Shown here one piece after another: positions 1 to 64,000 of a stretch of DNA of 64,000 nt. The DNA is from Thermococcus henrietii. GTDB lineage: Archaea; Methanobacteriota_B; Thermococci; Thermococcales; Thermococcaceae. Numbering within the stretch: the stretch's first letter is position 1; the number at the start of each line of letters is the position of its first letter. Below the pieces are notes generated by a model, which searched no databases, was not told the origin of the DNA, and saw only the letters and a list, made by a program, of their open reading frames with translations. The stretch spans positions 744,001 through 808,000 of the forward strand of contig NZ_LT900021.1 of NCBI RefSeq assembly GCF_900198835.1. The letters run 5' to 3'. The position numbers were made by a program, and so were the translations under genes.

Positions 1-675
1 GTTGGAGCTGGCCTCGGCTCCTCGGCAGCGGTTGCGGTTGCCACAATCGGTGCTGTTTCAAAGCTCCTTGGCCTCGAGCTGACCAACGAGGAAATCGGAA
101 AGCTCGGCCACAAGGTTGAACTTCTCGTTCAGGGCGCCTCGAGCGGCATTGACCCAACGGTCTCAGCAATAGGCGGGTTCATTCACTACGAGAAGGGAAA
201 CTTCGAGCACCTCCCCTTCACTGAGCTTCCTATAGTCGTTGGTTACACCGGCTCGAGTGGCTCAACAAAGGAGCTCGTCGCGATGGTGAGAAGGACCTAC
301 GAGGAGATGCCCGAGATAGTCGAGCCCGTCCTCGTTGCGATGGGCAAGATAGTGGAGAAGGCTCGGGAAGTTCTCCTTTCAGACCTCGATGAAGAGGTCC
401 GCTTCGAGAGGCTTGGAAAGCTGATGAACATCAACCACGGCCTCCTCGATGCACTCGGCGTTTCGACCAAGAAGCTCAGCGAGCTTGTTTATGCAGCCAG
501 AACGGCCGGAGCCTTGGGGGCCAAGATAACTGGGGCCGGTGGCGGTGGCTGTATGTACGCCCTCGCCCCGGAGAAGCAGAGCGAAGTCGCGACGGCCATA
601 ACGATAGCAGGTGGAACGCCGATGATAACCGAGATAAGCAGGGAGGGTCTCAGGATAGAGGAGGTGATTCCGTGA
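1..675 (+). CDS. mvk: Mevalonate kinase, C-terminal part (5' end outside window)
   Basis: A GHMP-family kinase that phosphorylates mevalonate in isoprenoid lipid synthesis. The frame is open from base 1. It begins inside the glycine/serine-rich ATP-binding motif ([10 protein letters not shown]), and the GHMP C-terminal motif with KITGAGGGG lies near codon 178. About 224 codons are present, so roughly the first third is missing. Its TGA stop overlaps the GTG start of the next gene (GTGA), indicating translational coupling with isopentenyl phosphate kinase. Next to IPK and type 2 IDI the assignment as mevalonate kinase is secure, although other GHMP kinases share the same motifs. Confidence 0.93.
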
Positions 676-1457
676 TAATCGTCAAGGTCGGGGGTAGCGT
701 CTTCAGCGACAAAAAGGGGAAGCCAGAAAACTTCCGTAGGGACGTCGTTGCCCGCATAGCCAGGGAAATCTCGGAGTTCTACCCCGAGAAGAATTTTATA
801 ATCGTCCACGGCGGAGGAAGCTTCGGGCACCCGTACGCCAGGAGGTACAGCATAAGGGACGGCATCCCCGACGACTGGAAAACTGCGAGGTTTAGGATGG
901 TGGGCTTTTCGGAGACCCATCAGGCGATGCTCAGGGCCAACTCGGCGTTCATCAGGGAGTTCCTTCAGAGGGGCCTTCCGGCGTTTTCAGTTTCAACCTC
1001 CTCGGTTTTCATGACCGAGAACGGTGACGTTGCCTACGGGGACCTTGAGATAATCAAGAGGCTGGTTGAGCTCAGATTTATCCCAGTCCTCTTTGGAGAC
1101 GTTTCCCTCGACTTGGCCAAGGGCATCGACATTCTCTCCGGTGACCAGATTATAACTTACCTCGCCAAGATGCTCGAGCCCGAGAAGGTTATTTTCCTCA
1201 TGGACGTTGACGGCGTCTACGACGGCGACCCGGGCGAGGGCAACCTCATCCAAGCCCTCGGCCGGGATGAAATAGAAAGCCTCCTCTCAAAACTCACCTG
1301 CTCCGGTGGCGATGTAACGGGGGGAATATGCAACAAGCTGAGGGAAGCCAAGAAGATAGCGAAGCACTCAGAGGTGTGGTTCGTCAACGGGCTCGTTCCA
1401 GGCAGGCTGAGCGGGGCCATCAGGGGAGACGGTTTCGGCACGAGGATTGTGCCTTAG
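672..1457 (+). CDS. ipk: Isopentenyl phosphate kinase
   Basis: An amino-acid-kinase-fold enzyme that phosphorylates isopentenyl phosphate to isopentenyl diphosphate, the last kinase step of the archaeal mevalonate route. The 261-residue protein starts with a VKVGGS nucleotide-binding loop. It has HGGGSFGH near residues 46-53, with the histidine that marks this family, and an [11 protein letters not shown] motif near residue 177. The GTG start overlaps the mevalonate kinase stop by 4 nt. Length and gene order match Thermococcales IPK. The related glutamate-5-kinases and UMP kinases lack this histidine context. Confidence 0.93.
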
Positions 1458-1507
1458 CCGGGACGAAATCTTTTTATTTTCCTTTAATATTGGTAACTCT
1501 GATAATC

Positions 1508-2248
1508 ATGTTACGTAAGATATTGGCCTTTGTGGTGCTCTTCATCATCGCCCTCTGGGGACTTCAGAAGGCATCTTCCAGTGGCTACCTGAGCGCTTTT
1601 GATGCATCTCCCGGAGGCCTGAACCTAAGCGTTAGGTCGGAGAACAACACCGTCACCGTTGAATGGGAGCTCCGGGGTGGAAGCATCGTTAGAGCTCTCG
1701 CCGGAGGAAGGGACGCGGTTATTCTGGTTTACCCCGGCTGGGTGGAGAACAACGATTCGTGGCTTGTGCTGGGCGATGTCAGAAACCTGTCCGTGACATT
1801 GGGCGGCGGAAACCCGAGGAACCTCACCGTTATCTACTATCCGTTCCAGGTCTCGGCTTCCAACGGGAGCGCTCAGGCCAAATTGAGGGTCTTTGCGGTT
1901 CCCGTCGGATTCCCATCAACGGTTCAGTCCGGAAAAATCGAATTTAAACTGGTAACCTACTACGGAACCTGCAACAACGTTACCCTCAATGTGATTTACT
2001 TCCACAGCACGGGCAAAGGGGACTACCGGGACCTCGTGCTCCCCCTCTCGGTTGATTTTGGCGAGGAGTTCCCTGTACTCCCGGGTTTCAGGTCGAGGTT
2101 TAACCTCACAATCGGAGCATCCGAAATGCCGAACTTCCTCACCTCTGCCGTGAACGCCCATTACCTCGGCAACTGGATTGAGGACCCGAAGGGCTGGCTG
2201 GTCGTGAAAACCGTGAACGTCACCGTCTGCCCACCCAAAACCTCTTAA
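1508..2248 (+). CDS. Hypothetical exported, membrane-anchored protein
   Basis: 246 residues from the ATG at 1508. The N-terminus ([19 protein letters not shown]) is a hydrophobic signal or anchor segment. The rest is beta-rich and extracellular-looking, with many N-glycosylation sequons (NLS, NNT, NGS, NVT). No family recognised. A longer frame reaches upstream into ipk, but 1508 is chosen because the signal segment begins there and a TATA-like TTTTTATT lies upstream. It interrupts the isoprenoid operon without an obvious role in it. Confidence 0.7.
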
Positions 2249-2280
2249 CTTTTTCCGCCTTCTCTTCCCCGGTGGTCGTG

Positions 2281-3399
2281 ATGGAGGCTTTTGATAAGGA
2301 AGAGCTCACTATCATCAGGAAGTTCGAGCACATAGAGCACTGTCTAAAGCGTAACGTTCAGGCCCACGTGAGCAACGGTTTTGAGGACGTGCACTTCGTC
2401 CACATGAGCCTGCCCGAGATTGACAAGGACGAGGTTGATTTGAGCGTCGAGTTCCTCGGGAGGCGCTTTGATTACCCGATTTTCATAGCGGGAATGACCG
2501 GTGGAACTAAGGGCTCACAGCTCGCCGGGAGGATAAACAAGACCCTCGCGAAGGCCGCGCAGGAGCTCAACATACCGATGGGCGTCGGCAGTCAGAGGGC
2601 GATGATAAGGAAGCCGGAAACCTGGGAGAGCTACTACGTGAGAGACGTCGCTCCAGACGTCTTCCTCGTCGGCAACCTCGGGGCACCGCAGTTCTCCGAA
2701 ACCATTCCGGAGCGCTACGGCATAGAGGAGGCCCTGAAGGCCGTCGAGACGATTCAGGCGGACGCTTTAGCAATACACATGAACCCACTTCAGGAGAGCG
2801 TCCAGCCCGAGGGGGACACGCAGTACAGGGGCGTTCTCAAAGCTCTGGCTGAACTCAAGGCCGAGTTCCCTTATCCAATAATAGCGAAGGAGACCGGCGC
2901 GGGGGTTTCTAAGGAAGTCGCGGTCAGGCTTGAGAGCATTGGTATTGACGCCATTGACGTCGGCGGCCTCGGCGGAACGAGCTGGAGCGCCGTTGAATAC
3001 TACCGCGCAAAGGACGAGCTCGGCAGGAACCTCGCGCTCCGCTTCTGGGACTGGGGGATTAAGACCGCCATAAGCGTCGCCGAGGTTCGCTATTCGACGG
3101 ACCTGCCGATTATAGCCACCGGCGGAATGCGCGACGGGATAACGATGGCCAAGGCTCTTGCGATGGGCGCGACCTTTGCTGGAGTGGCACTGCCGTTGCT
3201 CAAGCCGGCTGTGAAGGGCGACGTCGAGGGCGTCATCAAAATCCTGAGGCGCTACATCGAGGAGATAAGGAACGCGATGTTCCTCGTGGGTGCTAAAAAC
3301 ATCGAGGAGCTCAGAAAGGTTCCGCTCGTTATCACGGGCTTCACGAGGGAGTGGCTGGAGGGGAGGATTGACCTTCCCGGCTATCTGCGCGCCCGGTGA
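2281..3399 (+). CDS. fni: Isopentenyl-diphosphate delta-isomerase, type 2 (FMN-dependent)
   Basis: Interconverts isopentenyl and dimethylallyl diphosphate using reduced FMN, in a TIM-barrel fold. 372 residues. Family motifs seen include [22 protein letters not shown], the HMNPLQE segment and a glycine-rich phosphate-binding GGMRDG near the C-terminus. The ATG at 2281 is chosen because GGTGGT lies 5 nt upstream; GTG at 2272 would add three residues. It supplies DMAPP for the prenyl synthase at 5200. The stop overlaps the next GTG start (GTGA). Confidence 0.95.
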
Positions 3400-3701
3400 G
3401 AGCGGTGAGGAGTCTTCTTTCCCGCACATTTTCCTTCATTGAGGGCTTTCTCATAGTGCTAACGCCCCTGACGGCGGTTGCCGGCATAATCCTCTCCTTC
3501 CTGGCCTCTCTGTTCATGACGTGGGAGCCCGGAAAAGACGGGCCGGCTTTTCTGCTCGGGGCCGTATCGGGCTCGGCCGTTGCCATCTCGCTCTGGGGAA
3601 GGGGCTGGTTCTCACTCTGGGGTTCCCTGGGGCTGATTCCTCTGGCTTTCGTCCTGGCGGTTTTTGCCGGGTCGGTGCTCTCGCTGAAGTCGCCGAGATG
3701 A
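3396..3701 (+). CDS. Small hypothetical membrane protein
   Basis: 101 residues with three hydrophobic helices (about 10-40, 48-68 and 70-95) and few charged residues between them. It starts GTG overlapping the fni stop; a second GTG at 3405 is possible. Coupling to fni suggests co-transcription with the isoprenoid genes, but no function can be named. Confidence 0.7.
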
Positions 3702-3709
3702 TGCACACC

Positions 3710-3787
3710 TTTTTAAACCCTCGTTCAGAGTAATGCCCAACGCAGCCCCGCGCCTCAGGAGGGGCCCGGGGCGGGAGGATGATTGAC
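3710..3787 (+). promoter_or_regulatory. Promoter and structured leader of RNase J gene
   Basis: A TATA box TTTTTAAA lies at 3710-3717, so transcription should begin near 3736. The predicted 50-nt leader holds a GC-rich hairpin with GCCCCG (3745-3750) pairing to CGGGGC (3767-3772), followed at once by the ribosome-binding site GGGAGG (3773-3778). A hairpin next to the ribosome-binding site could modulate translation; this is inference. Confidence 0.5.
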
Positions 3788-5131
3788 ATGATAAAGGTCT
3801 ACACAATCAGCGGTTACGAGGAAGTCGGCAAGAACATGACGGCCGTTGGCTACTCCGACGGCAGAAGGGAGGAAGTCGTGATAATCGACATGGGCATAAT
3901 GCTCGACAGGGTGATGATTCACGAGGACACGAGCATTCAGAAGTTCTCCGACAAGGAACTCCAGAAGCTCGGCGCGATTCCCGACGATAGAATCCTGTGG
4001 AAGAGCCGGAACAAGAAGGTCGTCGCGATTACGCTCACCCACGGTCACCTTGACCACATCGGCGCTATAGCCAAGCTCGCCCCGCATTACCCTGACACGC
4101 CCGTTTACGGGACGCCCTACACGATTAAGCTCGCCAAGGGCGAGGTCAAGAGCGAGGAGTACTTCGAGGTCAAGAACCCGATGTACGAGACGAACTACGG
4201 CGAGATAGTCCAGGTGAGCGAGAACCTCGCGATTGAGTTCATTCGCATGACCCACTCGATTCCTCAGGCTTCCATGGTGGCGATACACACCCCGGAAGGC
4301 GTCGTTCTCCACACCGGCGACTTCAAGTTCGACAACAACAACCCGCTCGGCGAGAGACCCGACTACAAGCGCCTGAAGGAGCTCGGGAAGGAGGGCGTCA
4401 AGGTTCTCATCGCCGAATCCACGCGCGTCGCGGAGCCGACGAAGACGCCGAGCGAGGCCGTAGCTCAGATGCTCCTCGAGGACTTCTTCCTCTACGAGGG
4501 CATGGACGAGAAGGGATTGATAGCAACGACCTTTGCAAGCCACATCTTCCGCCTTCAGGAGCTGATATGGATAGCCAACAGGATGGGCAGGCAGGCCGTT
4601 TTGGTTGGTCGCTCCTTGGCAAAGTACACGGGCATAGCGAAACAGCTCGGCCTCATAAAGATGAAGGGAGCAAGAGCCGTCAGGAGCCCCAACGCCGTCA
4701 GGAAGGTCCTCAAGGAGGTCTCGGGGGCGAGGGAGAACTACCTCCTCATCGTTACAGGCCATCAGGGCGAGCCCGGAGCCGTTCTCACCAGGATGGCGGA
4801 CGGCGAGCTCTACGACATCGGCAAGGACGACACCGTCGTCTTTTCAGCTGGAACGATACCGAACCCGCTCAACTACGCCCAGCGCTACAAGCTAGAAACG
4901 AAGCTCAGGATGAAGGGTGTCAGGATGATTAAGGACCTCCACGTTTCCGGCCACGCGAGCAGGGAGGACCACCGCTACCTGATAAGGATGCTCAACCCCG
5001 AGAACATCGTCCCGGCCCACGGCGAGTTTAGGATGCTCACCCACTACGCCGAGCTGGCCGAGGAAGAGGGCTACATGATTGGAAAGGACGTCTTTGTGTC
5101 GAGGAACGGCTACATCGTTGAGATTCCATGA
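3788..5131 (+). CDS. Archaeal RNase J (beta-CASP 5'-3' exoribonuclease)
   Basis: 447-residue metallo-beta-lactamase/beta-CASP ribonuclease that degrades RNA from the 5' end. The zinc motif THGHLDHIG is near residue 84. HTGDFKFD and the beta-CASP motifs, including the late VSGHASREDHR and VPAHGEFRM histidines, follow. No KH domain is present, which separates it from FttA at 45621. The ATG at 3788 is preferred over the in-frame ATG at 3779 because GGGAGG then has a normal 9-nt spacing. It sits between fni and the prenyl synthase. Confidence 0.93.
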   Translation: MIKVYTISGYEEVGKNMTAVGYSDGRREEVVIIDMGIMLDRVMIHEDTSIQKFSDKELQKLGAIPDDRILWKSRNKKVVAITLTHGHLDHIGAIAKLAPHYPDTPVYGTPYTIKLAKGEVKSEEYFEVKNPMYETNYGEIVQVSENLAIEFIRMTHSIPQASMVAIHTPEGVVLHTGDFKFDNNNPLGERPDYKRLKELGKEGVKVLIAESTRVAEPTKTPSEAVAQMLLEDFFLYEGMDEKGLIATTFASHIFRLQELIWIANRMGRQAVLVGRSLAKYTGIAKQLGLIKMKGARAVRSPNAVRKVLKEVSGARENYLLIVTGHQGEPGAVLTRMADGELYDIGKDDTVVFSAGTIPNPLNYAQRYKLETKLRMKGVRMIKDLHVSGHASREDHRYLIRMLNPENIVPAHGEFRMLTHYAELAEEEGYMIGKDVFVSRNGYIVEIP

Positions 5132-5199
5132 AGGGCAAAGCTGATAAAGACTTGCCCTATTTTTCCTTTGATTGCTTTCATCACTCACGGGGTGGTAAC

Positions 5200-6231
5200 A
5201 TGGGGAAGTATGATGAACTCTTCAGCAGGGTTAAAACCAAGGCTAAGGTCGTCGACGAGAAAATCTTCGAGCTCATCCCTGAGAGGGAGCCCAAGAACCT
5301 CTACGATGCCGCGCGCCACTATCCGCTCGCCGGTGGCAAGAGGGTTCGCCCCTTCGTCGTTCTCCGGGCAACTGAGGCCGTTGGCGGCGACCCTGAGAAG
5401 GCGCTCTATCCAGCGGCCGCGGTTGAGTTTATTCACAACTACTCCCTCGTCCACGACGACATAATGGACATGGACGAGTTGAGGCGCGGAAGGCCGACAG
5501 TCCACAAGGTCTGGGGCGTCAACATGGCCATTCTCGCCGGCGATTTGTTGTTCTCAAAGGCCTTCGAAGCGGTAGCCCGGGCTGAGGTAAGCCCCGAGAA
5601 GAAGGCGAGAATCCTTGAGGTTCTCGTGAAGACATCAAACGAGCTCTGCGAGGGTCAAGCTTTGGACATAGAGTTCGAGATGAGGGACGAGGTAACGGTT
5701 GACGAGTACCTCAGGATGATAAGCGGGAAGACAGGGGCGCTCTTCGACGGCTCGGCAACGATAGGTGCAATCGTCGGGACTGACAACGAGGAGTACATCC
5801 AGGCCCTCTCGAAGTGGGGAAGGAACGTGGGAATAGCCTTCCAGATATGGGACGACGTTCTTGATTTGATTGCCGACGAGGAAAAGCTTGGAAAGCCCGT
5901 CGGAAGCGACATAAGGAAGGGCAAGAAGACGCTCATAGTCAGCCACTTCTTCCAGCACGCGAACGAGGAGGACAAGGCGGAGTTCATGAAGGTCTTTGGA
6001 AAATACGCGGGAGACGCCAAGGGAGATGCTCTCATTCACGACGATAAGGTGAAGGAGGAAGTTGCCAAGGCCATCGAGCTCCTCAAGAAGTACGGTAGCA
6101 TCGATTACGCCGCTCAGTACGCCAAGAACCTCGTGAAGGAAGCCAACGAGGCGCTCAAGGTTCTCCCCGAGAGCGAGGCGAGGAAAGACCTTGAACTCCT
6201 CGCCGAGTTCCTGGTGGAGAGAGAGTTTTGA
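5200..6231 (+). CDS. idsA: Geranylgeranyl/farnesyl diphosphate synthase
   Basis: Short-chain trans-prenyl synthase condensing IPP with allylic diphosphates to make C15/C20 precursors of archaeal membrane lipids. 343 residues. The first aspartate-rich motif DDIMDMDELRRG is near residues 84-95 and the second, DDVLDLIAD, near 223. GGKRVRP and KTGALF motifs are present. Start ATG 5200 follows GGTGGTAAC. The stop overlaps the next ATG (TGATG). It completes the pathway begun by the upstream genes. Confidence 0.95.
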   Translation: MGKYDELFSRVKTKAKVVDEKIFELIPEREPKNLYDAARHYPLAGGKRVRPFVVLRATEAVGGDPEKALYPAAAVEFIHNYSLVHDDIMDMDELRRGRPTVHKVWGVNMAILAGDLLFSKAFEAVARAEVSPEKKARILEVLVKTSNELCEGQALDIEFEMRDEVTVDEYLRMISGKTGALFDGSATIGAIVGTDNEEYIQALSKWGRNVGIAFQIWDDVLDLIADEEKLGKPVGSDIRKGKKTLIVSHFFQHANEEDKAEFMKVFGKYAGDAKGDALIHDDKVKEEVAKAIELLKKYGSIDYAAQYAKNLVKEANEALKVLPESEARKDLELLAEFLVEREF

Positions 6232-6844
6232 TGGGAGAGTTCCGGCTCTCCGATTATTCCTCTGACTTCCTTACCCTCTCCCTTCTGCTCCTCATAGGTT
6301 CTGCCTTTACGGTTCCATGGGTTGAAGTTTCGGTAAGCTCGCTCTGGGATTTTGTCTACTATCTCATCCTTCCCTGGGTCGTCGTAATACCTTTTCACGA
6401 GGGCCTTCACGCGCTCGTTGCCAAGCTCTTCGGTGCGAGGGGGAGGTTCGGCGTCACAACCTTTGGAAGCTCGTCATCGCGCTCTACACTGCAGTTGAAA
6501 CACCCCTAACCTCGAAACGCTTTATCGCCGTTACCCTTGCGCCGCTTTCCTTATCTCTCATCGCGCTCGCCCTCGCGTGGCTACTCCGCTCAGACTTCTG
6601 GGCTCTCGTTTACATCTTCAACACCGCGGGAATGGCGGTGGACTTCATCGTTACCCTCGCGCTCCTCGGACTTTCCCCAGACACGGAAGTAGTTGACCGC
6701 GGCGAGGCGCTCGTTTCCAGCTCGGGCACGCTGGAGCCTTATCCCCTGTGGGTTTCAAAGGCCCTTAGGGTTGTCCTCCTCGCGGTTCTGCTCGCAATCA
6801 TCGCCCGCGCCCGAGTCGAGGTCGTTGTGGAGAACAGTCCGTAG
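6231..6844 (+). pseudogene. DUF3267-type membrane metalloprotease, frameshifted
   Basis: The first frame encodes hydrophobic segments and a zinc-protease motif HEGLHALVAKLFG, then runs into a stop near 6509. From about 6467 a second frame continues as KLVIALYTAVETPL, followed by further membrane helices, to a stop at 6844. Adding one base at GGAAG (6465-6469) joins both into about 204 residues, the expected size for a small membrane metalloprotease of this type. Either a real inactivating deletion or a sequence error. Start overlaps the idsA stop. Confidence 0.75.
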
Positions 6845-6889
6845 ATACTTTTAAATAGGTGAACATTCATACTTTGCTTGGTGGGGAAT
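6845..6889 (+). promoter_or_regulatory. Promoter for the 6890 gene
   Basis: A TATA-like ACTTTTAAATAG stands at about 6847-6858, followed 20-30 nt later by GGTGGGGAAT just before the ATG at 6890. The spacing suits an archaeal promoter with a very short leader. Confidence 0.45.
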
Positions 6890-7301
6890 ATGCGCGACGT
6901 CCAGAAAGTTGCTGGATTGTCCCTTTTGATAGTGCTCTTGTCGTTTTTGGCAGGCTTCCTTCTCGGGATTGATGCTGGAGGGCTCCTTCCGCTTGCACTC
7001 TACTTAATCAGGACTCCTGCTGGGCTCACTTTTCGTTGCATTCGTTGCCTTCCGGCTTGGCGTTGGGCCGAGAGAGCTCGCAAAAACGGCTTTAATAGCT
7101 GTTCCGGTCGCTCTCGTTGCTGTGTTGGCGCTGATAAGGCTCGTGGCTTCCTTCGTTGAAGCGCCGGCGTCGGGCCCCACCGAGAGCGATGGGTTTATGG
7201 TAGTTCTGCTCTTCCTCCTGCTCCCGGCCGTTCTGCTGGGCCTTCTCGGGAGTCTTTTTGAGCTTTCCTTGTGGAGGCGGGACGGCAACCTCTCGGCCTG
7301 A
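6890..7301 (+). pseudogene. Small hydrophobic membrane protein, frameshifted
   Basis: From ATG 6890 the protein begins MRDVQKVAGLSLLIVLLSFL and continues as membrane helices to about 7013. There the hydrophobic reading moves to another frame (LLLGSLFVAFVAFRLG onward) and ends at TGA 7299-7301. In the original frame the text after 7013 becomes Cys/Arg-rich nonsense. One extra base, or two missing bases, near 7008-7016 explains this. The rebuilt protein would be about 137 residues with four or so helices. No family recognised. Confidence 0.65.
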
Positions 7302-7378
7302 TGTTTCTGGTTTTCTCTTTTCAGCGCTTTGCAATCAGCCACCCGACCGGAGGATGCTCCGCCCCGGCCTTCCACTTT

Positions 7379-7984
7379 TCAAAGGGCTTCCTCCCATCTT
7401 CTCAAAAGCTCGGCGCGCTTCTCCTCGTCTTCTATCCTCTCCACGTACTCCCTGGGAATGTAGGCGAGATAGTGAGGTAGCTTGGGCTCGAAGGTCCCGC
7501 TCTCGATTACCCTCCCTCCTGCCCGCTCAACGAGCTCCTTGAGCCTCTCAAGCGTCGGGTAGTGAAGGTCGTCCCTCTCGCCGAACAGCGCCTCGAAGAG
7601 TTCCTCGCGAAGATTGTAGAGTTCGAGGTGCGCCCTCTGTCGCTCGTTGTTCGCCACAGGGAGGCTCTCCGCGATGAATACCCGCTCCGAGACCCGGAGC
7701 ATCTCCGAGATGACCTTAACCATCGTTTCCTCGCTCTTCAGGCTCCGTATTCCGTGGACGAGAACCGCCAGGTCAAAAGCTCTGAAAGGAAACGGCAACT
7801 CCCGCGCGTCGAGTTTGAGGGGGATTATCCTGTACTTTACGCCGGCCGACGACGTTATCTCCTCAAAGAAGCGCCAGCGGGAGCGGTCAACCGCAACGAC
7901 ACGGCCGGTTTCACCGACGAGATAAGCGAGGGGAACGGTGGTTAGTGCGTGCGCACCACAGCCGACGAAACTTTGCCTGCGCAA
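7379..7984 (-). pseudogene. SAM-dependent methyltransferase, 5'-truncated
   Basis: Class I methyltransferase fold. The SAM-binding loop VGCGAH lies only 7 residues from the start, followed by the acidic AVDRSR, an LDARELPFPFRAFDLAV segment and IAES. Class I enzymes normally have some 20-50 residues and a beta strand before this loop; here they are absent. The only usable start is a TTG at 7984 lying inside the hairpin arm of a repeat element (7968-8235). The element therefore appears to have replaced the 5' end and promoter. Substrate unknown. The body is otherwise intact (201 residues). Confidence 0.7.
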
Positions 7985-8235
7985 AGTTTCATCAAAGTTG
8001 GCATTCCTATTCTGAAGAGGCGCTAATGTTGTGAGGTTTCAAGTTTCAAAGGCCATAGAGCATGGTTTTACTGCGAATACAACGCCCGAAGGGCGTTAAA
8101 AAGAGCTAAAACCTAATGAAATTTCGCTTTCTTCTTTAAACCCCTTTTCTTGCCCGGTTTGTCAAGACATGTAAACTTTGTGGTGGCAGTTAGTGAGTTG
8201 AATACTTTTGGTCAAACTTTTCTCCAGAAAAGTTT
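7968..8235. repeat. Palindromic element B4 (hairpin-ended, non-coding)
   Basis: A 268-bp copy of a family seen also near 49.3, 58.1 and 58.6 kb. The left end is a 9-bp hairpin AAACTTTGC/GCAAAGTTT (7968-7989) followed by CATCAAAGTT and a CATTCC version of the family motif CGTGATTCC. The right end is the mirror arrangement, GAATACTTTTGG then a 9-bp hairpin AAACTTTTC/GAAAAGTTT (8214-8235). A GC-rich hairpin AACGCCC/GGGCGTT (8081-8097) sits in the middle. This copy is more diverged than the others. No coding potential seen. Confidence 0.6.
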
Positions 8236-8490
8236 GCTCGGTATAAAGCCAATCAGAAGGTAAAGGTGGCTCGTTCCGGGGCGAGATTTTTGAAAGAACT
8301 TCTCTCTTAAACGTTTCCTCGCTAACGGGCATGGACAACACCGAAAAGGGCTAAAGACGCTCTCTTTAAGGCGTTTTCGGAGAAAAGGTTTTATAAGTTG
8401 GGGGTGAACTGATAGCAGGGCTAGATTTTAGTATGTAACAAAAAAGAAGGATTATAAGGAGTTCTTCTTAGGATAGTTATGGTGATTAAG
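8236..8490. other. Non-coding stretch with promoter remnants
   Basis: No gene was found. A TATA-like TTTTATAAG with GGGGGTGA (about 8388-8408) looks like a promoter and ribosome-binding site with no gene behind it, perhaps left after a deletion. A second TATA-like ATTATAAGG near 8450 precedes the small gene at 8491. GCTCGTTCCGGGGCGAG (8272-8288) can form a hairpin. With B4, the gene-free gap between the methyltransferase and 8491 is about 0.5 kb. Confidence 0.4.
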
Positions 8491-8715
8491 ATGAATGAAG
8501 TGCTAATGAAATCGGGCATATTGATACCGATAGTGGAGGCCTTTAGAAGCATTAAAGATACTTTAACTGAAACTTTGCCTAATCCCTTTGGGATGATTCT
8601 ATTTGTTCTCATAGCGATATTTTTCGTGATTATCCTATTTAATGTGGGTACGAATGTTCTCTTGATATTAAAACAAATTTTAAACCAGCAAGGGGATAAA
8701 TTTCCAAGAAGATAA
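8491..8715 (+). CDS. Small single-helix membrane protein
   Basis: 74 residues from ATG 8491, preceded by GGTGAT; an ATG at 8479 would add four residues. A polar N-terminal half is followed by one strong hydrophobic helix (PFGMILFVLIAIFFVIILF, about residues 33-51) and a short basic tail ending KFPRR. The base composition is clearly more AT-rich than the neighbours, which points to recent acquisition. No family recognised. Confidence 0.55.
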   Translation: MNEVLMKSGILIPIVEAFRSIKDTLTETLPNPFGMILFVLIAIFFVIILFNVGTNVLLILKQILNQQGDKFPRR

Positions 8716-8730
8716 AGAGAAGCCAAAGCA

Positions 8731-11628
8731 TCACTCCACGTAAACCGCCGGCTTCAACGGCATTGCCTGCTTCTTCTTTCCTCCTTTGTCCTCCTCGGGG
8801 TTGATTATCAGCTTGACGCCAAGCTCCTTCTCTATGAAGTCCTTGGCTTCCCTCAGCGCCTTTTCCTCATCTATCCTCTTGACCTCGAAGGCCCTCTCCT
8901 TGATGAGCCTCTGTATCAGCTTGCTTATCTCCTTGCCGTGCTTCCTCATCTCCGGGTCCTTCATAAGCTCGGCCATCGCCGACTTGAAGTCCCTCTTCTC
9001 GGCAACGACCTCAACGACCTTCCACTTCCACTCGGGGGCTGTGTAGACGTAAACCCTGCTCGGGTTCTCTATCTTCGCAACGCGGATTATCTCCTTGACG
9101 TCCTCAATGAAGGCCTTGACGAATTCCTCTTCCGCCTCTACCGTCTCGTCCCACCACCCGGGGACGGGCTCGGGCCAGGGAGCGAGGCTAACGAAGCCCT
9201 CTCCGCCCAGCTTCTCCCAGAGCTCCTCGCTGATGTGTGGCGTAAACGGCGCCATGAGCCTGACCCAGACGTCGGCGAGCTTTCTCAATACAAAGCGCTT
9301 GGCCTTGTCGTCTCTTCCCTCAGTTCTGCGCATGTACCAGCGCAGGTCGTTGAGGACCGTGTAGAACGCCCACTGGACGGCGGTTCTCGTCCTGAACTCC
9401 TCAAGGGCCTTAGTGGTTCCCTCGATGGCCTTGTTAAGGCGGTGGAGCATCCAGCGGTCGATGTTCTTGAGCTCGGTCTCCTCGGCCTCGTAGCCTGAGA
9501 ACTCGCTTATCAGCTCGTAGAAGCGCTCGACCTGCCTGCGGAGCTTTCCGACCTCCTTCCTGCGCCAGTCGAAGTCGCTGTCGTGCTCGGCAAGTCCCAT
9601 TATGTAGAGCCTGACAACATCTGCCCCGTTCTCCTCGATTGCGTCAATGAAGTTCAGCACGTTGCCCTTGCTCTTGCTCATCTTCTGTCCCTCGAGCGTT
9701 CCGAAGCCGTTTACGGCTATTCCCTTCGGCCAGTGCTTTCTCTTGAATATCGCCGTGTGGTTGAAGATGAAGAACGTCAGGTGGTTCGGGATGAGGTCCT
9801 TAGCTGAACAGCGCCAGTCGAGCGGGTACCAGTACTCGAACTCCTCTTTCATCTCGTGGATTGTTTCAGCCGGAATTCCGGTCTTCTCCTCGAGCTCCTT
9901 CTCGCGCTCCTCGCTGAAGTCCTCGCGGAAGATGTAGTCAAAGAACTCCCTCGTGAGCTTCTCGGGGTCGAGCTTGCCCTCCTCACGGAGCTTGTTTATG
10001 TGCCTGCTTATCGTGTAGTAGGCCATGTAGATGGTCGAGTCGCTCAGGCTCTCGATGACCCACTCAGGGTCCCAGGGCAGGGGTGTTCCAAGGCCGACCT
10101 TTCTCGCGCAGGCCTTCTTGTCGAGCCAGTCTATTACAGCCTCGAACTGCGCGCGCCTGCTCTCCGGGTAAATCGTCATGCTGGCGAGCGCTTCCCTTGC
10201 TTTCTCCTTCCACTCGGGGTTTCCGTAGTCGATGAACCACTGGTCGTGGATTATCTTGATGACGGCCTGGTTGCCGAAGCGCGAGATGACGGGCTTCTCC
10301 GCGAACTCGTACATTATCTCGGCAATGCCCTTCTCCATCAGCTCCTTGGCTATGAGGTCTTTTACCTCCTGGACCGGCTTGCCCGCGTAGGGCTCAATCT
10401 TAAAGCGCCCCTTGTGGTACTCGGCCTTGTAGATGTTCTTGGTAGCTTCTTCGAGCTTTTCTTTGTCCTTCTGGCTCTTCACGCCGAGCCTCTCGACTTC
10501 CTCAACGGCCGGGAACTCACCGTAGCCTTCGAGCTCTATCAGCGAGATGTAGGTGATGTCCTCCAAGACGCGCGGGTCGATGTCAAACTTGAGGAGCAGT
10601 TCAGTTTCCTTCTTCAGGTCTTCAAGGGCTATGTGGTCGAAGGGGGCGTGAGCGGGAACGCTCATGACTACTCCAGTCGCGTTGTCGGGGTCAACGAACT
10701 CCGCCGGCAGAATGATGACCTCGTCGCCCGTTACCGGGTTCTTCACGTACTTGCCGATGAGCTTCTCGCCCTTGAACTCCTCGATGACCTCTATCTCTCT
10801 ATCCTGGAAGGAGAGCTTGTAGGCCGCTTCCTTGCTGATTATCCAGGTCTCTTCCCGGTCACCGCGCCTGACTTTGGCTTTGACGTAGGTGGCGTTGGGG
10901 TTCAGCCACATGTTGGTTACCCCATAGACAGTCTCGGGCCTCAGCGTCGCGGCCGGGAGGTAGATTTTCTCCCCGTTCTCCTCCAGGATGAACTTGATTA
11001 TCACGTATTCGAGAATCTGGACGTCCTCACCCTCCATTATGTCGTGGTCGCCGAGGGGAGTTCCAACAACGGGGTCCCAGCGGACGCGGTGAGCGCCCTT
11101 AACGACCAGCCCCATGTCCTTGAGCGTCCAGAACTGCCACTCTATGAACTTGCTGAAGGGCGGGAAGAGGCTCGTTGTGTGGAACTCGCGCGTCCAGTCC
11201 ACGCTGAAGCCGGCCCTTATGAAGGTCTCCTTAGCGGCCTTCATGAAGTATTTAACGATTTCCTTTGGGTCCTCGAACTTCCAGAGAATATCCTCGGGCA
11301 CCTTGTAGACGTCGCGGTAGATGTGTATGGTCTTCGGGTCGCGGTTCTTTATGCGCTCGGCGATTCCGACTATCGGCGCGCCGGTGATGTGCCACGCCAT
11401 CGGAAACAGCACGTTGTAGCCCTGCATCCTCTTGAAGCGCGCTATGACGTCGGGAATCGTGTAGGTCCTCGCGTGGCCGACGTGGAGGTGGCCCGAGAGA
11501 TAGGGAAAGGCGACGGTTATGTAGAACTTCTTCTCCTTGGGCTTCGCGTTTCTGTCGGGTTCAAAAACCCTCTCCTCAAGCCAGCGCTTCTGCCACTTCT
11601 CCTCAATGGCCTTGAAGTCCACTTTCAT
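8731..11628 (-). CDS. leuS: Leucyl-tRNA synthetase
   Basis: Class I synthetase of the archaeal/eukaryal LeuRS type, 965 residues. HLHVGH (the HIGH signature) is at 47-52 and KMSKS near 647. Between them lies the CP1 editing insertion, with a TLRPETVYGVTN segment. The C-terminus carries the archaeal extension. The ATG at 11628 is chosen because GGAGGT is 7 nt upstream; a TTG two codons earlier would also be open. A folded leader lies upstream (11699-11751). The window also holds a tRNA-Leu (48760). Confidence 0.96.
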   Translation of the reverse strand: MKVDFKAIEEKWQKRWLEERVFEPDRNAKPKEKKFYITVAFPYLSGHLHVGHARTYTIPDVIARFKRMQGYNVLFPMAWHITGAPIVGIAERIKNRDPKTIHIYRDVYKVPEDILWKFEDPKEIVKYFMKAAKETFIRAGFSVDWTREFHTTSLFPPFSKFIEWQFWTLKDMGLVVKGAHRVRWDPVVGTPLGDHDIMEGEDVQILEYVIIKFILEENGEKIYLPAATLRPETVYGVTNMWLNPNATYVKAKVRRGDREETWIISKEAAYKLSFQDREIEVIEEFKGEKLIGKYVKNPVTGDEVIILPAEFVDPDNATGVVMSVPAHAPFDHIALEDLKKETELLLKFDIDPRVLEDITYISLIELEGYGEFPAVEEVERLGVKSQKDKEKLEEATKNIYKAEYHKGRFKIEPYAGKPVQEVKDLIAKELMEKGIAEIMYEFAEKPVISRFGNQAVIKIIHDQWFIDYGNPEWKEKAREALASMTIYPESRRAQFEAVIDWLDKKACARKVGLGTPLPWDPEWVIESLSDSTIYMAYYTISRHINKLREEGKLDPEKLTREFFDYIFREDFSEEREKELEEKTGIPAETIHEMKEEFEYWYPLDWRCSAKDLIPNHLTFFIFNHTAIFKRKHWPKGIAVNGFGTLEGQKMSKSKGNVLNFIDAIEENGADVVRLYIMGLAEHDSDFDWRRKEVGKLRRQVERFYELISEFSGYEAEETELKNIDRWMLHRLNKAIEGTTKALEEFRTRTAVQWAFYTVLNDLRWYMRRTEGRDDKAKRFVLRKLADVWVRLMAPFTPHISEELWEKLGGEGFVSLAPWPEPVPGWWDETVEAEEEFVKAFIEDVKEIIRVAKIENPSRVYVYTAPEWKWKVVEVVAEKRDFKSAMAELMKDPEMRKHGKEISKLIQRLIKERAFEVKRIDEEKALREAKDFIEKELGVKLIINPEEDKGGKKKQAMPLKPAVYVE

Positions 11629-11698
11629 GTCCAAAACCTCCTCAAGGTTTTTCCAAAAGAGCGGGAGTCCAGAATAGGGGGGTTATCGATGAAATCAG

Positions 11699-11777
11699 GC
11701 ACCGATGTGATTCCAGCGGAGAAGACACTCCCCCCTCATCGGCATCGGTGCGAGTAACGGCTTTGGGTATTTAAGGT
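11699..11777 (-). promoter_or_regulatory. leuS promoter and structured leader
   Basis: On the minus strand a TATA box CCTTAAATA lies at 11777-11769, placing the start near 11750. The transcript would then begin with GCACCGATG (11751-11743), which pairs perfectly with CATCGGTGC (11707-11699). Inside is a second stem GGAG/CTCC (11731-11728 with 11721-11718) flanked by asymmetric loops containing GATGA and TGGAA. The leader to the ATG is about 120 nt, long for this genome, so it may be regulatory. Confidence 0.5.
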
Positions 11778-11830
11778 TTTTGGGCTTTTTGGCGGGAAAC
11801 GTTAAATAGGCCCGCGTGATATCCAACCAC

Positions 11831-12052
11831 ATGAGGGGGTTTTTGGACGCCGAGGTTCTCATGCTCGCGGTCAGCCTCGCAACGTTCGGCTATCTGACGC
11901 TTCGCGCCCTTTGGGAGAAGTCCAGAACGCTTTTTTCGGCCTCCGCCGGTTGGGCGTTCCTCTGCGTTCACGTTGTCCTGAGGATACTCGGCCACCCCTC
12001 CCTCGCCGAGGTGTTTCTGTACTTTTTCGCCCTTGGGCTGTTTCTTAGTTGG
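11831..12052 (+). pseudogene. DUF835 membrane protein, N-terminal half (split by TnpB element)
   Basis: From ATG 11831 (TATA-like GTTAAATAGG about 30 nt upstream, so nearly leaderless) this encodes 74 residues forming three hydrophobic segments and ending FFALGLFLSW. The next codon is a TAA that belongs to the inserted element. The same reading frame resumes at 13490. Joining the halves gives about 345 residues: multi-helix membrane domain plus DUF835. Confidence 0.7.
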
Positions 12053-12151
12053 TAACTTTCGTAATTTTTTTTAACTTTCGTAATTTTTGTTGATTTTTGT
12101 TAGCACAATGTTTAAATATCCCACTTAGTATTTCTTTAGTGGTGGTTAATA

Positions 12152-12316
12152 ATGCCTAAGGCTACTTTTGTCATCAGTGAAGAAACCCTCCAAGAGTTCA
12201 AAAAACTCGCCAAAAAACGCTACGGGGACAAGAGGGGAGTCTTAAGCGTTGCAATTGAAGAGGCAATCAAGGATTGGATTAAGAAAACAAAAAAGGAGCT
12301 GGAAAATGCCGAGTGA
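12152..12316 (+). CDS. Ribbon-helix-helix-like small protein of the TnpB element
   Basis: 54 residues from ATG 12152, with GGTGGT upstream and a TATA-like GTTTAAATA at about 12110. The N-terminal strand (KATFVISEETLQEFKKLA) followed by a basic turn and a helix (VLSVAIEEAIKDWIKK) fits an RHH/Arc-type DNA-binding fold. It overlaps the start of tnpB by 11 nt, so the two are probably one operon. It may regulate the element or bind its ends; that role is inference. Confidence 0.65.
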   Translation: MPKATFVISEETLQEFKKLAKKRYGDKRGVLSVAIEEAIKDWIKKTKKELENAE

Positions 12317-13487
12317 AACAATCAAACTCACTACCAAATTCAAGCTCAAAGAAACACCCGAAGGGTTAGATGGCCTCTTCCAAACTTATCGTGAAATCGT
12401 GAATTTCCTCATCACTTACGCTTCTGAGAACAACATCACCAGCTTTTACCGGCTGAAAAAAGAAACTTACAAGAGCCTTCGCAAGGAGTACCCAGAACTC
12501 CCAAGCCATTATCTCTACACGGCTTGCCAAATGGCGACGGCAATCTTCAAGAGCTTTAGGAAGCGGAGAAAGAAGGGGAAAGCTAAGGGAAAGCCTGTTT
12601 TTAAGAGGGAAGTCATAATGCTCGACGACCACCTGTTCAAACTCGACTTGGAGAAGGGAACCGTAAAACTCACCACTCCAAGCGGGAGGATTCAATTAGA
12701 GTTTTACCCCGCCAGATACCACGAGAAGTTCAAGGACTGGAAGGTTGGCCAAGCATGGCTGGTTAGAACGCCGAAAGGAACTTTCATCAACGTTGTTTTC
12801 TCGAAAGAGGTTAAAGTTAGCGAGCCTAAAGCTTTTGTTGGAGTTGATTTGAACGAGAATAACGTTACTCTCTCCCTTCCAAACGGTGAATTCGTTCAAA
12901 TCATCACTCACGAGCGAGAGATTAGGACTGGCTATTTCGTAAAGAGAAGGAGAATACAGGGGAAAATCAGGGCTGGAAAGAGGAGGAGAGAACTCCTCGA
13001 AAAATACGGGTTAAGGGAGAGGAACAGGCTGAACGACTTGTATCACAAACTGGCGAATAAAATCGTTGAGCTGGCGGAAAAATATGGTGGGATTGCTTTA
13101 GAGGATTTAACGGAAATCAGGGAGTCAATCAGGTATTCGGCTGAGATGAATGGTCGCCTCCACAGGTGGAGTTTTAGGAAGCTTCAAAGCATTATCGAAT
13201 ATAAGGCTAAACTGAGGGGAGTTAAGGTTGTTTTTGTGAATCCCGCTTTTACTTCCTCCCTGTGCCCGGTATGTGGGGGGAAGTTAAGCCCGAATGGGCA
13301 CAGGGTTTTGAAGTGTTCGAATTGTGGGTTTGAGGCCGACCGTGATGTGGTTGGGAGTTGGAATATTCGTTTGAAAGCCTTGAAGATGTGGGGAGTTTCC
13401 GTTCCCCCCGAAAGCCTCACGATGAAGACAGGAGTGGGGAAGGTTATCCGCTACGATTGGTTCACAAGTTCCAAAAGTAGCGGATAA
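12306..13487 (+). CDS. tnpB: TnpB RNA-guided nuclease (IS605 OrfB family)
   Basis: 393 residues from ATG 12306; the frame is open further upstream but the ATG coupled to the RHH gene is preferred. The RuvC nuclease residues are all present: Asp181 in VGVDLNEN, Glu near 265 in ALEDLTEIRES, and Asp near 344 in EADRDVVGSWNI. The zinc ribbon CPVCGG...CSNCG lies near 319-340. TnpB proteins cut DNA using a right-end-derived guide RNA. The last codons lie inside the right-end inverted repeat. The intact motifs suggest an active protein. Confidence 0.93.
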   Translation: MPSETIKLTTKFKLKETPEGLDGLFQTYREIVNFLITYASENNITSFYRLKKETYKSLRKEYPELPSHYLYTACQMATAIFKSFRKRRKKGKAKGKPVFKREVIMLDDHLFKLDLEKGTVKLTTPSGRIQLEFYPARYHEKFKDWKVGQAWLVRTPKGTFINVVFSKEVKVSEPKAFVGVDLNENNVTLSLPNGEFVQIITHEREIRTGYFVKRRRIQGKIRAGKRRRELLEKYGLRERNRLNDLYHKLANKIVELAEKYGGIALEDLTEIRESIRYSAEMNGRLHRWSFRKLQSIIEYKAKLRGVKVVFVNPAFTSSLCPVCGGKLSPNGHRVLKCSNCGFEADRDVVGSWNIRLKALKMWGVSVPPESLTMKTGVGKVIRYDWFTSSKSSG

Positions 13488-13489
13488 CC
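13360..13489 (+). ncRNA. Candidate omega (reRNA) scaffold at the TnpB right end
   Basis: In characterised TnpB elements the guide RNA scaffold comes from the 3' part of tnpB through the right end, and the guide is the flanking host sequence. Here the last 48 nt hold a perfect 12-bp inverted repeat, GGTTATCCGCTA (13442-13453) and TAGCGGATAACC (13478-13489), with a 24-nt loop. The guide would start at 13490 in host DNA. The 5' boundary of the RNA given here is a guess. Confidence 0.45.
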
Positions 13490-14305
13490 AGAACGGTTTC
13501 CCTCTACGTAGTTCTCCTCGTCATCGAGATGCACCCCTCTAAGACGTCCCTCTTCGCCCTCTACCTACTTGTTCCCGTCTCTCACGTGGTCTATCGCATC
13601 ATCGAGGTTCTGGGCTACAAAGTTCCCAAGGGTGTCGGCGGGATAGCGAGCGACTCCAGGGTCATGCTCCTGATAACTGCGTACGTGGCGTATCGCGTCT
13701 TCAAGCGTCCTTGGCTTTCTCTTTCAATGATTCCGGTGGCAGTTGTTTTTCTCGGCTACAAGGTTCTAAGGGGAACTTTCTTGGGTCTCTCACTCATGGC
13801 CGTTGGTGCCGTCGTTTTCTCGATTGCGACGATTCGTGTTACCCGCGAGGGGCTCTTCAAGGGTGGGAAGGCTCCGGAAGTCGAAACGAAGGGGCTCGTG
13901 CTCGTTGAAGGGAGAAAGCTAAAGTCCATCCTCGATAAGTACCATGATTCGCCCGTCCTGCTCCTCACCCGTGAGGAAGGCGAATTTCCGGAGAACTGGT
14001 CTGTGTTCCGAGTTTCAGCGGTTCCCTTCGAGAACTCCATCCCTCCAACGGCTCTTGAAAAGATAAGGCACGTGATAGTTCAGTATCTCCTGGAGGCAAA
14101 GAAGAGCGGGTCCCGGGGACTCGTGGTAATTGACTGCCTCGATTTTCTGCTCCTCTACAACGATAAACTCGCGGTGTTGAAGTTCCTCGGGGATGTACGG
14201 GACCATGCGATGGTAAACGACGGAGTGGTATTCGTGGGCCTCAGCGAGTCAGTAGACGAGCACACGAGGCGGCTCATTGAAAAGCTGAGCGATGAAAAGC
14301 TGTAG
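13490..14305 (+). pseudogene. DUF835 membrane protein, C-terminal half (split by TnpB element)
   Basis: The frame is open from the end of the element. It continues with TVSLYVVLLVIEMHP, further membrane helices to about 13840, then a DUF835 domain (from GLVLVEGRKL through VVIDCLDFLLLYND to HTRRLIEKLS). An ATG at 13529 could start a 258-residue shortened protein. DUF835 proteins are abundant in Thermococcales and have no firmly known function. It is in frame with 11831-12052. Confidence 0.75.
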
Positions 14306-14352
14306 CACAACCCTTTTATACGTCGTGCCTTTGTACCTTCTGGTGGGATGTT

Positions 14353-16857
14353 ATGAGAAAATTCGCGGTGCTCTTGATGATTATTCTCATGACTCTGCAA
14401 AGTGTTAACGCGTGGGTGCTCGTCGAACGGGCCCAGCCTGGCAACGGGACTGTCGTGCTCTCAGTTTCTGCAGGGTACTCGTGCAGTGCACAGCGGGGCT
14501 GTTCTCCGCTCCGTCCCCTCTACGTTCTCTACAACGGAACTTCCTTCAGGATGTTGCCAGCGTCCGTTGAGGGTTTTTCAATCGTCGGCTACATCAACGG
14601 GAGCTGGATTCTCCTCGGCGGCAACGAGCGCAGGTACTGCCTCGCCTACAACGGCAGCGGCTTTAAGGTCCTGTTCTCCGTGAAAACAATTGATTATATG
14701 CCCGTGTGGGTAAAGGTGCTTGGAAAAAGGCTCTACGTCTACGTTGAGCGCCTTCCCAACGCCACGAGGGGAACCGCAGTCACTTCCATCTATAAAGTTT
14801 CCCTGAACGGGAGTTCTACGTTTCTGGGAAGCGTCGAGGGCGAACCGAGCGGGATAGCATTTAGGGATTTCCTCTTCGTGCGGACCGTTCCGTTGAGATT
14901 CACCTGGCGCCGCTACAACTACTACGTCTTTTCCAATGGAAGTTTTCGGTGGCTTGCAAGCGGAAAGGTGTGGCTCGACTACTTCAACGGCACCCTCCTG
15001 CTCCTGGAGTGGGGAAGAACCGAGCTCAATGAAACGCTAATCAACGCCCTCGGCTTCAGAGTGGATGCCCTGAAGGTCAAGACCCCAGAGATGAGCCTCG
15101 GCTGGAACGGGACCTGGTACATCTACCCGGACACGACCTCCGCGCTCAGCGAGGCCCTCTTCAAAGGGCGCCCCCTGAGACTCTACTCTCCCAACGGCTC
15201 CCTCCTCGGCGAGTACTACGTCTCGGCTCCTGGAGCCGGCGAGGCCTACGTCGCGAACCCGAGTGGCTTCGTGAAGCTTGAGGGCCTCTCGTGGTACACC
15301 GACAGGAACACCGGTGAGTGGTTGCCCCTCTCCGGCTACGAGAGCTTCGGGTGGCCCGTTGCGTTTGATGGGAGGCACGTCTACCTGTACTGGAACGGCA
15401 CCCTCCACATCTGGGAGAGGGGCACTGACGAGATGCGCTCGCTCAAGGTTGGAAAGCCCTACCTCCAGCTGACGCCGGCTGGGAGCTTTCTCCTGCTCTA
15501 CAGGGGTGAGATGGGCGCTGACGGCGGTGCGTCAAACGCCCTCTACGTGTACTCCAACGGCTCACTGAGGAGCGTTCTCGACCAGCTCGAGGGCCTGTTC
15601 AGCTCGAACGAGAGTGCACCCGGAGCCGAGGTTACCGCCCTCTTCTCAAATGGCACCTCGGCGTTCGTTGCCATCCAGATTGGGAACGGCACTTACCTCT
15701 ACACTTTCAACGGCACATTTAGGTACGTTGGTCCCTATTACCCGGTCTCGTGGATGGGTGTTGCCCTGCTCGAGGGCAGGGACGGCTACTACGTCTTCAA
15801 CGGGAGCTGTGTTAAACCCGTGGGGCTCAACATCTACCGGGCAGCCGGAAGGTACGTCCTCGTTAATGATGGGGGCAAGAACTGGACCCTTTACTTTTAC
15901 AACGGCGGCTTCCTAAGGCTCGGCTCCTTTAGGGGATGGGTCTACTTCCGCCCGGCACCCGGCGGGGTTCTCCTGCGGAACAACGAAACGTACTACCTGG
16001 CAATCAACGGACGGCTGTACCGGCTCCCCCTGCGCCATGACGTGGAGCACTACGTTTCCGTCGCCTGCAACTCCAGCGGGGAAACCTGTTTCATCGCCTA
16101 CAACTTCGAGCCGAGGCCTGGATTCTTCAACGCCACCCTCTACCTCTGGAAGCCCGGCGAGCTCAAGAAAGCCGGAACGGTCAACGGCCGTACGGAGGTC
16201 CTCGGCCTCACGCCCTCCGGCTGGGTTCTCAGGTCTTCTCACTTCGGGAACGAGACCGCGACGGCTTACCTCTACGACGGCCGACTGAGACCGATAATCG
16301 AGACAGACTTGTTAACGGAAGCGTACGTTGTTGGGAACTACCTCGTGGTTTCGAACCTCAGCCTCCCCGTGCGTCCGGAGCAGATAGTCTACCTCATGAA
16401 GAACGGCGTTGAGTACGTTGGAACCTTCGAGTCAAACGGAACTTCGTACCTCTCGGTGGACGGCAGACTTCTGATAGGCGATAACGGACGGATTCTCATC
16501 GTGCCGGGGAATGTGACGGTGCCAATCAACGGGACCGTGTACCACATGGTGCACTTAAAGGACGGGGTGATGATAAGCACGGATTTCAGCCTGTACCTCT
16601 ATCAAAACGGACGGCTCATCAAGTACAGTTTGCCGGGGAAGCGTCCCGTTGAGGGAGTCCCTCTCTGCAGGAAAACCGAGAAATGGAATAACGGAGGAAC
16701 CGAAACCTGGCCTGCTGAAACCACGACACAGTCGTTCGAAAAACCCGCAGAGCCTGCACCTTCGACCAGCGGAACCGGCGGGACTCCGTGGGGTGTTCTC
16801 TCTGTTGCGGCGATTGTCACAGCCGTGGTGCTCTTTGTGCTCTGGAGGAGGCGCTAA
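14353..16857 (+). CDS. Large surface-anchored, probably glycosylated protein
   Basis: 834 residues. The N-terminal signal peptide (FAVLLMIILMTLQSVNA) is followed by about 740 residues rich in Tyr, Asn-Gly-Ser and Asn-Gly-Thr. Repeated units of the kind YLYxNGS and YVFNGS, typically 40-60 residues apart, resemble beta-propeller blades. Then comes a Thr/Pro/Ser linker (about 780-810), one membrane helix and the terminal RRR. It should be anchored outside the cell. GGTGG precedes ATG 14353, with a TATA-like TTTTATAC near 14314. No enzymatic motif seen. The 3' end overlaps the convergent prolidase by 4 nt. Confidence 0.75.
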   Translation: MRKFAVLLMIILMTLQSVNAWVLVERAQPGNGTVVLSVSAGYSCSAQRGCSPLRPLYVLYNGTSFRMLPASVEGFSIVGYINGSWILLGGNERRYCLAYNGSGFKVLFSVKTIDYMPVWVKVLGKRLYVYVERLPNATRGTAVTSIYKVSLNGSSTFLGSVEGEPSGIAFRDFLFVRTVPLRFTWRRYNYYVFSNGSFRWLASGKVWLDYFNGTLLLLEWGRTELNETLINALGFRVDALKVKTPEMSLGWNGTWYIYPDTTSALSEALFKGRPLRLYSPNGSLLGEYYVSAPGAGEAYVANPSGFVKLEGLSWYTDRNTGEWLPLSGYESFGWPVAFDGRHVYLYWNGTLHIWERGTDEMRSLKVGKPYLQLTPAGSFLLLYRGEMGADGGASNALYVYSNGSLRSVLDQLEGLFSSNESAPGAEVTALFSNGTSAFVAIQIGNGTYLYTFNGTFRYVGPYYPVSWMGVALLEGRDGYYVFNGSCVKPVGLNIYRAAGRYVLVNDGGKNWTLYFYNGGFLRLGSFRGWVYFRPAPGGVLLRNNETYYLAINGRLYRLPLRHDVEHYVSVACNSSGETCFIAYNFEPRPGFFNATLYLWKPGELKKAGTVNGRTEVLGLTPSGWVLRSSHFGNETATAYLYDGRLRPIIETDLLTEAYVVGNYLVVSNLSLPVRPEQIVYLMKNGVEYVGTFESNGTSYLSVDGRLLIGDNGRILIVPGNVTVPINGTVYHMVHLKDGVMISTDFSLYLYQNGRLIKYSLPGKRPVEGVPLCRKTEKWNNGGTETWPAETTTQSFEKPAEPAPSTSGTGGTPWGVLSVAAIVTAVVLFVLWRRR

Positions 16858-17921
16858 ACCGAAATCAGCTCCCGCTCGGCCTTCGTCAGCCTCCTTCCTT
16901 TTCCCTCCACGACCACGTCGTCCTCTATGCGAACCCCTCCAAGCCCCGGGACGTAGATTCCGGGCTCTATCGTAAAGGTCATTCCGTTCTCGAGGGCGAC
17001 CTCTCCGTCGGGCCCGATGTAGGGCTCCTCGTGGACATCCAAGCCCAACCCGTGGCCGGTTCTGTGGGTGAAGTACTTCCCGTAGCCGGCCTCCTCTATG
17101 GTTCTCCTCGCGGTTCCGTCGATTTCCTTCGCCTTCACGCCCTCCCTGACAGCCTGGAATGCCCTCTCCTGCGCCTCCCAAACAACCTCGTAAATCTTTA
17201 CAAGCCTCTCGTCGGGCTCGCCGAGGGCTATCGTTCTCGTTATGTCGGAGCAGTAGCCCTTCCACCTCGCCCCGTAGTCGAGTATCACCACCTCACCCTT
17301 CCTCAGCTTCCTCTCGCCCGGCTCGTGGTGGGGATTGGCGCCGTTCTCACCGGAAGCGACTATCGGCTCGAAGGAAATCCCATCCGAGCGCTCCCTTATC
17401 GCGAGCTCTATCTTTAAAGCCAGTTCTCTCTCGGTCATCCCAACCAAATCCCAGCTCAGAATTTCCTCGAAGACCTCATCAACGACCTTCGCCGCTTTCT
17501 CCATGAGCCTTATCTCCTCTGGGTCCTTCCTCATCCTGAGCTCCCTAATCACAACGCTCAGAGGATAGGGCCTCATCCGGACGGTTCTGTTAATCTCTAT
17601 GAGCCAGTCGGCGCGCATCGTGTTCTCGATGAGGATTTTGCCGTCGCTTATGCCGAGCTCGTGAGCAATCGTCGCGAGCTTCGCGTAGGGGTTCTCGCCA
17701 TCGCGCCAGAAGGTAACGGGCACGTCACTCAGGACGTTCTCGTAGAGGCTCGGAACGAGGAGGTGAAACTCCCCGTCGGCGTTTAAAGCCAGAATCGTCG
17801 GCCTTTCACCGGCCTCGTGGATTCTGATTCCGGTCAGGTAGTAGAAGTTCGAGCCCGGACTGACGAGAGCTCCATCAAATCCCCTCTCCTTCATCAGCTT
17901 TGCGAGCTTTCCGATTCTCAT
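16854..17921 (-). CDS. pepQ: Xaa-Pro dipeptidase (prolidase), M24 family
   Basis: 355-residue two-metal pita-bread peptidase that splits X-Pro dipeptides, probably in peptide recycling. The five metal ligands are in place: Asp in LDYGARWKG, Asp in YCSDITR, His in TGHGLGLDVHE, Glu in TIEPG and Glu in VRIEDDV. The N-terminal creatinase-like domain starts MRIGKLAKLM. Length matches the Pyrococcus enzyme. An aminopeptidase P activity is the main alternative. Confidence 0.9.
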   Translation of the reverse strand: MRIGKLAKLMKERGFDGALVSPGSNFYYLTGIRIHEAGERPTILALNADGEFHLLVPSLYENVLSDVPVTFWRDGENPYAKLATIAHELGISDGKILIENTMRADWLIEINRTVRMRPYPLSVVIRELRMRKDPEEIRLMEKAAKVVDEVFEEILSWDLVGMTERELALKIELAIRERSDGISFEPIVASGENGANPHHEPGERKLRKGEVVILDYGARWKGYCSDITRTIALGEPDERLVKIYEVVWEAQERAFQAVREGVKAKEIDGTARRTIEEAGYGKYFTHRTGHGLGLDVHEEPYIGPDGEVALENGMTFTIEPGIYVPGLGGVRIEDDVVVEGKGRRLTKAERELISV

Positions 17922-17953
17922 ACCACCACCGGGGTTTATTTTTCCTGCCCGCC

Positions 17954-18583
17954 TTAAACCCTTTTCTCAACCCCCACCGCGACGAGAGCCACGAGGAAGC
18001 CCGCTACCGCGTCCCAGACCCAGTGTTCACCGAGGAGAACCGTTGAGGTGGGAACGAGCGCGAGGAAAACTGCGAGCGGGACGGTTTCCCTCCTCTTAAC
18101 TTCCAGAACTGAGAGCAGGCCGATGAAGGCCAGCGTGCAGTGAGGAGAGGGGAGAACGAACTCGGGTCGAGCGGTCCAGTCGTTGGGCGCGTAGCGCTCC
18201 GGGAGAGTGTAAACGACGTGGGGCGCGTGGACGTGGAATACCAGAAAGGATAGGGCCAGAATTCCGAAGCCGAGGGCGAACCTGACGGCGAGTCTCTTCG
18301 CCCGCTCCGGGTCGGCGAATGTGAAGTAGAGGGCCGGGAGCCAGAAGCTACCCGCGAAGCCGGCCTTATAAACCGCCCTCATGAGCGCGTGGAGGTGATG
18401 ATGAGAGACCGTCCAGCTCACGAGGGAGTATTCGAAGTGATAGGACGTCAGTGGCAGGTGGAGGAGGAAACGGGTAACGTCGGCGCTCCAGCGCCCGATG
18501 AATGGATAAATTAAGGCGTAGGCGTCCCAGGAGAGGTAGACCGCGAGGAAGAGGAGGATGAGCCTCAACCGTTTTCCCGTCAT
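17954..18583 (-). CDS. PAP2-superfamily membrane phosphatase
   Basis: 209 residues with about six hydrophobic helices. Late motifs LPSPHCTLAF and GEHWVWDAVAGF correspond to the PSxH and GxHxxxD catalytic blocks of PAP2 lipid phosphatases and inositol-phosphoryl-transferase-like enzymes. It probably acts on a lipid phosphate or diphosphate at the membrane. The ATG at 18583 is chosen because GGAGG precedes it; an upstream start at 18616 would lie over the TATA box. Divergent from eL15. Confidence 0.8.
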   Translation of the reverse strand: MTGKRLRLILLFLAVYLSWDAYALIYPFIGRWSADVTRFLLHLPLTSYHFEYSLVSWTVSHHHLHALMRAVYKAGFAGSFWLPALYFTFADPERAKRLAVRFALGFGILALSFLVFHVHAPHVVYTLPERYAPNDWTARPEFVLPSPHCTLAFIGLLSVLEVKRRETVPLAVFLALVPTSTVLLGEHWVWDAVAGFLVALVAVGVEKRV

Positions 18584-18601
18584 CGACGTTAGTCCTCCGC
18601 A

Positions 18602-18698
18602 ACCCTTAAAAACCAACCCTCGAAACTCGACCGACTAGGCGGGTTCGCCCGCGGGATGTTCCGCTCTGCGGAGAACCACAAACGTGGGAGGGAGAAAG
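18602..18698 (+). promoter_or_regulatory. Divergent promoter and hairpin leader of eL15
   Basis: The sequence CCTTAAAAACC (18604-18614) reads as a TATA box on both strands, so PAP2 and eL15 appear to share overlapping core promoters. Downstream the eL15 leader holds GCGGG-TTCG-CCCGC (18639-18652), a stem capped by a UUCG tetraloop, and TCCGC/GCGGA (18660-18672). GGGAGGGAG follows just before the ATG. Confidence 0.5.
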
Positions 18699-19283
18699 AT
18701 GGGAATGTACAAGTACATAAGGGAAGCCTGGAAGAGCCCCAAGAAGAGCTACGTGGGAGAGCTCCTCAAGAAGAGGATGGTTAAGTGGAGGAGAGAGCCG
18801 GTCGTCGTCCGCGTCGAGAGGCCCACGAGGCTTGACCGCGCTCGCTCGCTCGGCTACCAGGCCAAGCAGGGCTACGTCGTCGTTCGCGTTAGGGTCAGGC
18901 GTGGCGGCAGGAAGAGGCCCAGGTGGAAGGGCGGAAGGAAGCCGAGCAAGATGGGTATGGTCAAGTACTCGCCGAAGAAGAGCCTCCAGTGGATAGCCGA
19001 GGAGAAGGCCGCGAGAAAGTTCCCGAACCTTGAGGTCCTCAACTCCTACTGGGTCGGCGAGGACGGAATGTACAAGTGGTTCGAGGTCATAATGGTTGAC
19101 CCGCACCACCCGGTCATAAAGAGCGACCCGAAGATAGCCTGGATTGCCCTCAAGCCCCACAAGGGTAGGGTCTTCCGTGGTCTCACCAGCGCCGGCAAGA
19201 AGGGCCGTGGCCTGAGGAACAAGGGTAAGGGCGCCGAGAAGGTCAGGCCCAGCGTGAGGGCCAACAAGGGCAAGACCAAGTGA
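18699..19283 (+). CDS. rpl15e: Ribosomal protein eL15
   Basis: 194 residues of the archaeal/eukaryal large-subunit protein L15e, very basic. Start [14 protein letters not shown], the conserved [20 protein letters not shown], and a Lys/Arg-rich C-terminus ending NKGKTK. ATG 18699 follows GGGAGGGAGAAAG. In related archaea it heads the group that continues with the RNA-binding protein at 19991 and Rpp30; here a VapBC pair on the other strand lies between them. Confidence 0.96.
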
Positions 19284-19291
19284 TTTCCCCT

Positions 19292-19663
19292 CTATTCTTC
19301 TTCTGGCTTTTCGAGCTTTATCCTCTTGATTCCGAGCTTGTCGAAGGCCTTATCCGAGCTGATTATCACTCCTCCGCACTTCGCCGCATGAACTGCATCG
19401 AAGGGATTAAGATTGTGCTCCTTCATGTAGTACGCCGCCCGGAGGTAGTCCTCGTTTTCCTCCTCGATTATCGCCATCACAGCCGCCAGAAGCCTGAGGG
19501 GGTCGAGATTGAACCTTTTTGAGAGTATCAAAAGCTCGAGGAAGGTTGCCTCCGAGGTCGTTATCTCCCCTTTATATTTTTCGTAAAGCTTTCTGGCGTT
19601 CTCCTTCAGCCAGTCGTTGGGTTTAAGAAGTGCAAGGAAAAAATCCGTGTCCGCGTAGACCAT
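19292..19663 (-). CDS. vapC: VapC toxin (PIN-domain ribonuclease)
   Basis: 123 residues. PIN-domain acidic residues are present: Asp in MVYADTDFF, Glu in TSEATFLELL and the Asp pair in NPFDAVHAA and IISSDKAF. VapC toxins cleave RNA, often tRNA or rRNA, and are held inactive by the partner antitoxin. ATG 19663 begins one base after the antitoxin stop, with GGTGGG as ribosome-binding site; three more codons upstream are open. The gene pair is inserted backwards in a translation/RNA-processing group. Confidence 0.85.
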   Translation of the reverse strand: MVYADTDFFLALLKPNDWLKENARKLYEKYKGEITTSEATFLELLILSKRFNLDPLRLLAAVMAIIEEENEDYLRAAYYMKEHNLNPFDAVHAAKCGGVIISSDKAFDKLGIKRIKLEKPEEE

Positions 19664-19664
19664 T

Positions 19665-19895
19665 TCACCCACCCGCGAGCTTCTCCGCCTCTTTCAGGAT
19701 TTCCCTTCTCAGCTCTTCGAGGGAAACGTCCGGGAGCTTCTTCCCGAGTTCCTCAAGCTCTCCCAGCGGGTCTTCCGGCTTGGGCACTATGAGAATTCCC
19801 TCCTCCACCCTGACAAGGTAAACCTCGCCCGAAATGTCCTTCCTGAGCTCCTTGGGTATGTAGAGCCTCCCCCTTGAGTCCACTCTGGCCAGCAT
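19665..19895 (-). CDS. vapB: VapB antitoxin (AbrB/SpoVT family)
   Basis: 76 residues. N-terminal swapped-hairpin AbrB DNA-binding domain (ARVDSRGRLYIPKELR) followed by an acidic, helical C-terminal arm that would wrap the toxin. Stops one base before vapC. A perfect inverted repeat immediately upstream (19897-19923) is a likely operator for autoregulation, as is usual for this class. Confidence 0.87.
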   Translation of the reverse strand: MLARVDSRGRLYIPKELRKDISGEVYLVRVEEGILIVPKPEDPLGELEELGKKLPDVSLEELRREILKEAEKLAGG

Positions 19896-19896
19896 T

Positions 19897-19923
19897 TTCC
19901 CACCATAGGGGTTTGGGTGGGAA
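19897..19923 (-). promoter_or_regulatory. Candidate VapB operator
   Basis: TTCCCACC (19897-19904) and GGTGGGAA (19916-19923) form a perfect 8-bp inverted repeat with an 11-nt spacer. One arm contains the GGTGGG ribosome-binding site of vapB. A TATA-like CCATAAGTATG lies just upstream on the minus strand. Confidence 0.45.
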
Positions 19924-19990
19924 CATACTTATGGCTTTCCCCCACTCACATTTTTAAATCCCTCCGCCAAAGGAGTTCGGGTGGGAGAAG

Positions 19991-20449
19991 ATGACGCTCA
20001 GGGCGCACCACGTCAGGCTTACAACCTTCATTCACGCGACCGAGGACGAGGACAAGGTCTTAGAGGCGATAGGGACGTTCATTCCCGAGGAGATAGACGA
20101 TGAAGACGTTCACTTTGATGTTGAGGAAACCACGGGCTTCTTCGGCAACCCGATTAAGGTCGTCAACGTCGAGATAAAAAGGAGCAAAGCGGTGAGGGCG
20201 TTCCTCAAGCACTTCAGGGAGCTCCTCGACGAGAACGCGAGGCGCTACATCCTTGAGAACCTCGACGAGAAGGTTGACGACGAGGGAACGCTCTACGTCC
20301 GCTTCAACAAGCAGAAGGCCTACCTCGGTGAGGTAGAGGTTGACGAGGGAGGCGACACGATTCGGGTTAAGATAAAGGTCAAGGCCTTCCCGATGAAGAA
20401 AGAGGCCGTTGTGAAGGCCGTGAGGGAGTGGCTGGAGGAGAAGGAATGA
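19991..20449 (+). CDS. Exosome-associated RNA-binding protein (COG1325 type)
   Basis: 152 residues, acidic, with the conserved start LRAHHVRLTTFIHATEDE and a basic-acidic C-terminal half (KQKAYLGEVEV, KVKAFPMKKE). The family is a predicted exosome-linked RNA-binding protein. It is encoded next to Rpp30, and the two overlap by 4 nt (ATGA), supporting a joint role in RNA processing. TATA-like TTTTTAAATC near 19951 and GGGTGGGAG before ATG 19991. Confidence 0.8.
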   Translation: MTLRAHHVRLTTFIHATEDEDKVLEAIGTFIPEEIDDEDVHFDVEETTGFFGNPIKVVNVEIKRSKAVRAFLKHFRELLDENARRYILENLDEKVDDEGTLYVRFNKQKAYLGEVEVDEGGDTIRVKIKVKAFPMKKEAVVKAVREWLEEKE

Positions 20450-21090
20450 GCGAGAGGGACTACTTCGTCGAGATGGACGTCAGGAGCACGGAGGCCTACG
20501 AGTTAGCTAATGAGTGGTTCGACGAGGTAGTCTTTACCAAAAAGCTCGTCCTCGACAATGAGCCGGACTGGGACTCACTGAAGGAAGAAGTTAGGGAGCT
20601 TCGAAAGACCTACGGAAAGGTTGCACTCCTGCTCGTAACTAAGAAGCCGAGCCTGATAAGGGCCTTCAGGGCCAGGAACCTCAAAGCTTTGCTCTATGTT
20701 CAGGGAGGCGACATGAGGGTCAACAGAATGGCAATCGAGGCAAAGGTTGACGCCCTGATAAGCCCCTGGCTCGGGAGGAAGGACTACGGCTTCGACCACA
20801 CGCTGGCTGGAATGGCAGGCAGGAGGGGCGTAGCAATTGGCTTCTCGCTCTCACCCCTTTTGAGGGCGAATCCCTACGAGAGGGCACTAACACTCCGCTT
20901 CATGGCCAAGGTCTGGGAGCTCGTCAGGAAGTATCGCGTTCCGCGCTTCATCACGAGCTCCGCCGAGAGCAGGTGGGAGGTTCGCGGGCCGAGGGACTTG
21001 ATGAGCCTCGGGATAAACATCGGAATGGAGATTCCAGAGGCGAGGGCGAGCCTGAACTTCCACCCGCGTTCAATTCTCTCGCACCTTTGA
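20446..21090 (+). CDS. rnp3: Ribonuclease P protein component 3 (Rpp30)
   Basis: 214-residue TIM-barrel-like RNase P subunit that works with Pop5 and the RNase P RNA in tRNA 5' maturation. Recognised by FVEMDVRSTEAYELA, the central LLYVQGGDMRVNRMAIE, DALISPW and FDHTLAGMAG, and ITSSAESRWEVRGPRDLM near the end. ATG 20446 overlaps the previous stop. The same window carries HARP (49741), an unrelated protein-only RNase P. Confidence 0.93.
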   Translation: MSERDYFVEMDVRSTEAYELANEWFDEVVFTKKLVLDNEPDWDSLKEEVRELRKTYGKVALLLVTKKPSLIRAFRARNLKALLYVQGGDMRVNRMAIEAKVDALISPWLGRKDYGFDHTLAGMAGRRGVAIGFSLSPLLRANPYERALTLRFMAKVWELVRKYRVPRFITSSAESRWEVRGPRDLMSLGINIGMEIPEARASLNFHPRSILSHL

Positions 21091-21282
21091 CGCATTTTAG
21101 CATTTCTCCCGGAAACTGCACCAATTTTTTAACAGGTTTGTGTTGAAAAACGTCTCATTTTAAAGGCTTTTCAGGCCTTAAATGTAACCACTCAAAGTTG
21201 TATAACTAGAGAGAATATTTAATACCAAAAAATATGTCGAAAATTATATAAACGCCGGCTTCCAGCCACCAACGGTGGTGAC
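21091..21282 (+). promoter_or_regulatory. AT-rich intergenic region and promoter of the methionine operon
   Basis: 192 AT-rich bases without a gene. A strong TATA box TTATATAAA lies at 21244-21252 and GGTGGTGAC just before ATG 21283, so the leader is very short. Further upstream AAGGC/GCCTT (21163-21179) can form a small hairpin and several T-runs occur, suitable for ending the rnp3 transcript. Confidence 0.55.
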
Positions 21283-22389
21283 ATGAGACCCCTCCACGAG
21301 CCGGTGTACATCACTGTCGCCTTCGCGCAGTACGGCGAGGCCGGGAAATCGGACCGGGGATTCGACCTGAAGTATAGCAGGGAGGAGAACCCGACCGTCA
21401 GGGTGCTTGAAAGGAACCTCTCGGCCCTCGAGGGCGGGAGGGAGGCTTTGGCCTTCAACAGCGGCATGGCGGCGATAGGCTGTCTCTACCTCTCACAGCT
21501 CTCCGCCGGGGACGAGGTGGTCCTGCCGATGGAGGCCTACGGAACGACGGTTCAGCTCGCCGAGGAGCTGGAGAAGTTCGGGGTGAGCGTTAAGCTCGCC
21601 TACCCGAGCGCCGAATCCATCGTCGAGGCGATTGGAGGAGGGACTTCCCTCGTGCTCCTTGAAACGGTGACCAACCCGACGCTCAAGGTGATAGACGTCC
21701 CGGAGGTCGTGAAGAGGGCGAGGGAGGTCGGGGCGAGGGTCGTCGTGGACAACACGTTTTCCCCGCTCGTCTTCCGTCCCCTCAAGGCCGGGGCCGATGC
21801 GGTGGTTCACAGCCTCACCAAGTACATCGCCGGCCACAACGACGTTCTCGGCGGGGCCGTAATCCTCGGGGACCTCGACGTTTCAGGGCTCTGGCACTGG
21901 AGGCGGAGGCTCGGCTCGATAATCCAGCCCGTCGAGGCGTGGCTCGTCTGGAGGGGCATGAAGACCCTTGAACTCCGCTTTGAGAGGCAGAGCAGGAGCG
22001 CCCTCGCTATAGCGGAGTTCCTGAGCGAGCATCCGAAGGTTAAGAACGTGCACTACCCGGGGCTGAGGGACGACCCCCACCACGAGACCGCGCGCAGGCT
22101 CTTTGAGAGGGACCTCTACGGCGGCGTCGTCAGCTTCGAGCACGCCGGGGGTAAATCCGGGGCCTTAAGCTTCCTCCGTTCGCTGAGGAGAATCTTCCCG
22201 TCGCCTTCCCTCGGGGGCGTAGAGAGCATAGCCTCCTACCCGGCGAAGAGCGCCGCGAAAGTGATGCCGCCCGAGAGGAGGAGGCTCCTCGGAATCACGG
22301 ACGGCCTGATACGCCTCTCTGTCGGCCTTGAGGACGAGGACGAACTAATCGAGGACCTCGACAGGGCCCTGGGGGGTGGTGGCGATTAG
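21283..22389 (+). CDS. metB: Cystathionine gamma-synthase / gamma-lyase family PLP enzyme
   Basis: 368 residues of the Cys/Met-metabolism PLP family. FNSGMAAIGCL is the phosphate-binding region, VVDNTFSPLVFRPL carries the PLP aspartate, and SLTKYIAGHNDVLGG the Schiff-base lysine. As the first gene of a run with folate and MetE-like enzymes, a methionine-synthesis role (gamma-synthase or homocysteine formation) is likelier than breakdown. The acyl donor of homoserine cannot be told; O-phosphohomoserine is possible because homoserine kinase is in the same run. Confidence 0.85.
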   Translation: MRPLHEPVYITVAFAQYGEAGKSDRGFDLKYSREENPTVRVLERNLSALEGGREALAFNSGMAAIGCLYLSQLSAGDEVVLPMEAYGTTVQLAEELEKFGVSVKLAYPSAESIVEAIGGGTSLVLLETVTNPTLKVIDVPEVVKRAREVGARVVVDNTFSPLVFRPLKAGADAVVHSLTKYIAGHNDVLGGAVILGDLDVSGLWHWRRRLGSIIQPVEAWLVWRGMKTLELRFERQSRSALAIAEFLSEHPKVKNVHYPGLRDDPHHETARRLFERDLYGGVVSFEHAGGKSGALSFLRSLRRIFPSPSLGGVESIASYPAKSAAKVMPPERRRLLGITDGLIRLSVGLEDEDELIEDLDRALGGGGD

Positions 22390-23434
22390 GGTCTACTCCT
22401 GCCCCAAGAGGCTTCTCAACGGGCCCTGCGGCGGGGCTCTTGAGGGTGCCTGCGAGGTGGACGGGAGGCACTGTCCGTGGACCGGCCTGATAGAGCGCGT
22501 TCCACTGGAACCGTGGATGCTCTTTGAGGAGCACCCCCTGCTCGCGGAGCTTGAGGGGCTCGTCGAGTCCGACTCGGTGCCGAGGAGTTCCGCTTTCTGG
22601 AGAAAGCTCACGAGGGGGAAGGCCTTCACCGTCGAGTTCCCTGTGAAGGTAGTCCGCTCCAGCGAGGACCTCCTCCGGGTTCTCCGGACGCTTGAGGCCG
22701 ACCTCGTGACGGTTCCGGACAATCCCCTCGGCTACCCCCACTTTGACCCCGTGGCCTTCGCGACGAGGCTGAAGGACGTTGGCGTGAGGGCCGGCGTCAT
22801 GCCCCACGTGACCGCGAAGGACAGGAACCTCTCGGCACTCGCCTCAGAGCTCAGGACCGCACAGCTCTTCGGCTTCGAGGCCGTGCTTCTGACGACCGGG
22901 GACTGGCCCGGGCTCTCGATGCCGAGCAGGCCGGTCTTCGACCTCGACTCCCCGAACCTACTCAGGCTTGCGAGGCTCGTATTCGCCGGCGTGATGCCGC
23001 CGGGTCAGAGGGTTCAGGTCGAGAGCCGCCCGAGGGTTGCTGGGACTATGAACCCACATTACCGGCCGGGGGTGGAGGCTAGGAGAACAATCAGAAAGAT
23101 TGTGGCCGGAGCGGAGGTCCTCTTCACCCAGGTGGTTGCGAGGCGGGAGAGCGTCCTCTCAATCCGAGAGGTACTGATGGAGGTTGAAGAGAAGACCAGG
23201 GCGGAGGTCCCGGTCGTCGTCTCGCTGCTCTACCCCCTGGGGGACGAGCTCAAGCCCTTCCTCGAGCGGATGGGCATACCAACGGGGGATGAGGGCTTCG
23301 GAGAGCTCCTCGAGGAAGTGAAATCCCTCGACGCGAAGGGCGGCGTTAACCTGATTCTACTCGCTGAAACCCTCGGGGAGTGGCTCTCTCTGTGGGAGGA
23401 GGTGAAAGAACTCGTGAGGGAGGTGTTTGGATGA
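22376..23434 (+). CDS. Methylenetetrahydrofolate reductase-type protein with fused MetV-like zinc domain
   Basis: 352 residues. The first 50 hold the CPKRLLNGPCGG...C..C pattern of the MTHFR C-terminal-like (MetV) domain. From about residue 75 a MetF-type barrel follows (FTVEFPV, LLTTGDWPG, GAEVLFTQVV). The two are separate proteins in many bacteria and are joined here with MetV first. It should supply methyl groups on a pterin for methionine synthesis. Overlaps metB by 14 nt; GTG at 22379 is an equally possible start. Overlaps the next gene by 4 nt. Confidence 0.8.
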   Translation: MVAIRVYSCPKRLLNGPCGGALEGACEVDGRHCPWTGLIERVPLEPWMLFEEHPLLAELEGLVESDSVPRSSAFWRKLTRGKAFTVEFPVKVVRSSEDLLRVLRTLEADLVTVPDNPLGYPHFDPVAFATRLKDVGVRAGVMPHVTAKDRNLSALASELRTAQLFGFEAVLLTTGDWPGLSMPSRPVFDLDSPNLLRLARLVFAGVMPPGQRVQVESRPRVAGTMNPHYRPGVEARRTIRKIVAGAEVLFTQVVARRESVLSIREVLMEVEEKTRAEVPVVVSLLYPLGDELKPFLERMGIPTGDEGFGELLEEVKSLDAKGGVNLILLAETLGEWLSLWEEVKELVREVFG

Positions 23435-24360
23435 TAGTTCCGGCTCTAATAGGCAGCCTTCCAAGGCCTGTTTCGCTGGCCAAGAAGATTGAGCAGTATT
23501 CAATGGGAAGACTGAGCGAGGAAAAGCTCGAAGAGGCCTACCGGGAGCACACGAAGCGGGCGTTCGTGAAGCTGAGAGAGGCGGGTATAAGGGTAATCAC
23601 CGATGGCCTCTACCGCTGGGACGACGTATTCAACCCGCTGATAAGGTTCATAGACGGGGTGGAGGTCAACGGCCTCTTCAAGTTCTACGAGAACAACTTC
23701 TTCTACCGCTCCCCCGTGGTTAAGGGAGAGCTCTCGCTGAGGGAGAACCCAATTCCAGAGTGGCTCAACATCGCGCTCGAGATAAAGGAGGAGGTCTACC
23801 CAGGAGCGACGCTAAAGGCTGTTCTGCCGGGCCCGGTCACGCTGGCATACCACTCCATAAACGAGGCCTACGGGAGCCTCGACGAGCTGGCGGAGGCCTA
23901 CACCGGCGTTCTGGCGGAGCTCATGAAGGACATTCCCGTCGGTCTCGTGGAGCTCCAGGAGCCGGCCTTAGCCGCGGAGCTCTCGAGGGCCACGAGGGAG
24001 ACGAGCGACGCCGTTTCGCCGGAGACCGCGAAGAGGCTCATAGAGGACCTCGCGAGGGTGAAGGAGCTCTGGGTGGTAACGTACTTCGGCACCCCGAAGG
24101 TTCTCCCGGACGGCGTAATCATGAACTTCGACCTCGTCGAGGGCTCGGTTCCGGAGAAATACTCCGGAAGGCCCGGTCTCGGGATAGTGAACGTGAGGGA
24201 GACTAAGATGGAGAGGCGCGACAGGCTCGTGGACAGGCTCAGGCCATTCCTGAGGAGGTACAGGGATCTCTACATCACTCCGAACACGCTCCTCGACTTC
24301 CTCCCGGAGAGCGTCGCGTGGAGGAAACTGAAGCTCCTTGGAAGGCTCGGGGGTGAGTGA
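23431..24360 (+). CDS. MetE-family protein, paralogue 1
   Basis: 309 residues related to the cobalamin-independent methionine synthase barrel (MIVPALIGSLPRP, then DGLYRWDDV, VLPGPVTLAYHS and VELQEPALA). It lacks the clear His-x-Cys zinc site seen in its neighbour. It may therefore be a partner subunit or handle the methyl donor rather than homocysteine. ATG 23431 overlaps the previous stop by 4 nt. Core-MetE proteins come in several folate-independent families; which one this is cannot be settled from the sequence alone. Confidence 0.75.
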   Translation: MIVPALIGSLPRPVSLAKKIEQYSMGRLSEEKLEEAYREHTKRAFVKLREAGIRVITDGLYRWDDVFNPLIRFIDGVEVNGLFKFYENNFFYRSPVVKGELSLRENPIPEWLNIALEIKEEVYPGATLKAVLPGPVTLAYHSINEAYGSLDELAEAYTGVLAELMKDIPVGLVELQEPALAAELSRATRETSDAVSPETAKRLIEDLARVKELWVVTYFGTPKVLPDGVIMNFDLVEGSVPEKYSGRPGLGIVNVRETKMERRDRLVDRLRPFLRRYRDLYITPNTLLDFLPESVAWRKLKLLGRLGGE

Positions 24361-24361
24361 G

Positions 24362-25372
24362 GTGGAGCTTCCAATCCTTCCCACAAGCGTCATAGGGAGC
24401 TATCCAAAACCGAGGTGGCTCCTGCGGGCGTACAACCTCTACTCCCTGGGCAGGCTTCCGGAGGAGGACTTCCAGGAGGCCGTAAGGGACGCGAGCGTGG
24501 CCGTCCTGAGGGAGCACGAGAGGGCTGGTATAGACATCCCCTGGGACGGCGAGATGGGCAGGAGCGAGATGACCGAGCACTTCACAGCGAAGATAAAGGG
24601 CTTCCGCTTCTACGGCCCGGTGAGGGTGTGGGGCAACGCCTACTTCAACAAGGCGGCGGCCGTTTCAAAGCTCGAGTACAGCGAGCCCCTCGTGCTCGAC
24701 GAGTTCCTGTGGGTTAAGGCCAACACGACCCGTGGGGTGGTGAAGGTTCCGGTAACGGGCCCCTACACCATAGCCGAGTGGAGCTTCAACGAGTATTACC
24801 CGAGCAAGGAGGAGCTCGCCTTTGAGCTGGCCAAAATCCTCAACAGGGAGTTCAAGCTCCTCGAGAAAGAAGGAGCGAACTTCATCCAGCTCGACGAGCC
24901 CGCGATGCTCAACCACCCGGACGAGGTTCCCATAGCGGTGGAGACCATCAACAGGGCGGTGAAGGGGGTCCGGGTGAAGTTCGGCCTCCACGTCTGCTAC
25001 TCCAACTACCACCTCCTCGCCGACTACTTCGACGAGCTGAAGGTTTCCCAGTTCGCCCTCGAGTTCGCCAACAGGAACTTCCGCGACATGGACTTCCTCA
25101 AAAAGCTTACCCACGGGGAGCTCGGCTTCGGTGCCGTGGATGTTCACAACCCGCGCGTCGAGAACCCGGAGGAGGTCGCGAGGGCGATAAGGAAGGTGAC
25201 GAACTACGTCGAGCCGGAGAGGCTCTACGTCAACCCGGACTGCGGCCTAAAGCTCCTCGACAGGAGGATAGCCTACGGGAAGCTCGTGAACCTCGTTAAG
25301 GGCGTTGAAATCGTCAGGAAGGAGCTCGCGAGGGAAGGAAAGGAGACCATACCATTCAGGAGGTCTGTCTGA
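24362..25372 (+). CDS. Methionine synthase, MetE C-terminal type (paralogue 2)
   Basis: 336 residues of the zinc-dependent homocysteine methyltransferase barrel. TSVIGSYPKPRWL starts it. DGEMGRSEM and VTGPYTIAEWS follow, with HVCYSNYH carrying the His and Cys zinc ligands and NPDCGLK the second Cys. It transfers a methyl group to homocysteine. GTG 24362 is chosen because GGGTGA lies 5 nt upstream; GTG 24353 would add three residues. Paired with the paralogue before it, so they may form a complex. Confidence 0.87.
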   Translation: MELPILPTSVIGSYPKPRWLLRAYNLYSLGRLPEEDFQEAVRDASVAVLREHERAGIDIPWDGEMGRSEMTEHFTAKIKGFRFYGPVRVWGNAYFNKAAAVSKLEYSEPLVLDEFLWVKANTTRGVVKVPVTGPYTIAEWSFNEYYPSKEELAFELAKILNREFKLLEKEGANFIQLDEPAMLNHPDEVPIAVETINRAVKGVRVKFGLHVCYSNYHLLADYFDELKVSQFALEFANRNFRDMDFLKKLTHGELGFGAVDVHNPRVENPEEVARAIRKVTNYVEPERLYVNPDCGLKLLDRRIAYGKLVNLVKGVEIVRKELAREGKETIPFRRSV

Positions 25373-26442
25373 TGCTCTGCCCCGGGAGGAGGTTCGTCGT
25401 CAAGTTTGGCGGGAGCTCTGTCAGGGACCACTTCGACTCGGCGGTCTCCTTTGCCAGCCGGCTCTGGGACGCCGGAGAAGTCGCCGTCGTCGTCTCGGCA
25501 ATAAAAGGGGTTACCGACGCCCTGCTGAGGCTCGCAGAGACCGGGGACGGCATCGAGGGCATAGAAGCGCTCCACAGGGACTTCGCGCTCAGGCACGGCC
25601 TCGACCCCTCAATCTTTTCACACCTCCTCAGAGAGCTCGAGAGGAGTATTGAGTCAAGGGCATCGTTTCCGTCCGAAAGGGCCTTCGGGGACCACGTCGT
25701 TTCGTTCGGCGAACTGCTGTCGGCGAGGGCCTTCGCCGAGGCCCTGTCCGCGAGGGGAGTCCCCGTCGTGCTCTTCGACCCGTGGGAGGTCATAGCGACC
25801 GACGGCAACTTCGGGAACGCGGAGGTCAACCTCAGGGAGACGCTGAGGGGGAGCGCCCCCGTCAGGGAGGCCATCGAGGGAGGCTTCGTGGCCGTTGTTC
25901 CGGGCTTCATAGGCGGCTACCTTGACCTCAGGACGACCCTCGGGAGGAACGGGAGCGACTACACGGCCGCGGTCCTCGGGGAGGCCATCGGCGCAGACGC
26001 CGTTCTGATAATGGGGGGTGTCGATGGAGTCTACACCGCTGACCCGAGGAGGGTTCTCTTCGCGAGGCCGGTGCCCTTCATCTCGCGGAAGAGAGTGAAG
26101 GTGGCCTCGCTCCTCGGTATGAATGCCCTTCATCCAAAGGCCACCGAGTTCGGGGTCCCAATCCTCATAGGCAGGACCGACGACTGGGTCTTCTCGACCG
26201 TCGTCGGTGAAGCGGACTCGGGGACGCCGGTAATCACCCACAGGAGGGAGGGGGAGCTCTTCAGGGTCTCTGTGGTGGGCGTTGACTCGGTTCCCGGCTA
26301 CGAGGGCGAGAGCCGGGAGTTCAACGGCGTTAGAGTGGTCTCCTTCTGGGTCGAGCGCTACTCCCTCGGGGGCTTCCTCAACTCTCTCCACTGGGCCCTC
26401 TTCGGGAGGCGTAGAACGGCGCCCCTCGCGGTGGTCTCATGA
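25372..26442 (+). CDS. Aspartokinase
   Basis: 356 residues of the amino-acid kinase fold. KFGGSSV at the start binds ATP, followed by VVSAIKGVTDALLRLAE, SFGELLSARAF, GRNGSDYTAAVLGEAIGA and a VDGVYTADPR segment. The C-terminal tail is shorter than a tandem ACT module, so feedback control may be weak or absent. It makes aspartyl phosphate for Asd (28372). The start overlaps the previous stop (TGATG). A damaged second copy follows at 26559. Confidence 0.9.
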   Translation: MLCPGRRFVVKFGGSSVRDHFDSAVSFASRLWDAGEVAVVVSAIKGVTDALLRLAETGDGIEGIEALHRDFALRHGLDPSIFSHLLRELERSIESRASFPSERAFGDHVVSFGELLSARAFAEALSARGVPVVLFDPWEVIATDGNFGNAEVNLRETLRGSAPVREAIEGGFVAVVPGFIGGYLDLRTTLGRNGSDYTAAVLGEAIGADAVLIMGGVDGVYTADPRRVLFARPVPFISRKRVKVASLLGMNALHPKATEFGVPILIGRTDDWVFSTVVGEADSGTPVITHRREGELFRVSVVGVDSVPGYEGESREFNGVRVVSFWVERYSLGGFLNSLHWALFGRRRTAPLAVVS

Positions 26443-26504
26443 TGACCATTTCTTCAAATTTTCTCCTCAATTACTTCACATTTCGTCAATTTTTCAACTC
26501 ACGT

Positions 26505-26558
26505 CTTGAAAAATATTTAACCCAGGTTCCTCCTACCGTGGGGGGTGAACCTCGATGG
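26505..26558 (+). promoter_or_regulatory. Internal promoter before second aspartokinase/thrB
   Basis: An AT-rich break follows the aspartokinase gene. TATA-like AAATATTTAA (about 26510-26519) is followed by GGGGGGTGA and an ATG at 26555. That ATG is out of frame with the aspartokinase-like reading that starts at 26559, suggesting a small shift at the very start of the gene. Confidence 0.45.
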
Positions 26559-27158
26559 GTGGTGGGGAAACTCACCGTTGTGAAGTTCGGGGGGAGCTCC
26601 CTGAGGTTCTCGATGGAAGGAGCAACGGACCTCGTTGCCACGTTGCGTGAGGACTCCAACGTCCTCGTCGTCGTTTCTGCGCTTTCGGGCGTTACAGACG
26701 CCCTGCTGAGGCTCGCAGAGACAGGGGGCCCGGGGCTTCTTGAGAGAATATCGGCCGAGCACTCCGCCCTGGCAGACTCCCTTGGCGCCGACGTTTCGGG
26801 GCTCCTGTCCGGGCTTGAGAGGGCAGTTGGGAGGCGCCGCTACGACCCGGTGTGGAGGGACTACATCCTCTCCTTCGGGGAGAGGCTTTCCGCGGTGCTC
26901 TTCGTCAGGGTCATCGAAAACGAGGGGATTCCGCTGATACTCGGCAGAACCGAGGACTGGTGCCTTGGAACACTCGTCGCTGAGTTCAACGACGACTGGC
27001 CGATAATCGTCCACCGCGTTGAGAGGGAAACCGCAAGAATAGCCGTCATCGGCGTTGAAGAGCTCTCCGGCTGGGAGGGAGTTGGGGGGACAGCTACTTC
27101 TTCCTCACCGTTGAGAGGTAGGAGCTCGCTCCGGTTCTCAGGGAAATACACGGGGTGA
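26559..27158 (+). pseudogene. Second aspartokinase, internally deleted and frameshifted
   Basis: Begins like an aspartokinase (VVKFGGSSL, VVVSALSGVTDALLRLAE, SFGERLSAVLF). After NEGIP it jumps directly to LILGRTEDWCLGTLVAE, matching GVPILIGRTDDW late in the intact copy. About 130 residues containing the nucleotide and aspartate sites are missing. Near 27084-27089 (six Gs) the true frame shifts: the continuation DSYFFLTVER matches the intact paralogue but then meets TAG at 27119. The intended ATG at 26555 is also out of frame. It cannot be catalytic. Confidence 0.8.
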
Positions 27159-27164
27159 TTTTCG

Positions 27165-28043
27165 ATGAAAGTTCGGGTTCACGCTACCATAGCGAACTTC
27201 GGACCGGGGTTTGACGTCTTCGGTGTCGGTATAGGCGAACCCTACGACGAGCTGACCTTCAGGGAGGCGGACGAGTGGGAGATACGCGTGAAGGGGCACG
27301 ACGTGCCCGTGAATGGGAGAAACGTCGCGGTGGTTGCCGCGAAAGCCCTCGCCGACCTGCTTGGCGAAGAGGTCGCCATGAGGATGGAGCTGAAGAAGGG
27401 GATAAGGCCAAAGAGCGGGCTCGGGAGCTCGGGGGCTTCCTCGCTCGCGGGGGCGCTCGCCATGGCGAGGGTTCTTGGCGTGGAGGACGAGGGGCTCATA
27501 CTCCGTGCGGCAATGGAGGGCGAAAAGGCCGCTTCCGGTAGCGCCCACGGGGACAACGTGGTTCCGGCTTACTACGGCGACTTCACCGTCATAGAGTCCA
27601 GCGAGCCGCTGAGGGTCTGGCGCCTTCCGGTAGACTTCGAGGTGGTGGCAGTTCTCCCGTCCGTGGAGATTCCGACGAGCGAGGCGAGGCGCGTCCTTCC
27701 GCCAAAAATCCCGCGGGGGGACGCGGTCAGGAACCTCGCGCTCGCGTCATCCCTCGTCCTCGCGCTGAGGGAGAACGACCTCCCGGCGGTTGGAAGGCTC
27801 CTCGACGACAGGATAGCCCTGCCCTACAGGAAGAGCCTCATGCCGTGGTACGAGACGGTGAGAAAGGCCGCCCTCGAGGCCGGCGCCTACGGGTTCTCCG
27901 TGTCGGGCTCGGGCCCCGCTGTCTTCGCCCTCGGTGAGGACGTGGCTCAAATAGGGAAGGCCATCGCCGAGGCCTTCAACGGAATTGGTATCGAGGCCGA
28001 TGTCTACGTCACAAAGGCTGGAAGGGGTGCCCTATGGTTTTGA
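27165..28043 (+). CDS. thrB: Homoserine kinase
   Basis: 292-residue GHMP kinase phosphorylating homoserine. Start VRVHATIANFGPGFDVFG, ATP motif PKSGLGSSGASSLAGALA near residue 87, and the late VSGSGPAVFAL motif. All look intact. Its product normally goes to threonine synthase, whose gene next door is badly deleted; it may instead feed the cystathionine enzyme at 21283. It overlaps the following gene by 10 nt. Confidence 0.93.
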   Translation: MKVRVHATIANFGPGFDVFGVGIGEPYDELTFREADEWEIRVKGHDVPVNGRNVAVVAAKALADLLGEEVAMRMELKKGIRPKSGLGSSGASSLAGALAMARVLGVEDEGLILRAAMEGEKAASGSAHGDNVVPAYYGDFTVIESSEPLRVWRLPVDFEVVAVLPSVEIPTSEARRVLPPKIPRGDAVRNLALASSLVLALRENDLPAVGRLLDDRIALPYRKSLMPWYETVRKAALEAGAYGFSVSGSGPAVFALGEDVAQIGKAIAEAFNGIGIEADVYVTKAGRGALWF

Positions 28044-28375
28044 TGTGTATCGAGTGCGGGAGGGAGTATGACGAGAAGGAGCTCCGCTACCGCTGCGACC
28101 GCGGCGGCCTGTTCGAGAGCGTGAGCGACGAGGAGATACTCCGCGCCCAGCACCTCCTCGCGAGCAGGGAGGGCCTGTTCGTTGAGCTGGCATCCGCAAC
28201 GCCACTGGCTGGCCTCATGAAGCTCCTCGGGAGCGGGGAGCTGGAGAGGGGTGAGAGCTACGTTCTCATAACGACCGGACACGGGCTCAAGGACCCGAAC
28301 GTCGTGGTGAACCGCTTCACCCTTCCCGAGCCGATAGAGCCGACGCTGGAAGCCTTCAGGGAGGTGATGGAATGA
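28034..28375 (+). pseudogene. thrC: Threonine synthase remnant (middle deleted, in frame)
   Basis: 113 residues against roughly 390 for a full enzyme. The N-terminus has the CIECGREYDEKELRYRCD start typical of threonine synthases. Right after GGLFE the sequence switches to the C-terminal region: SDEEILRAQHLLASREGLFVE, ASATPLAGLMKLL and TGHGLKDPN. The whole PLP-binding core, including the Schiff-base lysine, is gone. The frame is kept and the gene still overlaps thrB and asd, so translation coupling may have preserved it. Confidence 0.85.
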
Positions 28376-29376
28376 AGGTTGCGGTCCTCGGGGCAACCGG
28401 CATGGTCGGGAGGACGTTCGTGGGGCTCCTTGAGGGTCACCCGTGGTTCAAGGTCGAGAAGCTCGTCGCGTCGGAGCGCTCCGCGGGGAAGCGTTACGGC
28501 GAGCTCGTGGAGGACGCACCGGAGGAGTTCCGCGAGATAGAGGTCGTCTCCCTGGGCGAGTTCCTCAAAGACCCGGACGTCGATTTAGTCTTCAACGCCC
28601 TCCCTGCGTCCATATCGAGGGAGGTGGAGGAGCGGCTCGCTGAACAGATTCCGGTCTTCACAAACGCGAGGGCCCACCGCTACGACGATGACGTGCCGAT
28701 ACTCGTCCCCGAGGTCAACCCCGGCCATCTGAAGCTCATCGAGGTCCAGCGGGAAAAGAGGGGCTGGAACGGATTCATAGTGACGAACCCGAACTGCTCA
28801 ACCGCGGTTCTAACAGTTTCACTGGCCCCCCTCGTGGAGTTTGGAATTAAACGGGTTCACGTGGCAACGATGCAGGCCATCAGCGGCGCCGGCTTCTCGG
28901 GCCTTTCCGCCCTCGCCATCCAGGACAACGTGATTCCCCTCATAAGCGGTGAGGAGTGGAAGATAGAAAACGAGAGCAGGAAAATCCTCGGGCGTCTCGA
29001 CGGGAAGGGGATAACCCCGGCGCCCTTCGAGGTGTCCGCGATAGCGACGCGCGTCCCCGTCCTTCACGGCCACACCGAGGCCGTCTTTGTGGAGCTCGAA
29101 CGCGGGAGCGTGGAGGAAATCAGGGGGGCATTCGGGGCCTTCGACCCGCTGAAAGAGCTCGACCTGCCGAGCTACGAGAAGCCATTGGTTTACACTGACG
29201 TTCCCCAGCCGAGGCTCCACAGGGACAGGGGAAGGGGTTTAACCGTAACCGTCGGAAGGCTGGAGGAGAGCGGTTCGGCCTTCAAGTACGTCGTCACCGG
29301 CCACAACCTCGTCCGCGGGGCCGCGGGAGGCTCGCTCCTCAACGCGGAGCTCGCCAGAAGGCTGGGATACATATGA
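28372..29376 (+). CDS. asd: Aspartate-semialdehyde dehydrogenase
   Basis: 334 residues. Rossmann start VAVLGATGMVGRTF, catalytic Cys142 in NPNCSTAV, and the later ISGAGFSGL and VPVLHGHTEAVF with the substrate-binding histidine. Reduces aspartyl phosphate to the semialdehyde, the precursor of homoserine. Homoserine dehydrogenase is not in this window. ATG 28372 overlaps the preceding stop by 4 nt. Intact. Confidence 0.94.
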   Translation: MKVAVLGATGMVGRTFVGLLEGHPWFKVEKLVASERSAGKRYGELVEDAPEEFREIEVVSLGEFLKDPDVDLVFNALPASISREVEERLAEQIPVFTNARAHRYDDDVPILVPEVNPGHLKLIEVQREKRGWNGFIVTNPNCSTAVLTVSLAPLVEFGIKRVHVATMQAISGAGFSGLSALAIQDNVIPLISGEEWKIENESRKILGRLDGKGITPAPFEVSAIATRVPVLHGHTEAVFVELERGSVEEIRGAFGAFDPLKELDLPSYEKPLVYTDVPQPRLHRDRGRGLTVTVGRLEESGSAFKYVVTGHNLVRGAAGGSLLNAELARRLGYI

Positions 29377-29396
29377 AGAATAGAAAATCGGGGGGG

Positions 29397-30719
29397 TCAC
29401 CCGAGGGCGGGGAAGTAGTCCGGCTCGTAGTCTTCAAGCTTTCCGTCGAGGTAGTCCTCGTAGCCCTTCAGGTCTAGCAGGCCGTGGCCGGAGAGGTTGA
29501 AGAGTATGACCTCCTCCTTCCCTTCTTCCTTCGCCTTCAGGGCCCTGTCTATGACGCCCTTTATCGCGTGGGCGCTTTCCGGCGCTGGGATTATACCCTC
29601 GGTCTTCGCGAACAGCTCCGCGGCCTTGAAGACCTCCGTCTGGTGGTACGCCACTGGTTTGACGATGCCGTGGTTTATCAGGACGCTCAGTGTCGGGGCC
29701 AGGCCGTGGTAGCGCAGGCCGCCGGCGTGAATCGGCGGGACGTAGTAGGTGTGGCCGAGGGTGTGCATCTTCATCTTTGGAGTGTAGCCTCCGGAGTCGC
29801 CGAAGTCATACTTGTAAACCCCGCGCGTCATGCTCGGGGCGGCTTTCGGCTCGACCGCTATGAACTCGTAGTCTGCCTTCCCGCTCAGGACGTCCCTAAC
29901 GAAGGGATATGCAAGGCCAGCGAAGTTGCTTCCACCTCCAACGCAGCCGATTATAACGTCCGGCTCCTCGAACTCCTTCACCTGCTCCTGAGCTTCGAGG
30001 CCGATGATGGTCTGGTGCATGAGGACGTGGTTGAGAACGCTCCCGAGGGCGTAGCGGGCCTTTTCGTCCCTCAAAACGTCTTCAATCGCCTCGCTTATCG
30101 CTATTCCAAGGCCGCCGGGGTGGTTCGGGTCCTCGCTCAGGAACTTCCGACCTATCTCGGTTCTGTCGCTTGGACTGGGGTAGACCTCGGCCCCGTAGAG
30201 GCGCATTATCGTCTTCCTGTAGGGCTTCTGGAAGTAGCTGGCGCGCGCCATGTAAACGCGAACCTTCAGGCCGAGCAGGGCACCGGCCAGGCTCAAAGCG
30301 GTTCCCCACTGGCCTGCTCCCGTTTCGGTAACGAGCCTCTCTATCCCCTGCTCCTTCGCGTAGTAGGCCTGAGCTAAAGCGGTGTTTATCTTGTGGCTTC
30401 CGGTTACGGTTGCACCTTCATACTTGAAGTAAATCCTCGCCGGTGTGTCGAGGGCCTTCTCAAGGTTCGTCGCCCTGAAGAGCGGTGTTGGCCTGCCTAT
30501 CTTGGCGTAGAGCTCGCGGACCTTCTTTGGAATCTCGATGTACCTTTCCGTGCTCATCTCCTGCTTTACAAGCTCCTCAGCGAAAATCCTTAACAGCTTC
30601 TCCGGCCTCATCGGCTCGTCGGTTTCCGGGTCGAGGGGCGGAGCCAAGGGCTCCGGGAGGTCGGGCAGTATGTTGTACCATCTCTTTGGTATCTTCGAAT
30701 CGGGCAGAACGGCTTTCAT
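29397..30719 (-). CDS. trpB2: Tryptophan synthase beta-like protein TrpB2
   Basis: 440 residues, the longer TrpB2 type. Schiff-base lysine in [16 protein letters not shown], phosphate-binding [16 protein letters not shown], and [15 protein letters not shown] near the end. It is not next to trpA or other trp genes. TrpB2 enzymes can condense serine or phosphoserine with indole, perhaps salvaging free indole. The ATG at 30719 is preceded by GAGGTGTT. Confidence 0.92.
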
Positions 30720-30826
30720 TCTAACACCTCCTCAAATTCCTTTAATCCGTTCGAGAAAGGTCCCAAAGGGTGAGGGAATAAGAGCGTGAGAACTAAACCG
30801 GAGCGTTTAAGTGACAGAACTGCGCG

Positions 30827-30926
30827 GCCAAAAACAAGCCCCCCTGTTCAGCTCAGCGCCAAAAACAATCCCGCCTAACGGCTATGTCAGGGCTCGAGAG
30901 GCGACCTTCAAAGCCAAAAACAATCA
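30827..30926. repeat. Three copies of GCCAAAAACAA between genes
   Basis: GCCAAAAACAA occurs at 30827, 30858 and 30913 (starts 31 and 55 bases apart); the 14-nt units differ only in the last bases. On the minus strand they read TTGTTTTTGGC, lying downstream of the 30971 gene and upstream of the trpB2 TATA region. They could be T-rich termination signals or protein-binding sites. No gene is seen in 30725-30970. Confidence 0.5.
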
Positions 30927-30953
30927 CTCCTGACCATCATGGCGCATCGAGGT

Positions 30954-30972
30954 AAGGAAACTGCGTTTCCTT
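30954..30972 (-). terminator. Hairpin at the 3' end of the 30971 gene
   Basis: AAGGAAA (30954-30960), CTGCG loop, TTTCCTT (30966-30972): a perfect 7-bp hairpin that overlaps the stop codon of the minus-strand gene. It may end or protect that transcript. Confidence 0.4.
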
Positions 30973-32320
30973 AAGTTCTTTTCGGTTGCTTTATTGACGA
31001 TAAGACGAATTGTACGTCTTTGGCTTCCCCTTTAACTGCCACAGCGACGAAGTATCCTCTGCGTTCGAGGCAAATGGAAGTCGTTTCCCCGTCGGAAGCG
31101 TCGAGCAGGTAGCGGGCGTAGTCGCACTGCCCGCGAATTCCGTACACGAGAAGGTTCACGCTGAGGTTTCTACCACCCACAGACATCAAAAACTCTTTTC
31201 CAGCGAGGGACCAGAGGGCAGGTTCTCTGGCGGGTTTCAGGACAAGGCTTCCGTTGAGCTCCGCTATCACGGCGTTGAGCACTTCCTCGGGAGTCGGCCC
31301 TTTAACTTCTCGGCCGTTCCGCAGGCCGCAGGGTGAAAGCTCCTCCGCCGAGTTTTTCACTTCTCCGGTTTTTCCGCTTAAAACGAGGATTTCTTTCCCT
31401 TTCAGGGCAACGTAGTGCGACCCTTCATTCCTTACCCAGAGAGACCACCTGCAGTCCCCGCTTTTTCCCTCCATTAGCTTGACGTATCCGGTTCCCTTGA
31501 GCTCGATTTCTATAGCTTTGTAGGTGTTCCTCACCCATTCCCCCGGCCAGTCCGATAGGCCGAGCTTTCCAACTCTGACGCTCCCGTTTGAGCTCCAGTT
31601 GAAGCGGTACCTTACGAAAGTCGGCGGCTCGCTCGCGTTCCAGAGGTAGTCGTCGTGCCAGCGGAGCGCAAATCCTTTGACGCCCCTGCAGGGGCCCCGC
31701 GCCGAGATGACGGCGAGGCCACCGCCGAGAATCCTTGTTTCGGCCAGGTATATACATTCCTCGCCCTTAGCGAAGAGGGCATCTCTCATGATGTCGGAGT
31801 CGCCTACGTAGTTCTCCACAATCCTTAGGTAGCCCTCCGATTCAACGCGTTTTGCGGCCTCACTGTAGGCGTTATCGGCCTTCTCACGTGGTTCATAGAG
31901 GGTTACATAACGGCCGAGGACTGGAAGTCTGACCCCTGAGGACTTCCAGGCAACCCCGCTGACGAGAATCGTCGAGTACTCAACCGTTTTGTTGCAGGAG
32001 TAAGTGAGTTCCCCACCACTCAGCGGCCAAGTATCGGCCTGTCGTCCCCAGCAGCCCGTAACAAAGTGGAGGCCGAACTCGACGTTCGGGCCCGTGACTG
32101 GAGGGGGCATCAAGAGGAGCATCAGGATGAGCGATGCCGCCAGAAACGGTGCCAGCTGGAGGGGCCTTTTGCTGTAGTAGTTCCTGAAAACCACTGGGGG
32201 TACGATAACCGCGGAGATGAAGAGGAGGACTCCGAGGAGGTGGTTGAGCTGGAGGATTATCCACGCGAGGGATGAGAGCAACGCCGAAACGGCAACGGAA
32301 GCAATCAGCTTGCCCGCCAT
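30971..32320 (-). CDS. Membrane-anchored exported protein, paralogue family member 1
   Basis: 449 residues. Three N-terminal hydrophobic helices (about 7-25, 28-45, 57-73) are followed by a large outside domain with N-glycosylation sequons and several cysteines. The region CRWSLWVRNEGSHYVAL...LSPCG and the later LVYGIRGQCDYARYLLDA match the two smaller proteins encoded just upstream on the same strand. No known family recognised. Likely a lineage-specific cell-surface protein. Confidence 0.65.
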   Translation of the reverse strand: MAGKLIASVAVSALLSSLAWIILQLNHLLGVLLFISAVIVPPVVFRNYYSKRPLQLAPFLAASLILMLLLMPPPVTGPNVEFGLHFVTGCWGRQADTWPLSGGELTYSCNKTVEYSTILVSGVAWKSSGVRLPVLGRYVTLYEPREKADNAYSEAAKRVESEGYLRIVENYVGDSDIMRDALFAKGEECIYLAETRILGGGLAVISARGPCRGVKGFALRWHDDYLWNASEPPTFVRYRFNWSSNGSVRVGKLGLSDWPGEWVRNTYKAIEIELKGTGYVKLMEGKSGDCRWSLWVRNEGSHYVALKGKEILVLSGKTGEVKNSAEELSPCGLRNGREVKGPTPEEVLNAVIAELNGSLVLKPAREPALWSLAGKEFLMSVGGRNLSVNLLVYGIRGQCDYARYLLDASDGETTSICLERRGYFVAVAVKGEAKDVQFVLSSIKQPKRT

Positions 32321-32419
32321 GGGTCCTCCTCAGTTGTTACGTCTCGGGGGATATAACCTTTGTCATGGTTTCAAATTGTTTTGAAGCGTTCTGGACGGTT
32401 GATAAATTATGAAGAAAAG

Positions 32420-33202
32420 TCAGGTCGCTGGTTCCTGGATTATCTCAACCGCTCTGTTCACGTCCGCTTTTCTTCCCTTCAAAACCATGAGGACCGTGTA
32501 GTCCCCGGCATCGCTAACAAGGAACCTCAGCCCCCTATCCTTTTTCTTCATAAGGTACTCGGCATACTTAACCTGGGTGTCGCTCGAGTAAACGAGGATG
32601 AGCACTTCAACGCCGTCCCCTATCTCTGCCTCAAACGAGAGCTTGGCGAGGTACCAGTCCGGTAGGGGTCCCGTCCAGTTGGTCCTGCTGACGGTAATGT
32701 TGTTCTTCATGAATTTGGTTCCCAAGGCTAGAGCCTCGGATTCTGCGAGCTTCCATGGGCTCGGCGACGGTAGCGGGCTTGCATCGAGGGGTTTTCCACA
32801 TAGCCAATGCTCCTCGCTTGCGTTCAGAACCGCGTTTGGTGCACCTCTGATGGCCAGAAACCTCGTTCCATTGTACGCGATATAATAAGCCTTCTTCCGG
32901 TTGCTCCAGTAGCTCCACTGGCACTTTATGCTACTCCAGTTTCCGGAAACCATGGAATACCCGATTTTTGATAGCTCGCCGATGACCTCGCCGTACACCT
33001 CGCTCGCGTTCTTCAGAGTTGCGTTGATTACCTCGACCCCCCCGCTCTTCTCCCAGCTCATGTTAACGAGGCTTGGGGGATCGGTGTAGCCCCAAATTTT
33101 GGGTTTCGGCACCGGCGCTACGTAGTAGTACTCCCAGTAGACCAGCCCAGCGAGGAGGGAAACGGCGAGGATGATTCCAGCGACCGCCTTCTTCATCTCC
33201 AT
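32420..33202 (-). CDS. Exported protein, paralogue family member 2
   Basis: 260 residues. One N-terminal hydrophobic anchor (AVAGIILAVSLLAGLVYWEYY) is followed by an exported domain. IWGYTDPPSLVNMSWEKSGG, CQWSYWSNRKKAYYIA...CGKPL and ILVYSSDTQVKYAEYLMK align with the neighbour at 33202. ATG 33202 overlaps the stop of that gene (TGATG); an internal ATG at 33196 is possible. Function unknown. Confidence 0.7.
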   Translation of the reverse strand: MEMKKAVAGIILAVSLLAGLVYWEYYYVAPVPKPKIWGYTDPPSLVNMSWEKSGGVEVINATLKNASEVYGEVIGELSKIGYSMVSGNWSSIKCQWSYWSNRKKAYYIAYNGTRFLAIRGAPNAVLNASEEHWLCGKPLDASPLPSPSPWKLAESEALALGTKFMKNNITVSRTNWTGPLPDWYLAKLSFEAEIGDGVEVLILVYSSDTQVKYAEYLMKKKDRGLRFLVSDAGDYTVLMVLKGRKADVNRAVEIIQEPAT

Positions 33203-33978
33203 CACCCGCAGGAGGCTCCTCTTGTATTGGCAACGCTCTCAATAGAGTCGTAGGCCCTTGAGCCATCCCCGGTGGGGCCGTCAAGCACCACAAGCGCGCG
33301 ATAGTTAAGGGCGTGGATGCAGAGCGTTTTTCCCTCCAGGAGCGACCTCGCGTACTCAAGCTGTTCGTCCGTTGCGTAGATTAGAATCAGGATTTTCACC
33401 TTCCCCGCCTCTACACTGTAGTTGGCAAGGTTCCAGGGGATTTTTCCGTTCCACTCTGAGGGAACGACGATTACGCCGTCTTTCTCGAGGGCGTCGCCTA
33501 TCAGCGAGGCGGTGTACGAGAGTGCTTTTTGGGGGCTCGGGCCGATGACGGTGGTCTTCCAACCCGGCTTTCCGCACTTTGAGGTCTCGTTCACCCACTC
33601 GACGACTGCATTCAGGTCTCCTCGCGCTACCAAGATACCATCTTTGGTTTCTCCAACGTAGTATGCCTTTCTCCCTTCCCAGATTGTCCACCTGCAGTCG
33701 CTCCAGTTGGCATAAACCGGATAGTATCCAAGGGCCAGGAGCTGGTCTTCGAGTTTCCCTTCGAGGTATCCCGGAAGGGTTGCCACCTCGACGTTCCCGT
33801 TCCTTTCCCAGCTCATGGTTTGGAGAACCGGCGGGTCGGTGAGGCCCCAGAGGGTCGGTTTTTCCGCAGGTTTAACACTTTCTCCCCCGTTCTCCCCGCT
33901 CCTCGGCAGGTAGTTTACGACGCCAACGGCTATGAGCGCGACCACGATAACGGCCAGAATCCTGTGCGTTCCCTTCAT
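33202..33978 (-). CDS. Exported protein, paralogue family member 3
   Basis: 258 residues. Signal or anchor segment ILAVIVVALIAVGVVNYL, then an exported domain with LWGLTDPPVLQTMSWERNGN, CRWTIWEGRKAYYVGE...CGKPG and ILIYATDEQLEYARSLLE, each matching member 2. The paired cysteines could form a disulfide. ATG 33978 follows GAGGTGTT. Probably one transcript with member 2. Function unknown. Confidence 0.7.
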   Translation of the reverse strand: MKGTHRILAVIVVALIAVGVVNYLPRSGENGGESVKPAEKPTLWGLTDPPVLQTMSWERNGNVEVATLPGYLEGKLEDQLLALGYYPVYANWSDCRWTIWEGRKAYYVGETKDGILVARGDLNAVVEWVNETSKCGKPGWKTTVIGPSPQKALSYTASLIGDALEKDGVIVVPSEWNGKIPWNLANYSVEAGKVKILILIYATDEQLEYARSLLEGKTLCIHALNYRALVVLDGPTGDGSRAYDSIESVANTRGASCG

Positions 33979-33987
33979 TTCAACACC

Positions 33988-34431
33988 TCACGCGACCTCG
34001 GTTTGCTCGTAGGGGCTCCTCCCCTGCCTGTGCTTCACGAGGAGCGAGTAAAAGAACTCCTTCAGCTCGGGCGACATGCCGTCGTCGAGGAGTATGTCGG
34101 CTTTTCCCGAGTAGTCCTTCTCGGCCTTCGTCACGAGCAGGGCAATCTTCGGGGTCAGGTGTTCAAGCAGGGCCTTACCGACCTCGGCATATTCTTCATC
34201 GTCGAGCTCCTCGTCGCTCTCGATTGCTATGTAGACGATGAACCCCTTCATCTGAACCGCCAGGACGGTTTCAGTTTCTGTCACCTCGAAGAAGGAGAAG
34301 TTGTAGCCCTCCCTCTCGGCCCTCGCTATGAGCAGGCCCTTTATCGAGAGCGTAACCGGTTTCTCCCCAATCTCGAAGATTAAATCCTCCGCGAACTCCC
34401 TTCGCGCTATCGAGTAAAGCTCGTCCCTCAT
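33988..34431 (-). CDS. Hypothetical soluble protein
   Basis: 147 residues, acidic, no membrane helices. Alternating strands and helices ([44 protein letters not shown]). The strongly acidic [14 protein letters not shown] lies mid-protein. No family recognised. It ends 9 nt before the exported-protein pair, so they may be co-transcribed. Divergent from nikR. Confidence 0.7.
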
Positions 34432-34512
34432 GCTCGAACCTACTCCGGTTCGGATAAAAGACTTTTGGAACAGATTTATAACTTCCGTGCCATCATCTCA
34501 CTTGGTGGTGTT

Positions 34513-34929
34513 ATGAAGGTGGTCCGTTTCGGCGTCTCCGTACCCGAGGAGTTGCTCGAAAAGTTTGACAGGATAATCGAGGAGAAGGGCTACGTGAACA
34601 GGAGCGAGGCCATAAGGGACCTCATGAGGGACTTCATAATCAGGCACGAGTGGGAGACCGGCGATACTGAGGTTGCGGGAACGATAACGATGCTCTACAA
34701 CCACGACGAGGCGGACGTCGTCAAGGAGCTCCTCGACCTGCAGCACGAGTACCTCGAGGAGATCGTTTCCAGCATTCACGTCCACATGGACGAGCACAAC
34801 TGCCTCGAGGTCGTCATAGTCAAGGGAAAGGCGAGCAGGATAAAGGAGATAGCGGACAGGCTACTGAGCCTCAAGGGAGTGAAGCACGGCAAGCTCGTCA
34901 TGACGGGAACCGGGAAGGAGCTGGTTTAA
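34513..34929 (+). CDS. nikR: NikR-type nickel-responsive regulator
   Basis: 138 residues. An N-terminal ribbon-helix-helix ([32 protein letters not shown]) is followed by an ACT-like metal-binding domain with [14 protein letters not shown], which supplies the His, His and Cys nickel ligands. Acts as a DNA-binding repressor when nickel is plentiful. ATG 34513 follows GGTGGTGTT; TATA-like ATTTATAACT near 34472. No nickel transporter is in the window, so its target is elsewhere. The 3' end overlaps rqcH convergently. Confidence 0.92.
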
Positions 34930-36878
34930 CCGACCACCTCCACTATTTCTCCACCTCCCGGAGGCAGAATCGCGTTCAAGTCCTCCTCGCGAACCTTGTA
35001 GCCCCACTTCTCGAGGATTCCGCGTATCTTCTTGACGAGCTCGCCCTTCTTGAGCCTGCCGGGTCTTATGACGATGTACCTGTCCGTGTGGGCCTTAATC
35101 GCGTCAACGGGCGCGCAGACGACGTAGTCCTCCCCCTCATAGTTTATGACTCCCACCGCCAGCTTGAGCGGTAGTCCCCTAAGCCAGTTCCTCTTTCCGT
35201 AGACCATGAAGGCTCCCTTGCCGAGGTACTCACCGCTGGGAGCCTGCTTAGTCACCTGATTGGGATACGCCCAGTAGGCGTCCGCTCCATACAGCCCCTG
35301 ACTCCACGCCCTGCTCATCGAGACCGCGAACTGACAGGCCTCGAAGATGGTCTTCTCTCCAGCTTTCTGCCCGTCCTTGATGGCGACGTGGGGAGCGCCG
35401 TAAACATCTGCATGACAGTAGAGGTCGTTCTCTGCCATATGCCTCTTTATGAGAACCTCGTTGGTTCCCGCGTCCTTTCCAGCCAGGACGAGGAAGCCCT
35501 CGCTCGAAACGAACCAGCGGAACTTCTCGAACCACTTCTTCTTTCTCCTCTCGATTTTCCTCACGTTCAGTTCCTTCTTCATCTCTTCTTCTATGAGCTT
35601 TTCAACCTCGTCGAGCTTGCGCTTCGTGTCCTCGTAGGCCTTGAGCGCTCCCTCATACTTGTGCCTGAACTTCTTGGCCTTCTCATAGTAGAGCTCGGCG
35701 TTCTCGCCTATGCTTTTGTTGAGGTAGAGCTTGACCTTCTTCCCTTCCAGCTCAATCGTTACGGCCTTCTCCCTCGGGTCGATGGATTTTACCATGAGTG
35801 CAACTTTGTTGCCCTCTTTTTTGCCCGCCTCTATGCGCTTCCTGAACTCCTCCCAGCCGAGCTTTTCGGTGGCCTTCCTGAACTCCTCCAAAAGCCTCTC
35901 TATGAGGGCGTAGTTCGCGTAGATTAAATCTCCTATCTCCTGGTTCTCGTTCATTGCCTTCTCGAAGCCCTTCAGCATCTCCTCCTGCTTCCTCAGCGTC
36001 GCCAGCAACTGCCTCTTCTTGTTTTCGAGCTTCCTCGTCCTCTCGATTTTGGCCTTCTCGATTGTGAGCTTACCGAAGTACTCGTCGAGGGCCTCGCTGA
36101 ACGTTTTAAAATAGCGCTTCTCAAGCCCCTCATATATTTTCAGCTCGATTGGAACAACGTCGTGCATGTTGCCGTCCTTGTAGACGATGTTCGGCCTCGG
36201 CTCGTCGTTGAAGGTTCCCATCATCGCCTCGTAGACCTTCTTCAAATCCTCGTCGCTCAGCTCCTTCACAGGGGTGGTTTTCTCGAAGCCGGCCCTTATG
36301 GAAATCTCCTCCGCGTAGAGGCCCCCCATGTTGAGCTTCCTCGCCAGAGCTCTGACGAGCTCAAGCTCCTCGTTCTCCCTCATCAGCTCAAAAAAGCGCT
36401 CGAAGCTGACCTCCAGCGGGTTCTCTCTCGCCGGCGGGAACTTGTACTCTGCCTTGGGCTTTATCGCCCTGTCCTTGTACTCCTCGTATCTCAAAGCGGC
36501 AACAATCCTGTTCTCGGAATCCACGAGGACGATGTTGCCCCTCCTGAAGAGCTCGCCGATGAGCGTGTAGTCGCCGACACGAATCTTGACAATCCTGTCG
36601 AACTGGTGTTGTTCTATCGCGTCTATAAAGCCTCCGCTCAGGTGCTTTCTGAGGAGCATCGTGAAGCTCGAAGGCTGTTTCGGCGCCTCCTTGACGTAGC
36701 TCGTTAAATGAAACCTCTTCCCGGCCTGGAGGATTAAATCGACCCTGCCTTCCTTCGTGCGGAGCTTAATCCTAATCTCGTCGCCGTCGTGATAGACCTT
36801 GTCAACGCGAGAGCCAACGAGCCACTGGAGTTCTCTCACGACGTAGCGTATGTCAACTGAACTCATCTCTTCCTTCAT
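34926..36878 (-). CDS. rqcH: RqcH/NEMF ribosome-rescue protein
   Basis: 650 residues. NFACT-N domain with the Asp-Arg pair at 94-95 (QFDRIVKIR), a long coiled-coil middle (about 270-440) and the NFACT-R/DUF814 domain ([34 protein letters not shown]). Archaeal Rqc2 relatives bind stalled large subunits with peptidyl-tRNA and help add C-terminal tails. The start with GGGTGAGAG is used; an ATG four codons later is possible. Confidence 0.92.
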
Positions 36879-36917
36879 TCTCTCACCCGAAAAGAGTAGA
36901 GGGCGGGGGTTAAAAGG

Positions 36918-37178
36918 TTAAAGCCTGAGCGCGAGCAGAACGAGAGCCCCCGCAATCGCGAGGGAGGCCCTAACCGCGTCGCTCTTGTCCCCTTCAACGG
37001 CCTCACTCAGCAGTCCAAAGGATAGTCCCACTAGGCCGATGTCGTATAGGACGTAGGCCAGCCTTGTGAAGTCCCTAACGGGCATGGAGAGAATCGAGAT
37101 TATAGCCCCAAGAAGAACCACCGCGAGGGCCCCTGCGATGAAGCCGCTCTCCGTCCCCGTGAGCTCGTCCAACCTCAT
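36918..37178 (-). CDS. Small membrane protein
   Basis: 86 residues with three hydrophobic helices (about 10-30, 40-60, 68-86) and short charged loops. No family recognised. It is divergent from the branching enzyme gene. Stands alone between rqcH and that promoter region. Confidence 0.65.
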   Translation of the reverse strand: MRLDELTGTESGFIAGALAVVLLGAIISILSMPVRDFTRLAYVLYDIGLVGLSFGLLSEAVEGDKSDAVRASLAIAGALVLLALRL

Positions 37179-37198
37179 AGTATCACCAAACTTCCTAC

Positions 37199-37302
37199 GG
37201 GTTCGGAAATAAAACGTTTTCCATGCACATTACTGGTCACGGTGACAGGTCTGTTCCGAATAAGGTTAAATACGATGAGGCTTAAACACCACCGGTGATA
37301 CC
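37199..37302 (+). promoter_or_regulatory. Branching-enzyme promoter with two inverted repeats
   Basis: TATA-like GGTTAAATAC lies near 37263. Upstream a perfect GTCAC-G-GTGAC palindrome (37236-37246) lies between TTCGGAA (about 37202) and TTCCGAA (about 37254), which are also complementary. These could bind a regulator. The Thermococcales glycolytic motif TATCAC-N5-GTGATA is not present. Confidence 0.4.
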
Positions 37303-39351
37303 ATGAGGGGCTACCTAACCTTTGTCCTTCACACTCACCTTCCCTACGTCAGGAAGCACGGCAAGTGGCCCTTCGGTGAGGAGTGGCTCTACGAGGCGAT
37401 GAGCGAGAGCTACCTGCCCCTGCTCATGGAGTTCGAGCGCTTGAGGGACTCGGGCGTTCGCTTCCAGCTCGTGGTGAACATAACGCCCGTCCTGATGGAA
37501 CAGCTGGCCGACGACTACGTCAAGGCCGAGTTTGAGAAGTATCTCTTGAGGAAAATCGAGAGGACCAGGGAGGACCTTGCATCTGGCAAATACCCCGAGA
37601 GGCCCGTTAGAGAAGCCCTCCGTCACTTCGAGCGCGTTTACTCATACTGGAAAGCCATAAACGGCGACGTAATCGGCAAATTCCGGGAGCTCCAGGAGGA
37701 GGGCTACCTTGAAATCATAACCTCCCCTGCGACACACGCCTACCTTCCCCTCCTCTGGAGGGAGGAGTCAATACACTCCCAGATAGCCAATGGGATAGCA
37801 ACCTACGAGAAGCACTTCGGGAAGAGGCCAAGGGGGATGTGGGTTTCCGAGTGCGCCTACAGACCTTCCGGCAGGTGGCAGCTTCCCGGCGGAAGGACCG
37901 TTGAGAGGAAGGGGGTGGAGAGGTTCCTTGAGGAGTTTGGAATCGAGTACTTCTTCGTCGAGAGCAACCTCATTGATGACGGACCGGTCAGCGACTCCTA
38001 CGGCGCCCCGGTTCCTACTGGTTCTCTCGCAACGCTCCGGCCATACTGGGTCAAGGGCTCTAACGTCGCCGTCTTCGCGAGAAACCGCGAGACGGGCCAT
38101 CAGGTCTGGAGCGCGCACTACGGCTACCCCGGCGACTTCTGGTACAGGGAGTTTCACAGGAAGGCCGAGCGGAGCGGCAACCAGTACTGGCGTGTGACGG
38201 GTAAGGACGTTGATTTGGGAGATAAGGACTTCTACGACCCCGAGAAGGCCCTTGAGCGGGTTGAAGCGCACGCGAGGCACTTCGTCTGGCTCGTCGAGAC
38301 CTTGCTGGGTGAGTTCGAAGAGAAAACGGGCGAGAAGGGAATAATCGTCTCTCCCTACGACACCGAGCTCTTCGGCCACTGGTGGTACGAGGGCGTCAGA
38401 TGGCTCGGGCGCGTCCTTGAGCTTCTGGCGGAGAGGGGAATCAAGACGACGACGCTTTCAGCCTTCCTCTCCAACTACTCCGGCGAGAGGCTTGAGGTCG
38501 AACTGCCCGAGGGCTCGTGGGGCGCCAACGCGGACCACTCAACGTGGTGGAATCCGGAAACGGAGTGGACATGGGAGGAAATCTACCGCGCGGAGGAGCG
38601 TATGGTCGCGCTGGCGAGCCGCTTTTACGGGAAGGACAAGCTTGGCGATAGGGCGATAGAACAGCTCGCGAGGGAGCTTCTAATCCTCGAGGCGAGTGAC
38701 TGGCAGTTCCTCATAACGACCGGCCAGGCGAAGGCCTACGCCGAGAGGCGCGTTCTGCTTCACGCCAGGGACTTCCACAGGCTCGCCAACGAGGTCGTCA
38801 GGTACTTCAATGCTGGCGAGATGGACGTTTCACTCCTCGAGGGCCTTGAGGAGCGCGACAACCCTTTCAGGTCGGTGATAGTTGCCCACTACGTCAGCGA
38901 CAGTTCTCCAGAGCTTGAGGAGTACGTGGAGCCCCCGGAGGTGCCGCCGGAGGAGAGGGGTAGAACGGAGGAAGTGGGAGGAACGTTCGTTGAGGCGGAA
39001 GCCGAGCTCGGTGAGAGCGTCTTCGAGGGTTCCGATGGGAGGTTCTACGCGAGTTCGCTCGCCTTCGTAAAGAGGAGGAAGCCGAAGGTTCCCCTCGCGA
39101 GGAGGATTGACACGAGGCTGACAAAGAGGGTCGAGGGGATTAGAACGCCCAGGAAGCCGAAGGCCGAGAAGAAACGCCCACGGTTGAAGCGCCTCATAGA
39201 CGTCAAGGGCATTGGCCCCAAAACCCTTGTGAAGCTTAATAACGCGGGGATAAACACACCCGAGGACCTTCTTCATGCGGACCTTGAGGAGCTCGCAAGG
39301 AAAACGAGGATTTCAATAAAAAGGTTGAGAAGGTTCGTGGAGCAACTTTAG
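37303..39351 (+). CDS. GH57 1,4-alpha-glucan branching enzyme
   Basis: 682 residues. GH57 barrel start LTFVLHTHLPYVRKHG, catalytic Glu183 in WVSECAYRP and catalytic Asp at about 353 in SPYDTELFGHWW. The last 70 residues form a helix-hairpin-helix module (LIDVKGIGPKTLVKLNNAG), joined by a charged linker. It introduces alpha-1,6 branches into storage glucan. Size, catalytic spacing and the C-terminal module match the characterised Thermococcus kodakarensis enzyme. Convergent with the next gene (4-nt overlap). Confidence 0.93.
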   Translation: MRGYLTFVLHTHLPYVRKHGKWPFGEEWLYEAMSESYLPLLMEFERLRDSGVRFQLVVNITPVLMEQLADDYVKAEFEKYLLRKIERTREDLASGKYPERPVREALRHFERVYSYWKAINGDVIGKFRELQEEGYLEIITSPATHAYLPLLWREESIHSQIANGIATYEKHFGKRPRGMWVSECAYRPSGRWQLPGGRTVERKGVERFLEEFGIEYFFVESNLIDDGPVSDSYGAPVPTGSLATLRPYWVKGSNVAVFARNRETGHQVWSAHYGYPGDFWYREFHRKAERSGNQYWRVTGKDVDLGDKDFYDPEKALERVEAHARHFVWLVETLLGEFEEKTGEKGIIVSPYDTELFGHWWYEGVRWLGRVLELLAERGIKTTTLSAFLSNYSGERLEVELPEGSWGANADHSTWWNPETEWTWEEIYRAEERMVALASRFYGKDKLGDRAIEQLARELLILEASDWQFLITTGQAKAYAERRVLLHARDFHRLANEVVRYFNAGEMDVSLLEGLEERDNPFRSVIVAHYVSDSSPELEEYVEPPEVPPEERGRTEEVGGTFVEAEAELGESVFEGSDGRFYASSLAFVKRRKPKVPLARRIDTRLTKRVEGIRTPRKPKAEKKRPRLKRLIDVKGIGPKTLVKLNNAGINTPEDLLHADLEELARKTRISIKRLRRFVEQL

Positions 39352-40082
39352 AGGAAGGCGTGGCGGTGCCTGTAGAGCAGGTAGAGGCCGTACACGATGA
39401 GGTACAGCTCGACGGCGCTGAGGACAACCATGAATATCAGCCAGCCCTTGACGAACTCCGGGCTCTTGTTGAAGGTCTCCGCTATTTTTTCTATGGCACC
39501 GGGCGTCGTCAGCTGCCTCCAGCCGTAGGTCAGTCCCATGACACCCTGGATTATCGGGATTGGAGCCGCTGAGTATGCCAGGAGAAGGCCGGTGTAGCCC
39601 CTCCTCTGGAGGGAGAGCATCGATAGTATTATCGGGAGCGCCAGGATTAGGGCTGTTACGGCCATCACCTGACTCATGTAAACACCAACGAGTAGGAAAA
39701 ACGCAGTCATGCCGAATATGTAGGTGCGGTAGGCCTTCTTCAGCTCCCTGAGCATCTCCGGGTCGAAGTCGTAAACGGCCGACTTGGAGTAGAGGTTCAT
39801 CTTCTTTACCCGCTCAATGTACTTCTTCTTGCCCTCACGCTCAATTCCCTTGTCCGTGCTGAGGTTCTTCAGCTCCTTCGCCTTCTTGAAGAAGAACTCC
39901 GCCAGCTGGACGTTGTCGTTCTTAACGTTCTTTGACAGCTGTCTGAAGTTCTCAGCGGCCTCCTTTATGAGCTTGATGACCTTCCTCTTCTCCTTCTCGC
40001 TCAGAACCGTGAGCCTTTCAACGCGAGGTATCGTCGTTTCCAGAACCTCGGCAGTGTCCTCAAGAATCCCCGGACTTTTCAC
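39348..40082 (-). CDS. Hypothetical membrane protein with coiled-coil N-terminal half
   Basis: 244 residues from GTG 40082, preceded by GGAGGG. Residues 1-100 are charged helices (VLSEKEKRKVIKLIKEA, FFKKAKELKNLSTDKG). Residues 115-240 form about five membrane helices. Upstream frame up to 40196 is rejected because it overlaps the small MetS-like gene. Possibly co-transcribed with the NSS transporter. No family recognised. Confidence 0.65.
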   Translation of the reverse strand: MKSPGILEDTAEVLETTIPRVERLTVLSEKEKRKVIKLIKEAAENFRQLSKNVKNDNVQLAEFFFKKAKELKNLSTDKGIEREGKKKYIERVKKMNLYSKSAVYDFDPEMLRELKKAYRTYIFGMTAFFLLVGVYMSQVMAVTALILALPIILSMLSLQRRGYTGLLLAYSAAPIPIIQGVMGLTYGWRQLTTPGAIEKIAETFNKSPEFVKGWLIFMVVLSAVELYLIVYGLYLLYRHRHAFL

Positions 40083-40117
40083 GTCTATCCCTCCAAAACT
40101 AAAAAAAAGAAGGGGGT

Positions 40118-40228
40118 TTAAGACCCTTGCCCCTGCTTCTCCGCCTCGAGGAGCTTCCCTATGCTCCAGAACATTAGGGCGAAGATAACGAACCACGCGA
40201 AGAGCATGTAGATTACCCAGCTTCCCAT
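40118..40228 (-). CDS. MetS-like small subunit of NSS transporter
   Basis: A 36-residue protein, MGSWVIYMLFAWFVIFALMF followed by a short charged tail ending AEKQGQGS: one membrane helix and nothing else. It lies directly after the NSS transporter gene (stop at 40239) with GAGGTGAT as ribosome-binding site. This is the arrangement of MetS-type small subunits that accompany bacterial MetP methionine/alanine importers. An ATG at 40234 would add two residues. Too short to be found by usual gene callers. Confidence 0.7.
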   Translation of the reverse strand: MGSWVIYMLFAWFVIFALMFWSIGKLLEAEKQGQGS

Positions 40229-40238
40229 TGCCATCACC

Positions 40239-41804
40239 TCAGACCTTTATGAGCACCTCGTTCTTCGCTATCTCCTCGCCGTACTTCCTCTTGATGGCGA
40301 AGTAGGTTTCGATGGCTCCGATAATGAACATCACTATAATCACTGCACCTACCGTCGGCGGAATTCCGCCGCTAACGAAGCCCTTGAAGGTTCCGACCAG
40401 CGGAATCAGCAGAAATATTGGCGCCACTATGAGGGTAATCCACTTGTAGAACGTTGGAACCCGGATGTAGGCTCCTTTGTGAAGCTCCTCCCAGAAGTTG
40501 CTGGGCTTGAAGAGGTACACCGCAACTATGATGTCCAGCAGGGCCAGCAGGGTGAGCTGGAAGCTAATCCAGTTGTCGAGTGGGGTGACATAGTTGTCGA
40601 GGCCGATGTAGATAACCGGCAGGCCGAGTATGAAGTATATCAGCAGCACGAGCCATGTGCCGACGTTCCTCTTGATGTTGAGGTCTTCCTCAAAGAGTGC
40701 CACGAGGTAGTTGTACATTGCTATTGCCGAGGTCCATCCGGCGAACCAGAGCAGGAGGAACCAGAGTGCGCCGAAGAACCTTCCGACCTCTCCCATGCTG
40801 ACGAATGCGTTTGGCAGGCTCGTGTAAGCGAAACCGAGACCGAACTTGTGGCCAATCCATGAGAGGGCGGCGCTCTTGCCCTGGTCCAGGACATTTGCCG
40901 GAACAATCTTCGGAGCGTAGGCGGTCGCCAGCGGAATGGCGAGCGAACCACCGAGGATGACCTCTGCGAACTCGTTGAGCGAGACCGTGGCTATACCGGA
41001 GAGAGCGACGTCATCGTTGGGACCGAGATAACTGGCGTAGTTCTGGATGATACCCATACCGAGCGAGAGTGTGAAGAATATCTGTCCCGCGGCCGCGAGC
41101 ATGACCGCCGAGAAGTGCGCCTTGAGGTATGCCCAGTTCGGGGTCCAGATGAACGCGAATCCGTCGAGTGTGCTCCAGTTCGGGTTGATTGGTGAACCGA
41201 GGACGAAGACGTAGCCGACCATTATGATGGCGAAGACGTAGAGCAACGGCATCATGACCTTGACCCACTTCTCGATACCCTTGCTGACACCCCTTCCGAC
41301 AGCTATGGCGATGGTGACTATGGTTATACCCCAGAAGAGGAACACCTCCGCGTGGTTGCTGAGATAGTTGCTGAAGAACTGTCCCGTGTTCTTGCCGAAG
41401 TATGCACCGGTGATGCTGAACCAGGTGTACGCGGCTGACCAGCCGATGAGGTGCAGGTAGTAACTGTTGAGCAGGGTGACTCCAGCAAAAGCCACCATAC
41501 CGCTGATGACACCCATTATGAGGGCGCTTCTCGGCTTGAGGCTCTCCCTGGCCATGAGGTAGTAGCTCGGGCCGATGGTTCCGTGGCCGTACTTGCCCCC
41601 GTACCTTCCGGCGACCCATTCAACCCACATTATTGGTATTCCGAGGAGGAACAACGCCAGGAAGTAGGGCACCATGAAGGCGCCGCCACCGTTCTGGGCG
41701 ACTTGGGTTGGGAACCTCACAAAGTTACCAAGGCCAACCGCGTTTCCGGCCATGGCCAAAATTAAACCAATCTTGGTCGCCCATTGGTCCCTCTGCTGTT
41801 CCAT
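40239..41804 (-). CDS. Sodium-dependent amino-acid transporter, NSS family
   Basis: 521 residues, about 12 helices. LILAMAGNAVGLGNFVRFP in helix 1 holds the Na+ and substrate-binding unwound segment of LeuT-fold NSS carriers; GGAFMVPYFLALFLLGIPI follows. Imports a neutral amino acid with sodium. Methionine or alanine is suggested by the MetS-like partner but not proven. ATG 41804 follows GGAGGTGG. A minus-strand TATA-like CTTTATACAT lies near 41870. Confidence 0.9.
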   Translation of the reverse strand: MEQQRDQWATKIGLILAMAGNAVGLGNFVRFPTQVAQNGGGAFMVPYFLALFLLGIPIMWVEWVAGRYGGKYGHGTIGPSYYLMARESLKPRSALIMGVISGMVAFAGVTLLNSYYLHLIGWSAAYTWFSITGAYFGKNTGQFFSNYLSNHAEVFLFWGITIVTIAIAVGRGVSKGIEKWVKVMMPLLYVFAIIMVGYVFVLGSPINPNWSTLDGFAFIWTPNWAYLKAHFSAVMLAAAGQIFFTLSLGMGIIQNYASYLGPNDDVALSGIATVSLNEFAEVILGGSLAIPLATAYAPKIVPANVLDQGKSAALSWIGHKFGLGFAYTSLPNAFVSMGEVGRFFGALWFLLLWFAGWTSAIAMYNYLVALFEEDLNIKRNVGTWLVLLIYFILGLPVIYIGLDNYVTPLDNWISFQLTLLALLDIIVAVYLFKPSNFWEELHKGAYIRVPTFYKWITLIVAPIFLLIPLVGTFKGFVSGGIPPTVGAVIIVMFIIGAIETYFAIKRKYGEEIAKNEVLIKV

Positions 41805-41819
41805 TTTCAGCCACCTCCA

Positions 41820-42388
41820 TACTTAAATGTATTGTAGCTTATACCAATGCCCACCTCGGGGGCACTATGTATAAAGGCTTTCATCGTATAAAAAGCTTTT
41901 TGGGGGCCCCTTTCGACGAAAGACGATTTACTTTCCCGTAAAATAACTCGGGGCGGTTTGTTGTCATTTTTCCAAATTTTAAACAGAGAAACGTACGTTC
42001 TGTGCCCATATGACAAGTACTCGTTAAAATATTTGTCATTTTTTCAACAAAATGGCGTGGACAATCGTTTTATACTTTCCCCTCAAACCCACATTGCCCG
42101 ATGATTGGAAAGAGAGTGAGCTGATTGTGTGATGACCGACTTCTCGCTGAGGGCCCTTTTCACATCTCTTCATTGTTGAATTTTGATGTCCATTGATGTT
42201 CATAAAATCTTGGATGTACATCCCTCTTTTTGGCTAAAAATTTCGAGAGAACTTTTTATTTCTTCGAAAATTTGAGATGCTAACTTTTTGTTGCAAACTA
42301 AGCTTTCTCCTGCCTCCTTTTCCGAAAGGTTTATATATGCAAAGGTCGTAGGGGATATCGCAGATTACCGAAACTTGAGGTGGTAGAT
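41820..42388. other. Long AT-rich intergenic region between NSS and gdh
   Basis: About 570 bases without a protein gene. It holds the NSS promoter (minus), the C/D-box sRNA (42096-42154), palindromes AACGTACGTT (41990-41999) and GGATGTACATCC (42212-42223), and the gdh promoter (TATA TTTATATA at 42330-42337). The palindromes are candidate regulator sites for the two amino-acid-related genes. The stretch 42160-42320 otherwise shows only AT-rich sequence. Confidence 0.5.
42096..42154 (+). ncRNA. C/D-box guide sRNA
   Basis: All four boxes lie in order and at the usual spacing: C (GATGA, 42100-42104), D' (CTGA, 42121-42124), C' (GTGATGA, 42129-42135) and D (CTGA, 42147-42150). The ends pair as a terminal stem, GCCC (42096-42099) with GGGC (42151-42154). 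A TATA box TTTTATAC (about 42068-42075) lies some 25-30 nt upstream. The guides are TTGGAAAGAGAGTGAG before D' and CCGACTTCTCG before D. It should direct 2'-O-methylation of rRNA or tRNA; targets not identified. Confidence 0.8.
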
Positions 42389-43648
42389 ATGGTCGAGATA
42401 GACCCCTTTGAGATGGCCGTTAAGCAGCTTGAGAGGGCTGCCCAGTACATGGACATAAGTGAGGAGGCCCTTGAGTGGCTCAAGAGGCCCATGAGGATTG
42501 TTGAAGTTAGCGTTCCCATCGAGATGGATGACGGTTCTGTTAAAGTCTTCACGGGATTCCGCGTTCAGCACAACTGGGCCCGCGGCCCAACCAAGGGTGG
42601 TATAAGGTGGCACCCTGCCGAGACCCTCAGCACCGTTAAGGCCCTCGCCACCTGGATGACCTGGAAAGTTGCCGTTGTTGACCTCCCCTACGGTGGCGGC
42701 AAGGGTGGCATCATCGTTGACCCGAAGAAACTCTCCGAGAGGGAGCAGGAGAGGCTCGCCCGCGCTTACATAAGGGCCATCTACGACGTCATCGGCCCGT
42801 GGACCGACATTCCTGCCCCGGACGTTTACACCAACCCCAAGATAATGGGCTGGATGATGGACGAGTACGAGACCATAATGAGGCGCAAGGGTCCGGCCTT
42901 TGGTGTCATAACCGGCAAGCCGCTCAGCATCGGCGGTTCCCTCGGAAGGGGCACCGCCACCGCCCAGGGTGCTATCTTCACCATCAGAGAGGCCGCCAAG
43001 GCGCTTAACATGGACCTCAAGGGCAAGACCATCGCCGTCCAGGGCTACGGTAACGCCGGTTACTACACCGCCAAGCTCGCCAAGGAGCAGCTCGGCATGA
43101 AGGTCGTCGCCGTCAGCGACAGCAAGGGCGGTATCTACAACCCGGACGGCCTCGACCCGGACGAGGTTCTCAAGTGGAAGCAGGAGCACGGCTCAGTTAA
43201 GGACTTCCCAGGCGCGACCAACATCACCAATGAGGAGCTCCTCGAGCTCGATGTTGACGTCCTTGCTCCGGCTGCCATCGAGGAGGTCATTACCGAGAAG
43301 AACGCCGACAACATCAAGGCCAAGATTGTCGCTGAGGTTGCCAACGGTCCGGTTACCCCTGAGGCCGACGACATACTCCGCGAGAAGGGCATCCTCCAGA
43401 TTCCGGACTTCCTCTGTAACGCCGGTGGTGTCACCGTCAGCTACTTCGAGTGGGTCCAGAACATCAACGGCTACTACTGGACCGAGGAGGAAGTCCGCGA
43501 GAAGCTCGACAAGAAGATGACCAAGGCCTTCTGGGAAGTCTACAACACCGCCAAGGAGAAGAACATCCACATGCGCGATGGTGCCTACGTCGTCGCTGTC
43601 CAGAGGGTCTACCAGGCCATGAAGGACCGTGGATGGGTCAAGAAGTGA
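42389..43648 (+). CDS. gdhA: Glutamate dehydrogenase
   Basis: 419 residues, a size match to Thermococcales GDH. Glutamate-binding and catalytic region [11 protein letters not shown] and [14 protein letters not shown] with the catalytic lysine, then the Rossmann segment [15 protein letters not shown]. Interconverts glutamate and 2-oxoglutarate plus ammonia, central to peptide fermentation. ATG 42389 follows GAGGTGGT. The codon bias is strong, as for a highly expressed gene. Confidence 0.97.
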
Positions 43649-43732
43649 TTTCTTCTCCCTTCTTTTCCTTCTCAGTTCTCCCTTCGGTTCTTGAAAGCAG
43701 TTTGCTGGGATAAGAAAAGACTAAAAAGAAGG

Positions 43733-44899
43733 TCAACCCTTCGTCCAGTAGTCCTTCTCCTCCACCATCGCCCTTATCATCTCGTCCTCGTCCCTGAACA
43801 TCGTCCGCCTCGATGGGTTCTGCATGCCGTAGAACTCCATGAACGGACTTGGACGCCTCTTGAAGGGGTAGTAGAGGTATATCGCCGCAAGCGTCCTGTA
43901 TGCTTCTGCCATCTCGCTGACGACTCCTGCCGAAACGCCCTCGGCGTAGTGGTAGACCGCTATGGCCCTGCTGACATCGACGAGGTTGAAGTCCCTCTCA
44001 ACGAGCTGTCTCCTCAGTATCTCGGTGGCCTGCTCTATGTCCTCCCTCTCAAGCTCGTCCACCTCGTTCCCGTCGAGGAGGTGTTTTATCCTGATTTTCT
44101 TCACGTTCGGGTTCTTGGCGACCTGGTTGTCGTATTCAGCGACGACCCACCAGTCGTCCAGGGCACCGGGGTCGAGAACGGTAAAGTGCTCGCTCAGTTT
44201 GTCGTAGAAGCCCCTGACGCGGTGGTAGTACTCCTCCTCGTGGCCGGTCATCGGGTAGCTGAGGTAGACGAGGGGCTTCTCCTTCTCCCTGAACAGCAGG
44301 TCAAGGAAGACCTCCGGCGGGTGCCTTATGCCGAACTGGAGGACGTAGCGGACGTTTATTCCCTCCTTCTTGAGCTCGTGGACCAGGGTTTTCACGTGGT
44401 TTATCGCATCTTCGCGCCACATGACGAGCGTGGTGAGCTTTATGTTGTCCGGGTCGTTGCCGAAGCGCTCGAACCACTCCGGGTCGTTGATTATCCTCCT
44501 CCTGACCGAGAGCACGTCGTCGAGGACGATGATGACTCTATCAGGTTTGAGGAGCTTGAGGTTGCTGAGGGTGAAGCCTATAACGCTCCCGCTCCCCCAG
44601 CGGAAGAGGCTCGGTGTCGAAACGAGGTGAAACCTTTTGTCGCTCTCGTCTATCTCCCGCCTTATTCTCTCGAAGGCCTCGTCGCGAATCTCGTTCATCA
44701 AGTCCTGGTGGTTTATCGCGAAGTCGAGGACGTTCTTGCGGGTTATCTTAACCCCCCTCTCCTTTCCGACCTCGCGGAGGTATTCGAAGACGTGGTAGTA
44801 GGCGTAGCTCTCCCCGTTGGCCTTTTCAAGGGCCTCGCTCAGGTATTCGTCGCGCCCGTTGAGGGGCGGGCCGGTTAGAAGGATTACCTCCTTTGCCAT
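43733..44899 (-). CDS. Two-domain protein: P-loop-like N-terminus plus nucleoside deoxyribosyltransferase-like C-terminus
   Basis: 388 residues. The start KEVILLTGPPLNGRDEYLSEAL looks like an adenylate-kinase-type P-loop, but Arg replaces the Walker A lysine. The C-terminal part (from PLVYLSYPMTGHEEEYY through LDPGALDDWW to AVYHYAEGVSAGVVSEMAEA) resembles nucleoside 2-deoxyribosyltransferase-like folds. A nucleotide-related role is plausible but not shown. ATG 44899 follows GGTGGTTGTC. Divergent from psmB. Confidence 0.7.
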   Translation of the reverse strand: MAKEVILLTGPPLNGRDEYLSEALEKANGESYAYYHVFEYLREVGKERGVKITRKNVLDFAINHQDLMNEIRDEAFERIRREIDESDKRFHLVSTPSLFRWGSGSVIGFTLSNLKLLKPDRVIIVLDDVLSVRRRIINDPEWFERFGNDPDNIKLTTLVMWREDAINHVKTLVHELKKEGINVRYVLQFGIRHPPEVFLDLLFREKEKPLVYLSYPMTGHEEEYYHRVRGFYDKLSEHFTVLDPGALDDWWVVAEYDNQVAKNPNVKKIRIKHLLDGNEVDELEREDIEQATEILRRQLVERDFNLVDVSRAIAVYHYAEGVSAGVVSEMAEAYRTLAAIYLYYPFKRRPSPFMEFYGMQNPSRRTMFRDEDEMIRAMVEEKDYWTKG

Positions 44900-44924
44900 G
44901 ACAACCACCCAAGGGAGTGGGGCG

Positions 44925-45001
44925 AAACCTTTAAATACTCTTTCTCTAAGCGGGGTTCAGAGGTTCTTCTATTCTAAAAACCAACTCCAGGGGTGTTGTA
45001 G
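44925..45001 (+). promoter_or_regulatory. Divergent promoter region upstream of psmB
   Basis: ACCTTTAAATACTC (about 44928-44941) reads as a TATA box on the plus strand and, reversed (GAGTATTTAAAGG), on the minus strand. It therefore could serve both psmB and the 44899 gene. The psmB leader would be about 40 nt. Confidence 0.4.
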
Positions 45002-45610
45002 TTGACTGAGAACCTAAAGGGAACCACTACCGTCGGCGTAGTTTGCAAGGACGGTGTAGTTTTAGCGGCAGACAGAAGGGCATCACTCGGCAACATGGTG
45101 CTTTCTGAGGGCGTCACGAAGGTCTTCCAGATAGACGAGCACCTCGCCCTGGCAGGAGCGGGGAGCGTTGGCGACATACTGAGCCTCGTCAGACTTCTAA
45201 GAGCCGAGGCAAAGCTCTACCGCGCGAGGGTCGGCAGGGAGATGAGCGTCAAAGCCCTCGCCACTCTCACGTCGAACATACTGCACGGGAACCGCTTCAT
45301 GCCCTACTTCGGCTGGTTTCTGATTGCCGGCTACGACGAGAAGCCGGGCCTCTACTCGATAGACATGGCCGGTGGCGTCACGGAGGACAAGTTCACCGCC
45401 GCCGGTTCCGGAATGGAGTTCGCCTTCTCAATCCTTGAGGAGAACTACCGCGATGACCTCTCACTGGAGGATGGAATAAGGCTCGCCCTGAAGGCGATAA
45501 AGGCTTCCACCCGCAGGGACGTTTTCACCGGGGGTGGGGTTACACTCGTGACGGTAACGGAGGACGGCTACCACGAGTGGAGCGAGGAGGAACTCAAAGC
45601 GCTGTTCTGA
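45002..45610 (+). CDS. psmB: Proteasome beta subunit
   Basis: 202 residues with a TTG start. The 7-residue propeptide MTENLKG is cut to expose catalytic Thr8 ([11 protein letters not shown]). Lys in ADRRAS and Asp/Ser positions of the Ntn-hydrolase site are present. Thermococcales have two beta subunits; this could be either. It lies just before fttA (stop 45610, next ribosome-binding site 45612). Confidence 0.93.
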
Positions 45611-45620
45611 GGTGGTGGCG

Positions 45621-47567
45621 TTGATTCGGAGGGAAACCTACGTTGACGAGATACTCAAGGAGATTCGCGAGGTCATAGCCCAAATGGTTCCGCCGAACGC
45701 GAGGATAACCGACGTCGAGTTCGAGGGGCCGGAGCTCGTTATATACACCAAGAACCCGGAGGCGATAATGAAGGACGGCGACCTCATCAGGAACCTCGCG
45801 AAGGTTCTGAAGAAGAGGATAAGCGTCCGCCCGGACCCGGACATCCTAATCCCGCCCGAGAAGGCCGAGGAGATGATTAAGGAGCTCGTCCCGAAGGAGG
45901 CCGAGATAACGAACATAAGCTTTGACCCCTCCGTCGGCGAGGTTCTCATAGAGGCCAAGAAGCCCGGCCTCGTCATCGGAAAGAACGGCGAGACGCTTCG
46001 CCTAATCACCCAGAAGGTCCACTGGGCGCCAAGGGTTGTCAGGACCCCACCGCTCCAGAGCCAGACGATTTACTCGATAAGGCAGATTCTCCAGACCGAG
46101 AGCAAGGACAGGAGGAAGTTCCTCAGGCAGGTTGGCAGGAACATCTACCGCAAGTCCGAGTACAAGAGCAGGTGGATTAGGATTACCGGCCTCGGAGGCT
46201 TCCGCGAGGTCGGAAGGAGCGCCCTCTTAGTTCAGACCGATGAGAGTTACGTTCTCGTTGACTTCGGCGTGAACATTGCAGCTATGAGGGACCCGCTCAA
46301 AGCGTTTCCGCACTTCGACGCTCCAGAATTCCGCTACGTCCTCGACGAGGGCCTTCTCGACGCGATAATCATAACCCACGCCCACCTCGACCACAGCGGA
46401 ATGCTCCCGTACCTCTTCCGCTACAAGCTCTTCGACGGGCCGATTTACACGACCCCGCCGACGAGGGACTTGATGACGCTCCTTCAGCAGGACTTCATCG
46501 AGATTCAGCACATGAACGGCGTCGAGCCCCTGTACAGGCCGAGGGACATAAAGGAGGTCATAAAGCACACCATAACCCTCGACTACGGAGAAGTCCGCGA
46601 CATAGCCCCTGATATAAGGCTGACCCTCCACAACGCCGGTCACATACTCGGCTCGGCGATAGTTCACCTCCACATAGGCAACGGACTTCACAACATAGCC
46701 GTAACCGGCGACTTCAAGTTCATCCCGACCAGGCTCTTCGAACCGGCGGTAAACAGGTTCCCGCGCCTTGAGACCCTCGTCATGGAGTCCACCTACGGCG
46801 GAAGCAACGACTACCAGATGCCGAGGGAAGAGGCCGAGAAGAAGCTCATAGAGGTCATAAGAGAAACAATCAAGCGCGGTGGAAAAGTGCTCATTCCGGC
46901 GATGGCGGTCGGTAGGGCCCAGGAGATAATGATGGTTCTCGAGGAGTACGCGCGCGTCGGGGGAATAGAGGTTCCGATTTACCTCGACGGAATGATTTGG
47001 GAAGCTACAGCAATTCACACAGCCTACCCGGAGTACCTCAGCAAGAGCCTCCGCGAGCAGATATTCCACGAGGGATACAACCCGTTCCTCAACCCGATAT
47101 TCAAGAGCGTCGCCAACTCGCGCGAGAGGCAGGACATCATAGACTCCGGAGAGCCTGCGATAATCATAGCCACCTCGGGCATGCTCGTCGGCGGGCCGAG
47201 CGTCGAGTACTTCAAACAGCTTGCCCCAGACCCGAAGAACAGCATCATCTTCGTCAGCTACCAGGCCGAGGGAACCCTCGGAAGGCAGGTGCAGAGAGGT
47301 TTGCGCGAGATACCGCTCATCGGAGAGGACGGCAGGACAGAGGTCGTTCAGGTCAACATGGAGGTCCACACGATAGACGGCTTCTCCGGCCACGCGGACA
47401 GGAGGGAACTTATAAGCTACGTCGCCCGCGTCAGGCCGAGGCCGGAAAGGATAATCACCGTCCACGGCGAGGCCCACAAGTGCCTCGACCTCAGCTCCAG
47501 CATACACAGGAAGTTCGGCATCTCCACTAGGGCACCCAACAACCTCGACGCCATAAGGCTCAAGTGA
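45621..47567 (+). CDS. fttA: FttA/aCPSF1 transcription-termination ribonuclease
   Basis: 648 residues from TTG 45621, preceded by GGTGGTG; a GTG at 45612 would add three residues and waste that site. N-terminal KH domains (about 1-150, with VIGKNGETL) lead to a metallo-beta-lactamase domain with THAHLDHSG near 252, then beta-CASP motifs ending VHTIDGFSGHADR and VHGEAHKC. It cleaves nascent RNA and releases RNA polymerase, acting as the general archaeal termination factor. Confidence 0.96.
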   Translation: MIRRETYVDEILKEIREVIAQMVPPNARITDVEFEGPELVIYTKNPEAIMKDGDLIRNLAKVLKKRISVRPDPDILIPPEKAEEMIKELVPKEAEITNISFDPSVGEVLIEAKKPGLVIGKNGETLRLITQKVHWAPRVVRTPPLQSQTIYSIRQILQTESKDRRKFLRQVGRNIYRKSEYKSRWIRITGLGGFREVGRSALLVQTDESYVLVDFGVNIAAMRDPLKAFPHFDAPEFRYVLDEGLLDAIIITHAHLDHSGMLPYLFRYKLFDGPIYTTPPTRDLMTLLQQDFIEIQHMNGVEPLYRPRDIKEVIKHTITLDYGEVRDIAPDIRLTLHNAGHILGSAIVHLHIGNGLHNIAVTGDFKFIPTRLFEPAVNRFPRLETLVMESTYGGSNDYQMPREEAEKKLIEVIRETIKRGGKVLIPAMAVGRAQEIMMVLEEYARVGGIEVPIYLDGMIWEATAIHTAYPEYLSKSLREQIFHEGYNPFLNPIFKSVANSRERQDIIDSGEPAIIIATSGMLVGGPSVEYFKQLAPDPKNSIIFVSYQAEGTLGRQVQRGLREIPLIGEDGRTEVVQVNMEVHTIDGFSGHADRRELISYVARVRPRPERIITVHGEAHKCLDLSSSIHRKFGISTRAPNNLDAIRLK

Positions 47568-47641
47568 TGGGCTCGCTGAGCCCTTCCTCTTTTCGATAAC
47601 GTTTTAAATCTCTCCCACAAGAGCCCCTTAGGTGGGAGGAC

Positions 47642-48013
47642 GTGAAGATAGAGTACAAGTTCTCGTTCGCGGTTTACATATGGGGCATTATCACCGGGGT
47701 AATCAGCGGACTGCTGGCTTACTACAACAGGAGCGCATGGATACTCGGCTTCCTGCTCTACTTCTTCGTGGACAAGTTCGTCATGGCGCTGATTAAGGAG
47801 CTCCCTCCGGACGTCCCGGACGAGAGGGCGATACTCAGGAAGGCCTTCTGGGGCTGGCTGTTGTTCTGGCTCTACTTCACGATGCTCAGCTACTCGGTGG
47901 CCATCAACTTCCAGCCGGTCTGCTACTCCAACCAGAGCCTCCTCTATCAGGTCGTTCACAACGGAACGGCCGGGATTAAATGCGTGTTTAACGTGACCAA
48001 CGTGACGGGGTGA
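47642..48013 (+). CDS. Small membrane protein (DUF5379-like)
   Basis: 123 residues with a GTG start after GGTGGGAGGAC. Three hydrophobic helices (about 8-27, 32-52, 78-98) and a short outer tail with cysteines and sequons (NQS, NGT, NVT). It resembles a small conserved Thermococcales membrane family, but the name is tentative. Located 4 nt before rpiA, so probably co-transcribed. Confidence 0.65.
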   Translation: MKIEYKFSFAVYIWGIITGVISGLLAYYNRSAWILGFLLYFFVDKFVMALIKELPPDVPDERAILRKAFWGWLLFWLYFTMLSYSVAINFQPVCYSNQSLLYQVVHNGTAGIKCVFNVTNVTG

Positions 48014-48017
48014 TTTC

Positions 48018-48707
48018 ATGAACGTTGAGGAAATGAAAAAGGCCGTTGCCAAAGAGGCCCTTAACCTCATCGAGGACGAGATGGTCATTGGTCTCGGTAC
48101 CGGCTCTACGACCGCCTACTTCATCCGCTACCTCGGGAAGCTCATCATGGAGGGTGAACTTGAGGAGGTCTACGGCGTCCCGACCTCATACCAGGCGAGG
48201 CTCTTGGCCCTTGAAGCCGGTGTTCCGGTTGTGAGCCTCGACGAGGTTGACGCGATAGACATAGCGATTGACGGAGCGGACGAGGTTGACCCGCAGATGA
48301 ACCTAATCAAGGGGCGCGGTGCCGCGTTGACCATGGAGAAAATCATCGAGTACAGGGCCGGAATGTTCGTCGTCCTCGTTGACGAGACCAAGCTCGTCGA
48401 GTGGCTCGGCCAGAGAATGCCCGTCCCAATAGAGGTTATCCCGGTCGCCTGGCGTGCCATCGCGGAGGAGATAGAGGTCTTCAACGCCACCGCCGAGCTG
48501 AGGATGGCCGAGAAGAAGGACGGGCCCGTCGTTACGGACAACGGCAACTTCATACTCGACGCCAGGTTCCACCGCATAGAGGACCCGCTTGACCTTGAGA
48601 TAGAGCTCAACAACATTCCCGGCGTCGTCGAGAACGGAATCTTCGCTGACATAGCCGACCTCGTCCTCGTCGGCACGAAGGACGGGGTCAAGAGGATGGA
48701 GCGCTGA
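48018..48707 (+). CDS. rpiA: Ribose-5-phosphate isomerase A
   Basis: 229 residues. GLGTGSTTAYFI phosphate loop, AIDGADEVDPQMNLIKGRGAA catalytic region, and VDETKLVEWLG with the substrate-binding lysine. Interconverts ribose 5-phosphate and ribulose 5-phosphate for nucleotide synthesis. Intact and of normal length. Confidence 0.95.
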   Translation: MNVEEMKKAVAKEALNLIEDEMVIGLGTGSTTAYFIRYLGKLIMEGELEEVYGVPTSYQARLLALEAGVPVVSLDEVDAIDIAIDGADEVDPQMNLIKGRGAALTMEKIIEYRAGMFVVLVDETKLVEWLGQRMPVPIEVIPVAWRAIAEEIEVFNATAELRMAEKKDGPVVTDNGNFILDARFHRIEDPLDLEIELNNIPGVVENGIFADIADLVLVGTKDGVKRMER

Positions 48708-48759
48708 AGCAAGGTTTATAAACTCAGCCCTTTTTCACTTCTTCGGGAGTCCCGCGAGC

Positions 48760-48847
48760 GCGGGGGTTGCCGAGCCTGGTCAAAGGCGGTGGACTCAAGA
48801 TCCACTCCCGTAGGGGTTCCGGGGTTCAAATCCCCGCCCCCGCACCA
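48760..48847 (+). tRNA. tRNA-Leu (CAA)
   Basis: Class II tRNA of 88 nt including encoded CCA. Acceptor stem GCGGGGG pairs with CCCCCGC (48837-48843). Anticodon stem GTGGA/TCCAC encloses loop CTCAAGA, anticodon CAA. The T-arm has GGTTCAAATCC, and the variable arm is long. TATA box GTTTATAAAC (about 48714) upstream. No intron seen. A hairpin-rich repeat begins 11 nt downstream. Confidence 0.95.
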
Positions 48848-48858
48848 CAACAGCCCTT

Positions 48859-49127
48859 GCTTGCGCAAGCGCTGGCGGAAGGTTAAGTGCCTTTTTTAAG
48901 AGTGCAAGTTTTGAAGGGGTTTCTGTCAAATTTGCTTCATTTCCAAGAGTTTCACTCTGAGAAGGCGCCCGAAGGGCGCCGATGGTAAGTTGAAACTATC
49001 TCAAGGAGTTTTGGTGTAGTGTTAAACCCCCGCTGGTTGCTCTTTTGTTAGTGCACGACTGACCTCTTGCTCTTTGGTAAGAAGGGCGCTTATTTCGCCA
49101 GCCTTTCTTAAAGGCTGTGGGCAAAGT
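48859..49127 (+). repeat. Palindromic element A1
   Basis: About 260 non-coding bp beginning with the hairpin GCTTGC/GCAAGC (48859-48870) and CGCTGGCGGAAG. Landmarks shared with A2 at 58381: AGTGCAAGTTTT, TTTCACTCT, GGCGCCC/GGGCGCC hairpin (about 48965-48980), GGTAAGTTGAAACTATC, TAGTGTTAAACCC and TTAGTGCACGA. No coding reading frame is conserved between the copies. It lies 11 nt after tRNA-Leu. Confidence 0.65.
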
Positions 49128-49169
49128 TTCATCAAAATTAGGCATGCCTTTTGAATGGTTTGTTCTCAG

Positions 49170-49332
49170 GGGGGTTTACTTCTAAACCCGCCAGTTTTGA
49201 ATGTGTTTTCCTCCCGTTAGCGCCCTCCGGGCGCCTTCAAAGAGAGAAACACTCACAAAAGGAGCAACTCTAGTAGAAACCCCCGCTAGAACTTGCATTT
49301 TCAAAAAAAGCACTTAATCTTCCGCCAGCGCT
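49170..49332 (-). repeat. Palindromic element A3, partial, inverted
   Basis: Reverse-oriented 5' portion of element A. On the minus strand it starts CGCTGGCGGAAG (just before 49333), then AGTGC..TGCAAGTT, GGGTTTCTACTAGAGTTGC and the hairpin GGCGCCC/GGGCGC (about 49220-49235). It directly adjoins B1, as A2 adjoins B2. Between A1 and A3 (49128-49169) a broken B-type start is visible (GCAAAGTTTCATCAAAATT). Confidence 0.55.
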
Positions 49333-49629
49333 GAAGCTTTTGGAAAAAGCTTCACCAAAAGCTCGTGATTCCTCTTCAGGGCTCCTCTTCAAAGGATTTC
49401 AAAATCAAGTCAGCCGTTGAGAGTTTGAATTCACAATCTAAGGACTCCCTCACACGGGTTCTGCTTGAACCGCGCTCCAAAGGAGCGCTACAGACGTGAA
49501 CCCATTTAAAAGGCGCTTTCAAAGGAATTCCATCTTCAAAGAAGCAACTCAAAGGGAAAATCCACTCAAAGAATGGCCTCTTCAAAAGGAATCACGAACC
49601 TTGATCAAACTTCGCGAAGGCGAAGTTTG
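49333..49629 (-). repeat. Palindromic element B1 next to tRNA-Thr
   Basis: About 297 bp. One end is a hairpin AAGCTTTT/AAAAGCTT (49334-49352) followed by CTCGTGATTCC. The other is GGAATCACGAACCTTGATC then hairpin AAACTTCGC/GCGAAGTTT (49607-49628). A central hairpin GCGCTCC/GGAGCGC is present. The AAAC end stops 4 nt from the tRNA-Thr CCA, so read in the tRNA direction the order is tRNA, B, A. An open frame on the minus strand is not conserved in B2 or B3. Confidence 0.65.
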
Positions 49630-49632
49630 TTG

Positions 49633-49709
49633 TGGAGCCCCGGGCGGGGTTTGAACCCGCGACCTGCCGCTTACCAAGCGGCCGCTCCACCAGGCTGAGC
49701 CACCGGGGC
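49633..49709 (-). tRNA. tRNA-Thr (GGT)
   Basis: 77 nt with encoded CCA (49635-49633). Acceptor GCCCCGG pairs with CCGGGGC. Anticodon stem GCCGC/GCGGC encloses TTGGTAA, anticodon GGT. T-arm GGGTTCAAACCC. A minus-strand TATA box TTTATAAAGG lies at about 49746-49737. Its 3' end abuts element B1, and its 5' flank adjoins the HARP gene promoter region. Confidence 0.95.
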
Positions 49710-49740
49710 GCTGTTGACGTTGATACGATGGAGGGAGCCT

Positions 49741-50340
49741 TTATAAATTTTTCCCTCCGAGCTTCTCGACGAGACCCTTGAGGACGTCCTTGAACGCTGA
49801 AGCGTCAATCCACTTGATGCCCATCTTCTGCGCCCAGGTTAGTATTCCAACGTCCGCAGAAACTATCGTCGCGTCCAGCTCCTTGGCGAGAAGGATTAGC
49901 TCGAAGTCCTCCTTGCTGTCAACGATTCCTTCTCGAAGGGCCTTACGATAGTTCCTCCGGAGCTTCTGGATTATCTTGTCCACGTTGTCCGTCTCGACGA
50001 CGCTCTCTCGAACGGCCTTCTCGGCAACTCTAAGCCCCTTGTCAACCCGCCTCCTTATGTCGTCTATGAGCTCGTAAACGACGAAGGCCGGAATCTTGAG
50101 GTCGTGCAGGTTGGGGGGCTTCTTTATGATGTAGAGCTCTATCTCCGGCTTCAGCTCCTCGTCAACGAAGTGCATGACCTCGCGGTAGATGCCCGGCGGC
50201 ATGTAGAACTCCACCTTCCCGAAGAGCTTCCCGGCGTAGCCTAGAAAGGTCTTCATGGCCTCGGTCGGGTTATCGCCGAAGTCCTTTCGGATTTCGGGGT
50301 TGACGAATATGCTCGTGTCGAGGACGAACCTCAGCGTCAT
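49741..50340 (-). CDS. HARP, protein-only RNase P homologue (RNA ligase partner, UPF0278)
   Basis: 199-residue PIN-like nuclease. FVLDTSIFVNPEIRKDFG at the start, DSKEDFELILLAKELDA and IVSADVGILTWA carry the acidic residues of the PIN site, with a helical insertion between. Proteins of this family (homologues of Aquifex RNase P) process tRNA 5' ends. ATG 50340 follows GGTGG. It ends 31 nt from tRNA-Thr on the same strand but upstream of it, so both may share regulation. Confidence 0.88.
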   Translation of the reverse strand: MTLRFVLDTSIFVNPEIRKDFGDNPTEAMKTFLGYAGKLFGKVEFYMPPGIYREVMHFVDEELKPEIELYIIKKPPNLHDLKIPAFVVYELIDDIRRRVDKGLRVAEKAVRESVVETDNVDKIIQKLRRNYRKALREGIVDSKEDFELILLAKELDATIVSADVGILTWAQKMGIKWIDASAFKDVLKGLVEKLGGKNL

Positions 50341-50392
50341 CGGCCACCACAAGGTTATTTAGGATCCGGGCTTTAAAAGGTTGGGTGGAAGC

Positions 50393-51601
50393 ATGAAGGT
50401 TGGCGTTGCCTTTGGGGTTAGTGAACTCGCGAATCCAAAGTCGTTTGAGAAGAAGGCCTCCGAGTTCCTCACTGCCCTTGCCGGGGACTTCGACGTCGTC
50501 GGTGGCTTCATGCTGAGCTCAAGGGCAGACTTTCGGGAGGCCAAGGAGGAGCTCAACTTCAACGAGGTTGATGCTATAATCCTCTACCCCTTAACGGGTG
50601 GGACTGAAGGGTTCCTCAAAGAGTTCTTCGTCTTCAGAAGGCCCACCGTAATCTTCGGCGACCCCTTCAACAACTCCCTCGCCGCTGGAATTGAAATCAG
50701 GGAGTTCCTGCGCGAGAGGCTCGTCCCCTCGACGCTTGTCAAGGATATGAACGAGCTCAAGGCCGCTCTGCTCGCATACGAAGACTCCCTCGAAACCCTC
50801 GAACCATTCCTCCGGGCCAGGCTCGGCCTCATCGGCAGAATCTCCCCCTGGCTCGTCAACGAGAAGTTTGAGCTCCCCTACACGAGGATTAGCCTCAAGA
50901 AGTTCTACGAGTACTACGATAAGGTGAGCGATGAGGACGGCTGGAAGGTCGTTGAGGAAATCTTTGAGCGGGCAAGCGAGGTGAAGGAACCCGGAAAAGA
51001 TGCCTTAACAAAGGCGGGCAGAATCTACCTTGCAATCAAGGAAATCCTGCGCGATTACAGGCTCGATGGCTTCACGATAGGCTGTTTTGACCTCATAGGC
51101 AAGCTCAACGCGACGCCCTGTCTGGCCCTCGCAATGTTCAACGCCGAGGGGATTCCGGCCGGCTGTGAGGGCGAGCTGAATTCGCTCCTCGGCATGTACA
51201 TTGTGAGGAAGTACTTCGATAAGCCCGCCTTCATGGGCAACGTTGCGGACTTCGGGGAAAACCACGTGATAATCGCCCACTGCACCGCGCCCCTGCTCTG
51301 GCGCTACCGCCTGAGGAGCCACTTCGAGAGCGGTATGGGTGTTGGCGTTGACGTCGAGTTCCCCCGGGGGAAGGCGAGCCTCTTCAAGCTCCGCGGAAGG
51401 CGTGCGGTGGTTGCGGACGTTGAGGTCCTTGGAAACGAGCACCTTGAGAACAGGTGCAGGACGCAGGTGAAGCTCAAAATCGATGACGCCCCGGAGTTCC
51501 TCGACGGAACGCTTGGAAACCACCACCTGCTGGCCTACGTTGAGGGCGAAGAGCTTGCCGATTTGCTCAGCGAGTTGGGCTTTGAGGTTATGCTTTACTG
51601 A
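50393..51601 (+). CDS. L-fucose/arabinose isomerase-like protein (COG2407 type)
   Basis: 402 residues from ATG 50393 (GGTGG 7 nt upstream). Start VGVAFGVSELANPKSFEKKA; central FTIGCFDLIGKLNATPCLALA; late ECEGELNS-like GCEGELNSLLGMYI and NHVIIAHCTAPLLW, then the GNHHLLAYVEG ending seen in fucose/arabinose isomerase-fold proteins. The substrate cannot be named. TATA-like CTTTAAAAGG near 50371. Confidence 0.7.
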   Translation: MKVGVAFGVSELANPKSFEKKASEFLTALAGDFDVVGGFMLSSRADFREAKEELNFNEVDAIILYPLTGGTEGFLKEFFVFRRPTVIFGDPFNNSLAAGIEIREFLRERLVPSTLVKDMNELKAALLAYEDSLETLEPFLRARLGLIGRISPWLVNEKFELPYTRISLKKFYEYYDKVSDEDGWKVVEEIFERASEVKEPGKDALTKAGRIYLAIKEILRDYRLDGFTIGCFDLIGKLNATPCLALAMFNAEGIPAGCEGELNSLLGMYIVRKYFDKPAFMGNVADFGENHVIIAHCTAPLLWRYRLRSHFESGMGVGVDVEFPRGKASLFKLRGRRAVVADVEVLGNEHLENRCRTQVKLKIDDAPEFLDGTLGNHHLLAYVEGEELADLLSELGFEVMLY

Positions 51602-51670
51602 TTTTCTCTTCGATTTCCTTACCAAAAGGTTATAACCTCGAACATCTTAGTTCTGATTGGAGGTGAGGGT

Positions 51671-51844
51671 ATGAGACCTGCTCAGGCTGCAATAGAGTAC
51701 CTCTTCATGATTGCACTCGCGCTCACCATGGTGCTCATCGCTATACGTTTAATGAAACAGAGTGCTCAGCAGGCATCTAGAAACATAGACAGTGCCAACA
51801 GGGAAATAATTGAAACCCTTCAGAACATGACGAGTGGGGGATGA
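51671..51844 (+). CDS. Small class III signal peptide (type IV pilin-like) protein
   Basis: 57 residues: MRPAQAAIEYLFMIALALTM and a helical, polar tail. The QAAIEYLFMIA pattern is the class III signal motif with Gln at +1 and Glu at +5, typical of archaeal pilins cut by EppA-like peptidases. No other pilus gene is near, so it may be an orphan minor pilin. GAGGTGAGGGT precedes the ATG, and AGGTTATAACCT (51627-51638) contains the TATA region. Confidence 0.75.
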   Translation: MRPAQAAIEYLFMIALALTMVLIAIRLMKQSAQQASRNIDSANREIIETLQNMTSGG

Positions 51845-51889
51845 CAAACCTTTTTATTTCTGCTCCCTTTAAGGGGCCCGGTGGAAGCC

Positions 51890-52708
51890 ATGAAGGTCAT
51901 CATGACCACGAAAATCGACAGGGCTTCGATGAACATAATGGAGAAGCTCATCGAGAACTTTGGGTTCAAGGAAACCGGCATGGTCTTTGACGGAAATCCT
52001 GTTTACAGGAGCGGTGAGACGCTAATACTCACGACCAACGACGAGATGATTTACTACGACAACCTCGACAAGGCGATAGAGGCCCAGCTCGGTTTCATGC
52101 CAGAGGTGATAGCCTTCGCCTCCAGGCATTCAAGCAAGCAGAAGTTGCCTGCTCTAACCACTCACGTGACCGGCAACTGGGGAAAGGCCATGTACGGCGG
52201 AAGGGACGAGAGTTTAGCGATAGCGTTGCCGAGCGCCATGAAGCTTGCCCTCCTCAAGATGAACGAGCTGAATGACCTTGGCTGGACCGTCTGCTACGAG
52301 GCAACACACCACGGGCCGAGCGAGCTCGAAGTTCCGAGCTTCTTCATAGAGATTGGCTCCAGTGAGGAGGAGTGGGCCAACGACAGGGCGGGCGAGATAA
52401 TAGCCGAAACAATCGTCTACGTCCTCGAGAACTACGAAAAAGCCAAGTTCAAGGTTGCCCTCGGAATAGGCGGCGGTCACTATGCGCCGAAGCAGACGAA
52501 GCGCGCTCTTGAGACGGATATAGCCTTTGGTCACATAGCACCGAAGTACGCGCACCCCCTTCCAAGGGAGATGTTCCTAAGGGCCATTGAGATGACTGCC
52601 GAGAGGGTCGAGGCGATATACGTTGACTGGAAGGGGAGCAGAGGTGAGACGAGACAGCTCGCAAGGTCGCTGGCGGGGGAGCTCGGCCTTGAGTTCATCC
52701 GGGACTGA
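51890..52708 (+). CDS. dtdA: D-aminoacyl-tRNA deacylase (DTD2)
   Basis: 272 residues of the archaeal/plant DTD2 type, which removes D-amino acids from tRNA. Recognised by [44 protein letters not shown] and [18 protein letters not shown] 51890 follows GGTGGAAGCC; a start three codons earlier is possible. TATA-like CTTTTTATT near 51850. Confidence 0.93.
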
Positions 52709-52823
52709 GCCGAAACCTTTAAAGAGAGGACCGGCCAGTTAAGTTCAGTTTCGGGTTAGCTAAGTTTATATACCACTCCCCCACAAACTCCAAAGGGTGT
52801 TAAACTCTTCGGAGGGTGAAAAG
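52709..52823 (+). promoter_or_regulatory. ftsZ promoter
   Basis: TATA-like AAGTTTATATACC (about 52761-52773) with T-rich sequence before it. The leader of about 30 nt carries GGAGGGTGA 5-6 nt before ATG 52824. Confidence 0.5.
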
Positions 52824-53948
52824 ATGCTGAAGCTGATTGAGGACGCCATTGAGAGGACCTCGGCGGCCCAGCCCAAGGCCGTTCCTGAGGTTCAGCCCCA
52901 GTCGGACATAGATGAGGAGCTTAAGAAGCTCCTTGAGCAGATTCAGGCCAAGATATACGTCGTCGGTGTTGGTGGTGCCGGCTGTAACACCGTTAACAGG
53001 ATGATGCAGGTTGGAATCCAGGGAGCTAAGATAATTGCAGTTAATACCGATGCCCAAGATTTGCTTAAGATTCGGGCCCACAGAAAGATACTCATTGGAA
53101 AAGAACTCACCAGGGGTCTTGGGGCAGGTAACAACCCTAAGATGGGTGAGGAAGCCGCAAAGGAGAGCGAGAGGGAAATCAGAGAGGCCCTTGAAGGAGC
53201 GGATATGGTCTTCATTACCTGCGGTCTCGGTGGAGGAACAGGAACCGGCGCCGCCCCGGTCGTAGCCGAGATAGCCAAGAAGATGGGTGCGCTCACAGTT
53301 GCAGTGGTTACCCTTCCGTTCACCGTTGAGGGCATCAGGCGCATAAAGAACGCCGAGTACGGTCTCGAGAGGCTCAGGAAGAACACCGACACCGTCATCG
53401 TCATCCCGAACGACAAGCTCATGGAGGTTGCCCCGAACCTTCCGATTCACATGGCCTTCAAGGTCGCCGACGAGATACTCGTCCAGGCCGTCAAGGGCAT
53501 CACCGAGCTCATCACCAAGCCCGGTCTCGTCAACCTCGACTTCAACGATGTAAGGGCCGTCATGAAGGACGGCGGCGTTGCGATGATAGGCATAGGTGAG
53601 AGCGACAGCGAGAAGAGGGCTTTGGAGGCCGCCCAGCAGGCACTCAACAGCCCGCTCCTCGACGTCGACATCAGCGGTGCCAAGGGTGCTTTGATAAGCA
53701 TCAGCGGAAGCGACGTCAAGCTCGAGGAGGCCCAGCAGATTATCGAACTCGTCACGAGCAAGCTTGACCCGGAGGCTCAGGTCATTTGGGGTATCCAGCT
53801 CGACGAGGAGCTCGGCAAGATGATTAGAATCCTCCTCGTTGTCACCGGTGTTAGCTCGCCGTACGCCGTTCAGGAGGAGGAAGAACGGCCGTACCTCGGT
53901 GAGGAAGGGGAGCGCAAGACGATAAAGCTCGACCTCGACGAGCTCTGA
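52824..53948 (+). CDS. ftsZ: Cell-division protein FtsZ
   Basis: 374 residues. Tubulin-fold GTPase with [14 protein letters not shown], the signature [20 protein letters not shown] near residue 135 and [15 protein letters not shown]. The N-terminal extension of about 45 residues is typical of Thermococcales FtsZ1. Forms the division ring. It heads a stretch with secE, spt5 and ribosomal genes in the same direction. Confidence 0.96.
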
Positions 53949-53968
53949 AGTACTTCGGGGGGTATACA

Positions 53969-54154
53969 ATGACCAGCGTGGTAGAGAAAATCCGTGGCTT
54001 CCTCTCTGAATCTAAGAGAGTATTGCTTGTCACAAGGAAGCCAGGAATGAAAGAGTTCAAGCTCGCCGTGAAGATTACGGGGCTTGGAATGATTATCATT
54101 GGGCTAATCGGCATGGTAATTAGGATGATTGGCTACTTCATCACCGGTTCGTGA
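53969..54154 (+). CDS. secE: Preprotein translocase subunit SecE
   Basis: 61 residues with one membrane helix (about 36-58) after an amphipathic stretch ([20 protein letters not shown]). It is the small essential subunit of the SecYE channel. It lies directly before spt5, the order conserved in archaea and bacteria (secE-nusG). ATG 53969 follows CGGGGGGTATACA. Confidence 0.92.
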
Positions 54155-54170
54155 ACCAGGGGTGGAAGCG

Positions 54171-54629
54171 ATGGCAGAGGGCAAGATATTCACCGTTAGC
54201 GTTACTGTAGGTCAGGAAACAACGACGGCCAATCTGATATATAGCAAGGCCAAAACCTACAACATCCCCATCCAGGCTATACTTGCGCCAAGTAAGGTCA
54301 AGGGTTACATATTCATCGAGGCTTCAAGCAAGAGTGTCGTCAACGAGGCGATAAGTGGAATTCGCCACGCGAAGCGCGTTCTCCCCGGCGAGATTCCCTT
54401 CCACGAGATAGAGCACTTCCTTGAGGAGAAGCCAGCCGTGAGTGGCTTCGAGCCCGGCGACATCGTCGAACTCATAGCCGGCCCGTTCAAGGGCGAGAAG
54501 GCCAAGGTCGTCAGGGTTGACGAGAGCAAGGACGAAATCGTTGTGGAGCTCATTGGCTCAATCGTCCCGATACCGGTCACGGTGAGGGGCGAATACGTTA
54601 GACTTATAAGCAAACGCCAGAAGGAGTGA
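54171..54629 (+). CDS. spt5: Transcription elongation factor Spt5 (NusG-like)
   Basis: 152 residues. NGN domain ([19 protein letters not shown]) that binds the RNA polymerase clamp, followed by a KOW domain ([21 protein letters not shown]). Pairs with Spt4 to aid elongation. ATG 54171 follows GGGTGGAAGCG. An upstream in-frame extension into secE is rejected. Confidence 0.95.
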
Positions 54630-54663
54630 CAGGCCCGAGACAAAAGTAAAGGTGGTGAGATGA

Positions 54664-55155
54664 ATGCCACAGGTTGTCGAAGTCCTCGTTGAAGGTGGAA
54701 AGGCCACACCCGGACCCCCGCTCGGTCCGGCCATTGGACCACTCGGACTGAACGTTAAGCAGGTCGTTGACGAGATAAACAAGGCCACCAGGGAATTCGA
54801 GGGAATGCAGGTTCCCGTCAAGATTATCGTTGAGGACCCCAAGAAGAAGACCTTCAGGATTGAGGTCGGTATTCCCCCGACCAGCCAGCTCATCAAGAAA
54901 GAGCTTGGCATTCCGAAGGGCTCAAGCGAGCCCGTCCACAGCCCGGTCGGGAACCTCACCATGGAGCAGGTCGTCAAGATAGCCAAGATGAAGATTGACC
55001 AGATGCTCGCTCCGACCATCAAGGCCGCGGCCAAGGAAGTCATCGGAACCGCCCTCAGCATGGGCGTTACGGTTGAAGGCAAGGACCCGAGGGAAGTTCA
55101 GAGGGAGATTGACGAAGGGCTCTACGACGAGATTTTTGAGAAAGCCGAGGAGTGA
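54664..55155 (+). CDS. rpl11: Ribosomal protein uL11
   Basis: 163 residues. Proline-rich start [20 protein letters not shown] and C-terminal RNA-binding domain with [14 protein letters not shown]. Sits at the base of the P stalk on the GTPase-associated rRNA. ATG 54664 follows GGTGGTGAG. Together with uL1, uL10 and P1 downstream it forms the stalk gene set. Confidence 0.97.
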
Positions 55156-55162
55156 GGGAAAA

Positions 55163-55366
55163 CTTTAAAAATCTCCTCACAGGTGTGAGAACGATAACCC
55201 CAATCCGGGTTTGCCAGTAGGGGTAACGGGCTCAAGGCCGAGCCTTCGGGCTGAACCGAAACCGGTAACGGGAGTAGGTGATGGGCCCGTAAACCCCCCA
55301 AGAGGGGGGAGGCCAGGCATCTTTGACTTTTTCAACTCAAATCGAAAACGAAAGGGAGGGCTGTAA
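55163..55366 (+). promoter_or_regulatory. Structured leader of the uL1-uL10-P1 operon
   Basis: TATA ACTTTAAAAAT at 55162-55172 puts the start near 55197, giving a 170-nt leader, long for this genome. It holds several hairpins: one around GAGCC-TTC-GGGCT, ACGGG/CCCGT (55268-55290) enclosing AGTAGGTGATGG, and CCCCCC-AAGA-GGGGGG (55294-55309) followed by CTTTGACTTTTTC. Archaeal L1 operons are known to be repressed by L1 binding its own mRNA; the ACGGG/CCCGT stem is a candidate site. Confidence 0.55.
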
Positions 55367-56017
55367 ATGGCCTTCGACAGGCAGAAACTCGTGGAAGCGG
55401 TGAAGGAGGCGAAGGCCCGGGCTAAGCCGCGCAACTTCACACAGACCGTCGAGATAGCAGTCAACCTCAAGGATATCGACCTCCGCAAGCCGGAGAACAG
55501 GTTTAAGCTTGAGGTTGTACTGCCCCACGGTCGTGGGAAGGAGCCAAAAATCGCGGTCATCGCTGATGGTGCCGTGGCTGAGGCGGCTAAAAAGCTCGGG
55601 CTTGATGTGATTAGTGGAGAGCAGCTTGAGGAGATAGCGAAGAGCCCGAGGGAAGCGAGGAAATTAGCGAAGCGCTACGACTTCTTCATTGCCGCAGCTC
55701 CGCTGATGCCCAAGATAGGTAAGTACCTCGGTAGGTACCTTGGTCCAAGGAACAAGATGCCACAGGTCGTCCCACCAACCATGACCAACCTCGAGCCGAT
55801 AGTTGCAAGACTCAAGAAGACCGTCAGGATACAGCTCAAGAACAACCCGGTTGTCCACGCCCCGATAGGCACCGAGGACATGGACGACGAGAAGCTCGCT
55901 GAGAACGCCGAGGCGGTTCTCAACGCAATCATCAACAAGCTCGAGCGCGGAGAGAACCAGGTGAAGTCAGTGTACGTGAAGACCACAATGGGCCCGGCCG
56001 TTAAGGTTGAGAGGTGA
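55367..56017 (+). CDS. rpl1: Ribosomal protein uL1
   Basis: 216 residues. Start [22 protein letters not shown], central [19 protein letters not shown] and [13 protein letters not shown], and the C-terminal [16 protein letters not shown]. Forms the mobile L1 stalk and in archaea also represses its own operon. ATG 55367 follows GGGAGGGCTGTAA. Confidence 0.97.
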
Positions 56018-56022
56018 GGGAG

Positions 56023-57045
56023 ATGGCCCACGTAGCCGAGTGGAAGAAGAAGGAAGTTGAGGAACTCACCAAGATTATCAAGAGTCACCCAGTGATTGCC
56101 CTCGTTGACGTGGCCGGTGTCCCCGCTTATCCGCTCAGCAAGATGCGTGACAAGCTTCGCGGGAAGGCCCTTCTCAGGGTCAGCAGAAACACCCTCATCG
56201 AGCTGGCCATAAAGAGGGCCGCCCAGGAGCTCAACAAGCCGGACCTCGAGAAGCTCGCCGACTACATCGAGGGAGGAGCGGCGATACTCGCCACCGAGAT
56301 GAACCCCTTCAAGCTCTACAAGCTCCTCGAGGAGAGCAAGACCCCCGCCCCGGCCAAGCCCGGAGCGGTCGTTCCCAAGGATGTCGTCATTCCAGCCGGA
56401 CCGACCTCGATTCCACCGGGCCCGCTCGTCGGTGAGATGCAGGCCCTTGGAATTCCGGCGAGGATTGAGAAGGGTAAGGTTAGCATTCAGAAGGACTACA
56501 CCGTCCTCAAGGCGGGAGAGGTTATAACCGAACAGCTCGCGAGAATCCTCAACGCCCTCGGTATCGAGCCCCTCGAGGTCGGTCTCAACCTGCTCGCTGC
56601 TTACGAGGACGGCATCGTCTACACTCCGGACGTCCTCGCGATAGACGAGCAGGAGTACATCAATATGCTCCAGCAGGCGTATATGCACGCCTTCAACCTG
56701 TCGGTTAACACCGCCTATCCGACCAAGGAGACCATCGAGGCCATCATCCAGAAGGCCTACCTTGGAGCCAAGAACGTTGCAGTTGAGGCTGGCTACATCA
56801 CGCCTGAGACCGTCGAGGACATCTTTGGCAGGGCTCTCCGTGCCGTCTTGCTCATAGCGCAGAACCTGCCTGAGGAGTTGCTCGACGAGAAGACCAAAGA
56901 GCTTTTAAACGCACAGGCCCAAGTGGCCGTTGCCGCGGCTCCTCAGCCAACCGAGGAGAAGGTTGAGGAGGCCGAGGAGGAAGAGGAAGAAGAGGAGGCA
57001 TCCGAGGAGGATGCGCTCGCCGGACTGGGCGCCCTCTTCGGCTGA
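56023..57045 (+). CDS. rplP0: Ribosomal protein uL10 (P0)
   Basis: 340 residues from ATG 56023, just after the uL1 stop with GAGGTGAGGGAG. N-terminal rRNA-binding domain, an insertion domain, then spine helices for three P1 dimers, then a flexible Ala/Pro and Glu-rich tail ending [13 protein letters not shown]. The tail matches that of P1 at 57105, the shared factor-binding tip. Confidence 0.97.
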
Positions 57046-57104
57046 ATTACTTTCCCTCGCACACGTGTGAATAAAGGAATGAAGATGATTGGAGGTGTGA
57101 AAAG

Positions 57105-57425
57105 ATGGAGTACGTGTATGCCGCTCTGCTGCTCCACGCCGCTGGTAAGGAGATAAACGAGGAGAACCTCAAGAAGGTGCTTGAGGCCGCTGGAGTCACC
57201 CCGGATGAGGCCAGGATAAAGGCCCTCGTTGCAGCGCTCGAGGGCGTCAACATCGACGAGGTCATCGAGAAGGCCGCCATGCCGGTCGCCGCTCCGGTCG
57301 CGGTCGCCGCCGCTCCGGCTCCCGCCGAGGGCGGTGCCGAGCAGGCCCAGGAGGAGGAAGAGGAGGAAGAGGAAGAGGTCAGCGAGGAGGAGGCCCTCGC
57401 TGGTCTCGGCGCCCTCTTCGGCTGA
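57105..57425 (+). CDS. rpl12: Ribosomal protein P1 (archaeal L12)
   Basis: 106 residues. Helical dimer-forming N-terminus ([20 protein letters not shown]), an Ala-rich hinge, a run of glutamates and the tip [13 protein letters not shown] that recruits elongation factors. ATG 57105 follows GGAGGTGTGAAAAG. The 59-nt gap to P0 contains the palindrome CACACGTGTG (57060-57069). Confidence 0.96.
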
Positions 57426-57443
57426 ACTCCTCTTCCCTTTTGT

Positions 57444-57463
57444 CCGCCTTCGGGCGGGCTTTT
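57444..57463 (+). terminator. Hairpin terminator after P1
   Basis: CCGCC-TTCG-GGCGG (57444-57457) followed by GCTTTT: a stable stem with a tetraloop and a short T-run 20 nt after the P1 stop. Confidence 0.55.
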
Positions 57464-57474
57464 CAAAACTTTTC

Positions 57475-57903
57475 TCAGCGCTTCCTGAAGACAACAATCG
57501 TCTTCCACATCCTTCTGTATCTGTCTGGGTTGAGCCTTCTCCTCAGCAACTCCATAAGGATCACGTAAGCTACAAAGAATACGATGGAAACGACAACCTT
57601 TTCGACCGTGCCCCTGAGGCCGTTGAGTGCGCTTATCCAAGCCACACCGAAGGTTCCAAGCATCAAGAATCCTGCGGTCTCGTACAGGGCAACGTTTCTC
57701 GGAAGGCTCTCAAACTTTCTGAGTGTTACTCCGACAACTAAAGTGATTAGGCCGATAAGTCCTAAAACCACAGTTGTTGTATCCACTGCACTTGCTCCAT
57801 ATCTCTGCGCCAGCAGGGGGTAAAGAGGAAGCGCTGGTGCCAGTGCGAAAAAGCCCACGATGGCGACTCCACTTACGATGAGCACTTTTGTGCTTCTTTT
57901 CAT
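57475..57903 (-). CDS. Hypothetical four-helix membrane protein
   Basis: 142 residues. Four hydrophobic helices (about 7-28, 42-60, 72-92, 98-118) and a basic C-terminal tail (RRRLNPDRYRRMWKT). No family recognised. It is convergent with the P1 gene and divergent from tRNA-Arg. Confidence 0.7.
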   Translation of the reverse strand: MKRSTKVLIVSGVAIVGFFALAPALPLYPLLAQRYGASAVDTTTVVLGLIGLITLVVGVTLRKFESLPRNVALYETAGFLMLGTFGVAWISALNGLRGTVEKVVVSIVFFVAYVILMELLRRRLNPDRYRRMWKTIVVFRKR

Positions 57904-57996
57904 CCCTTTCCCCTAATTAACATTAGCCGAGGTAATCTAAAAGGCTTTCGATGACCGCAAGGTTTATGTTTAGCCCACCGGAACCATCAGGGGGTG

Positions 57997-58073
57997 GGCC
58001 GGTGGCCTAGCCTGGATGGGGCGTCGGCCTTCGGAGCCGAAGGTCGCGGGTTCGAATCCCGCCCGGCCCGCCA
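57997..58073 (+). tRNA. tRNA-Arg (TCG)
   Basis: 77 nt with encoded CCA (58071-58073). Acceptor GGGCCGG pairs with CCGGCCC. Anticodon stem TCGGC/GCCGA encloses CTTCGGA, anticodon TCG. T-arm GGGTTCGAATCCC. TATA-like AGGTTTATGTTT about 30 nt upstream. Element B2 begins 3 nt after the CCA. Confidence 0.95.
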
Positions 58074-58075
58074 TA

Positions 58076-58379
58076 GAAACTTTTGCCGAGCAAAAGTTTC
58101 ATCAAAGTTCGTGATTCCCTTTTGAAAAAAGCTTATTCTTTGAGTGGATTTCTTTTTGAGTTTGCTTCTTTGGAGAGTGAATTCTTTCAAAAGCGCCTTT
58201 TACAAGGGAGTTCGAGTCTTTTGCGCTCCTTTGGAGCGCGGTTTAAGTAGAACCCGCGTGGAAGACCTTAATCCAATGAATTCAAACTTTCAATGGCGGG
58301 CTTGATTTTGAAATCCCCTTACAAAGAGGGCTTTAACGAGGAATCACGAGCTTTTGGTGAAGCTTTTTCCAAAAGCTTC
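58076..58379 (+). repeat. Palindromic element B2 next to tRNA-Arg
   Basis: About 304 bp. Starts with a 10-bp hairpin AAACTTTTGC/GCAAAAGTTT (58077-58099) then CATCAAAGTTCGTGATTCC. Ends GGAATCACGAGC, TTTTGGTG and hairpin AAGCTTTT/AAAAGCTT (58360-58378). Central hairpin GCGCTCC/GGAGCGC. Same orientation to its tRNA as B1. Non-coding. Confidence 0.7.
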
Positions 58380-58380
58380 A

Positions 58381-58630
58381 GCGCTGGCGGAAGATGATGT
58401 GCTTTTTTTAAAAGTGCAAGTTTTAGTTGGGGTTTCTGCTGAATCTGCTCAACTTTTGGTGTTTCACTCTAAGAAGGCGCCCTTTGGGCGCCGGATGGTA
58501 AGTTGAAACTATCTTAGGGGTTTTGTTGTAGTGTTAAACCCTCTAAGGATTTGCTCTTTGGTTAGTGCACGATTGGCATTTACTCGTTAGAGAGAAGGGC
58601 ACTTGTTTAGTCAAGCTTTCTTAAAGCTTG
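58381..58630 (+). repeat. Palindromic element A2
   Basis: Begins GCGCTGGCGGAAG directly after B2. Shares with A1 the landmarks AGTGCAAGTTTT, TTTCACTCTAAGAAGGCGCC with its GGGCGCC partner, GGTAAGTTGAAACTATC, TAGTGTTAAACCC and TTAGTGCACGA. Non-coding; indels and scattered changes separate the copies. Confidence 0.65.
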
Positions 58631-58927
58631 TTCGCCTACGCGAAGTTTGACCAAGGTTCGTGATTTTCCTCTAAGAATGCAATTTTAAGGAGTTTGCGCT
58701 CTTAAATGATAGTGCTCTCAAGGAATTCTCTTCAGACGGAGCTATTCTGGAGGGGGTTTCTCTAAGAAGCGCTCCTTCGGAGCGCGAGAAAAGCAAACCC
58801 ACGCGAAAGAACTTCCAAAATCGAGAAATTCACAACCCACAAAAGCCATTAAGGCGCAAACACTCTCAATGGAGCCCCTACAAAAAGAATCACAAACTTT
58901 GATGAAACTTTGCAAAGGCAAAGTTTC
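58631..58927. repeat. Palindromic element B3
   Basis: About 297 bp. Left end TTCGC/GCGAA hairpin (58631-58644) then GTTTGACCAAGGTTCGTGATT. Right end GAATCACAAACTTTGATG then hairpin AAACTTTGC/GCAAAGTTT (58905-58926). Central hairpin GCGCTCC-TTC-GGAGCGC (58769-58785). It is less like B1 and B2 in the interior. Confidence 0.6.
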
Positions 58928-59390
58928 CTTGGTCAAGCTTTTCCAAAAGCTTGCTTGAGGGTGTTTCTTCTATTAGCGCCCTTCGGGCGCCTTCTTCGAG
59001 CGAATAGGAAAGCTTGACCAAAGAGTTAAACCCCCAGAGAGGACACCGGGAGAGTTGCATGCCCCCCTAATCCGCTGGTTTTGGGTTTACGTTCATGCTA
59101 ACTTTGAGGTGAAGTGTTTAACTTGGGACCCCCAAGGGTGCTGATATTGAAATTAAAACCACTTGAAGGGCTTTATTTTAGTGTCAAACCCCAATCAGAG
59201 TTGCACTTGGTTAGTGCATTACAATTTTGCTTGCTGGTGAGACGGGTGCTCTTTGCCCGGTTCCTTAAAGCCTGTCATGGGCGTTCCAACATGTTTGGTG
59301 TCTAGAGAGTAGTGCTGGTGTTCTCTTGAGCTTGAGAATAAATTATTTAAAACTCATTTCGACCATTGTCTTGTTACTTTTCGACACAGT
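58928..59390. repeat. Degenerate A-type remnants and gene-free DNA
   Basis: No gene found. 58930-59010 carries an inverted A-like piece with hairpin AAGCTTTT/AAAAGCTT and GCGCCC-TTC-GGGCGC. 59165-59290 resembles the end of element A (TTTTAGTGTCAAACCCC, TTGGTTAGTGCA, CCTTAAAGCCTGT). 59300-59390 is AT-rich spacer before the TROVE promoter. Confidence 0.45.
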
Positions 59391-59394
59391 AAAA

Positions 59395-59402
59395 TTTATA
59401 AA
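59395..59402 (+). promoter_or_regulatory. TATA box of the TROVE transcript
   Basis: TTTATAAA in an AAA-flanked context. With usual archaeal spacing the start falls near 59424, exactly where the paired structure begins. Confidence 0.6.
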
Positions 59403-59423
59403 GTTCTTGGATTAATCTATAGT

Positions 59424-59516
59424 GGCGGAAGTGCAGGCGGGGGATACTTCGCTAATCCTGTGCCGGCAGGAGGGCCGGTGGGGGTTCGCCTCCTTCCCCC
59501 GCCGATTTTCTCCGCC
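59424..59516 (+). ncRNA. Highly structured leader RNA, candidate archaeal Y RNA
   Basis: The two ends pair as GGCGGA (59424-59429) with TCCGCC (59511-59516). After a 6/7-nt internal loop an 8-bp GC stem forms, GGCGGGGG (59436-59443) with CCCCCGCC (59496-59503). Inside are CCGGC-AGGAGG-GCCGG (59463-59478) and GGGGG-TTCG-CCTCC (59480-59493). The AGGAGG loop could also pair with CCTCCT (59489-59494). It ends just before the ribosome-binding site of the TROVE gene. Bacterial Ro genes are often next to their Y RNA. It could instead be only a regulatory leader. Confidence 0.6.
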
Positions 59517-59527
59517 GGGGTGATATT

Positions 59528-61009
59528 GTGAAGTTCAACAGGAGGGCCGAGCTTCTCAACTTCGAAGGTGGGAAAACCTACTGCCCGAGCCCGGAGCTCG
59601 AGCTCTTTCTCAGGGCCGCGAGCAACCTCGTGAGGGAGCCGAGGTTCTACACCGGGGCTGAAGAGGGTTTTCAGGAACTCCTGGATGCGTTTGAGAGGGC
59701 GATACTGATAAACCCGGAGTTCGTTGCCAAGCTCGTCGTTTACGCCCGCGAGGAACTCTTGCTCCGCTCCCTCCCAACTCTCGGGACGGTTATCCTCGCC
59801 AACCACGAGAGGTACAAGGGCACAGGGGTACCGAGGAAGGTCGGTGAGAGGGTCTTCACGAGGCCGGATATGCTCACGGAAGCCCTCGCTATGCAACTCG
59901 CCCTCTTCGGAAAGCCGATACCTAACAGCCTCAAGAAGGTGTTGAGGAACGCCGTGACACAGTTTGACACATACCAGCTCGCCAAATACAGATGTGACCG
60001 CTGTGAGGTCAAGCTCAGGGACGTCATCCTGCTCACCCACCCAAAACCGAGGGACGAGGAACAGGAAAAAGCCTTCAGGGCGCTCATCGAGGGCAGACTC
60101 AAGAACATCCGCACGTGGGAGGCAAAGGTCTCCAAGGAAGGCTCAACCGCTGAAACATGGGGTGAGGTCCTCGAGGAGTTCATCAGGTATAAACAGGTCT
60201 TTGCCCTGTTAAGAAACCTTCGCAACTTGATAAAGCACGAGGTTGATACCAAGAAGTTCAGGAGGGCCATGGAGATACTTGCAGACCCGAAGGAGATGCG
60301 CAGGGCGAAGGTATACCCATACCGCTACCTGAGCGCATACTTCGCCCTGAAGGGGATGAAAATTAACTCCCCCACGCAGGCCGAGCTTAGAGATATCGCC
60401 CTCCGGGCCCTTCGAAAAGCCATAGAGGAGAGCATCGTTATGCTCCCCAACTTCGATGGCAGAAACCTTGTCCTCGTCGACGTCAGCGGCTCGATGGATT
60501 TCCCCCTCAGCAGGAGGAGCAGGATAACCCTGAAGATGGTCGCCGCCTTCTACGGCGCGATACTGGCCAAGAAGTACGACACGGCGATAGTAGCATTCGC
60601 AGACGAATACCGCTGGATACCAAAGGGGGAGAGCATCTTTGAAACCGCAGAGGACGTCTTAAGGAGTAGGATTGGCTACGCCACCTACGCCTACAAACCG
60701 ATGGAAGAAGTCCTGCGGAAGGGAGAGTACTTCGACAGGATTTTCGTGCTCACGGATATGGTCGTCTACTCCGAGAACTACGGCGACGACGCGTTCCAGC
60801 GCGCCGTGAGACAATATAGGAAGACTATTAACCCCGAGATGAGGCTCATCACGTGGGATTTGGCCGGCTACGGCCAGGTCTACCTTGAGGAGCACGACGT
60901 CAGGAACATCTACATCGGCGGCTTCACCGAGAGGGTCTTCGACCTCGTGAAGTACCTCGAAGAGGGGAACAAAATAGTTGAGATAATAAACGAAAGGGTT
61001 TCGCTTTAA
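59528..61009 (+). CDS. TROVE-domain (Ro60/Rsr-like) RNA-binding protein
   Basis: 493 residues from GTG 59528, with GGGGTGAT upstream. Residues about 1-300 form a TROVE-type helical-repeat ring (KLVVYAREELLLRSLPTLG, LAKYRCDRCEVKLRDVILLTHPK, ALLRNLRNLIKHEVD). Residues 312-490 form a von Willebrand A domain with an intact MIDAS, Asp318-x-Ser320-x-Ser322 in VDVSGSMD, and VLTDMVVYSE later. Ro proteins bind Y RNAs and misfolded RNAs and take part in RNA quality control. Length is close to bacterial Rsr. The upstream folded RNA strengthens the assignment. Confidence 0.85.
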   Translation: MKFNRRAELLNFEGGKTYCPSPELELFLRAASNLVREPRFYTGAEEGFQELLDAFERAILINPEFVAKLVVYAREELLLRSLPTLGTVILANHERYKGTGVPRKVGERVFTRPDMLTEALAMQLALFGKPIPNSLKKVLRNAVTQFDTYQLAKYRCDRCEVKLRDVILLTHPKPRDEEQEKAFRALIEGRLKNIRTWEAKVSKEGSTAETWGEVLEEFIRYKQVFALLRNLRNLIKHEVDTKKFRRAMEILADPKEMRRAKVYPYRYLSAYFALKGMKINSPTQAELRDIALRALRKAIEESIVMLPNFDGRNLVLVDVSGSMDFPLSRRSRITLKMVAAFYGAILAKKYDTAIVAFADEYRWIPKGESIFETAEDVLRSRIGYATYAYKPMEEVLRKGEYFDRIFVLTDMVVYSENYGDDAFQRAVRQYRKTINPEMRLITWDLAGYGQVYLEEHDVRNIYIGGFTERVFDLVKYLEEGNKIVEIINERVSL

Positions 61010-61028
61010 ATGCCCCTTTGTTCTTCCC

Positions 61029-62366
61029 TCATGTTCTCAGCTTCGCCAGTGCATCTTCGGCCGCCTGGAGTATCTGATAGCCGACGGGCGATGCCGTGAG
61101 GAGCGGGTGGGTCGCTATCTGGAGGGTGTAGAGCTCGCTCGCCGTGAGCCTCTTCTGTATGGCCAGTGCGAGGATGTTTATCATCTCGCCGACGCTTTTA
61201 CCTCCCGCTATCTGGGCCCCGAGTATCGCACCCCTGTCGCGGGAGAAGATGAGCTTTACCGTCACCATCGAGGTGTCCGGGAACTTCGCCGGGTGCCTGT
61301 CCGGCCCCCTGCCGTAGCCCACGATGACCTCGAATCCTTCCTTCTTTGCCTGTTCCTCCGTCAAACCGGCCGCGGCGAGGGCGAGGCCGGCAATGTGGGT
61401 TGAGTAGGCACCTATAGTCCTCCTGTTCTCCCTGACAATCTGGAGCTTGAAGAGGTTGGCTCCGGCGATTCTCGCCTCGAAGGTGGCCGTAGAGGCGAGC
61501 ATGAGCTGGTAGGGCTTGCCCGTGAAGAAGTCCCTGTGCTCCACGCAGTCGCCGACCGCGAAGATGTCGGGGTGAGAGGTTCTCATGTACTCGTCGGTCC
61601 AGACCCCGTAGCGAGTAACCTTGAGGCCGGCCTTAACTGCCAGCTCGACGTTGGGTCGGTAACCTGTGGAGAGGATTACCAAATCGGCAGGAATTTCTCT
61701 TCCGTCAAGGAGCTTGACTTTCTCCACCTTCCCGTTCCCGGCGAAGCCCTCAACCTGTCCGTAGGCAATGTTTATTCCGACTTCCTTCAGCCTCTCCTCG
61801 ACCATCTCGCTGAACTCAGGGTCGAAGGAGCTCCTCAGAAGCCTGCTCCTGACGACCAGAGTCACGTCCTTGCCGAGCTTCCTTATCTCGTCGCCCACCT
61901 CAAGGGCTATGAAGCCACCGCCGACGATGACGATTTTCTCGGCTTCCTCGACCCTCTCGCGAAGCTTCTTGAGGTACTCGTAGTCCTTGGGAACGGTGTA
62001 TATTCCGTCGAGTTCAACGCCGGGGAAGTTCGGCTTTGCAGGCTTCGAGCCTGTCGCCAAGACCAGCTTCTCCCAGGCTATCTCTTTTCCGGACTTGGTC
62101 CTGACGACCTTCCTCTTGGGGTCGATGTCGGTAACCTCGTCCGTCAGGATATCGACGCCGAGGGGCTCTAGGAACTTCTCAACAGGCAGTATGTCGTCGT
62201 CAACGCTCTTCAGGGTTCCGAAGATGTAGGGGATTCCACAGGGAATCATGCCCACCTTTTCCCTCTTGATGACGAGGACGCTCCTGTCGGGGTAGAACTT
62301 CTTGGCAGAGATGGCCGTTGTGATACCCCCAGCAGAGGCCCCGATAATCACGACGTCGTACCTCAT
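61029..62366 (-). CDS. CoA-disulfide reductase / NAD(P)H oxidase family flavoprotein
   Basis: 445 residues. FAD-binding [16 protein letters not shown], redox-active Cys43 in [12 protein letters not shown](P)-binding [16 protein letters not shown] and the flavin motif [11 protein letters not shown]. Related Pyrococcus enzymes reduce CoA disulfide, oxygen or elemental sulfur; which activity this has cannot be told. ATG 62366 is preferred because GGTGAT lies about 6 nt upstream. Confidence 0.87.
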
Positions 62367-62470
62367 TCGCATCACCAGGAGAATTAGGCCTCCCTACTAT
62401 TAAACACTTTCCTTAACCTTCGGTTCTCAACGTAAGCACTTTTCGGGGGAGAAATGGAGGGAAGAGAACA

Positions 62471-63274
62471 TCACTCGCCCGTTGCGCCCTTGAGGGCATC
62501 CTTGCACGGACAGCGACGCTCCTTGGGAATGTGCTCCACTGCCTTCATGAGGAGGAGCTTTATCTCCTCACCCTTCTTTGCCATGAGCTCGACGACCTCG
62601 GTGTGGGTGAGCTTCTCCTTGCTGATTCCTGCGGCGTAGTTGGTAACTATGGCAACGCTCGCGTAGCACATCTCAAGCTCCCTCGCGAGAACAGCTTCCG
62701 GACACTGGGTCATGCCAACGACGTCGGCGCCGAGTATCTTGAGCGCCCTTATCTCTGCCCTCGTCTCGAACCTTGGCCCCTCCATGCAGGCGTAGGTTCC
62801 CGTCGGGTGGTAGGTGAAGCCAAGCTCCTTGGAGGCGGTGATGAGAGCCTTCCTGAGCTCGGGGCAGTATGGGTCGGTGAAATCCACGTGGGCGACGAAC
62901 TTCCTGTCGTGGGGGCTGTCCTCGCCGTCGTAGAAGGTGTAGTGCCTCGTCTTCGTGAAGTCCATGAGCTGGTCGAGGATTACGAAGTCACCGGGCTTCA
63001 TGTCGAGGTTGAGCGAACCGACGGCCGAAGTTGCCAGAATCCTTTCAACACCGAGCTCGTGGAGCGCCCAGATGTTGGCGTGGTAGTTTATCTTGTGGGG
63101 CGGAACGCTGTGCTTCTCCCCGTGCCTCGGCAGGAACGCTATCTCCTCGCCCTTGTACGTTCCTATCTTGACCCTTACCGTTCCGTAGGGGGTCTCAACG
63201 GTTTCCTCCCTTACGTTCTCAAGCAGTTTGGGGTCGTAGACTCCGGAGCCTCCAATAATGGCTATCCTCGGCAT
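62471..63274 (-). CDS. mtnP: S-methyl-5'-thioadenosine phosphorylase
   Basis: 267 residues of the purine-nucleoside-phosphorylase class. GGSGVYDP phosphate site, LPRHGEKHSVPPHKINYHAN, CMEGPRFETRAEIR, and the C-terminal CPC (RRCPCKDAL) that forms stabilising disulfides in hyperthermophile enzymes. Splits methylthioadenosine from polyamine synthesis for methionine salvage. Confidence 0.94.
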   Translation of the reverse strand: MPRIAIIGGSGVYDPKLLENVREETVETPYGTVRVKIGTYKGEEIAFLPRHGEKHSVPPHKINYHANIWALHELGVERILATSAVGSLNLDMKPGDFVILDQLMDFTKTRHYTFYDGEDSPHDRKFVAHVDFTDPYCPELRKALITASKELGFTYHPTGTYACMEGPRFETRAEIRALKILGADVVGMTQCPEAVLARELEMCYASVAIVTNYAAGISKEKLTHTEVVELMAKKGEEIKLLLMKAVEHIPKERRCPCKDALKGATGE

Positions 63275-63316
63275 GGTATCACCTGAAAAGAGAATTGAGG
63301 GGAGGGCTTTAAAACG

Positions 63317-64000
63317 TTAGCTTCCTTCCCAGAGTTTGCGCTGTGCCTCGGCGCGCTCCTCGATGTCCTCTTTTAACTCGCCGCCGGTCTGAACCTCAAG
63401 GATTTTGGCGATAATTTCACTGAGGAGCCAAGAGCCCCAGCGCGGGTCCTTCACCTCAAGGGATGCATCAATGGCCCCGTCAACGTCGTTCTCTTTGAGC
63501 TTCTCAACGGCGATGCTTCCAAAGGCCAGCGAGCGGAGGTACGGGTTGGTTAATTTTGATGCCAGCTCCCAGGCGTCGTCGTAGGCGTGAAGCTTTGACA
63601 GGTAGCGGACGGCCTTAACGATTATCCTCTCGCTGTCGGTTTCTGAGCCGATTCTCCTCACGAGCTCGTAGTACTCGTAGTTTGGCTGTCTCTCGAGGAG
63701 GGCATCAAGGATTGAGCTCATGACAAGTTCCTTCTCATCACCGATGAGCCGGTCAATTAGTCTCTCCAGGAGCTCGGGCCTGTCAAGAACTGCCAAGACT
63801 ATTGACCTCAGGAGTTCGGGGCGGAGCTCTCTGGGAACCTTTGAGAGAACTCCTATTACGAAGTCTATCTCTCCCTGGGCCGCAACGCCAATAAGGAAGG
63901 ATATTAGAACCTCAAAGCCAACACTGGAGGATATCCCGAGTGCAACATCCACGAACTTCTCGTAAGTTCCCTCCGGAACGTTGGCTTTCTTCAAGTGGAT
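63317..64000 (-). CDS. Helical-repeat protein, 5' end outside window
   Basis: The frame is still open at the edge, so the start lies beyond 64000; a TTG at 63994 would give 225 residues. Entirely alpha-helical, with repeated helix pairs (VPRELRPELLRSIVLAVLD, ELLERLIDRLIGDEKELV, AYDDAWELASKLTNPYLRS) like HEAT or TPR-type scaffolds. No catalytic motif. Function unknown. Confidence 0.6.
   Translation of the reverse strand: MHLKKANVPEGTYEKFVDVALGISSSVGFEVLISFLIGVAAQGEIDFVIGVLSKVPRELRPELLRSIVLAVLDRPELLERLIDRLIGDEKELVMSSILDALLERQPNYEYYELVRRIGSETDSERIIVKAVRYLSKLHAYDDAWELASKLTNPYLRSLAFGSIAVEKLKENDVDGAIDASLEVKDPRWGSWLLSEIIAKILEVQTGGELKEDIEERAEAQRKLWEGS

What the first reader, a model, noticed from the sequence alone, without database searches (positions are those of the whole stretch)
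59395..61009. Archaeal Ro60/TROVE gene with an attached Y-RNA-like structured RNA
A TATA box at 59395 sets a start near 59424. From there GGCGGA...TCCGCC and an 8-bp GC stem close a compact RNA of about 95 nt with a UUCG hairpin, just before a TROVE+vWA gene. In bacteria Rsr genes commonly sit beside their Y RNA, and Ro-Y particles take part in RNA quality control. A closing stem with an internal loop, then branched hairpins, is the Y-RNA plan. An archaeal Ro particle with its own RNA is, as far as I know, little described.
Basis: partly seen in the sequence, partly recalled or inferred. Interest (0 to 1): 0.88.

Follow-up and report, generated by a model that had tools for sequence, protein, structure and literature searches.

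The report
Archaeal Y-RNA-like partner of Ro60
In front of a gene for a Ro60-type RNA-binding protein in a heat-loving archaeon sits a 93-nucleotide structured RNA belonging to a family that, in archaeal genomes sampled here, appears only beside such genes, which suggests that archaea too build the Ro–Y RNA particles known from animals and bacteria.

Summary
Window 59424-59516 encodes a 93-nt structured RNA (P1 GGCGGA/UCCGCC; internal loop AGUGCA/GAUUUUC; P2 GGCGGGGGA/UCCCCCGCC; AUACUUCG; branched hairpins) ending exactly at the Shine-Dalgarno of a full-length TROVE-vWA (Ro60) gene. Only 6 of 61 Thermococcus species have the gene; the five with a readable leader all have the RNA, and no other of 94 Thermococcaceae genomes has it. 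A covariance model built only from haloarchaeal RNAs beside haloarchaeal TROVE genes finds all five Thermococcus leaders (E 1.6e-5 to 6e-4); the Thermococcus model finds haloarchaeal copies in return. In haloarchaea the RNAs usually stand in tandem upstream of TROVE. P1 and P2 covary strongly (230 double-change cells against 55 shuffled) while the loops nCGA/RRUUUYC and the (A/U)UnCUUC after P2 stay fixed. In 116 Halobacteria genomes, TROVE and RNA occur in the same 11. No Rfam family, including YrlA and Deinococcus Y RNA, matches. Best reading: an archaeal Y-RNA class, apparently undescribed, forming Ro–Y particles; in Thermococcus and some haloarchaea and haloviruses it is also the mRNA leader, so autoregulation is plausible. 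Expression and binding are untested.

The parts
59374..59392 (+). Conserved upstream element TTACTTTTCGACACAGTAA (TTACT...AGTAA inverted ends), just upstream of / touching the BRE
   Evidence: Identical in all five TROVE loci and found nowhere else in 61 Thermococcus genomes at up to 2 mismatches
59395..59402 (+). TATA box TTTATAAA; predicts transcription start near 59424, the first base of P1
   Evidence: Sequence; spacing to P1 21-22 nt in five species. Start site inferred, not measured
59424..59516 (+). Archaeal Y-RNA-like RNA, 93 nt (whole element)
   Evidence: z -3.5; found by a haloarchaea-only covariance model, top hit of the window; conserved in five species
59424..59429 (+). P1 5' strand GGCGGA (GGCGGG in the other four species)
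   Evidence: Pairs with 59511-59516; homologous helix covaries in the archaeal family
59430..59435 (+). 5' side of internal loop, AGUGCA (nCGA in haloarchaea)
59436..59444 (+). P2 5' strand GGCGGGGGA
   Evidence: Pairs with 59495-59503; homologous helix covaries
59444..59451 (+). Fixed motif AUACUUCG at the inner end of P2
   Evidence: Same position in haloarchaeal RNAs as (A/U)UnCUUC, and UUaCuuC after P2 in the Rfam Deinococcus Y RNA consensus
59462..59479 (+). Inner hairpin b (GCCGGC/GCCGGT), one compensatory change in G062
59480..59493 (+). Inner hairpin c GGGGG-UUCG-CCUCC; loop not conserved
59495..59503 (+). P2 3' strand UCCCCCGCC
59504..59510 (+). 3' side of internal loop GAUUUUC (RRUUUYC in the archaeal family; identical 7-mer in many haloarchaeal copies)
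59511..59516 (+). P1 3' strand UCCGCC
59517..59524 (+). Shine-Dalgarno GGGGUGAU, directly abutting P1
   Evidence: Sequence; same arrangement in G148, HGTV-1 and UViG L111 leaders
59528..61009 (+). TROVE + vWA (Ro60-like) protein, 493 aa, GTG start
   Evidence: Pfam TROVE 3.9e-15, vWA_Ro60 2.4e-10; closest solved structure Thermus phage phiLo Ro60, E 7e-36; predicted fold matches Ro60 and Rsr

Best explanation
The element is an archaeal Y-RNA-like RNA and the downstream gene its Ro60 partner. Shown here: one promoter precedes RNA and gene; the RNA is a closed P1 - asymmetric internal loop - P2 - branched inner domain under strong selection; the same architecture and loop motifs recur beside TROVE genes across haloarchaea, with covarying stems and strict co-occurrence. 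Inferred: transcription starts at P1; the TROVE ring binds the P1/internal-loop/P2 stem on its outer surface; the variable inner domain gates the central channel or tethers an exonuclease (as Deinococcus Y RNA tethers PNPase; in archaea the exosome would be the natural candidate), giving an RNA-surveillance particle. In Thermococcus, where the only copy abuts the Shine-Dalgarno, the RNA is either cut from the leader or stays in cis, so that surplus Ro protein binding it would shut off its own translation.
For: Protein identity: (MIDAS residues D318, S320, S322, T386, D410 invariant across 29 relatives). RNA real and selected. Thermococcus RNA found only with TROVE, 5 of 94 Thermococcaceae genomes, one copy each. 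Haloarchaea-only model R2 hits all five Thermococcus leaders and is top in the unfiltered window (26.3 against 21.8 bits), with no hit below E 0.3 in 24 bacterial/phage TROVE loci. Reciprocal: Thermococcus model R1 hits haloarchaeal copies at E 6e-4 to 2e-3. 125 copies in 41 haloarchaeal loci; all 36 hits in 12 whole haloarchaeal genomes lie near a TROVE gene; the same 11 of 116 Halobacteria genomes carry TROVE and RNA at E < 1e-5. Covariation: 96.9% of cells paired against 75.1% shuffled, 230 double-change cells against 55, 20 of 22 pairs with two-sided change.
Against: No expression, binding or processing data exist here. Within Thermococcus P1 and P2 hardly vary, so they say little by covariation. 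No Rfam Y RNA family matches. The Thermococcus RNA has no tRNA-like T-loop, which the bacterial Y RNAs usually have. It lies in the leader, so co-occurrence within Thermococcus alone is expected for any leader. The cross-lineage hits are modest (21-26 bits; E-values rough) and the four sequences of R2 were chosen for similar length after the motif had been seen. The window's second R2 hit (21.8 bits) is as strong as the weakest Thermococcus leader.
Confidence: 0.77

Rival explanations
1. A purely cis-acting leader: the structure next to the Shine-Dalgarno regulates TROVE translation (autogenous control by the protein, or a temperature or ligand response) and no separate RNA is made.
For: P1 ends directly at the Shine-Dalgarno. 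Leaders of the same class stand directly before the start codon in haloarchaeon G148, halovirus HGTV-1 and UViG L111. No terminator or obvious processing site separates RNA and mRNA.
Against: In most haloarchaeal loci the RNAs form tandem arrays separated from the TROVE start by a tRNA-Arg gene, so they cannot all act as leaders. Several copies per gene fit a trans partner. Bacterial relatives of the gene have YrlA/Deinococcus-Y-like RNAs nearby.
Confidence: 0.15
2. A tRNA-derived or tRNA-Sec-like cloverleaf (decayed tRNA) that happens to precede the gene.
For: Sub-threshold Rfam tRNA-Sec match, 22.9 bits, to 59436-59503; a 9-bp acceptor-like stem and branched hairpins.
Against: Gathering score is 47; the T-loop equivalent varies among species (UUCG, ACGUU, UCUAU); ARAGORN calls no tRNA there; the conserved parts are the outer P1 and internal loop, outside any tRNA.
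Confidence: 0.03
3. A structured leader unrelated to Ro60 biology; its likeness to haloarchaeal RNAs is coincidence of GC-rich stems.
For: Cross-lineage model scores are modest (21-26 bits, rough E-values), and the second hit in the window reaches 21.8 bits.
Against: All five leaders hit with the same model at the expected place, the reverse search also lands on the haloarchaeal copies, and the fixed motifs AUACUUCG and GAUUUUC sit at the same structural positions. Bacterial/phage TROVE loci give no such hit.
Confidence: 0.05

Closest known systems
Deinococcus radiodurans Y RNA (Rfam RF01053) with Rsr
   Same: Encoded beside a Ro60 homologue; paired ends, internal loop, long second stem; UUaCuuC right after P2 in the Rfam consensus against AUACUUCG here; similar length
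   Different: No Rfam match for the window RNA; internal-loop sequences differ; no T-arm in the Thermococcus RNA; here the RNA abuts the start of the Ro60 gene
YrlA / bacterial Y-RNA-like RNA (Rfam RF02553)
   Same: P1 - internal loop - P2 - inner domain plan; found next to TROVE genes (also near the Bacteroidetes relatives fetched here)
   Different: YrlA inner domain is a tRNA mimic with T- and D-arm sequence; Thermococcus RNA lacks it; no Rfam match. Haloarchaeal copies do carry a T-arm
Vertebrate Y RNAs (Rfam RF00019) with Ro60
   Same: 80-110-nt RNA, most conserved in the stems, with a bulged lower stem where Ro60 binds and a variable inner loop (PMC4726728)
   Different: No Rfam match; polymerase III genes with U-tails that bind La; not linked to the Ro60 gene
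Haloarchaeal TROVE genes in tRNA gene clusters (PMC6333295)
   Same: Same protein family (31-33% identity) and, as found here, the same RNA class directly upstream
   Different: That paper reports the gene in 20 of 29 clusters; the passage found does not mention an RNA. Thermococcus has a single RNA copy as leader and no tRNA array
Thermus phage phiLo Ro60 (PDB 9kop, 9l5y)
   Same: Closest solved structure of the protein (E 7e-36; TM 0.74)
   Different: Phage protein of a bacterium; no RNA of this class found in its locus

Membership tests
Ro60/Rsr (TROVE-vWA) protein | TROVE and Ro60-type vWA domains | tested here: met
   Pfam PF05731 3.9e-15 and PF25045 2.4e-10, both above cut-off
Ro60/Rsr (TROVE-vWA) protein | HEAT-repeat ring closed by a vWA domain | tested here: met
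   AlphaFold2 model pLDDT 85; best PDB matches phiLo Ro60, Xenopus Ro, human Ro60, Deinococcus Rsr
Ro60/Rsr (TROVE-vWA) protein | MIDAS motif DxSxS...T...D | tested here: met
   D318, S320, S322, T386, D410 invariant in 29 relatives
Ro60/Rsr (TROVE-vWA) protein | Binds a Y RNA and misfolded RNAs | not testable with these tools
   Needs biochemistry
Y RNA (functional class: Ro60-bound small RNA) | Gene linked to a Ro60 gene (prokaryotic Y RNAs) | tested here: met
   11 nt upstream here; co-occurrence 5 of 94 Thermococcaceae and the same 11 of 116 Halobacteria
Y RNA (functional class: Ro60-bound small RNA) | Paired ends forming a conserved lower stem interrupted by bulge/internal loop, second stem, variable inner domain, about 80-150 nt | tested here: met
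Y RNA (functional class: Ro60-bound small RNA) | Discrete stable transcript | not testable with these tools
   No transcript data; promoter spacing suggests 5' end at P1 only
Y RNA (functional class: Ro60-bound small RNA) | Physically bound by Ro60 | not testable with these tools
   Needs pull-down
Bacterial YrlA (RF02553) | Match to the Rfam model | tested here: not met
   No hit at gathering or E up to 5
Bacterial YrlA (RF02553) | tRNA-like inner domain with conserved T-loop | tested here: not met
   Thermococcus loops vary and no tRNA is called; haloarchaeal copies do have GGUUCNANNCC T-arms
Deinococcus Y RNA (RF01053) | Match to the Rfam model | tested here: not met
   No hit
Vertebrate Y RNA (RF00019) | Match to the Rfam model | tested here: not met
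   No hit
Archaeal TROVE-linked RNA class defined here (R2) | P1 - nCGA - P2 - (A/U)UnCUUC - inner - P2' - RRUUUYC - P1' | tested here: met
   R2 hits all five Thermococcus leaders; 3' loop and AUACUUCG match; the 5' loop departs (AGUGCA instead of nCGA)

The most novel reading that the evidence does not exclude
Archaea of at least two phyla carry a previously undescribed Y-RNA class that forms Ro60 particles, with dual use: the same RNA element serves as the trans partner (tandem arrays in haloarchaea) and as the ribosome-site-abutting leader of the Ro60 mRNA (Thermococcus, haloarchaeon G148, haloviruses HGTV-1 and L111), so that Ro protein titrates its own translation against free Y RNA. The spread on plasmids, in tRNA arrays and in haloviruses would make it a mobile RNA-surveillance or tRNA-protection module.
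Probability: 0.4. Interest if true: 0.87.

Novelty: new variant of a known kind. Interest (0 to 1): 0.76.

Why it matters
Y RNAs are described from animals and bacteria. If this holds, Ro–Y particles exist in the third domain, with a defined candidate Ro-binding element (internal loop nCGA/RRUUUYC between two covarying stems) that can be tested directly. Thermococcus species are hyperthermophiles, where RNA misfolding and quality control are pressing and where proteins and RNPs tend to be stable enough for structural work. The leader position also makes a simple feedback circuit between a Ro protein and its own Y RNA testable.

Tried and rejected
Genome-contig scan with the single protein found nothing (near relatives are left out of that collection), so archaeal relatives were reached through plasmids/phages and then an alignment query. 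The first AlphaFold model with six close sequences was poor (pLDDT 54) and was not used. The Thermococcus model R1 did not hit the first eight haloarchaeal/Thermus loci significantly; it did on other copies. Rfam tRNA-Sec match rejected (below cut-off, T-loop not conserved). A first haloarchaeal alignment with HGTV-1 misaligned the virus leader and was dropped. Three weak R2 hits in Halobacteria genomes without TROVE (G134, G153, G167; E 1e-4 to 5e-4) were judged noise; the stretches look like coding DNA and were not followed further. The pattern ATACTTCG...RRTTTTC without the stems has background matches in other Thermococcus genomes, so it is not diagnostic alone. Key papers and reviews (PMC4201824, PMC6542706, PMC10870794) are not held, so a statement about archaeal Y RNAs there cannot be excluded.

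Full report
WHAT IS THERE. At 59374-59530 the order is: a 19-bp element TTACTTTTCGACACAGTAA, a TATA box (59395-59402), a 93-nt structured RNA (59424-59516), a Shine-Dalgarno GGGGUGAU (59517-59524) that abuts the RNA, and the GTG start (59528) of a 493-aa TROVE-vWA protein. The RNA folds at -54.5 kcal/mol, z -3.5, no shuffle of 200 as low. Rfam has no match at gathering threshold, and the best sub-threshold match is tRNA-Sec at 22.9 bits against a cut-off of 47.

CONSERVATION WITHIN THE GENUS. The protein is patchy: 6 of 61 genomes of the genus and none of the other sampled genera. One of the six is cut by a contig end (G075; contig of 9,717 bases, match ending at 9,716) and has no leader to inspect. 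The other five leaders align: the upstream element and TATA box are nearly invariant, the spacer to P1 varies in sequence but keeps 21-22 nt, the RNA's outer strands GGCGG(A/G)AGUGCAGGCGGGGGAUACUUCGC and UCCCCCGCCGAUUUUCUCCGCC are nearly invariant, and the inner hairpins vary in sequence and length while keeping pairing (one G-C to A-U compensatory change in hairpin b). Fourfold-degenerate codon sites of the neighbouring gene are 49-80% identical over the same pairs of species, so the leader is under strong selection. A model of the Thermococcus RNA (R1) finds it in exactly those five of 94 Thermococcaceae genomes, one copy each. The 19-bp element occurs only at these five loci among 61 genomes, at up to 2 mismatches.

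THE PROTEIN. Pfam places TROVE and Ro60-vWA domains. The closest solved structure is a 500-aa TROVE protein (E 7e-36 over residues 11-482), identified as the Ro60 of Thermus phage phiLo. With 29 relatives AlphaFold2 gives pLDDT 85, and Foldseek returns phiLo Ro60 (TM 0.74), Xenopus and human Ro60 (0.61-0.70) and Deinococcus Rsr (0.69). The MIDAS residues are invariant. It is a full-length Ro60 homologue.

THE WIDER FAMILY. TROVE relatives were found on haloarchaeal plasmids and in halovirus HGTV-1, then in 80 chromosomal or plasmid loci, about half haloarchaeal. In haloarchaea TROVE lies inside tRNA arrays, with tRNA-Arg just upstream and often tRNA-Gly downstream, as PMC6333295 reported for 20 of 29 archaeal tRNA clusters. 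Reading the DNA between tRNAs and TROVE showed RNAs of one plan: P1 - UCGA - P2 - ... - P2' - (A/G)(A/G)UUUUC - P1'. Some are 89-93 nt long, like the Thermococcus RNA; one, L030:2237-2329, even has AUACUUCG directly after P2.

FORMAL TESTS. A covariance model from four haloarchaeal RNAs only (R2) (a) finds 125 copies in 41 haloarchaeal TROVE loci, usually two to four in tandem upstream on the same strand; (b) finds all five Thermococcus leaders, E 1.6e-5 to 6e-4 in 63 kb, and ranks the target first in the unfiltered 64-kb window (26.3 bits; next 21.8); (c) finds nothing below E 0.3 in 24 bacterial and phage TROVE loci. In reverse, R1 finds haloarchaeal copies at E 6e-4 to 2e-3. On 59 aligned copies, 96.9% of pair cells are standard pairs (75.1% shuffled, 31-58% when slid), 230 cells show two-sided changes (55 shuffled), and 20 of 22 pairs have two-sided changes, while the internal loop and the (A/U)UnCUUC motif stay fixed. 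The alignment was fitted to the structure, which favours it, but the margins are large. In 12 whole haloarchaeal genomes all 36 hits lie near a TROVE gene. In an even sample of 116 Halobacteria genomes, TROVE occurs in 11 and R2 hits below E 1e-5 in the same 11; three other genomes give one weak hit each (E 1e-4 to 5e-4), judged noise.

LEADER COPIES. The Thermococcus arrangement (RNA ending at the Shine-Dalgarno of TROVE) recurs: haloarchaeon G148 has RNAs of the class before TROVE, the last ending in CCGCGC-GGUGAUACAG-AUG; halovirus HGTV-1 has CGGU-GCGA-GGGAGUCGG-AUACUUC...CCGACUUCC-AAUUUCA-ACCG followed by UGGUGAUACAAA-AUG (read by eye, R2 does not call it); UViG L111 has GAAGGG-UUAGC-CUUGAGGG-UUACUUCG...CCCUCGGG-UAAUUUC-CCCUUC just before its start codon (descriptor search, not called by R2).

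RELATION TO KNOWN Y RNAS. Vertebrate Y RNAs carry Ro60's binding site in a bulged lower stem; stems are conserved and the inner loop varies (PMC4726728). The archaeal RNA shows the same division. In bacteria, Y RNAs lie beside Ro60 genes and commonly have a tRNA-like domain (Chen et al. 2014, cited in PMC4726728; details from memory). As a positive control, Bacteroidetes/Balneola TROVE loci fetched here gave YrlA and Deinococcus-Y matches near the gene, with low E-values though below Rfam's cut-off. The Rfam Deinococcus consensus has UUaCuuC after P2, close to AUACUUCG here. The Thermococcus RNA lacks a tRNA-like T-loop, whereas haloarchaeal copies have one. So it works like a Y RNA by anatomy and linkage, but it is not a member of any Rfam Y family, and the defining biochemical feature, Ro60 binding, is untested.

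MECHANISM. Shown: promoter ahead of RNA and gene, structure under selection, family-wide linkage to TROVE, covarying stems around fixed loops. Inferred: binding of the P1/loop/P2 stem to the TROVE ring; a role in RNA surveillance; release of the RNA from the leader, or autoregulation when it stays. Pure cis-regulation is the main rival; it fits the Thermococcus locus but not the haloarchaeal arrays.

NOVELTY. Archaeal TROVE genes are on record (PMC6333295; Borgs, PMC11208441). No paper found in the library describes an archaeal Y RNA, but the main reviews are not held, so priority is not settled.

Noticed in passing
window 59374-59392: 19-bp element with inverted ends, perfectly conserved and exclusive to the five TROVE promoters in the genus; possibly an operator for a dedicated regulator.
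   Followed up: partly
window 58075-59040: About 1 kb without long ORFs between tRNA-Arg and the TROVE promoter, full of diverged direct and inverted repeats (up to 48-nt arms) and TTCGG hairpins; looks like decayed repeat or mobile DNA.
   Followed up: no
L004 (genome G057): The TROVE gene of G057 appears frameshifted near residue 440 (C-terminal part in another frame), though its leader RNA is intact; broken gene or sequencing error.
   Followed up: no
L022-L026 and most haloarchaeal loci: A separate hairpin (GGAGUCGCCUGUUGCGGCUCC) directly before the Shine-Dalgarno of TROVE, downstream of the last tRNA-Arg; may be a second control element.
   Followed up: no
L002, L003, L004, L006: In four of the five Thermococcus species the TROVE locus lies beside a tRNA-Arg(GCG)/tRNA-Gly(GCC) pair; haloarchaeal TROVE genes also sit between tRNA-Arg and tRNA-Gly. 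Possibly a shared integration habit.
   Followed up: partly
L117:2771-2916 (IMG/VR contig): A phage TROVE gene with an upstream RNA of similar plan (P1 - UGCAA - P2 - UUACUUC ... AAUUUUU - P1') and a tRNA-like inner domain; may link the bacterial and archaeal classes.
   Followed up: partly
L027 (Allomeiothermus plasmid): TROVE is followed directly by an RNB-domain ribonuclease gene, next to CRISPR cas1/cas2; a nuclease partner for a Ro protein in a bacterium.
   Followed up: no
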